Below, piece after piece: positions 1 to 32,436 of a stretch of 32,436 nt of DNA. Within the stretch, counting starts at the first letter, position 1. Every line of letters starts with the position of its first letter. Position numbers and translations under genes: made by a program. The DNA comes from Acidobacteriaceae bacterium (GTDB lineage Bacteria > Acidobacteriota > Terriglobia > Bryobacterales > Bryobacteraceae), in contig JAFAYL010000053.1 in the NCBI GenBank assembly GCA_019240405.1, positions 1 through 32,436 on the forward strand. Direction: 5' to 3'. The notes under the pieces were generated by a model that worked only from the letters and a program-made list of their open reading frames with translations, had not been told where the DNA came from and made no database searches.

Positions 1-333
<333 letters not shown>

Positions 334-357
334 GCTGCTAAAACGCCGCGAGAACAT

Positions 358-2451
358 ATGGCACGGACCGTACCACTCGAGAAGATGAGAAATATCGGCA
401 TCATGGCCCACATCGATGCCGGTAAAACCACCACCACGGAGCGCGTCCTTTACTATACTGGCCGCACCCACAAAATCGGCGAAGTGCACGAAGGCACCGC
501 GACGATGGACTGGATGGCGCAGGAGCAGGAGCGCGGCATCACGATCACGTCGGCGGCAACCACCTGCCAATGGCGCGACATCACCATCAACATCATCGAT
601 ACTCCCGGCCATGTGGATTTCACGGCCGAGGTGGAACGCAGCCTGCGTGTTCTCGATGGAGCCTGCGCTGTTTTCGACGCCGTTGCGGGCGTACAGCCGC
701 AGTCAGAAACCGTTTGGCGCCAGGCCGACAAGTACGGTGTTCCCCGCATCTGCTTCATCAATAAGATGGACCGGGTTGGCGCGAATTTTTATTTCTCAGT
801 TCAGACGATTGTTGACCGCCTGAGCGCGCGCCCTGTGCCGATCCAACTGCCGATCGGGGCCGAAGATCAGTTCAAGGGCATTGTCGATCTGGTAAAGATG
901 AAGGCTCGCGTTTGGCGCGACGAAACGCTGGGAGCGAAGTATGACGATGTCGAGATCCCGGCCGATCTCGTCGACAAGGCGAAAGAGTATCGCGACAAGC
1001 TAATCGAGGCGGTTTCGGAAACCGACGATGTGCTCTTTGAGAAGTACGTCGAAGGCCAGGCCATTACCGAGCAGGAACTGGTGGCCGGCATCCGGAAGGC
1101 GACCATCGCGCAGAAGATATTCCCGGTGATCTGCGGCTCATCCTTCAAGAACAAGGGCGTGCAGAATCTGCTGGACGCTGTGTGCGCTTACCTGCCTTCA
1201 CCGATCGACATTCCGCCGGTAAAAGGTCACGCCATCGATAACCCGGAAGTTGCGATTGAGCGTAAGGCCAGCGACATCGAGCCTTTCTCTGCGCTGGTTT
1301 TCAAGATCATGACCGATCCGTTTGTCGGCCAGCTTTGCTTTATTCGCGTCTACTCGGGCAAGCTCGCAACCGGTGATTCGATCTATAACGTGACAAAGGC
1401 GCGGAAAGAACGCGTCGGGCGTCTCGTGAAAATGCACGCCAACAAGCGTGAAGAGATCCAGGAAGTATTTGCCGGCGATATTTGCGCGGCGGTCGGCTTA
1501 AGGCAAGTTGTCACAGGCGACACGATTTGCGATGAAAAGGCGCCGATTCTTCTCGAATCTATCGACTTTCCGGCGCCCGTGATTCAGCTTGCGATCGAGC
1601 CTAGAACAAAAGCCGATCAAGAGAAGCTCGGCGCGGCCATTCAGAAGCTCGTTTCCGAAGATCCGACACTTCGGGTGAATACAGATCCGGAAACGGCGCA
1701 GACGATTCTGGCCGGCATGGGCGAGCTGCATCTCGAAATCATCATTGACCGCATGAAGCGGGAGTTCAACGTTGAGGCGAACGTCGGGAAACCACAGGTC
1801 GCGTATCGCGAAACGATTCGCGGGAAGGCCGAAGCCGAGGAGAAATACGCGAAGCAGACCGGTGGCCGCGGCCAGTATGGACACGTCAAATTGCGAATTG
1901 CCCCCGCTCCTGGCAAGGGCTTCGAATTCGACAACGAGATCGTCGGCGGCGCCATTCCGAGGGAATACATTCCCGCTGTGCAGAAGGGCGTTGAAGAAGC
2001 GCTCGAAGGCGGCATTCTGGCCGGCTATCCCATGTCCGATGTGCAAGTGACGCTCTGGGATGGCAGCTACCACGAAGTGGATTCATCGGAAATGGCCTTC
2101 AAGATTGCGGGATCGATTGCGGTGAAGAAGGCAGCCCAGAAGGCGAAGCCGGTCCTGCTCGAGCCTGTGATGCGTGTCGAAGTGACGGTTCCCGAAGAGT
2201 ACATGGGGTCCGTCAATGGCGATTTGATTTCGCGCCGCGGGCGTCTTGAAGGCACCGAGATCGCGGGCGGCACGCACATCATCAAAGCGATGGTGCCGCT
2301 GTCGGAAATGTTTGGTTATGCGACTGAGCTGCGCTCGCGGACTCAGGGGCGCGGCAGCTTCACAATGCACTTCGGCCAGTACGAAGAAGTTCCCAAGAAT
2401 CTGGCCGAGGAAATTATCAATCGGAATAAAGGCGGAATCGCAATTAGGTAG
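358..2451 (+). CDS. fusA: Elongation factor G
   Basis: Ribosomal translocase GTPase, 697 residues, normal full length. GTPase motifs are visible: P-loop AHIDAGKT (17-24), RGITI (59-63), DTPGH (81-85) and NKMD (135-138). Later domains include the domain IV stretch [11 protein letters not shown] and the C-terminal [11 protein letters not shown] and RGRLEG motifs. It catalyses GTP-driven movement of tRNA and mRNA after peptide transfer and helps recycle ribosomes. It sits between rpsG and tuf as in most str operons. The start ATG has only a weak purine-rich stretch upstream (gagaac), which suggests partial coupling to rpsG translation. Confidence 0.98.
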
Positions 2452-2471
2452 GGTACGGGCCTGCCCATACC
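2452..2471 (+). other. Imperfect hairpin in the fusA-tuf gap
   Basis: GGTA..GGGC can pair with GCCC..TACC directly after the fusA stop codon, with a small or partly opened loop. No T-tract follows, so it is not a classical terminator. It could be an mRNA processing or attenuation element, or chance in GC-rich sequence. Confidence 0.25.
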
Positions 2472-2498
2472 GAAAAGGAATACGCAGGAGAAGGAAAC

Positions 2499-3686
<1,188 letters not shown>

Positions 3687-3696
3687 GACTACGAGC

Positions 3697-4017
3697 ATGA
3701 TGAAGGAACGCATCCGAATCCGGCTGAAGGCGTACGACCATCGGATCTTGGATCAATCGACGGGCGATATCGTCGACACCGCCAAGCGCACGGGTGCGAC
3801 TGTCGCCGGACCGATTCCCTTGCCCACCCTAAAAAATCGCTACACGGTTTTGCGCTCGCCGCATGTGGATAAGAAATCGCGCGAGCAGTTCGAAATTCGA
3901 ACGCACAAGCGCCTGCTCGACATTTTGGAACCGACACAAGACACGGTCGATGCGTTGATGAAGCTCGATCTGCCTGCGGGCGTTGATGTGGAGATCAAAG
4001 CATTCGGCAAGAAGTAG
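3697..4017 (+). CDS. rpsJ: 30S ribosomal protein S10
   Basis: S10, 106 residues, head of the small subunit and also the NusE transcription antitermination factor that pairs with NusB. The N-terminal [16 protein letters not shown] and central GPIPLPT and [19 protein letters not shown] motifs are diagnostic. Two adjacent ATG codons (3697 and 3700) could both start it; the family usually begins close to the second. First gene of the S10 block and ten bases downstream of tuf. Confidence 0.97.
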
Positions 4018-4032
4018 GGCGTCAATTAGCGT

Positions 4033-4107
4033 ATGAACTTAATCGCAGCCATGAACGCAGCGATTGATCTGTTCATCAATGCGGTGATTGGAGTATTTAA
4101 GAAATGA
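4033..4107 (+). CDS. Candidate 24-codon leader ORF before rplC
   Basis: A small open frame, [20 protein letters not shown] followed by VFKK, fills the 86-base gap between rpsJ and rplC. It looks like a short amphipathic or hydrophobic helix. Its stop TGA overlaps the rplC start as ATGA, the geometry of translational coupling, and the rplC Shine-Dalgarno (ggag, 4090-4093) lies inside it. Its own ribosome-binding site is weak. No homologue is recognised. It could be a regulatory minicistron or chance. Confidence 0.3.
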
Positions 4108-4745
4108 GTCCAGGAATTCTCGGCAAGAAAATCGGCATGACCCAGGTCTTCAATGCCGACGGGCAGGTCATTCCCGTAACGCTGGTGAAAGCAGGCCCGT
4201 GCGTCGTCACTCAACGCAAGACGCCGGCGATCGATGGCTACGATGCCGTGCAGCTTGGGCTGGTGGAATACGCGAAGAAGCAGAACAAGCCTATGATCGC
4301 TCACCTCAAGAAATCCGGCGCCGAGGGTGTCCGGTTTCTGCATGAATTCCGGCTCGATCAGGGTGCGCGCGATGTGAATCAAAGCGACCTGAAGCAAGGC
4401 GACCGCGTGCTGGCTGAAGAGTTCAAAGAACGAGATCTTGTCGACGTGATCGGGACCAGCAAAGGTCGCGGATTCGCCGGGCTCGTGAAGCGTCACCACT
4501 TTCGCGGCGGTCCAGCCACGCACGGGTCGATGTTCCATCGCGCTCCCGGCTCGATTGGCGCATCCAGTTTTCCATCTCGTGTTTTTCCTGGCATGAAAAT
4601 GGCCGGCCGAATGGGGACGCAGCAAGTGACGGTGCGGAATCTGGAAATTATCAGCGTCGATCCGGACGAAAACGTGATCGCGGTTAAGGGTGCGATCCCT
4701 GGGCCCAATGGCGGTTACGTCATGGTCCGCCGAGCGAAGCGATGA
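4104..4745 (+). CDS. rplC: 50S ribosomal protein L3
   Basis: L3, 213 residues, an early-assembling 23S rRNA-binding protein whose long loop reaches toward the peptidyl transferase centre. The N-terminal [13 protein letters not shown] and the central loop signature [20 protein letters not shown] followed by [15 protein letters not shown] are typical. GGAG lies ten bases before the ATG. The start overlaps the stop of a tiny upstream frame (ATGA). rplD begins 31 bases downstream. Confidence 0.98.
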
Positions 4746-4776
4746 AAAACGTAGGAAGAGCGAAGCGGTAACCGTT

Positions 4777-5403
4777 ATGCCGAGTGTAGATATCTTTGAT
4801 CTGAACAACGCCGCAGTCGGCTCAATCGAGCTTTCCGACGAGGTCTTTGCAGCGGAAGTGAATGAGGCGCTTCTCTACGAAGCCGTGCGCCAATACACCG
4901 CTGCGAGACGGTCCGGAACTGCGGCGACCAAGACACGTCACGAAGTTTCGGGTTCCGGCAAGAAATTGTGGAAACAGAAGGGTACGGGCCGCGCGCGCAT
5001 GGGTTCGATTCGCTCGCCGCTGTGGCGGCACGGCGGCACGGTGCACGGTCCGCAGCCGCGCAGCTACGAATACAAGCTACCCCGGAAAATGCAGTTGGGC
5101 GCGCTGCGCTCGGCGCTTTCGGCGAAATTGCGCGATGGCGAATTGAAAGTTGTCAAAGCTTTCGAGCTCCAAGATCACAAAACCAAAAATATGGCGGGGG
5201 TTCTCGGGAGGCTCGAGGCGAAGAAGACCGTGTTACTGGTCGAGCTCGGTGAAAACGTCAACTTGACCCGCGCGTCGCGGAATCTGTCGGGAGTGAAGCT
5301 TCTTCCTACCAAAGAAGTGAATGTCTACGACCTGCTGGCACACCAGCAAGTGCTGCTAACCGAGGATGCAGCGAAGAAGCTTTCGGAGGCACTCGCCAAA
5401 TGA
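4777..5403 (+). CDS. rplD: 50S ribosomal protein L4
   Basis: L4, 208 residues from the ATG at 4777 (MPSVDIFDLNN); an earlier in-frame start inside rplC would add a non-homologous leader and is rejected. L4 binds 23S rRNA and lines the exit tunnel; in enterobacteria it also represses the S10 operon. Diagnostic stretch: GSGKKLWKQKGTGRARMGS followed by RSPLWRHGGTVHGP. The stop codon overlaps the rplW start (ATGA), indicating coupled translation. Confidence 0.96.
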   Translation: MPSVDIFDLNNAAVGSIELSDEVFAAEVNEALLYEAVRQYTAARRSGTAATKTRHEVSGSGKKLWKQKGTGRARMGSIRSPLWRHGGTVHGPQPRSYEYKLPRKMQLGALRSALSAKLRDGELKVVKAFELQDHKTKNMAGVLGRLEAKKTVLLVELGENVNLTRASRNLSGVKLLPTKEVNVYDLLAHQQVLLTEDAAKKLSEALAK

Positions 5404-5687
5404 ACGTATATGATGTGATCCGCCGTCCGATCATCACCGAAAAAGGGCACGCGAAGCGCGAGTCCGAGCGCACGCTGTGCTTCGAAGTGCATCCGGATGC
5501 GAACAAAATCGAAATCCGGCAAGCTGTCGAGATGTTATTTCGAGTTAAGGTCGCGGAGGTCCGAACCGGAAACTTCGCTGGGAAATTGCGGAGGCGCGGC
5601 CGCTTTACAGGTTACGGCTCGGATTGGAAAAAAGCGTACGTCCGATTGCGTCCGGGACAAAAAGTTCCGGAGTACGCGGAGATCTAA
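5400..5687 (+). CDS. rplW: 50S ribosomal protein L23
   Basis: L23, 95 residues, located at the tunnel exit, where it docks trigger factor and SRP. Typical features are the N-terminal VIRRPIITEKG, the basic patch HPDANKIEIRQAVE, and the C-terminal GSDWKKAYVRLRPGQ. It begins inside the rplD stop (ATGA) and is followed 18 bases later by rplB, keeping the standard S10 order. Confidence 0.97.
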   Translation: MNVYDVIRRPIITEKGHAKRESERTLCFEVHPDANKIEIRQAVEMLFRVKVAEVRTGNFAGKLRRRGRFTGYGSDWKKAYVRLRPGQKVPEYAEI

Positions 5688-5705
5688 GGAAGGGAGCAGA
5701 AAGCT

Positions 5706-6536
5706 ATGCCCATCAAAAGTTTTCGACCCGTAACATCGACGCGGCGCTTTCAGACTTATCTCACGCGCGAGGACATTACAAAGGACAGGCCGGAGAAATC
5801 GCTCGTCGAAGGCAAGAAGCGCAGCGGCGGCCGCGATGGCAAGGGTCAAATCTCGAGCCGCTTTCGTGGAGGCGGCGCGAAGAAAGCGTACCGCATTCTC
5901 GATTTCAAGCGCGACAAATCCGGCGTCTCGGCGAAAGTTGCCGCCATTGAATACGATCCGAACCGCTCGGCGCGCATCGCGCTGCTTCACTATTCAGATG
6001 GCGAAAAACGCTATATCATTTGTCCGGTCGGCCTCGAAGTGGGACGAACGGTGAGCTCAGGTCCCGAGGCCGACATCTTGGTTGGCAACGCGCTGCCGCT
6101 CAAAAATATTCCCGCCGGCACTGTGGTCCACAACATCGAGCTGAAGCCCGGCAAGGGGGGGCAGATGGCTCGCTCTGCGGGCGCGCAAGCTCAGCTCGTG
6201 TCGAAAGAAGGCGATATTGCGTTGCTGAAGCTGCCGTCAGGCGAAGTGCGGAGAGTGCAGATCGAATGCATGGCAACTGTCGGGCAGGTCGGCAACGTCG
6301 AGCACGAAAATGTCTCGCTCGGCAAGGCGGGGCGTAAACGGTGGCTGGGACGCCGGCCGCACAATCGCGGCGTTTCGATGAATCCGGTCGATCACCCGCA
6401 TGGCGGCGGAGAGGGAAAGACTTCGGGTGGCCGCCATCCGGTCACGCCGTGGGGACAGCCGACGCGCGGCTTTAAAACCAGAAACAACAAACGGACAGAC
6501 CGCTGGATCGTAACCAGAAAGGCGAAGAAGCGGTAG
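5706..6536 (+). CDS. rplB: 50S ribosomal protein L2
   Basis: L2, 276 residues, needed for subunit association and peptidyl transferase activity. The start [17 protein letters not shown] has a strong purine-rich site (aaggaaggga) upstream. The conserved C-terminal block [16 protein letters not shown], with the functionally important histidine, is intact, as are [15 protein letters not shown] and the final [20 protein letters not shown]. Confidence 0.98.
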
Positions 6537-6545
6537 GAATCTCAC

Positions 6546-6827
6546 ATGGCACGATCGCTTAAAAAAGGACCGTTCACCGACGAGCACCTCATGAAGAAGG
6601 TCGGAGATCTGAACGCCTCAAATCAAAAATCAGTAGTGAAGACCTGGTCCCGGCGCTCGACTATCGTTCCGGATTTCATCGGGCACACGCTCGCTGTCCA
6701 CAACGGCAAGAAATTCATCCCGGTGTATGTAACGGAAAACATGGTCGGGCATAAGCTCGGCGAATTCTCGCCGACGCGAACGTTCAAAGGCCATGCCGCG
6801 AAGGCGACGGAAAAGGCGGTGAAGTAA
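6546..6827 (+). CDS. rpsS: 30S ribosomal protein S19
   Basis: S19, 93 residues, located in the head of the 30S subunit with S13. Begins [19 protein letters not shown] and contains the family motifs [37 protein letters not shown]. Nine bases after rplB and two bases before rplV. Confidence 0.98.
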
Positions 6828-6829
6828 TC

Positions 6830-7222
6830 ATGGCGAACAGGCCTCGAAGCTCGTTAACAACGCCAAGCCTCGCGAAAGCCGAAGGCCGGTACATTCATGT
6901 GTCGCCGCAAAAGGCGCGGCTCGTCGTCGACATGATCCGAGGCCAGCAAGCAGGCGACGCAATCAGCATTCTGGGCGGAACGAACAAGCGCGTCGCGCCG
7001 GCCATTGAGAAGGTTCTGCGCTCAGCCATAGCAAATGCCGAGAACACATCGGAAGACGTCGATGTCGACAAGCTATTCGTGACGGAGGCTTACGTGAACG
7101 AAGGTCCGCGGCAGAAGCGCATTCGTCCAGCTCCAATGGGGCGCGCGTTCCGTTATCAGCGCCGGACCGCGCACATCGTGGTGAAGGTTGGTGAGCGCGC
7201 CGAAACGGAAGCTGAGGAGTAG
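6830..7222 (+). CDS. rplV: 50S ribosomal protein L22
   Basis: L22, 130 residues, spans the large subunit and lines the exit tunnel, where its hairpin tip can confer macrolide resistance. Motifs: [18 protein letters not shown], then [12 protein letters not shown] and the hairpin region [20 protein letters not shown]. The first 18 residues and the acidic C-terminal tail (ETEAEE) are family-variable. Two bases separate it from rpsS. Confidence 0.97.
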
Positions 7223-7244
7223 TGCGGAGGAACGGTTAAAAGAT

Positions 7245-8195
7245 ATGGGCCAGAAAGTTCATCCTTACGGATTTCGCGTCGGCGTCACGAAGACCTGGCG
7301 TTCGCGTTGGTTCGCCAAGCAAGAGTATTCGAAACTCCTGCACGAGGACCTCGAGCTGAAAGAATCGTTGCTAACACGGCTCAAGGCGGCGGGCATCAGC
7401 TCGATAGAAGTCGACCGCCCGGGGAACAAGCTTCGCATCACGATTCGCACCTCTCGGCCAGGGATCATCATCGGCCGCAAGGGCGCAGAGATTGAGAAAC
7501 TGAAAAGCGATCTCGCGAAAAAAACCAAACGCGAAGTCTTCATTGATATTCAGGAAGTGCACCGGCCCGAGCTCGATGCGCAACTAGTTTCGGAATCTAT
7601 CGCGCTGCAGCTTGAGAAGCGCGTTGCGTTCCGGCGCGCGATGCGAAAAGCCGTCGATTCGGCGCTGCGCTTCGGGTGTAAAGGAATCAAGGTTCGCGTC
7701 TCCGGCCGATTGAACGGCGCCGAAATCGCGCGAAGTGAGTGGTATTTGCAGGGCCAGCTCCCGCTGCACACGCTGCGAGCCGATGTCGATTACGGCTTCA
7801 GTCAAGCCTACACGACTTATGGCGTGATTGGTGTCAAAGTTTGGATTTATAAGGGTGAAGTGCTCGATGGGGGCAGCCGCCGAAATTCGCTACGAAATGA
7901 GGGCGAACCGCGACGCCGCCGTCGTGAGGATCGCGAACGCGAATTGCGCAGGCCTATCGCGGCCCCGCCTTCATTACCGGAAGCGACCGGCCCAATCATG
8001 CAGCAACCGCCGACTGAAATGCCAAAGCCCGCATCGGCGCCTATCATTCCGCCTTTGGCGCCCGTCGCAGCTCCAGCGTGGAAGCAAGAGCAGAAGCGCG
8101 AGACCGGTGAGCCCGCGGCAGCCGAACCGATCACAACCGAGCCGGCCGCCACCGCTGAAAGCGCGCCCGAGGAAACAAAGGAGCCGAACGAGTAA
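7245..8195 (+). CDS. rpsC: 30S ribosomal protein S3 with long disordered C-terminal tail
   Basis: S3, 316 residues from the ATG at 7245 ([13 protein letters not shown]); an earlier in-frame start at 7188 lies inside rplV and adds a non-homologous leader. Conserved parts: KH domain with [14 protein letters not shown] and the C-terminal [21 protein letters not shown]-type region ending [15 protein letters not shown] near residue 206. A typical S3 stops soon after this. Here about 110 further residues follow, first Arg/Glu-rich and then Pro/Ala/Glu-rich, with no recognisable fold. S3 forms the mRNA entry site and has helicase-like activity there. A gcggagga site lies about 14 bases upstream, rather far. 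Confidence 0.96.
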
Positions 8196-8226
8196 GTCGC
8201 ATGACTCGCTTTAGGGGAGAACCGCT

Positions 8227-8661
8227 ATGTTGATGCCTAAGAAAGTCAAATTCCGAAAGCAGCAGCGCGGCCGCATGACCGGCAAAGCCTGGCGTGGCTC
8301 CGAGCTCTCGTTCGGCGACTTCGGATTGAAGGCGGTCAGTTGCGGATGGGTAACGAATCGCCAGATCGAAGCAGCCCGCATCGCGATGACGCGTTTTATC
8401 AAGCGCGGCGGAAAGGTCTGGATTCGTATCTTCCCCGACAAGCCGATTACGAAGAAGCCGCCTGAAACGCGTATGGGTAAAGGGAAAGGAGCGCCGGAAG
8501 CTTGGGTTGCCGTGGTTAAGCCCGGAAAGGTGCTGTTCGAAATGGAAGGCGTGCCGCTGGAGACCGCGACGGAAGCGATGCGCCTCGCGGCAATGAAGAT
8601 TTCCGTTCCGACTAAGTTCGTCGCGCGGACCCAACCGGGCGAAGAAGCGAAGGTGGGATAG
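8227..8661 (+). CDS. rplP: 50S ribosomal protein L16
   Basis: L16, 144 residues, organises the A-site tRNA contact region of the large subunit. Begins [20 protein letters not shown]; contains [52 protein letters not shown] and a C-terminal [10 protein letters not shown] Shine-Dalgarno (aggggag) precedes the ATG. It lies between rpsC and rpmC, as expected. Confidence 0.98.
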
Positions 8662-8669
8662 CGAGTTTT

Positions 8670-8939
8670 ATGAAAGCAGCAAGAATGCACGGGCTCGATG
8701 TGGCGGAATTGCAGCGCCAGGCCCAAGATGCTCAGGACCAGCTTTTTCGACTGCGCTTCCAAATGGGCATGGGCCAGATGGAAGGCCTCAAGAAGTTTCG
8801 CAACTTAAAGAAGGATCGAGCGCGGATGCTGACCGTGCTGGCGGAAAAACATGCTGCTGGTGAGACCGCCGCGCCCGCACCAGCGCCGAAGTCCCCTAAG
8901 AGCGAAAAGAGTAAGACCAGGAAAACAAGAAAGAAATAG
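8670..8939 (+). CDS. rpmC: 50S ribosomal protein L29 with basic tail
   Basis: L29, 89 residues against 60-70 in most bacteria. The helical-hairpin core is clear: LQRQAQDAQDQLFRLRFQMG, then LKKFRNLKKDRARMLTVLAEK. Residues from about 65 on are Ala/Pro then Lys/Ser-rich (KSEKSKTRKTRKK), a probable disordered rRNA-contact tail. L29 sits next to L23 at the tunnel exit. Flanked by rplP and rpsQ at 8 and 6 bases. Confidence 0.93.
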   Translation: MKAARMHGLDVAELQRQAQDAQDQLFRLRFQMGMGQMEGLKKFRNLKKDRARMLTVLAEKHAAGETAAPAPAPKSPKSEKSKTRKTRKK

Positions 8940-8945
8940 CAGTTT

Positions 8946-9296
8946 ATGGCCGCCGCACAGCAGAGTACAGAGAGTTTAGGACATAAGAACGAGAAAGTCG
9001 GGGAAGTGGTCTCGACCAAGATGGCCAAGACCATCGTGGTTGAAGTAACCCGCCGCGTAGCTCATCCGGTTTATAAGCGAATCGTGCACAAACGCAAAAA
9101 GTTCTACGCCCACGATGAGAAGCAATCCGCGCAAGTGGGAGATGTGGTCCGGATCGTCGAGTGCCGTCCCTTGAGCCGGTTGAAGCGTTGGGAATTGCGA
9201 GACGTGATCCGGCGCGCAGTGCAGGTGGGCGTCGAGCATCCGGCTCTCGAGGCGGAAGCCGATACCCGCGTGAAGAAAACGATCAAAAGAAAATAG
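8946..9296 (+). CDS. rpsQ: 30S ribosomal protein S17
   Basis: S17, 116 residues, an OB-fold primary 16S-binding protein. The core is [20 protein letters not shown] followed by [40 protein letters not shown]. An extra 14 or so residues at the N-terminus and about 25 at the C-terminus exceed the usual 80-90 length. Other in-frame starts would remove only the N-terminal extension. Confidence 0.94.
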
Positions 9297-9337
9297 CCGG
9301 TCTCTGAGGCCGAGAGGGAAATTGAGGGAGAAACGCC

Positions 9338-9706
9338 ATGATTGGAATGCGAACGATGCTGGAGGTAGCCGACAACAGCGGCGCGCGCAAGCTGCAATGC
9401 ATCTTGCCCCGCGGCGGCGATCTCGGTCTTCGCGCGGGGTTGGGCGATGTGATCACCGCGAGCGTCAAAGAAGCTGCGCCGGATTCCACTATCAAAAAGG
9501 GCAAGGTGGTTCGTTGCGTCGTAGTTCGTATGCGTAAAGAGACACGCCGAAAAGACGGCACTTATATTCGCTTTGATTCGAATGCGGCTGTGCTGATCAA
9601 TGAAGCCGGTGAGCCTGTCGGAACCCGCGTTTTCGGCCCCGTGGCGCGCGAACTGCGCGACAAGCGTTTCATGAAAATCGTTTCGCTCGCGCCGGAGGTT
9701 ATCTGA
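9338..9706 (+). CDS. rplN: 50S ribosomal protein L14
   Basis: L14, 122 residues, at the subunit interface. [20 protein letters not shown] is the family start, followed by [39 protein letters not shown] and the end [12 protein letters not shown]. Upstream gagggag is a good ribosome-binding site. The 41-base gap after rpsQ marks the usual S10/spc junction, but no terminator is visible, so the two blocks are probably co-transcribed. Confidence 0.98.
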
Positions 9707-9709
9707 ATA

Positions 9710-10093
9710 ATGCCGAAGATTGCGTATCAGCGCCGGCAAGCGAGAGGCGAGCGCAAGCCGGTTCGAATCAAGATCAAAAAGGACGATCTGGTCAGGATCA
9801 TCGCCGGCCGGGACAAAGGCAAAACGGGCAAGGTGCTCGAAGTGGACCGTCTCGCGCGCAAGCTCACGATCGAAGGCGTCATGGTGGTTAAGCGCCATAC
9901 GCGCCCGAATCCGTCGAAACAGATCAAAGGCGGAATCGCGGATAAACCGATGCCCATCGACGTTTCGAACGTGATGGTTCTAACTCCGGGAGGAGTGCCG
10001 ACGCGAATTGGTTTCAAATTGGACACGGTTGGAGGCAAAGTGCGCCGCGTGCGCATCGCCCGAAAGGGCGGCGAGACAATCGACAGGAAGTAA
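9710..10093 (+). CDS. rplX: 50S ribosomal protein L24
   Basis: L24, 127 residues, an assembly initiator for the large subunit. The KOW motif [20 protein letters not shown] is intact near residues 24-43, then [20 protein letters not shown] and a conserved [15 protein letters not shown]. It is about 20 residues longer than typical through a basic N-terminal leader and tail. Three bases after rplN. Confidence 0.97.
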
Positions 10094-10099
10094 CGGGTA

Positions 10100-10807
10100 A
10101 TGGCTAAGAAAACAGATCCAACAGGGAAGCCCGAAAAAGAAGCGCAAGCACAAAAAGCGGCGAAGCCGGCGAAACCAGCGGCGCCTCAAAAAGAGGGCAA
10201 GCGCGCGGAAAGTAAAAGTGCCCAGGAAATCGAGCGCACAGCCGAGCCGAAGGCGCGCTCCGCCGCAAAAGCGAGATTGCGGCAGCACTACGCCAATAAT
10301 GTGGTTCCAGCGCTGAAAAAGGAGTTTGGGTACAAGAACCCGATGGCCGTTCCCAAGATCGAAAAGGTCTCGCTCAATATCGGTCTGGGCGAGGCTACGG
10401 CGAACAGCAAATTGATGGACGGAGCGGTCAACGAACTCGCGGCCATTTCGGGACAGCGGCCTGTAGTAACGAAAGCCAAGAAATCCATCGCTGCTTTTAA
10501 GCTTCGCGAGGGAATGTCAATTGGATGCATGGTGACGCTGCGCGGCGATCGCATGTACGAATTTCTGGATCGGTTGATGAATGTCGCTCTGCCGCGGGTG
10601 CGCGATTTTCGTGGCGTCTCGCCGAAATCGTTCGACGGCCGCGGGAATTACACGCTGGGCCTGCGCGACCAACTGATTTTTCCAGAAATCGACTATAACA
10701 AGGTGGACAAAGTGAAAGGGATGAATGTCTCGATCACTACCACTGCAAAAACGGACGCGGAAGGTTTGGCGCTGCTGCGCTTCATGGGAATGCCCTTCCG
10801 GCAATAA
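10100..10807 (+). CDS. rplE: 50S ribosomal protein L5 with N-terminal extension
   Basis: L5, 5S rRNA-binding protein of the central protuberance. The conserved protein starts near residue 60 ([20 protein letters not shown]) and is complete: [49 protein letters not shown] and the final LLRFMGMPF. The 59 residues before it are Lys/Ala/Pro/Glu-rich. A TTG at 10277 would give a standard-length L5, but no Shine-Dalgarno precedes it. The ATG at 10100 lies six bases after rplX with a gggta-type site, so the long form is preferred. Confidence 0.95.
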
Positions 10808-10821
10808 GAAGGTTTTGATTA

Positions 10822-11007
10822 ATGGCAACTACTGCGAAGATCGCGAAAGAAGAAAAGAAGCCGAAATTTGAATGCCGGTTGCGGAACCGCTGCAAGCGCT
10901 GCGGCCGACCCCGCGGCTTTTTGCGCAAATTTTCCCTGTGCCGGATTTGTTTTCGGCAGCTTGCGCTTGCGGGCGAAATACCCGGTGTAACCAAGGCAAG
11001 CTGGTGA
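10822..11007 (+). CDS. rpsN: 30S ribosomal protein S14, zinc-binding type
   Basis: Short S14 (61 residues) of the C+ class, with a zinc ribbon formed by C24-x2-C27 and C40-x2-C43 ([20 protein letters not shown]). It helps complete the 30S head. An additional Cys18 is present. No zinc-free S14 paralogue is in this window. The 88-base gap that follows, before rpsH, is unusually long for this operon. Confidence 0.96.
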
Positions 11008-11035
11008 GGAACTCGATATTGGATTGAGTGTTTAA

Positions 11036-11056
11036 AACCGGAGCGCAAGCGCCGGT
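11036..11056 (+). other. GC-rich hairpin in the rpsN-rpsH gap
   Basis: ACCGG pairs with CCGGT around an inner GCGC/GCGC region with a bulge and an AA loop. No T-tract follows, so it is not a simple terminator. It lies in the leader of rpsH; S8 is a known translational repressor of spc genes in enterobacteria, so a regulatory RNA role is conceivable, but no S8-site similarity was established. Confidence 0.3.
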
Positions 11057-11060
11057 CTAG

Positions 11061-11099
11061 ATGACGAAAGAATTGCTAGTGAACGAAAGTAAACCATGA
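11061..11099 (+). CDS. Candidate 12-codon leader ORF before rpsH
   Basis: MTKELLVNESKP, ending in a TGA that overlaps the rpsH start codon as ATGA. It has no clear Shine-Dalgarno. The arrangement mirrors the tiny frame before rplC. At this length chance is a strong alternative. Confidence 0.2.
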   Translation: MTKELLVNESKP

Positions 11100-11491
11100 C
11101 CGCAGATCCTATTGCAGACATGCTGACCCGCGTGCGAAACGCCTTAATTGCGCGGCACGCAAAGGTAGACGTACCGGCTTCGCGGCTGAAGAACGAAATC
11201 GCCCGAATCCTCAAAGAGGAAGGCTACGTTCTGAATTACAAGCTGACGGAAGAAGGCTCGAAGAAGTACATCCGCTTGTATCTGAAATACACGCCTTCGA
11301 ACCTCCCTGTAATCTCGCGGGTAGAACGCGTCTCCCGCCCCGGGTGCCGCGTGTATGTGGGCAGCAAAGATATTCCTCGCATTCTCGGCGGCCTTGGAAT
11401 CAACATTCTAACGACGCCGAAGGGTGTCATGACGGGCGCAGCGGCTCGCAAAGAAGGAGTTGGCGGCGAAGTGCTCTGCCAAATCTGGTAA
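11096..11491 (+). CDS. rpsH: 30S ribosomal protein S8
   Basis: S8, 131 residues, a primary binder of the 16S central domain and a translational repressor of the spc operon in E. coli. Begins MTADPIADMLTRVRNALIAR; contains VPASRLKNEIARILKEEGY, ISRVERVSRPGCRVYV, and the C-terminal LTTPKGVMTGAAARKEGVGG. No strong Shine-Dalgarno is visible, fitting coupling to an upstream frame. Confidence 0.98.
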   Translation: MTADPIADMLTRVRNALIARHAKVDVPASRLKNEIARILKEEGYVLNYKLTEEGSKKYIRLYLKYTPSNLPVISRVERVSRPGCRVYVGSKDIPRILGGLGINILTTPKGVMTGAAARKEGVGGEVLCQIW

Positions 11492-11503
11492 AGGAAGAAG
11501 TTC

Positions 11504-12040
11504 ATGTCAAGAGTAGGAAACAAACCGATTCCGCTTCCGAAAGGCGTCAACATCCGGTTGGGCGAACGGCTCGAGGTTGAAGGGCCGAAGGGGAAACTGG
11601 CCGTGCCCATTCCCGCGGGAATTAAGATCGAGCAGAAGAACAATCACTTGGAGCTGGTCCGAGACAACGACAAATTAGCAGCCATCCACGGCCTCACGCG
11701 GGCCCTTGCCGCAAACGCCGTGCAAGGCGTGTCGACTGGATTCACCCGCGAGTTGGACATCGTCGGAACTGGTTACCGCGCGGACGTGAAAGGCAAAGTC
11801 GCAACGTTCACTCTCGGATACTCACATCCCATCGAATTTCTATTGCCCCCTGGAGTGGATCTGAAAATCGATAAACAAACTCATTTGGTACTTACCGGTT
11901 TTGATCGGCAGGTGGTGGGGCAAGTCGCCGCCCAGATTCGCGCTTTGCGGCCGCCCGATCCATATAAAAACAAAGGTGTCCGGTACACCGGTGAAGTCCT
12001 GCGCAAGAAGGCGGGCAAGACCGGAGCGGGAGCTAAGTGA
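11504..12040 (+). CDS. rplF: 50S ribosomal protein L6
   Basis: L6, 178 residues, near the factor-binding site. [20 protein letters not shown] opens the protein; [20 protein letters not shown] and the C-terminal [20 protein letters not shown] are hallmark sequences. A Shine-Dalgarno (aaaggaag) precedes the ATG. Its stop TGA shares a base with the next start (TGATG). Confidence 0.98.
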
Positions 12041-12399
12041 TGGCGCAGGAATCTCGCAACGACACTCGTGTTCGCATTCACAAGCGAATTCGCCGCCGTG
12101 TTTCCGGTACGCAGGAGCGGCCCCGCCTGGCTGTTTTTCGCAGCACGAACCATATCTATGCGCAGGTGATTGATGATCAGCAAGGCCACACATTAGTGTC
12201 GGCTGGCTCGATCGAAAAAGACCTTGCTGGCGGGAAGGGCGGAAACATTGAAGGCGCCAAAGTGGTCGGCAAAACTGTTGCGGAGCGCGCAAAGGAAAAG
12301 GGCATTACGAGAGTGGTGTTCGATCGCGGCGGCTATCTGTACCACGGCCGCGTGAAGGCGCTCGCCGATGCGGCGCGTCAGGCCGGATTGGAGTTTTAG
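12040..12399 (+). CDS. rplR: 50S ribosomal protein L18
   Basis: L18, 119 residues, binds 5S rRNA with L5. The start is the ATG sharing an A with the rplF stop (TGATG); an overlapping GTG three bases earlier is possible. Motifs: [35 protein letters not shown], and the end [20 protein letters not shown] followed by QAGLEF. Confidence 0.97.
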
Positions 12400-12402
12400 A
12401 GA

Positions 12403-12918
12403 ATGCCAGTAAATGGAAAGCCCAAGCGGCTCGATACGCAAAACCTCAACCTGAAAGAGCAGGTGGTCAGCATCAACCGTGTCACGAAAGTCGTGAAGGG
12501 CGGCAAGAACATGAGCTTTTCGGCCCTTATTGTGGTCGGAGACTCAGGCGCTAAGGTCGTCGGGTACGGCACCGGCAAAGCGAAAGAAGTGCCTTCGGCT
12601 ATCAAGAAAGGCATCGAGGCGGCCAAGAAGAATCTTCGAAAAATCAATGTTGTCGAAACCACGATTCGCCACCCAGTGCTGGGCCGCTTCGGCAGCGGTC
12701 TCGTCCTGCTGAAACCTGCGCCGGAAGGCACTGGCGTTATCGCGGGTGGACCCGTGCGTGCCGTGATCCAAGCCGTCGGTATTACGAACGTGCTTACGAA
12801 GTCGATCGGGTCTCATAACGCGCATAACGTAGTGAAGGCGACCATCAACGCGCTCGAGCAGCTTCACGACAAGAACGCTGTCGCAGACATGCGCGGTTTG
12901 CCGGTTGAAAAATTATAG
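12403..12918 (+). CDS. rpsE: 30S ribosomal protein S5
   Basis: S5, 171 residues, part of the mRNA entry site and of decoding accuracy (ram mutations). [20 protein letters not shown] followed by [35 protein letters not shown], and [20 protein letters not shown] identify it. Three bases after rplR. Normal length. Confidence 0.98.
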
Positions 12919-12926
12919 GCGCAAAT

Positions 12927-13112
12927 ATGGCTGAAGGAAAAATTAAGATCAAGTTGGTGCGAAGCCCGATCTGCACTCCTAAACCGCATAAAGACATCGT
13001 CAGGTCGCTTGGACTTCACAAGATTAACCGTGTTGTGGAGCGGCCCGACACGCCGGCTTTCAGAGGCATGGTGAAGAAGGTGCCGCATTTGCTTGAGATC
13101 GTCGAGGAATAG
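12927..13112 (+). CDS. rpmD: 50S ribosomal protein L30
   Basis: L30, 61 residues, a small large-subunit protein absent from some bacteria. IKLVRSPICTPKPHKDIVRS, LGLHKINRVVERPDTPAFRG and MVKKVPHLLEIVEE match the family. Eight bases after rpsE. Confidence 0.96.
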   Translation: MAEGKIKIKLVRSPICTPKPHKDIVRSLGLHKINRVVERPDTPAFRGMVKKVPHLLEIVEE

Positions 13113-13124
13113 CGGGAAGGCGAA

Positions 13125-13601
13125 ATGAATTTAAGTAATCTGCGGCCGCCGAAGGGCCAAAAACACAAAAAGCAGCGCATCGGACAAGGCATGGGCTCCG
13201 GGCGCGGCAAATATTCGGGCCGTGGTGCGAAAGGCGCGAAGTCGATCTCCGGCTATAGCAAGATGCGCGGATTCGAAGGCGGTCAGATGCCGCTGCATCG
13301 CCGGCTTCCAAAACGCGGCTTCACAAACATCTTCCGCAAAGAATACGCCATCATCAATGTAGGGTTGCTTGAGAAGCTAGAGGGCGATGCGTTTACGCCC
13401 GATTCCCTCGTCGCAGCCGGTGTGGTGAAGCGATTGAACTCCGGGCTTAAGATTCTTGGGAATGGGGAGTTGACCAGAAAAATAAGCATCAAAGCTCACC
13501 TGTATTCCAAATCTGCGCTAGACAAAATCCAAAAGCTAGGTGGAACCGCGGAGGTGCTCTCGAAGACCCCTCCTGCCCAAGAAGCAGTGGAAAAGAAGTA
13601 G
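13125..13601 (+). CDS. rplO: 50S ribosomal protein L15
   Basis: L15, 158 residues, a late-assembly protein threading through the large subunit. The Gly/Arg-rich N-terminus GQGMGSGRGKYSGRGAKGAK, GFEGGQMPLHRRLPKRGFTN and the C-terminal beta-structured region are present. Followed by a 50-base gap and secY. Confidence 0.97.
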   Translation: MNLSNLRPPKGQKHKKQRIGQGMGSGRGKYSGRGAKGAKSISGYSKMRGFEGGQMPLHRRLPKRGFTNIFRKEYAIINVGLLEKLEGDAFTPDSLVAAGVVKRLNSGLKILGNGELTRKISIKAHLYSKSALDKIQKLGGTAEVLSKTPPAQEAVEKK

Positions 13602-13651
13602 AGTCTAAAGTATCGACCCTAAATTGAATCGGGAAAGTGTGAAGGAAGTCC

Positions 13652-15058
13652 ATGACAAAGTTTCTTGAAGCTCTCGCGAACGTGTTTCGGATTCCCGATC
13701 TCCGAAAGCGGGTTCTCTTCACCCTAGGGTTGCTCGCCGTCTATCGTATCGGCGCGTACATTCCAACACCCGGGCTGTATACGCAGCGATTCGAGGAATT
13801 TTTCAACCGGAACGCGGCGGGCGGCTTCTTGGGCTATTTTGATCTCTTCAGCGGCGGCATGCTGCGGCGCATGACGATCTTTGCGCTCGGCATTACGCCT
13901 TACATCACCGCTTCCATTATTCTTCAGCTCCTAACTGTCGTGATTCCCACGCTCGACAAGTTGCAAAAAGAGGGTGAGCTCGGGCGTCGCAAAATTACTC
14001 AGTGGACTCGCTACTTGACCGTGGGGCTCGCGATTATCCAATCCATTGGAATCGCTCTCGCGCTGCAGCACTCAGAGGGCAACTTCGTTCTGAATCCCGG
14101 ACCCGGCTTCATTATTATGACCACGCTGACCTTCACCACCGGCACGGCCTTCATTATGTGGCTGGGTGAGCAGATCACCGAACGCGGCATCGGAAACGGA
14201 ATGTCGCTCATCATCTTTGTCGGTATCATTGTTGGCCTTCCGCGGGCCATCATCAGCATCTACCAGAACACGTTCGTGACGCATCAATGGAACGCGCTTC
14301 AGATGATCATCATTCTGGCGGTGATGTTCGCAGTGGTTGCGTTTATCGTGCTTGTCGAGCGCGGCGAGCGGCGGATACCCGTCCAATATGCGAAGCGTGT
14401 AGTCGGCCGCAAAATGATGGGCGGCCAATCCACGCATCTGCCTCTCAAGGTCAATGCCGGCGGCGTGATCCCGATCATTTTTGCTTCATCGTTGCTCGCT
14501 TTGCCTCAAACAGCGCTCCAATTCCCAATCGTGAAAAACAGCCCGTGGTTGAGCAGCATGCTGGGCTCGCTGGGCGGTTCGGAGCCGCTCTATTATTTGG
14601 CCTTTGTGATTCTGATCGTCTTCTTCTGCTTCTTCTACGTATCGATCATCTTTAATCCAAATGAAGCAGCTGACAACATGCGAAAGTATGGCGGGTTCAT
14701 TCCGGGCATTCGTCCGGGGAGGAACACGGCGGAGTATATGGACAAGATTCTTTCGAAGATCACAGTGGTCGGCGGTTTGTATTTATCGATCTTGGCGCTC
14801 ATTCCGCAAATCATGATCTCGGGCATCAAGCTCCAGAGACTGCCTCTGGTCGGCAACTTCATCGACGCTCATTTCCCTCGCTTTTTACTGGATGGCCTGG
14901 GTGTGAACTTCTATTTCGGAGGCACCTCGCTGCTGATTGTTGTCGGGGTCGCGATGGATACCGTGAACCAGATCGAAGCGCAGTTAATCATGCGGCACTA
15001 CGAAGGCTTTACGCCGCGTGCGGGACGGATTCGCGGCCGGCGCAGCGCGACCGCTTAA
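13652..15058 (+). CDS. secY: Preprotein translocase subunit SecY
   Basis: Channel subunit of the Sec translocon in the inner membrane, 468 residues, with about ten hydrophobic membrane segments. Family motifs: VYRIGAYIPTPG near residue 30, GITPYITASIILQLL, WLGEQITERGIGNG, LVERGERRIPVQYAKR, INAGG-like VNAGGVIPIIFASS, and IRPGRNTAEYMDKILSKITV. A ggaag site precedes the ATG. It ends the spc block as usual. Confidence 0.98.
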   Translation: MTKFLEALANVFRIPDLRKRVLFTLGLLAVYRIGAYIPTPGLYTQRFEEFFNRNAAGGFLGYFDLFSGGMLRRMTIFALGITPYITASIILQLLTVVIPTLDKLQKEGELGRRKITQWTRYLTVGLAIIQSIGIALALQHSEGNFVLNPGPGFIIMTTLTFTTGTAFIMWLGEQITERGIGNGMSLIIFVGIIVGLPRAIISIYQNTFVTHQWNALQMIIILAVMFAVVAFIVLVERGERRIPVQYAKRVVGRKMMGGQSTHLPLKVNAGGVIPIIFASSLLALPQTALQFPIVKNSPWLSSMLGSLGGSEPLYYLAFVILIVFFCFFYVSIIFNPNEAADNMRKYGGFIPGIRPGRNTAEYMDKILSKITVVGGLYLSILALIPQIMISGIKLQRLPLVGNFIDAHFPRFLLDGLGVNFYFGGTSLLIVVGVAMDTVNQIEAQLIMRHYEGFTPRAGRIRGRRSATA

Positions 15059-15062
15059 TCGA

Positions 15063-15797
15063 TTGCCCGCGAAAATTACCAGTCCGATTTCAGTTAAACC
15101 GGCCATTATTTTGTTCGGCTCTCCAGGTTCCGGAAAGGGAACCCAGGCCAAGTCATTAAGGCAGCATTTAAAAATCCCGCACATCTCGACCGGCGACATG
15201 TTGCGGGCGCACATTGAGGCCGGCGATCACGTCGGAAATCAGGCCCGGGCTCTGCTCAAGTCGGGCAAATTGGTACCTGATGACCTGGTGAACGAGTTAG
15301 TCGAGATAAGAATCGCAGAGCCGGATTGCCGCTCTGGAATCATTCTCGACGGCTATCCGCGTACGGTGAACCAGGCGGCAGTATTGCTGAAGCTGTTGGG
15401 ACGAGATGGATTTCAAACAGTTGTGGTACACTTAATCGTCGACTGCGAGATAATCGTAGCCCGCCTGAGTGGCCGTCGGCAGTGTCCCGTCTGTGGAACC
15501 CTCTATAGCTTAAGCACGCATCCTCCCAAAGTTGCTGGAGTTTGCGACCTTGATGGAGCTACGTTGGTGACGCGAGATGATGACCGTGAGTCCGTCATTC
15601 GGGAACGACTCGACCAGTACAAAATGCAAACGCGTCCGCTTCTGAACCATTTTCGTGACGCGGGCGTCTCGATATTTGAAATCAACGGAGGGTCGGCGTC
15701 GCCTGAAGAAATTACCGGGCAGATCTGCGATTCCTTGATCTTTTCCGGTTTCATTGCCCGTCAGGAATCCATTTCGGGAGCGAGTGTCTCGAAATGA
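15063..15797 (+). CDS. adk: Adenylate kinase
   Basis: Cytosolic kinase, ATP + AMP to 2 ADP. P-loop GSPGSGKGT near residues 19-27, the AMP-site stretch HISTGDMLRAHI, DGYPRTVNQA (family DGFPR with F to Y), and a zinc-type LID beginning RQCPVCGTLYSL. The start is uncertain: no ATG is available. A TTG at 15063, five bases after secY, gives 244 residues. A GTG at 15018 inside secY would add 15 residues. Neither has a good Shine-Dalgarno. The C-terminal part is longer than the usual 214-220 residue enzyme. It overlaps map by ATGA. Confidence 0.9.
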   Translation: MPAKITSPISVKPAIILFGSPGSGKGTQAKSLRQHLKIPHISTGDMLRAHIEAGDHVGNQARALLKSGKLVPDDLVNELVEIRIAEPDCRSGIILDGYPRTVNQAAVLLKLLGRDGFQTVVVHLIVDCEIIVARLSGRRQCPVCGTLYSLSTHPPKVAGVCDLDGATLVTRDDDRESVIRERLDQYKMQTRPLLNHFRDAGVSIFEINGGSASPEEITGQICDSLIFSGFIARQESISGASVSK

Positions 15798-16564
15798 TTG
15801 TCCGGCGGAGCGCAATGGAACTCGAGAAACTGCGCCGCAGCGGCTTGCTCGTCTATCGCATTTTGCAAGATCTCAAAGCGATGGTTGTCGAGGGGATTTC
15901 TACTCAGGAACTGGAGCGGGCAGCCGAGAGAATGATTTCTGACGCGGGCGCGAAACCGGCGTTCAAAGGGTATCGAACGCAGGCGGCGAATACCAAATTT
16001 CCCTACGTGCTCTGTACGTCGGTGAATGAAGAGATTGTGCACGGGATGCCCTCCTCGAAAAGAAAATTGAAGGCGGGCGACATTGTTTCGCTCGATACGG
16101 GTGTTTTGCTGGATGGCTATTATGGTGATTCAGCCATTACCGTCGGCGTCGGTGAGTTGAACGATTCGGTGAAAAGGCTGCTGAAGATCACCGAAGAAAG
16201 TTTAGAGTTAGCGATTGACCGGGTGCGAGCCGGCAATCGGCTGTTTGATGTCTGCGGAACGGTGGAAAAACACGTCGTTTCGAACGGGTTTTCCGTGGTT
16301 CGCGAGTTTGTCGGACATGGGATCGGCACCTCCCTGCATGAGGAGCCTCAGATTCCAAATTATGTGGACCGAAAGGGTGAAAACCCGCGTCTTAAGCCGG
16401 GCATGGTCCTGGCTATCGAGCCGATGGTGAATGCCGGGAAACCGGATGCCGAGGTTCTTTCGGACTCTTGGACGGCGGTAGCAAAAGATGGGTCATACTC
16501 GGCTCATTTTGAGCACATGGTTGCAGTGACTGATAATGGGCCGTGGGTTTTGACTCGGCCGTAG
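15794..16564 (+). CDS. map: Methionine aminopeptidase, type I
   Basis: Removes the initiator Met from nascent proteins; 256 residues without an N-terminal zinc domain. The di-metal ligands are all in place: D101 (SLDTG), D112 (YYGDSA), H175 (GHGIG), E209 (AIEPM), E240 (FEHM); H83 (VHG) is the usual substrate-site histidine. Start overlaps adk stop (ATGA). rpmJ follows after 6 bases, leaving no room for infA. Confidence 0.96.
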   Translation: MIVRRSAMELEKLRRSGLLVYRILQDLKAMVVEGISTQELERAAERMISDAGAKPAFKGYRTQAANTKFPYVLCTSVNEEIVHGMPSSKRKLKAGDIVSLDTGVLLDGYYGDSAITVGVGELNDSVKRLLKITEESLELAIDRVRAGNRLFDVCGTVEKHVVSNGFSVVREFVGHGIGTSLHEEPQIPNYVDRKGENPRLKPGMVLAIEPMVNAGKPDAEVLSDSWTAVAKDGSYSAHFEHMVAVTDNGPWVLTRP

Positions 16565-16570
16565 AAATTT

Positions 16571-16684
16571 ATGAAGGTAAGAGCATCAGTAAAGAAGCTG
16601 TGTGATAAGTGCAAAGTGATTCACCGCCACGGTGTGGTGCGCATCATCTGCACGAATCCGAAGCACAAGCAGCGGCAAGGATAA
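16571..16684 (+). CDS. rpmJ: 50S ribosomal protein L36
   Basis: L36, 37 residues: [20 protein letters not shown] followed by a basic end KHKQRQG. Zinc-binding set C11, C14, C27, H32. It sits between map and rpsM, its normal place. Confidence 0.96.
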
Positions 16685-16692
16685 GAATCGTT

Positions 16693-17079
16693 ATGGCGCG
16701 TATTGCAGGAATTGATCTACCAGCAAGAAAGCGGGCAGCCATTGGGCTGACCTATATTTACGGAATCGGACCGACGCGTGCATTGTCGCTTCTGCACCGT
16801 GCGGAAGTGGACCCCGAAAAAAAAGTCTCTGACCTCAGCGAAGAGGAAGTGAACCATCTTCGCAATCTCATCGAAGGTGAAGGCGCAATCGAGGGCGACC
16901 TGCGGAAAGAAGTCTCCATGAACATCAAGCGCCTCATGGAGATGGGATCTTATCGAGGCTTGCGTCATCGCCGCGGGCTTCCTGTTCGTGGCCAGCGCAC
17001 TCATACAAATGCCCGGACGCGCAAAGGTCCGCGCAAGGGCACAATCGCCAACAAGAAGAAGGCGACAGCTAAGACCTAA
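16693..17079 (+). CDS. rpsM: 30S ribosomal protein S13
   Basis: S13, 128 residues from ATG 16693 ([20 protein letters not shown]); a longer frame starting within rpmJ is rejected because the added residues are not S13-like. It forms intersubunit bridges in the 30S head. Contains [14 protein letters not shown], the [20 protein letters not shown] motif and a basic tail. Opens the alpha block. Confidence 0.97.
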
Positions 17080-17092
17080 AGGGGAGCGATAG

Positions 17093-17500
17093 ATGGCGAA
17101 GGCACCCGCGAAGACCGCGAAAAAGAAAAGCTTCAAGAAGAAGGAAAAGAAGAACGTTCCGTTCGGGACCGTACACATCCAGGCGTCATTCAACAACACA
17201 ATCGTGACGTTCACGGACCCCTTGGGGAACGTCTTGGCGTGGTCGAGTTCTGGGTCTCTAGGATTCCGCGGCTCGCGAAAGGGCACGCCGTTCGCAGCTC
17301 AGCAGGCGTCTCTGACGGCTGCAAACAAGGCAAAAGAAGCGGGCTTGCGGACAGTTGAAGTTCGCGTAGCGGGTCCCGGTTCGGGTCGCGAATCGGCGGT
17401 GCGCGCGTTATCAACGGCGGGTATCGAAGTGCGTTCTATTAAGGACGTCACGCCGATTCCACATAATGGCTGCCGGCCGCCAAAGAAACGGCGGGTATAG
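17093..17500 (+). CDS. rpsK: 30S ribosomal protein S11
   Basis: S11, 135 residues, platform of the 30S subunit. A Lys-rich leader precedes [20 protein letters not shown], then [36 protein letters not shown], and the end [18 protein letters not shown] ggggag site lies just upstream of the ATG. Confidence 0.98.
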
Positions 17501-17504
17501 GAGG
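17499..17504 (+). promoter_or_regulatory. Shine-Dalgarno fixing a TTG start for rpsD
   Basis: A perfect AGGAGG overlaps the end of rpsK and is spaced 7 bases from the TTG at 17512. No ATG or GTG is available at the conserved S4 N-terminus, so this site decides the start. Confidence 0.85.
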
Positions 17505-17511
17505 ATTTGGA

Positions 17512-18144
17512 TTGGCACGTTATAGCGGTCCCGTGTGCAGGCTTTGCCGCCGCGAAGGCATGAAGCTTTTTCTGAAGGGCGAGCGCTGCCACACCGAAAA
17601 GTGCGCCATTGAGAAGCGTAACTTCGCACCCGGACAGCACGGCAAAGATAAGAAAGCCAAGCTCGTCGGCTATGGCTTGCAGCTTCGTGAGAAGCAGAAG
17701 GCGCGGCGTTACTACCGCGTTCTTGAAGGGCAGTTCCGGAATCTCTACGAGAAGGCGGTAAACCAAAAAGGCATCACCGGCGATCTGATGCTCGCGATGC
17801 TCGAGCGCCGCCTTGACAACGTCATCTACCGTATGGGTCTCGCCACGAGCCGAGCGCAAGGACGCCAGTTGGTTCGACATGGACATGTTGTTGTGAATGG
17901 CCGCAAGGTAAACATTCCTTCCTACACGGTGAAGCCGGGCGACCTGGTCGAGATTCGTGAAAAGAGCCGTAACAGCTCGGAAATTCTCGCAGCACGTGAC
18001 GCGACTGCGCATCAACCAAGCCCATCTTGGCTCGAAGTGGATCGTGAAGCGCTGAGGGCGCGAGTCTTGCAGCAACCCAAGCGCGAAGAATTAGTACAGA
18101 TTCAATTAAACGAGCAACTCATTGTTGAGTTGTATTCGAAGTAA
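17512..18144 (+). CDS. rpsD: 30S ribosomal protein S4, zinc-finger type
   Basis: S4, 210 residues, initiates with TTG. S4 nucleates 30S assembly, contributes to decoding fidelity, and often represses the alpha operon. The N-terminus carries a four-Cys set (C9, C12, C26, C31), the zinc-binding form of S4. The S4 RNA-binding domain is seen in [20 protein letters not shown] followed by [20 protein letters not shown]. The C-terminal end [12 protein letters not shown] is standard. Confidence 0.97.
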
Positions 18145-18158
18145 GGATTTCAAAAGGT

Positions 18159-19196
18159 ATGTTTAAAGGATTTCAGAAGCCAAAGCGTTTAGTTGCCAAT
18201 ACCGAGTCGCTCACTGAGCGCTACGGTCAATTCGCCGCACAGCCATTCGAGCGAGGATTCGGATCCACGATCGGCACGGGATTGCGGCGTGTCCTCTTGA
18301 GCTCCATCGAAGGCGCCGCTATCACTGGGGTGCGCATTGAAGGTGTTTCGCATGAATTTAGCCCGATTCCGGGCGTAGTGGAAGACGCCACCGATATCAT
18401 CCTCAACCTGAAGCAGGTGCCGTTCAAGATGGTGGGTGAAGGCACGCGGATTGCGCGACTCAATATCGAGACTCCTGGCGAAGTGATGAGCAGCCAGATC
18501 GAGACCGACAACGATGTCGAGGTGCTTGACCGCAACCTCCACATTGCAACGGTTGGCGAAGGCGGCAAACTGTATGTCGAGATGCGCATCAAGAGCGGAC
18601 GCGGATACGTTTCGGCCGATCGCAACTACGATGAAGACTTGCCGATCGGCTATATTCCGATCGATTCCGTGCATTCGCCGGTTCGCAAAGTGAATTACAC
18701 GGTGGAAGCGGCTCGCCTCGGGCAGAATACCGATTACGACAAGCTGAATCTCGAGGTTTGGACCAACGGCGCTATTTCGCCGCAGGATGCGGTAGGCCAG
18801 GCGGCAAAGCTCCTCAAAGATCACATGGCGATCTTCATCAACTTCGAAGAGACGCCGGAGGTGGTCGAAGAGCCGGCCGAGCGCGCAGCGAATCAGATGA
18901 ACGAAGTTCTGAATCGCTCGGTGGAAGAACTCGAGCTCAGTGTTCGTTCCTATAACTGCCTCAAGAACGCAAATATTCAAACCATCGGCGATTTGGTGCA
19001 GAAGTCGGAATCCGAAATGCTGCGGACAAAGAATTTCGGCCGCAAGTCACTGAATGAGATTAAAGAAATTCTTTCCGGCCTCGGCTTATCGTTCGGCATG
19101 AAGTTCGACCAGCAGGGCCGCTTGGTTGGCTCTGCGCCGCCGGCAACGGCAGCGGACTTCGCCGCCAACGAGCACTACGCGGGAGTCGAGGAATAA
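18159..19196 (+). CDS. rpoA: DNA-directed RNA polymerase subunit alpha
   Basis: RNA polymerase alpha, 345 residues. The N-terminal dimerisation domain contains [20 protein letters not shown] and the [20 protein letters not shown] motif. A linker near residues 225-250 leads to the C-terminal DNA/activator-binding domain with [34 protein letters not shown] and [14 protein letters not shown]. It has the usual arrangement, with an aaagg ribosome site, 14 bases after rpsD and 2 bases before rplQ. Confidence 0.98.
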
Positions 19197-19198
19197 AA

Positions 19199-19645
19199 AT
19201 GCGGCACCGCAAAGCAGGGGTCAAACTCAAGCGCAATATCGGCGCGCGGCGCGCCCTGCTTCGCGGCCTCGTGACTAACGTCATCGAAGAAGAGCGGATC
19301 ACGACCACGGTTCCGAAAGCGAAAGCGGCGAGGCCGCTCGTGGAAAAGATGATCACGCTCGCCAAAGAAGACAATTTGCATGCTCGGCGGCAAGCGGAAG
19401 CCTTTCTCACCAAACCCGAAGCTGTCGAGAAGCTGTTCGAGAAGCTGGGCCCACGGTTCAATCAGCGTGATGGCGGATATACGCGAATCGTTAGACTCGG
19501 CTGGCGGAAAGGCGACGGGGCCGAAACCGCTAAACTCGAACTCGTCGGTTCGGAGCTTGTGAAGCGAGCTGCCGAACGCGCTCAGCGCCGCGAAGAGCGT
19601 CTCAAGGCTTTGCGCGAAGGCAGTACCGGCGAAGAAGGCTCCTGA
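19199..19645 (+). CDS. rplQ: 50S ribosomal protein L17
   Basis: L17, 148 residues, near the tunnel exit. MRHRKAGVKLKRNIGARRAL followed by LRGLVTNVIEEERITTTVPK is diagnostic, as is GPRFNQRDGGYTRIVRLGWR. The C-terminal 25 or so residues are a charged extension. Its last 64 bases overlap the last 64 bases of the convergent peptidase gene, so no terminator separates them. Confidence 0.97.
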   Translation: MRHRKAGVKLKRNIGARRALLRGLVTNVIEEERITTTVPKAKAARPLVEKMITLAKEDNLHARRQAEAFLTKPEAVEKLFEKLGPRFNQRDGGYTRIVRLGWRKGDGAETAKLELVGSELVKRAAERAQRREERLKALREGSTGEEGS

Positions 19646-20937
19646 GCGCCGATCTTACTCAATATGCGATCGTGAATCCAGTGCTCATCCCACCATTCGA
19701 TGGGATTGACCTGGATTCCTGCGATCAGCATGCTGAAGTGTACGTGATCTCCGAACGCCATTCCGGTTGATCCGCTGACTCCCATCCGCTGACCTTTCTG
19801 AATCGAATCCCCCACTCTTACTTCGATCTTGCTCATGTGCCCGTATAGCGTTTGCAGGCTGTACCCGTGATCGAGAACGACGCAGTTGCCATAAATCCCG
19901 AGGCGGTCTGCGTAAATAACCTTTCCTGAATTCGCGGCGAGGACAGGCATGTTCGTGGTTTGCGCAAGATCGAACCCGAGATGCACCTGCTCGTCAACCT
20001 TTCGCCCGTTATAGAAGTAGCTGCGGCGATCGGCGAAATAAGATTCCCGAGCGCCTTTCATCGGTACGAACGGACCTGACCACAGGATGCGATTTTCGGT
20101 TTTCGTTCGGAGGTCATAGATCTGTTGATTGTTTGCCCGGCGCATCTCGCGATTGAGTTTTACAAATCGATCGATTAAGGTTCCGGTACCCTCCGGGTCG
20201 AGATCGCTGTCGACCTTCTGGAGCTCGTGGTCGTTGAGCTCGATGTTACTTTCGCGAAATTTCTTGGGAAAAATTTTTGTCCAGAATGTCGTAACGGCTT
20301 CGGTTCCCGCGATGTTCCGGACGAATGCGTCTGGAATTGTATTGGGCGAAACATCCCAGGGATAGGGGAAAAGCGAGAATCGCGAATTACTGTTGTCCGG
20401 CTTGCCGGGCATCGGAAACGAACCCGCCGAATAGCGGCCCACGCGAACTCCGGCTTCTGTCCACGAGCCGCCTAGATCGAAGGTCACCAGCTCGGCCCCG
20501 CCTTGGTTGATGTAGTGCTGGCGACCATCGGCGACGATCGTGGGAGGCCGAAGGACAACCTGAATGTCTTGAGCGAGCGACGTTGTGTGGCCGCGAAAGT
20601 CGTTCGAAGAAGCTTTGATGACGAGTTTCGCCGGTCCTTCTTTCAAAAATGAAGCCTGCTTTTTGCCCGCAGAGAACGTGTAGACGCGGCTGGTCTGTTT
20701 CGATCGTGTCTTGTCCTCGTAGACGGTTTGGGTTTGGCCGTTTTGTTCGACGGAAGCGGAAAAAGATTTTACGCCGTGCGGACCATTTGTTTGAACGCTG
20801 ATCACGCTGTCGTTGCCGATGGCGGGGACGGGCCTGGCAAGTTTTACATCGACTATTTTCCCTGAGAACCAAACGAACCCAAGAACGATCAGGATCAGAG
20901 CCGCGACCGCGGCTAGTACGTGTTTCAAATTCAACAT
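19582..20937 (-). CDS. M23-family (LytM-type) metallopeptidase, membrane-anchored
   Basis: 451 residues from the ATG at 20937; longer in-frame extensions run into purN and are not protein-like. A short N-terminus with one hydrophobic segment (HVLAAVAALILIVLGFVWF) suggests an inner-membrane anchor with a periplasmic body. The C-terminal M23 domain has HLGFD (319-323), YGHMS (365-369) and HVH (398-400), the zinc-binding and catalytic set of peptidoglycan endopeptidases. The middle 280 residues are not recognised. It follows purN by 10 bases and is probably in its operon. Substrate is inferred to be peptidoglycan. Confidence 0.9.
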   Translation of the reverse strand: MLNLKHVLAAVAALILIVLGFVWFSGKIVDVKLARPVPAIGNDSVISVQTNGPHGVKSFSASVEQNGQTQTVYEDKTRSKQTSRVYTFSAGKKQASFLKEGPAKLVIKASSNDFRGHTTSLAQDIQVVLRPPTIVADGRQHYINQGGAELVTFDLGGSWTEAGVRVGRYSAGSFPMPGKPDNSNSRFSLFPYPWDVSPNTIPDAFVRNIAGTEAVTTFWTKIFPKKFRESNIELNDHELQKVDSDLDPEGTGTLIDRFVKLNREMRRANNQQIYDLRTKTENRILWSGPFVPMKGARESYFADRRSYFYNGRKVDEQVHLGFDLAQTTNMPVLAANSGKVIYADRLGIYGNCVVLDHGYSLQTLYGHMSKIEVRVGDSIQKGQRMGVSGSTGMAFGDHVHFSMLIAGIQVNPIEWWDEHWIHDRILSKIGAQEPSSPVLPSRKALRRSSRR

Positions 20938-20947
20938 TATTAGTAGC

Positions 20948-21550
20948 TCAAGTTTGAATGACTCTCCGGCCTTCAATCCGGTAATTGCCTCGAAGCATCC
21001 AGGCGATGGCTTCGGAGTAAATCCTATGTTCCTCGACCAGAATCCGTGCCGAGAGCGACTCGACCGTGTCGTTGTCGAGGACTGGAACGGCGGACTGGAG
21101 GAGAATCGGGCCGCTATCGAGGTCTTCATTGACGAAGTGAACCGTGCATCCGGTGATCTTCACGCCATGGGTCAATGCCTGGTATTGCGCGTCCAGCCCG
21201 GGGAACGCGGGGAGCAGCGAGGGGTGGATATTTAGGATGCGATTCGAAAATTGCGAAACGAACTGCCCGCTCAAGAAGCGCATATAACCTGCCAAACAAA
21301 CCCAATTCACACCGTGATCTATAAGCAAATCAGCGACTTGGCTATCGAAAAGAGTACGCTCGATACCTGCTGAGGGGATTGATCCACAGGGGAGGCCGAA
21401 TTCCCGAGCGCGAGCGAGGCCGGGCGCGTTTGGCTTGTTTGAAAAAACGAACCCAATTTCGCAGTCGAGATTGCCGGAGAGGACGTTTTGAGCGATGGCT
21501 TCGAAATTGGAGCCGCGTCCCGACAAAAGAATTCCAAGGCGCGGCTTCAC
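20948..21550 (-). CDS. purN: Phosphoribosylglycinamide formyltransferase
   Basis: 200 residues. Transfers formyl from 10-formyltetrahydrofolate to GAR, third step of de novo purine synthesis. GRGSNFEAI near the N-terminus binds phosphate. The catalytic set is visible: N107 and H109 in ILNIHPSLLPAFPG and D145 in EDLDSGPIL. The start overlaps the purM stop (ATGA), so the pair is translationally coupled. Confidence 0.96.
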   Translation of the reverse strand: MKPRLGILLSGRGSNFEAIAQNVLSGNLDCEIGFVFSNKPNAPGLARAREFGLPCGSIPSAGIERTLFDSQVADLLIDHGVNWVCLAGYMRFLSGQFVSQFSNRILNIHPSLLPAFPGLDAQYQALTHGVKITGCTVHFVNEDLDSGPILLQSAVPVLDNDTVESLSARILVEEHRIYSEAIAWMLRGNYRIEGRRVIQT

Positions 21551-22557
21551 GAATAGACAACCTTTGGCTGCTTGCGCGACTTCCAGGGAACGACGCGGCC
21601 GATTTCGTAGGACGGTTCACGAAGCTTCTTCAAAATTTGCGAAACGAACCCAACTTTGATGGGGGCGACGATCAGGACCATGCCGATGCCGAGATTGAAA
21701 GTTTGGCGAAAGTCGTCCTGAGGGATGTTGCCGCGTTCTTGAAGAAGATCGAAGATGGGCTGGCGCGGCCAGGATTGGGCGTCGATCTCAACGGCGCAAT
21801 CGCATGGGAGGATGCGGGGGATGTTGCCGGTGAGGCCGCCACCAGTGATATGAGCTGCGCCTTTGAGCAATTTGGCATTGTGAAGCGCTTGAATGGCGGC
21901 GAGATACGATTTGTGAATTTTGAGGAGTTCGTCTGCGAGATCGGTAGATAACTCGGCATCTGAGAGCAGTTTACGGACGAGCGAATAGCCGTTCGTATGA
22001 AGGCCGGTAGAGGGAAGGCCGAGCAGGAGATCGCCCGGCCGGATTTCGGAACCGGTCAGGAGCTGCTTGCGCTCGACTGCCCCGACAATGAAACCGGCGA
22101 GATCATATTCGCCAGGGGCGTACATGCCGGGCATCTCGGCAGTTTCGCCGCCGATGAGCGCGCAACGGTTGCTCTTACAGCCACGCGCGACGCCGGCGAC
22201 GACCTCGGCGCAAACCTTTGCATCGAGTTTGCCGACCGCAAAATAATCGAGAAAGAAAAGAGGAGTTGCGCCTTGGACGGCGATGTCGTTGACGCAATGA
22301 TTGACGAGATCTTCGCCGATGGTGTCGTGGCGACCGGTCGCAAAAGCGATTTTGAGCTTGGTGCCGACTCCGTCGGCGGAACTGACGAGAACGGGATTTT
22401 GCCAGCCCTTCAGCAGATAGCCCGCGCCAAAACTGCCGATGGAAGTGAGGACATTTGGATTGAAGGTTTTCGGAGCAAAGCGCTTAATTGCGGATACCGC
22501 GCGATCCGCTTCGTCGATGTTGACGCCTGCGTCGTTGTAAGTGATTCGCCGTTTCAC
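21547..22557 (-). CDS. purM: Phosphoribosylformylglycinamidine cyclo-ligase (AIR synthase)
   Basis: 336 residues. ATP-dependent ring closure of FGAM to AIR, the fifth step of purine synthesis. ADGVGTKLKIAF (from residue 61), GGETAEMPGMY (136-146) and the PSTGLHTNGYSLVRK motif are typical, and HITGGGLTGNIPRILP marks the C-terminal domain. First gene of a minus-strand purM-purN-M23 peptidase group; no purine riboswitch was recognised upstream. Confidence 0.97.
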   Translation of the reverse strand: MKRRITYNDAGVNIDEADRAVSAIKRFAPKTFNPNVLTSIGSFGAGYLLKGWQNPVLVSSADGVGTKLKIAFATGRHDTIGEDLVNHCVNDIAVQGATPLFFLDYFAVGKLDAKVCAEVVAGVARGCKSNRCALIGGETAEMPGMYAPGEYDLAGFIVGAVERKQLLTGSEIRPGDLLLGLPSTGLHTNGYSLVRKLLSDAELSTDLADELLKIHKSYLAAIQALHNAKLLKGAAHITGGGLTGNIPRILPCDCAVEIDAQSWPRQPIFDLLQERGNIPQDDFRQTFNLGIGMVLIVAPIKVGFVSQILKKLREPSYEIGRVVPWKSRKQPKVVYS

Positions 22558-22587
22558 CCGCTGAAGGAATCAGTGTAGCGGATGAGT

Positions 22588-22617
22588 TGAAAGGGAAGGG
22601 CAGACAAACGCCTGCCC
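22588..22617 (-). terminator. Probable rho-independent terminator
   Basis: Read on the minus strand, GGGCAG and CTGCCC form a perfect 6-bp stem around an 8-base loop and are followed by TTCCCTTTC. It lies just after the small minus-strand gene and before purM. Confidence 0.5.
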
Positions 22618-22624
22618 GTGTTTC

Positions 22625-22828
22625 TCAAGTTTGTGGGAACGTGTGGTCGGGATTGTATCCCGCCCCGGCATCTTGATCCAATTCGGCGGGCTGCAGCAGA
22701 TTAGACGCAACAGAAGGTTTCTGGTTGAGCTCTTTCTTAAGATCCTTCGCTCTGGCCCGAAATTGATCCGCCAACTGCTTAAGCAACGGTTTGCTGACCG
22801 ATGCTTTATCGCTTGCTTTCAACTTCAT
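22625..22828 (-). CDS. Small hypothetical protein
   Basis: 67 residues from the ATG at 22828 (MKLKASDKASVSKPLLKQLA). The first two thirds look like a charged helix (LADQFRARAKDLKKELNQK); the rest is polar with no signal peptide or membrane segment. No family recognised. A likely terminator directly downstream on the same strand supports it, but no strong Shine-Dalgarno is seen. A longer frame upstream to 22981 would overlap the start of the divergent amidohydrolase and looks unlikely. Confidence 0.5.
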   Translation of the reverse strand: MKLKASDKASVSKPLLKQLADQFRARAKDLKKELNQKPSVASNLLQPAELDQDAGAGYNPDHTFPQT

Positions 22829-22980
22829 GACGGCACCGTAGCATGGCCCGCGCAGGTTTGACGTTTCCAAGCGAGGAATGTGGAGCGCCACGGGACGCAA
22901 GTTTCTGAGCACCCGACACTTCGCTTCACTGTGACACAATAGAGAATTTCTTCGTGACTTGTGACTGGAAGCCATTTTCA

Positions 22981-24366
22981 ATGAAACACGTTTATGTATT
23001 AGCTGTGGCAGCGCTGTCCGCTTACGCTGCCGACTTGCCGACCCCCATTGCTATAAGGGATGCGCGCGTTGTGACGGTGAGCGGCGCAGAGATACCGAAA
23101 GGGGCGGTGCTGCTCCGCGGCGGATTGATTCAGGATGTGGGGCCGAATGTCTCGATTCCCGCCGGTGCGTGGGTGATTGATGGAACGGGACTGACGGTGT
23201 ACCCGGGATTTATCGATGCGCTGAGCACGTGGGGGATACCGGGCGCTGCAGAACCGGCGGGCGGAGGCAGACCTGCGGGAGCGCCGGGGCCAGCTCCAGT
23301 GACGCCATCTCCACAGACTCCTCCGGCGCAGGCACAAGCCCCGCGCTCGCACGGGCCGGAGGACCGGCCGCAAACGTATTCCTTCGAGAGGGCTGCGGAT
23401 CTGGTTAGCCCGACAGATCGGAGATTAGAAGCGGCGCGGGCAGCGGGTTTCACGACGGCGGCGACGTTTCCGAATCGCGGCATTTTCGAAGGCTTGGGAG
23501 CGATGGTGAATTTGGCGGGCGAGCGAAGCCGAGACATGGTTATCGCCGAACCGATCGGGCAGCAGATCGTGTTTCGGACCGGCGGATTCTTTTCCGGATT
23601 TCCGAATTCGCTGATGGGGAATATTGCTTATGTCAGGCAGCTCTATTTGGATCTGGATCACTACAAGCAGGCGCATCAGATTTATGATGCGCATGTAAGC
23701 GGGACACGCAGGCCTGAATACGATCACGATTTGGAAGGGCTGGCGCGATCGCCGCGCGTGCTGCTGCCAGCAATGGAAGCGCAACAGATAGATCGCATTT
23801 TGAGTTTTGGCCCTGAGCTGAAAACGCCCTTCATTGTGTACGGGTTGCACGAAGCGTACCGGCGCATTGACGAATTAAAACGCGCGAATGTGCCGGTGCT
23901 GGTGAGCTTGAAGTGGCCGGAGAAGCCGAAAGATCAGGATCCGGCGGATGTCCCGAACTACCGCGAGCTCGAGATGTGGGATCGCGCGCCAGGCGTTCCG
24001 GGGCTGCTGGCGAAGGCGCAAGTGAAGTTCGGATTCTACTCGGATCGAGTGGACACGGCTCCCGATCTGAAAAAAGCTTTGAAGAAAGCGGTGGATGGCG
24101 GGTTATCGAGAGCGGACGCGATACGCGCATTGACACTTAGCGTTGCGGAGATGTACGGGCTGTCGGACCGGTTGGGAAGCATCGATAAAGGAAAGATCGC
24201 AAATCTGGTGGTTATGAAAGGCGATGCTTTCGACGATAAAACGACGGTTGAGTACGTGTTCATTGACGGAGTGCAGTTCAAGCCGAGTAAAGAGACGCAG
24301 AAAGGGCCTGAAAAGAAGGAGGGCGCCACTACGGGGCCGCAAAAGCCCGAGAGAGGAATCAATTAA
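22981..24366 (+). CDS. Exported amidohydrolase-like protein lacking the HxH motif
   Basis: 461 residues from ATG 22981; a GTG at 22954 would put a polar stretch before the signal peptide. A signal peptide ends near AYA-AD (about residue 16). The fold is that of cyclic amidohydrolases (imidazolonepropionase/dihydroorotase-like): small beta-sandwich ends (GAEIPKGAVLLRGGLIQDVG; C-terminal LGSIDKGKIANLVVMKG) around a TIM barrel. Where the enzymes have D-x-H-x-H, this protein reads DALST (79-83), so two metal ligands are missing; an Asp in FGFYSDRVD may match the late metal Asp. A Pro/Ala-rich insert lies at about 92-130 and a Lys/Glu tail at the end. First of three tandem genes; its stop overlaps the next start (TAATG). 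Possibly a non-catalytic partner. Confidence 0.85.
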   Translation: MKHVYVLAVAALSAYAADLPTPIAIRDARVVTVSGAEIPKGAVLLRGGLIQDVGPNVSIPAGAWVIDGTGLTVYPGFIDALSTWGIPGAAEPAGGGRPAGAPGPAPVTPSPQTPPAQAQAPRSHGPEDRPQTYSFERAADLVSPTDRRLEAARAAGFTTAATFPNRGIFEGLGAMVNLAGERSRDMVIAEPIGQQIVFRTGGFFSGFPNSLMGNIAYVRQLYLDLDHYKQAHQIYDAHVSGTRRPEYDHDLEGLARSPRVLLPAMEAQQIDRILSFGPELKTPFIVYGLHEAYRRIDELKRANVPVLVSLKWPEKPKDQDPADVPNYRELEMWDRAPGVPGLLAKAQVKFGFYSDRVDTAPDLKKALKKAVDGGLSRADAIRALTLSVAEMYGLSDRLGSIDKGKIANLVVMKGDAFDDKTTVEYVFIDGVQFKPSKETQKGPEKKEGATTGPQKPERGIN

Positions 24367-25787
24367 TGCGGCGGCTGGTTTCGATCGGATTACTGATTTG
24401 TGTTGTTGTTTTCTCGAGCGCAGCGGAAACGATATTGATTCGGAACGCGACGGTGTTGACGATTACGAAGGGCACGGTGGAAAACGGGAGCGTTCTGGTT
24501 CAGGACGGCAAGATTGCGGCGGTTGGCACGAACGTGAGCGCTCCGGCTGGAGCGATGGTTGTCGATGGCACCGGCAAATACCTGATGCCGGGAATCATCG
24601 ATTGCCATTCGCACACGGCGGTTGAGGGGAGCGTGAACGAGGGCAGCGTTTCGGACTCCTCGATGGTGAATATTGCCGACGTACTGAATCCGGAGGATAT
24701 CAATATCTATCGCGGGCTTTCAGGCGGGTTGACCGTTTCGAACGTGCTGCACGGGAGCGCGAACGCGATCGGCGGGCAGACGATCGTGATCAAACTGCGC
24801 TGGGGAAAAGATGCGAAGGGGTTGATTTTTGAAGGAGCGAAGCCGGGAATCAAGTTTGCGCTTGGTGAGAATCCGAAACGGCAAGGGTATCCGGGTGAGC
24901 TCTTCAGCGCTGGACCCGCACGGGAGCGGCGCTACCCGGGAACGCGCATGGGCGTGGAAGAAGTGATTCGAGACAGCTTTACAGAAGCGAAGAATTATCA
25001 GGCGGATTGGAAAGAGTACAACGAGCGCGTGGGGCGAGGCGAGCATCCGATTCCACCCGAAAAAGATTTGCGATTAGAGCCGCTGGTAGAGGTGCTCGAA
25101 GGCAAGCGGTACGTGCATGCGCATTGCTATCGATCGGATGAAATTTTGATGCTGATACGGATCGCGGACGAGATGGGTTTTAAGATTCGGACCTTTCAAC
25201 ATGTGCTCGAGGGATACAGAGTGGCGAAGGAGATTGCTGAGCACGGAGCGGGCGCGTCGACGTTTAGCGATTGGTGGGCGTACAAGATTGAGGCGTACGA
25301 TGCGACGCCCTATAACGCTGCGATGATGGCGCGGGCGGGGGTAGTGGTATCGCTAAATTCGGATTCGGATGAGCTGCAGCGGCACTTGAATCTGGAGTGC
25401 TCGAAAGTGATGCGTTACGGCGGGTTGAATGAAACCGAAGCGCTTTCAATGGTGACGATCAATCCGGCGAAGCAGTTGGGTATCGACGACAAAGTGGGGT
25501 CGATCGAGGTGGGTAAGTCGGGCGACTTGGTGCTGTTCGATCAGCATCCGCTGTCGAATTACTCGAAGGTGTTGAAGGTGTGGATCGACGGGCAGGAGTA
25601 TTTCGACCGGGACAAAGATCTTGCAAACCGGAAGGAATTCGAACAGAAGAAGAAGACGCTGATGGACAAGGAGAAGGCGGCGGAGAAGAAGCCGGAAGAG
25701 GGGAAGGGTGAGCCCAAAAAAGGAGCGGGGCCGGGCGGAAAGGCTGGGAAGAAGAAGGAAGCTGCCAAGCCGGAGGAGGTGCAGTGA
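24366..25787 (+). CDS. Exported amidohydrolase, metal site intact
   Basis: 473 residues with signal peptide (cleavage near SSA-AE, residue 20). Amidohydrolase superfamily, imidazolonepropionase-like branch. Metal ligands are complete: H81 and H83 in GIIDCHSH, H251/H253 in YVHAHC, H279 in TFQHV, D333 in SLNSDSD; K163 in GIKFALGENP is a candidate bridging lysine. The C-terminal sandwich has VGSIEVGKSGDLVLFDQHPL. The last 50 residues are Lys/Glu/Pro/Gly-rich and probably disordered. Substrate unknown; a periplasmic peptidase- or amidase-like hydrolase is the general expectation. Middle of three overlapping genes, suggesting a joint product. Confidence 0.9.
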   Translation: MRRLVSIGLLICVVVFSSAAETILIRNATVLTITKGTVENGSVLVQDGKIAAVGTNVSAPAGAMVVDGTGKYLMPGIIDCHSHTAVEGSVNEGSVSDSSMVNIADVLNPEDINIYRGLSGGLTVSNVLHGSANAIGGQTIVIKLRWGKDAKGLIFEGAKPGIKFALGENPKRQGYPGELFSAGPARERRYPGTRMGVEEVIRDSFTEAKNYQADWKEYNERVGRGEHPIPPEKDLRLEPLVEVLEGKRYVHAHCYRSDEILMLIRIADEMGFKIRTFQHVLEGYRVAKEIAEHGAGASTFSDWWAYKIEAYDATPYNAAMMARAGVVVSLNSDSDELQRHLNLECSKVMRYGGLNETEALSMVTINPAKQLGIDDKVGSIEVGKSGDLVLFDQHPLSNYSKVLKVWIDGQEYFDRDKDLANRKEFEQKKKTLMDKEKAAEKKPEEGKGEPKKGAGPGGKAGKKKEAAKPEEVQ

Positions 25788-27109
25788 TGTGGCCGGGAAT
25801 TTTTCGTTTGATCGTTGCTGCGTGCCTGCTCCCGATGGGGTTGTTTGGGGCGGCGGAGAATTCGGTGTTGATTACGAACGTGACGATTCACCCGGTAACT
25901 GCGCCTGAAATCCAGAACGGATCGGTGCTGGTCATCGACGGGAAAATCGCGGAACTCGGAACAAGTATCGCGGCGCGGGAGGGCGCGCGCACGGTTGATG
26001 GACGCGGGTTGCACTTGTATCCGGGATTGATCAATGCGGCGACGAACGTCGGGTTATCGGAGATATCGTCACTGCGCGATACGGTGGATCTGGATGAGAT
26101 CGGGCCGTTCAATCCTGAGTTGCGAGCGCAGATTGCTTACAATCCATCGAGCGAGCATATCGCTGTGACGCGGGCGTCTGGGATCACGGCGGTGATCAGT
26201 CTTCCGGGGAGCGGAGCGAGCGGCTTCGGCCTGGCGAGTCAGGGGCCGGGGACGATTATCACGGGGCAAGGCGCGCTGATGCATCTCGAAGGGTGGACGT
26301 GGGAAGAAGCGGCGGTGAAACCGAGCGCGGTTGTCGACATGATGTTTCCGCAGATCCAGACGGTGCCACGGCAGATTGCGAGTTTTTTGGGCACGGAACC
26401 GCGCGGGTACACGGAGCTGGAGAAGGAGTATAAGCAGAGGCTCGAGCAGTTGAGCGATTTTGTCGAGCGCGCGCGGCGGTATGAGAAGGCAAAGGCGGCG
26501 GGCGGGCCGGAGTTTCGGGCGGATGCAAAGCTGGAGGCGATGATCCCGGTGATTGACGGGAAGACGCCTCTATTCGTGCGCGCAGGGAAGGAGCGGGCGA
26601 TTAAAGACGCGGTGGCGTTTGCGGATAAGCAGAAGGTGAAGATCATCATTGCCGATCCGCGTGAGATCGGGAGCACGGGGCCGCTGCTGAAGTCGCACAA
26701 CATTCCAGTGGTGCTGGGCAAAACGTTTCAGTTGCCGCTGCGCGATGATGATCCGTACGATGCGCCGTACACGCTGCCGAATGATTTCTTCAAGGCGGGA
26801 GTGAAGATCTGCTTCGGGACATTCGATGTAGAGTTTGCGCGGAATGTGCCGTTCGAGGCGGCGCAAGCGGCGGCATTCGGGCTGCCGCGAGACGAAGCGC
26901 TGAAGGGATTGACGATTAACAGCGCGCAGATTTTAGGCGTGGGGGATCAGTTGGGATCGATCGAGAGGGGCAAGGTAGCGGATCTGATTCTGACGGACGG
27001 CGATCCGCTCGAGGCGAAGACAAATATCAAGCAGATGTTTATTGCGGGGCGGGAAGTGAGTTTGGAATCGAGGCACACGCGGGAGTGGGAGAAGTGGGAG
27101 AAGAGGTGA
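25787..27109 (+). CDS. Exported amidohydrolase-like protein lacking the HxH motif
   Basis: 440 residues from the ATG that shares a base with the previous stop (TGATG), preceded by a ggaggagg site; an overlapping GTG at 25784 is an alternative. Signal peptide to about residue 23 (FGA-AE). The amidohydrolase frame is clear at both ends (NVTIHPVTAPEIQNGSVLVI; LGSIERGKVADLILTDGDPL), but the HxH site reads NAATN (83-87), so catalysis in the usual way is unlikely. A Lys/Glu-rich coiled region sits at about 205-235. The final 33 codons are copied downstream at about 28138-28235 and in decayed form near 28977-29141. Confidence 0.87.
   Translation: MWPGIFRLIVAACLLPMGLFGAAENSVLITNVTIHPVTAPEIQNGSVLVIDGKIAELGTSIAAREGARTVDGRGLHLYPGLINAATNVGLSEISSLRDTVDLDEIGPFNPELRAQIAYNPSSEHIAVTRASGITAVISLPGSGASGFGLASQGPGTIITGQGALMHLEGWTWEEAAVKPSAVVDMMFPQIQTVPRQIASFLGTEPRGYTELEKEYKQRLEQLSDFVERARRYEKAKAAGGPEFRADAKLEAMIPVIDGKTPLFVRAGKERAIKDAVAFADKQKVKIIIADPREIGSTGPLLKSHNIPVVLGKTFQLPLRDDDPYDAPYTLPNDFFKAGVKICFGTFDVEFARNVPFEAAQAAAFGLPRDEALKGLTINSAQILGVGDQLGSIERGKVADLILTDGDPLEAKTNIKQMFIAGREVSLESRHTREWEKWEKR
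26932..27109 (+). repeat. Tail repeat copy A (3' end of third amidohydrolase gene)
   Basis: The in-gene copy of a direct repeat found again twice within 2 kb. The final 78 bases align without gaps to 28158-28235 with five differences, and the full stretch aligns with gaps to 28977-29141. Unlike copy B, it has no hairpin after the stop codon. Confidence 0.85.
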
Positions 27110-27116
27110 TGCCATA

Positions 27117-27290
27117 TCAGACGATCTCACCGCCCGAAAGGATGTTATTGGCGATCTTCAGGTGGGTGCGACTCGGTATCGCCAACAGCAGATAGTAGAG
27201 ATGACCGCCTTCCGTGTCTCGAATAAGCGCTGCTTTCGATACGTGGCGAACGACGGCGTTGAGTCGCTTGCGATGGCAATCCAGGCAGAA
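27117..27290 (-). pseudogene. Possible remnant of a three-Cys-motif partner (TcmP)-like protein C-terminus
   Basis: A 57-codon open stretch on the minus strand, without a start, ends in TGA seven bases from the amidohydrolase stop. It reads RLNAVVRHVSKAALI..., then GGHLYYLLLAIPSRTHLKIA and NNILSGGEIV. The YYLLLA-x(n)-KIANNIL pattern recalls the end of TcmP proteins, judged from memory only. A stop codon cuts it upstream. It could be the decayed end of an inserted gene or chance. Confidence 0.35.
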
Positions 27291-27374
27291 TCATCCCGTT
27301 AACAAACCCACACAATAGAGATGGTTGAAATGCGAGCGGGAGAGCCAGCATTTGCCAGAGGCGACAATTGCGGC

Positions 27375-27408
27375 GCTTTACGTCTCCCTAGGCTTTACGT
27401 CTCCCTAG
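27375..27408. repeat. Perfect 17-bp tandem duplication at the 3' end of the beta-barrel gene
   Basis: GCTTTACGTCTCCCTAG occurs twice head to tail (27375-27391 and 27392-27408). The second copy contains the TAG stop of the minus-strand outer-membrane gene; the first copy duplicates it. Confidence 0.9.
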
Positions 27409-28016
27409 AAAGACAAGCCGACGAGCAGTTCCAATTGACTCTGTTTGGTCCGAGGGTCCCAAGGAAGGTCGACATGATCTGCCGCCCAACGCGTATACCG
27501 CAATTGTGGTGCGACCCTCAGTTTCCAGAAGTGTGCCTCAATACCTGCTCCTGAAGTTATGCCGTATGTGGATGGCGAACTACCGTTGAGGTTTCCGGAG
27601 ACACGAAACGAGGGACCAAGTTCCAGCAGAGGCCGTATTGGCACGCCAGATTCCCTAAATTTATATTGCGCGAGCACCGGCACCTCCCATGTGATTACAG
27701 TCGCCGGTGATACGCTACCCAGTGTTCCATCCGGCAGCACTACGGCGAAGGTGTAATGCATGGGCCGATAGAGCGCATCAACCTCAATAGAGAAGGTCGC
27801 CGGTAATGTGACGGCAAACGTCGGCCCCACTATGTAGTCCTTGGCTGTTGGATAAGTACGGATATCTTCAACTGTTTGATCAACAAAATCGCTGGTCAGC
27901 GATCCTCCCGCAACAACCCCAAAGGAAAATCGCTGTCCAAAAGCTGATGCTGCGCAGAACGCGCTGAGGCCAAAAAGCGCCACAATTCTAGATGATCTAG
28001 GTCTTTCAATGTTCAC
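27405..28016 (-). CDS. Outer-membrane beta-barrel protein (OmpA/PorT-like barrel)
   Basis: 203 residues from a GTG at 28016 that has AGGGG seven bases upstream and starts directly before a signal peptide (IVALFGLSAFCAASAFGQ). An ATG at 28076 would add 20 polar residues. After cleavage the protein shows alternating hydrophobic/polar strands (FSFGVVAGGSLTSDF, TFAVTLPATFSIEVDALYRP, APQLRYTRWA) and ends in LLVGLSF, the terminal Phe typical of BAM-assembled barrels. About eight strands are likely. Function unknown. It lies between two copies of the amidohydrolase tail, so it is probably part of an inserted segment. Confidence 0.8.
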   Translation of the reverse strand: MNIERPRSSRIVALFGLSAFCAASAFGQRFSFGVVAGGSLTSDFVDQTVEDIRTYPTAKDYIVGPTFAVTLPATFSIEVDALYRPMHYTFAVVLPDGTLGSVSPATVITWEVPVLAQYKFRESGVPIRPLLELGPSFRVSGNLNGSSPSTYGITSGAGIEAHFWKLRVAPQLRYTRWAADHVDLPWDPRTKQSQLELLVGLSF

Positions 28017-28124
28017 GCACGCACCCCTGTTCAATGGTGTCTTTTTCGTCTTCCTTTGCGACGTTATTAGATTCATGCTTCTTGGCGTCCATTAGAAGTC
28101 ATTATTGCGCTAATTGCGGAATAT

Positions 28125-28235
28125 GACGCGAACTGCCGAAGCAAAAACGAACATCATCAGATGTTTATTGCGGGGCGGGAGGTGAGCTTGGAATCGAGGC
28201 ACACGAGAGAGTGGGAGAAATGGGAGAAGAGGTGA
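28125..28235 (+). repeat. Tail repeat copy B (displaced amidohydrolase 3' end)
   Basis: Direct copy of the end of the third amidohydrolase gene. From 28138 it encodes EAKTNI, then after a one-base loss QMFIAGREVSLESRHTREWE and KWEKR plus stop, the same protein end as copy A. There are ten base differences at nine codons (gag/gaa, gcg/gca, aag/aaa, aca/acg, aat/aac, gaa/gag, agt/agc, cgg/aga, aag/aaa), all silent. Further upstream the match fades with gaps. No start, so it is a gene fragment. Confidence 0.88.
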
Positions 28236-28239
28236 GAGT

Positions 28240-28264
28240 AGGCCGAATGGGCCAAGATCGGCCT
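28240..28264 (+). terminator. Inverted repeat after tail copy B, possible terminator
   Basis: AGGCCGA and TCGGCCT form a perfect 7-bp stem with an 11-base loop, followed on the plus strand by CTTTCT. It starts five bases after the stop of tail copy B and ends 14 bases before the stop of the convergent DUF5615 gene. It may be the original terminator of the amidohydrolase operon, or serve both directions. Confidence 0.45.
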
Positions 28265-28277
28265 CTTTCTGCGCCCG

Positions 28278-28616
28278 TTAAGCGTTTCGAATGACTAGAT
28301 GATTGCGATCCGAGTGTTCTAGTTCGGCGATTCGGATAGCATTACGTCGAAGCAGTTCTTCGACCCTGGATGTCTTGTAATCACATCGTTCAATGCGTAT
28401 TACCTTGGGCGGCGATCCTCGTTCCTTAAGGATCCTCAGAAAATCGGCGTCTGCAGTGACGATCGAGAACCCGTTTAGTCGCGCATAGGTCCAAACGATC
28501 TCGTCCGAGGTGAATTTCGCCAGACCTGTCGAAAAGACATGGGCTGATTCTGGAAAGAGGTCTTTGAAGCGCGAGGGGAGCTTAGGGGAGAGATTCGCGT
28601 CGAACAGGAGTTTCAA
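28278..28616 (-). CDS. DUF5615 PIN-like protein, putative toxin
   Basis: 112 residues. MKLLFDANLSPKLPSRFKDL and the TADADF motif are typical of DUF5615, a PIN-like (Mut7-C-related) fold; acidic residues D6, D56 and D58 are candidates for metal binding. Such genes usually follow a DUF433 gene, as here (ATGA overlap), and the pair is widely regarded as a type II toxin-antitoxin module resembling VapBC. RNase activity is inferred, not shown. Confidence 0.85.
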   Translation of the reverse strand: MKLLFDANLSPKLPSRFKDLFPESAHVFSTGLAKFTSDEIVWTYARLNGFSIVTADADFLRILKERGSPPKVIRIERCDYKTSRVEELLRRNAIRIAELEHSDRNHLVIRNA

Positions 28617-28855
28617 GTAGTGGCGCGTTCGCGGCCGAACTGAGAGGCATAGGCATACACGGCGGGGAAGTCCGCTTTTTCAAGGTAGGGATAATCGTTC
28701 AGGATTTCGTCTTCTGTCATGCCGGACGCGAGCATATCGAGGATGTCCCATACGGTAATGCGTAAGCCTCGAATGCAGGGTTGGCCAGAACGCTGGCCCG
28801 GTATGATGGTAACCCTGGAGAGGTCCGGAGTTGTGCTCGTGTCCACTGAAATCAT
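28613..28855 (-). CDS. DUF433 protein, putative antitoxin
   Basis: 80 residues. The DUF433 core is clear: VTIIPGQRSGQPCIRGLRIT, VWDILDMLASGMTEDEILND, YPYLEKADFPAVYAYA, a winged-helix-like DNA-binding domain. It ends in ATGA overlap with the DUF5615 gene. A small AGCG-TTCG-CGCT hairpin lies in the upstream 30 bases and could be an operator. Role as antitoxin and autorepressor is inferred from the family. Confidence 0.86.
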   Translation of the reverse strand: MISVDTSTTPDLSRVTIIPGQRSGQPCIRGLRITVWDILDMLASGMTEDEILNDYPYLEKADFPAVYAYASQFGRERATT

Positions 28856-28976
28856 TATTGCGCGATTGACGAGTTCCAGCGTTCGCGCTAGTGACTCCGA
28901 TCGATATCAGCCTAGGCATTCACCTCGACAGCAGTGGTCAGGATCTCGCGGCTGAGGAGGACCGTCGCGCTCGTCC

Positions 28977-29141
28977 AGAGGCAGAGTTTCTAGGCGTGGG
29001 GGATCAGTTGAGTCGACCGAGATGAGCAAGGTAGCGGATTTGATTACGGGCGACGGTCCGCTTGAGTAAGACGAAAATCGAGCAGATGTTTGTTGCTGGG
29101 GGGAAGTGAGTTTGGAGTCGCGCGGAGTGGGGGAAGAGGTG
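28977..29141 (+). repeat. Tail repeat copy C, decayed
   Basis: Aligns with 26932-27107 over its length: TAGGCGTGGGGGATCAGTTG, GCAAGGTAGCGGAT, GAGCAGATGTTTGTTGC and GGAAGTGAGTTTGGA are shared, with many substitutions and several deletions (including two near the end). All frames are broken, so it is older or less constrained than copy B. It ends ten bases before the second DUF5615 gene. Confidence 0.75.
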
Positions 29142-29150
29142 CGGGGACGC

Positions 29151-29480
29151 TTAAGACGGATCGGCCATTAGAACCTCGGTACAAGTGCCTGGTTCTGCAC
29201 CGTTGACTGCAGCAGCTATGGACTCCAAATGAAGGCGCACACCGGGCCACCGCGATTTTCCAAGTATGACAACCGCTATGGCCCTCCCCCTCAAATTCTG
29301 TTGATAGCGCATGTTCTTGTCCGTTGTGAGAAGGACTCTGTACCCGGCCTGTTCGGCGCGTGCGATCAATTCGCCATTGTTGAGTTGATGCCAACCGATT
29401 TGTCGGGCACGAGTGATTTCGTGTCCGGTCAGGCAATCCGCGATCTTCTTTGGGACGCCGTTGTCAAACAGAATCTTCAT
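29151..29480 (-). CDS. DUF5615 PIN-like protein, second putative toxin
   Basis: 109 residues; MKILFDNGVPKKIADCLTGH and LLTTDKNMRYQQN mark a DUF5615 subgroup distinct from the neighbour at 28278 (little identity beyond the fold motifs). D6 and D54 are likely site residues. Preceded by its DUF433 partner with a 9-base gap. Putative RNase toxin of a type II module by family association. Confidence 0.83.
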   Translation of the reverse strand: MKILFDNGVPKKIADCLTGHEITRARQIGWHQLNNGELIARAEQAGYRVLLTTDKNMRYQQNLRGRAIAVVILGKSRWPGVRLHLESIAAAVNGAEPGTCTEVLMADPS

Positions 29481-29489
29481 CCCGGCATT

Positions 29490-29720
29490 TCAGCCGTAAG
29501 AGGGTTCCTTCTCAAGGCTCTGGTTTACGAAGTGCAATACGGCTCGAACTTCGTCTGCAGTGACGTCGAACACTTGCGTGATTTCGTCGATGGACAGGCC
29601 CGCCTCGAGATTTTCGATGATGGTTTGCACAGGCATGCGCGTACCGCGTAGGACCCACGCTCCGCTCACCTTACCGGGAACGCTTTCGACCGCAGGACAC
29701 TGCGACCAATCGAGTGGCAT
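29490..29720 (-). CDS. DUF433 protein, second putative antitoxin
   Basis: 76 residues: GKVSGAWVLRGTRMPVQTII, ENLEAGLSIDEITQVFDV, TADEVRAVLHFVNQSL, the usual DUF433 layout. On the minus strand the region just upstream contains an AT-rich stretch with TATGAT, a possible -10 box, without a clear -35. Pairs with the DUF5615 gene downstream; sequence differs strongly from the first DUF433, so this is an independent acquisition and not a recent duplication. Confidence 0.83.
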   Translation of the reverse strand: MPLDWSQCPAVESVPGKVSGAWVLRGTRMPVQTIIENLEAGLSIDEITQVFDVTADEVRAVLHFVNQSLEKEPSYG

Positions 29721-29844
29721 AACGAACCGTGATTTTTATCATAACCTGGCGACTGGCCCCGAGGAGAATCTGGAATCCCGGGGAAGAGACGAGGGCTTCC
29801 ATTTGCCGCACAGATGACTGCAGAGTAGGTTGAATGTGGAGTTG

Positions 29845-30026
29845 GTGTCGGTCGAATTGAGGACATCGAGAACGCGATAAGAAAACTAAGCACGGATGAA
29901 CTGAGTGCCTTTCGCACTTGGTTCTTACAATTTGACGCCCAAGTGTGAGATCGGCAGATCGAAGCCGATTCAGAAAATGGCAAGCTTCTCTCACTGGCTG
30001 AATGCGCCCAAGAAGAGCTACAGTGA
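29845..30026 (+). pseudogene. Broken antitoxin-like ORF
   Basis: Reading 29856 onward gives IEDIENAIRKLSTDELSAFR, TWFLQFDAQV, stop (29946-29948), DRQIEADSENGKLLSLAECA QEELQ. This matches, from memory, small helical antitoxin-like proteins whose conserved FD-x(3)-WD-x-QIE-x-D segment would need Trp where TGA now stands (TGG to TGA). The likely start GTG at 29845 is out of frame by one base. No RelE/ParE-type toxin follows, so this is a toxin-antitoxin remnant. Confidence 0.5.
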
Positions 30027-30064
30027 GTTTCTGATACGTTGCGGAGGGCAAGGAAGGTGAATTG

Positions 30065-31096
30065 ATGCGTAGACTAATCGCCGTAATTAGCTTTCTCGCA
30101 TTTTGGTGTATTGGTTGCCAGACCCTGCGCGTGAGGCGAACGATAGTGCCGGTGACACCTTCTGCGGTCCAGAATGCGGGCACGGGTCCTCAGACGGCAG
30201 CGAAAGCCTCGGAAGAACGGCAATTAGAAAAAACTGAAGGTGTACCTGGTCTCCCTTTTTATGTGAAAAAGGCTGCTTGCCTGCATTCCACTGTCTGGCT
30301 GGAGCCGGTTTACACACTGACTCTGGAGTTGGTTTCCACTCCACTCGACGATCCTTCTAAGGCGAGATCCACACTTCTAGGGAGCACGGTGCTATCTCTA
30401 AAGCAGCTCGGAGCGGCTCAGGATTTGTTTCATTCTGTGAATGAGCCTTCGGAAGATTTGGACAAAATACTGAGCGTCTGGAAGTGTATCGCGACACAGG
30501 ATGGAACTCCGTACACCCCGATCGGATTTCCAGAGCAGAAGAATCGTATTCTTATTTCGAATACAGCCGAACCTCAGGTTTATGTTGATTACTCGCAGCA
30601 TTACTATTTGAATGCTCACCAGCCACTGGCCGGGTCAGCGAAGGTCGACAGCAAACTTGCAAGCGACGGGACGTTAACTGAAGCTTCCGCAGAGGTCGAA
30701 AATAAGACACTTGAAACACTCGTCTCGGGTGTAAAGGAACTTACGGGTACCGCTGTGGGTGTGGGTGCAAAAAGATTCATTGAAGCTGGACGGGAACAAC
30801 ACGTAAAGCTGACGATTTTGGCTGGGGGATTCAAGCACACGTTTTCGCAGCTTGCTGTTCCCTCATCATTCCCGTGTCAGGCATCTTCGGAGATGACTAG
30901 CGCACAATCGTATTCACGTACCGAGATAACCACGGGAGGAGGAAAGGTAACGGAGAGCAAAGGCTCCAAAATCACGGTATCGGGAGAAATAACTTTACCC
31001 GAATCCAAACCGACTTCGGCTCCAGGTGCCGGAAAGGCTAGTGAGTCTTCGAGCGGCGGTACGACTGCCGCTCCTCCACGGAACAATCCAAAGTAA
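30065..31096 (+). CDS. Hypothetical lipoprotein
   Basis: 343 residues from ATG 30065, with AGGAAGG about eight bases upstream (a TTG at 30062 is possible). A lipoprotein signal peptide MRRLIAVISFLAFWCIGCQT places the acylated Cys at about residue 18. The body has no recognised domain; four further Cys residues could form disulphides. The last 35 residues are Ser/Pro/Gly/Thr-rich and probably disordered. Codon use is less GC-biased than the ribosomal genes, in keeping with an accessory gene. Sits between the toxin-antitoxin cluster and an insertion sequence; no partner gene is visible. Confidence 0.75.
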   Translation: MRRLIAVISFLAFWCIGCQTLRVRRTIVPVTPSAVQNAGTGPQTAAKASEERQLEKTEGVPGLPFYVKKAACLHSTVWLEPVYTLTLELVSTPLDDPSKARSTLLGSTVLSLKQLGAAQDLFHSVNEPSEDLDKILSVWKCIATQDGTPYTPIGFPEQKNRILISNTAEPQVYVDYSQHYYLNAHQPLAGSAKVDSKLASDGTLTEASAEVENKTLETLVSGVKELTGTAVGVGAKRFIEAGREQHVKLTILAGGFKHTFSQLAVPSSFPCQASSEMTSAQSYSRTEITTGGGKVTESKGSKITVSGEITLPESKPTSAPGAGKASESSSGGTTAAPPRNNPK

Positions 31097-31213
31097 TGGC
31101 TATAAAGCAGGCGCATCGGGCAGACCGTGTGCGGACCGGCCGTGACTCTGTACGACTATAAGTAGTTCTTAACTGGTTTGTCAGATCAAGTCTGAACTAG
31201 CACAGCTATTGAA
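31097..31213. other. Spacer between lipoprotein gene and insertion sequence
   Basis: No gene, repeat or clear terminator recognised. Short CGG/CCG inverted motifs near 31127-31142 are too weak to call. Confidence 0.5.
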
Positions 31214-31223
31214 TGTCCGACCT

Positions 31224-31264
31224 GAGACATAGGTAACAGAACGTTCCAGAGACATGGGTTACAG
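31224..31264 (+). repeat. Two direct repeats at the IS left end
   Basis: GAGACATAGGTAACAG (31224-31239) and GAGACATGGGTTACAG (31249-31264) match at 14 of 16 positions with a 25-base period. They are probable transposase-binding units in the terminal region of the element. Confidence 0.7.
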
Positions 31265-31291
31265 CTGCCTGGCAACAGGCAAGTATAAAAG

Positions 31292-32436
31292 ATGCCATGG
31301 AGGAAATGTTCTGTGATGGATGAACGGGTGCGCTTCGTGATTCGGCTCAACGATGGCGAAAGCATGGCCGGATTGTGTCGGGAATTCGGGATCTCGCGCA
31401 AGACTGGCTACAAGATCGTGGAGCGTTATCAGGAATGCGGGCTGGAGGGGCTCACGGATCGGGCGCGGCGCCCCCACCGCTACGCCAACAGCTTGCCACA
31501 GCAGCTGGAGTCAGCCATCGTTGCAGCCAAGCGCGAGAAGCCGCATTGGGGCGCCCGCAAGATCCGTGAACGCCTCCTGAGGCGGCTGCCGCACGAGGTG
31601 AAGGTGCCCGCCTGCAGCACCATTCACGCCGTCTTAGACCGGCATGGTTTGGTTACCCGGCCCAAACGCTCGCGGGCCCGTGCCGAGGGAACGCCTTTGT
31701 CTGGCGGCCTGAGTCCAAATGAGCTCTGGTGCACGGATTACAAAGGCGAGTTCAAGCTCGGCAATCAGCGGTACTGTTATCCGCTTACGGTGACCGATCA
31801 CGCCTCGCGTTACCTGCTGCTGTGCGAAGCCATGCAATCCAATCAGGAACAGTCTGCCTTCACCGCCTTTGAGCGCTTATTCAAAGAACGCGGACTGCCG
31901 CAGGCCATTCGTTCCGATAACGGCGTGCCGTTCGCTTCTCCCAACGGCCTATTCAACCTCTCTCGTCTGTCGGTCTGGTGGTTGCGGCTGGGCATCAGCA
32001 TCGAACGAATCAAGCCCGGCAATCCGCACCAAAATGGCCGGCATGAGCGCATGCACTTGACCTTGAAGAAAGAAGCGACACGGCCAGCCGGCGCCAATCT
32101 GCTGCAGCAGCAAGCCAAGTTCGACGCCTTCTTGGAAGAATTTAATAACCAACGGCCACATGAAGCGCTCCAGATGAAGTGCCCGGCTGAAGTGTATACG
32201 GCTTCCACGAAGCCGTACCGCGGCATCGGCGAGCCACACTATCCGTTTCACGACAACACGGTCGTCGTCACCAACTGCGGGCGCCTGTGCCTCTACCGCA
32301 AAAAGATCAATCTCAGTGTCTGCCTGGCTGGTCAGGCAGTGGGAATCAAGGAAGTCGACGATGGCATCTGGCTCGTCAGCTTTATGGATTACGACCTCGG
32401 CTACGTCGATCTCGAGGAGAAAAGTTTGCAGCCCTT
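31292..32436 (+). CDS. IS481-family transposase, 3'-truncated by window edge
   Basis: At least 381 residues from ATG 31292, MPWRKCSVMDERVRFVIRLN, a start common in this IS group. An N-terminal helix-turn-helix (MAGLCREFGISRKTGYKIVE, about 25-44) precedes the RNase-H-like core with D149 (LWCTDYKG), D209 (IRSDNGVPF) and E252 (NGRHERMH), a complete DDE triad. The frame has no stop or frameshift in the window, so the transposase looks intact. Confidence 0.92.
   Translation, partial: MPWRKCSVMDERVRFVIRLNDGESMAGLCREFGISRKTGYKIVERYQECGLEGLTDRARRPHRYANSLPQQLESAIVAAKREKPHWGARKIRERLLRRLPHEVKVPACSTIHAVLDRHGLVTRPKRSRARAEGTPLSGGLSPNELWCTDYKGEFKLGNQRYCYPLTVTDHASRYLLLCEAMQSNQEQSAFTAFERLFKERGLPQAIRSDNGVPFASPNGLFNLSRLSVWWLRLGISIERIKPGNPHQNGRHERMHLTLKKEATRPAGANLLQQQAKFDAFLEEFNNQRPHEALQMKCPAEVYTASTKPYRGIGEPHYPFHDNTVVVTNCGRLCLYRKKINLSVCLAGQAVGIKEVDDGIWLVSFMDYDLGYVDLEEKSLQP

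Follow-up and report, generated by a model that had tools for sequence, protein, structure and literature searches.

Stacked copies of a gene's 3' end behind an acidobacterial amidohydrolase gene suggest successive additions of DNA by recombination with diverged alleles

Here, we present an analysis of the DNA behind an amidohydrolase gene in an acidobacterial genome of 4.45 Mb in 63 contigs. The window, i.e., the whole stretch of DNA analysed, is an entire contig of 32,436 bases. It holds three amidohydrolase genes, of which the third is followed by three blocks of cargo genes separated by two extra copies of its own 3' end, tails B and C (Table 1); the two others are more distant and lie in tandem. 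Tails B and C have the same orientation as the third gene, i.e., the insert lies between direct repeats of its target. The initial annotation of the locus had described tails A and B and overlooked tail C.

Table 1. Features of the tail stack (positions in the window)
Feature	Position	Strand	Basis or remark
Third amidohydrolase gene, intact; the stack is anchored at its 3' end	25784..27109	+	Pfam Amidohydro_1; orthologs in the genus
Tail A, present end of the amidohydrolase gene	27011..27109	+	Repeat search
Block 1 cargo, outer-membrane beta-barrel-like gene	27405..28076	-	Weak Pfam match, below the curated cut-off
Tail B	28128..28235	+	From 28138 on, all differences silent; one base lost; start fuzzy
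Block 2 cargo, DUF5615 (PIN-like) gene	28278..28616	-	Pfam PF18480
Block 2 cargo, DUF433 gene	28613..28855	-	Pfam PF04255
Tail C, copy of gene positions 1145-1314, older and decayed	28985..29139	+	Repeat and BLAST searches
Block 3, DUF5615 gene, unmatched in BLASTP by its block 2 counterpart	29151..29480	-	Pfam
Block 3, DUF433 gene, open frame	29490..29720	-	Domain match

A second copy of the gene's final 33 codons (27011-27109) lies at 28138-28235 and, as the initial annotation had stated, the two copies differ by 10 substitutions in nine codons, all of them synonymous, and by the loss of one base in tail B, which strikes a single codon (27029-27031). The similarity of tail B may extend back to 28128; this part contains three codons with replacements and more gaps, and the statement that all differences are silent is restricted to 28138-28235. 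If copy A mutates at random, a silent fraction of ~0.22 is expected, and 10 silent differences out of 10 have a p of 2.7e-7; if silent changes alone are tolerated in A while B is free to drift, a fraction of 0.36 is expected, with a p of 3.7e-5. Using NG86, we obtained a dN of 0 and a dS of ~1.1 over 31 codons, which are rough values for a very short stretch. Because the differences are exclusively silent even though tail B is a frameshifted remnant, and because copies identical at birth would not give this pattern, the comparison indicates that A and B diverged under selection, as working alleles, before they met. The proposal that one of the copies came from a diverged but functional allele agrees with this.

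When a target is copied at insertion, the two copies are expected to be identical at birth, an expectation that the silent-only divergence of A and B contradicts. We therefore regard as very improbable that the repeats arose by a simple target duplication, i.e., as identical copies that drifted apart afterward, since even with one copy constrained a frameshifted tail should rarely end up with 10 silent and no replacement differences (the second p value above). In favor of such an event, long target duplications are described, in the accessible part of PMC1643837, for restriction-modification genes of Helicobacter pylori.

Tail C matches 26928-27097 with 79% identity over 170 columns. Relative to the gene, it has indels in 11 codons and, in 150 comparable bases, six silent and 12 replacement differences. 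Thus, the more decayed of the two extra tails is the one farther from the gene. The two extra tails also start at different points, i.e., at gene positions ~1217 (B) and 1145 (C) of 1326, starts that later trimming may have shifted. At the 10 sites at which A and B differ, tail C agrees with A at seven, with B at one, and with neither at two.

The genes between and behind the tails are of several kinds. Homologs of the beta-barrel-like gene were found in 50 of the 80 genomes searched, its own included. The TcmP-like remnant that had been reported in block 1 consists of two 50-aa pieces and has no Pfam match. Behind tails B and C, the DUF5615 and DUF433 genes all have open reading frames. Because BLASTP finds no match between the DUF5615 protein of block 2 and that of block 3, and because the two blocks have in common only nucleotide matches of 15-24 nt, a duplication of tail and module as one unit is ruled out. 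Based on a weak PIN-like match and on their pairing, the DUF5615/DUF433 pairs are putative toxin-antitoxin (TA) modules; a PADLOC search of four window proteins, three of them from these pairs, returned no match, and the word DUF5615 is absent from the open-licence literature searched. In line with the initial annotation, which saw no integrase in the insert, a scan of cargo ORFs, which covered part of the small ones, recognised none in the window, in contigs 18 and 34 of this genome, or in the cargo of the isolate KBS 96. With respect to restriction-modification and addiction modules, the cargo across loci is mixed, with DUF5615/DUF433 pairs and an MmeI-like protein (KBS 96) alongside the barrel, a BlaI/BlaR1 pair, and lipocalin-like and MacB-like proteins. 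We also considered whether the cargo is tied to DUF5615 only and rejected this; module-flanking repeats were seen at three of 25 DUF5615 loci (L095, which is the window, L100, and L138), where the 25 include two loci from the window itself and the repeats at L100 and L138 involve VapB-like and HicB-like genes themselves. At L100 (G003 contig 582; 11-110, 685-908, 1408-1508, and 3099-3324), a DUF433-like gene end and a VapB-like antitoxin gene each occur twice around TA-like genes. At L138 (G003 contig 87; 818-2592), the end of a HicB-like antitoxin gene occurs twice (96%) around a DUF5615/DUF433-like pair, with one copy fused to a P-loop-like start.

Among the named relatives, metagenome assemblies of acidobacteria prevail; KBS 96 is an isolate. 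The end of the amidohydrolase gene is present in 12 of 16 other genomes of the genus, and a second high-identity copy in 0 of these 12, in a search that misses copies with as much decay as tail C, the window's own included. Consistently, BLAST of the gene against the fetched congeneric loci gave one match per locus. An isolated tail in G016 is ordinary, being the gene's end at a contig edge. Because tails A and B have in common a Trp and a Glu that occur in 0 of 12 congeneric gene ends, and tail C retains the Trp codon, the tails would stem from this lineage or from a near, unsampled one. The initial annotation had proposed to align both tails with orthologs. At the 10 sites in 11 genomes (110 votes), the orthologs agree with A 63 times and with B 29 times, and 10 of the 11 genomes favor A. 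Together with the agreement of tail C with A, this alignment marks tail B, not A, as the odd copy and says nothing on which copy arrived. The proposed search for strains with an empty site yielded none: downstream stretches of 1.7 to 7.6 kb from 14 relatives match nothing downstream here (0 of 14), and downstream gene order is not conserved among them. In one of these relatives (G013), the first ORF behind the amidohydrolase gene encodes a DUF433 protein and, in another (G005), a ribbon-helix-helix/PIN pair follows the gene; these observations indicate that TA-like genes lie behind this gene independently.

These comparisons bear on the possibility that the tails are old tandem paralogs, i.e., that a duplication of the entire gene was followed by a long time in which the copies remained functional, after which all but their ends were lost as unrelated genes moved in. 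Such a history would likewise yield silent-only differences, and the window does contain two more distant amidohydrolase genes in tandem. However, remnants of a full tandem copy between the tails, named at the outset as the case that would overturn the insertion, were sought and not seen; every extra copy, both here and in the second stack described below, is a gene end; and the congeneric loci hold a single copy, within the limits of the search given above. We consider this history unlikely.

The same layout occurs at other genes. We surveyed stretches of this genome (355,803, 755,803, and 1,124,256 bases, the last being 1.12 Mb out of 4.45 Mb) and, in KBS 96 (G024), 800,000 bases (0.8 of 6.7 Mb) for repeat pairs of 50-900 nt with ≥68% identity, within 8 kb of each other, and with E up to 1e-8. 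In total, 38 pairs passed, all direct and none inverted, many of them paralogs or repeats of other kinds; 22 of these pairs (≥50 nt, within 8 kb) lie in the 1,124,256 bases of this genome, several of them paralogs or internal repeats, so that repeats of this kind are uncommon. Among the 38, we picked by eye eight copies of gene 3' ends with cargo between, i.e., two in the window, one each in contigs 18 and 20, two in contig 34, and two in KBS 96. The pairs set aside, also by eye, were tandem paralogs, within-gene repeats, interspersed repeats (contig 25 and KBS 96), a gene-start case in contig 15, one pair formed by two tails in contig 34, and an exact repeat of 95 nt next to a run of N. In the contig 15 case (L125 10308-13722), a gene-start counterpart, the first part of a gene for an L-PSP endoribonuclease (RidA-like) is found again 3.3 kb upstream, and long repetitive frames lie between the copies. 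In contig 25 (L111 3619-8798), a DUF433-like ORF and further short ORFs are surrounded by several direct repeats (84-96%) of the interspersed type.

Contig 34 (L214 6208-10257) contains a second stack, in which a rhodanese gene is followed by two extra tails covering 147 and 77 coding bases, lengths that later trimming may have reduced. The near tail has 14 silent and three replacement differences, and the far one seven and eight. The cargo consists of a lipocalin-like and a weakly monooxygenase-like ORF, and then a MacB-like permease. Here, ortholog votes are nearly even (gene, 53; tail 2, 61), and no empty site was found in 15 loci with 1.3 to 1.5 kb of downstream sequence. In contig 18 (L128 3463-6982), the end of an FAD-binding oxidoreductase gene and ~50 nt of its flank recur beyond a BlaI/BlaR1 pair, with three silent and one replacement differences in the coding part; behind the stop, 74 nt contain 15 differences, and there are 13 gaps. 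A truncated convergent frame also lies between the oxidoreductase tails. In contig 20 (L200 8709-10520), a BNR-repeat gene has a 58-nt copy of its end beyond a DUF5615 gene, with one silent and no replacement difference. In the isolate KBS 96 (L176 675-5509), the end of a gene with a weak SLT match recurs beyond a gene for a single MmeI-like restriction-modification protein of 1137 aa, with three silent and one replacement differences and a 54-nt gap. In G043 (L085 219-3564), which is outside this family, an SPFH gene is followed by a homolog of the window's barrel, an acetyltransferase, and then a second tail with nine silent and 10 replacement differences. Another repeat near the end of a gene in KBS 96 (521685-521823) has four silent and 17 replacement differences. 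The silent pattern is, therefore, not universal.

The KBS 96 locus is also informative about an assembly artefact, in which the contig would join alleles of co-occurring strains. In the genus, the named relatives are metagenome-derived assemblies, and the same may be true of this genome, which makes such a join conceivable; however, tail C is decayed, the window contains no N, and the same anatomy is present in an isolate scaffold with no N across the place. We regard an artefact as highly improbable.

The initial annotation had interpreted the locus as an integration at a gene's 3' end. The parts of this idea according to which new DNA is added and the older end is pushed outward stand, while that of a classical site-specific element is not supported, given the absence of a recognised integrase among the cargo ORFs scanned and the different starting points of the extra tails. 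The incoming DNA may or may not have replaced the gene's own end. Integrative elements that carry a replacement 3' end and have since lost their integrase would use 3' ends and leave a diverged tail beside the insert, as seen here. Nevertheless, the scan of cargo ORFs described above revealed no integrase at any of the loci covered, tail starts vary within each stack, which speaks against a constant crossover point unless later trimming moved them, and the target genes are unrelated, all of which makes such elements very unlikely.

In the combined counts, the near tails (n=5) have 31 silent and five replacement differences versus 13 and 20 in the far tails (n=2, of two stacks; Fisher p 6e-5). 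Without tail B, p is 0.0017; without the window and contig 34, the remaining near tails (7/2) give a p of 0.06; and if G043 and the second KBS 96 case are added to the near class (44/32), p is 0.096. Thus, the contrast between near and far tails is clear within the two stacks and, as a general law, only suggestive. In a segment control of 1,513 ORFs (878 + 635), in which matches outside other ORFs were counted, gene ends recur downstream nine times, starts upstream once, and middles once; the nine include the exact repeat beside a run of N and a 46-nt match (KBS 96 205666-206091). In G039, a control from another family, 270 ORFs gave no ends, no starts, and one middle, and 400 kb of this genome, a small control, contained two repeat pairs, with no gene-end case and one mid-gene case. 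A 50-kb stretch of E. coli was too small as a control. The 3' bias may perhaps reflect mere survival, in that additions behind a stop codon are the least harmful.

Taken together, the three tails, the silent-only differences between A and B, the outward decay, the unrelated cargo, the differing tail starts, and the same anatomy elsewhere are observed directly, and we conclude that the stack was probably formed by at least two successive additions of DNA at the 3' end of one gene, by one-sided recombination with a diverged working allele. The identity of the donor, the path of recombination, the sequence in which the additions took place, and the question of which copy is native are matters of inference. 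DNA from a near relative, bringing along other genes and a diverged working version of the gene's end, would recombine homologously inside the gene's end, and its other end would be joined without homology; alternatively, the piece could be closed into a circle and enter by a single crossover. The gene would stay whole, with the new cargo directly behind it and a shortened second tail on the far side, and the next addition would reuse the same gene end, so that the newest cargo adjoins the gene and the oldest tail is outermost. The one homologous anchor is present as the gene end common to the copies. Competence-type families (DprA and ComEC) are present as well, which says little as they also occur in the control genomes (11 and 10 of 14, respectively). 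Several findings argue against this reading, i.e., that no empty site and no donor were found; that B rather than A is the odd copy, which had not been predicted; that the two gene-end repeats in KBS 96 (521685-521823) and G043 lack the silent pattern and weaken the near-far contrast when included; that the survey cases were chosen by eye; and that typical homology-facilitated illegitimate recombination (HFIR), according to the portion of PMC3240628 available, deletes recipient DNA, while here the recipient's tail persists as a second copy.

More broadly, though here we are rather doubtful, 3' ends of genes in this family of soil acidobacteria could be general docking sites, at which integrase-free recombination via a diverged gene-end allele repeatedly adds foreign modules and leaves time-ordered stacks of dead tails that can be dated by the ratio of silent to replacement differences. 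If so, what is called a long target duplication would be recombination between alleles and not target copying. How small modules settle in chromosomes without an integrase or transposase is poorly understood, and such additions could explain why accessory modules, e.g., TA-like pairs, gather behind conserved genes. An ordered tail stack, together with a silent-site test that distinguishes an end copied at insertion from one brought by a diverged allele, would make long target duplications testable in any genome.

Among known systems, genomic islands that insert at gene 3' ends displace the old gene end and leave the gene whole. The stack is similar in both respects; it differs in having no recognised integrase and no constant crossover point. 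In E. coli conjugation, gene-end duplications of 109-950 bp in sequenced clones were interpreted by the authors as single crossovers, as far as the available portion of PMC3240628 goes. In common with HFIR and with single crossovers of circles as presented there, our model has one homologous anchor and one non-homologous joint; however, the typical HFIR products carry a deletion. An HFIR-like step with serial additions has been proposed for type VI secretion system (T6SS) modules in Vibrio cholerae (PMC5361080, in excerpt). The serial displacement of effector-immunity modules and the orphaned 3' regions of Rhs genes in that excerpt resemble the stack in the repeated 3' addition, the outward position of older parts, and the lack of integrase evidence; there, however, the old immunity genes are kept, and here nothing but a metabolic gene's dead end remains. 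Insertion with long target duplication, reported by Nobusato et al. (2000) for H. pylori and known to us from passages in PMC1643837 and PMC3154945, likewise places a module, often for restriction-modification, between long direct target repeats without a known enzyme, and the KBS 96 cargo is MmeI-like; as far as those passages go, the diverged alleles, the two-deep stack at one gene, and the mixed cargo set our case apart. More generally, in three species, the share of variable segments with flanking direct repeats is 10 to 18%, based on the part of PMC2884548 at hand. Within the open-licence literature, searched by word and judged by title and the start of the abstract, no paper matches this combination. 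We rate as new the stacking, the diverged alleles in place of identical copies, the mixed cargo, and the occurrence at several genes of one genome.
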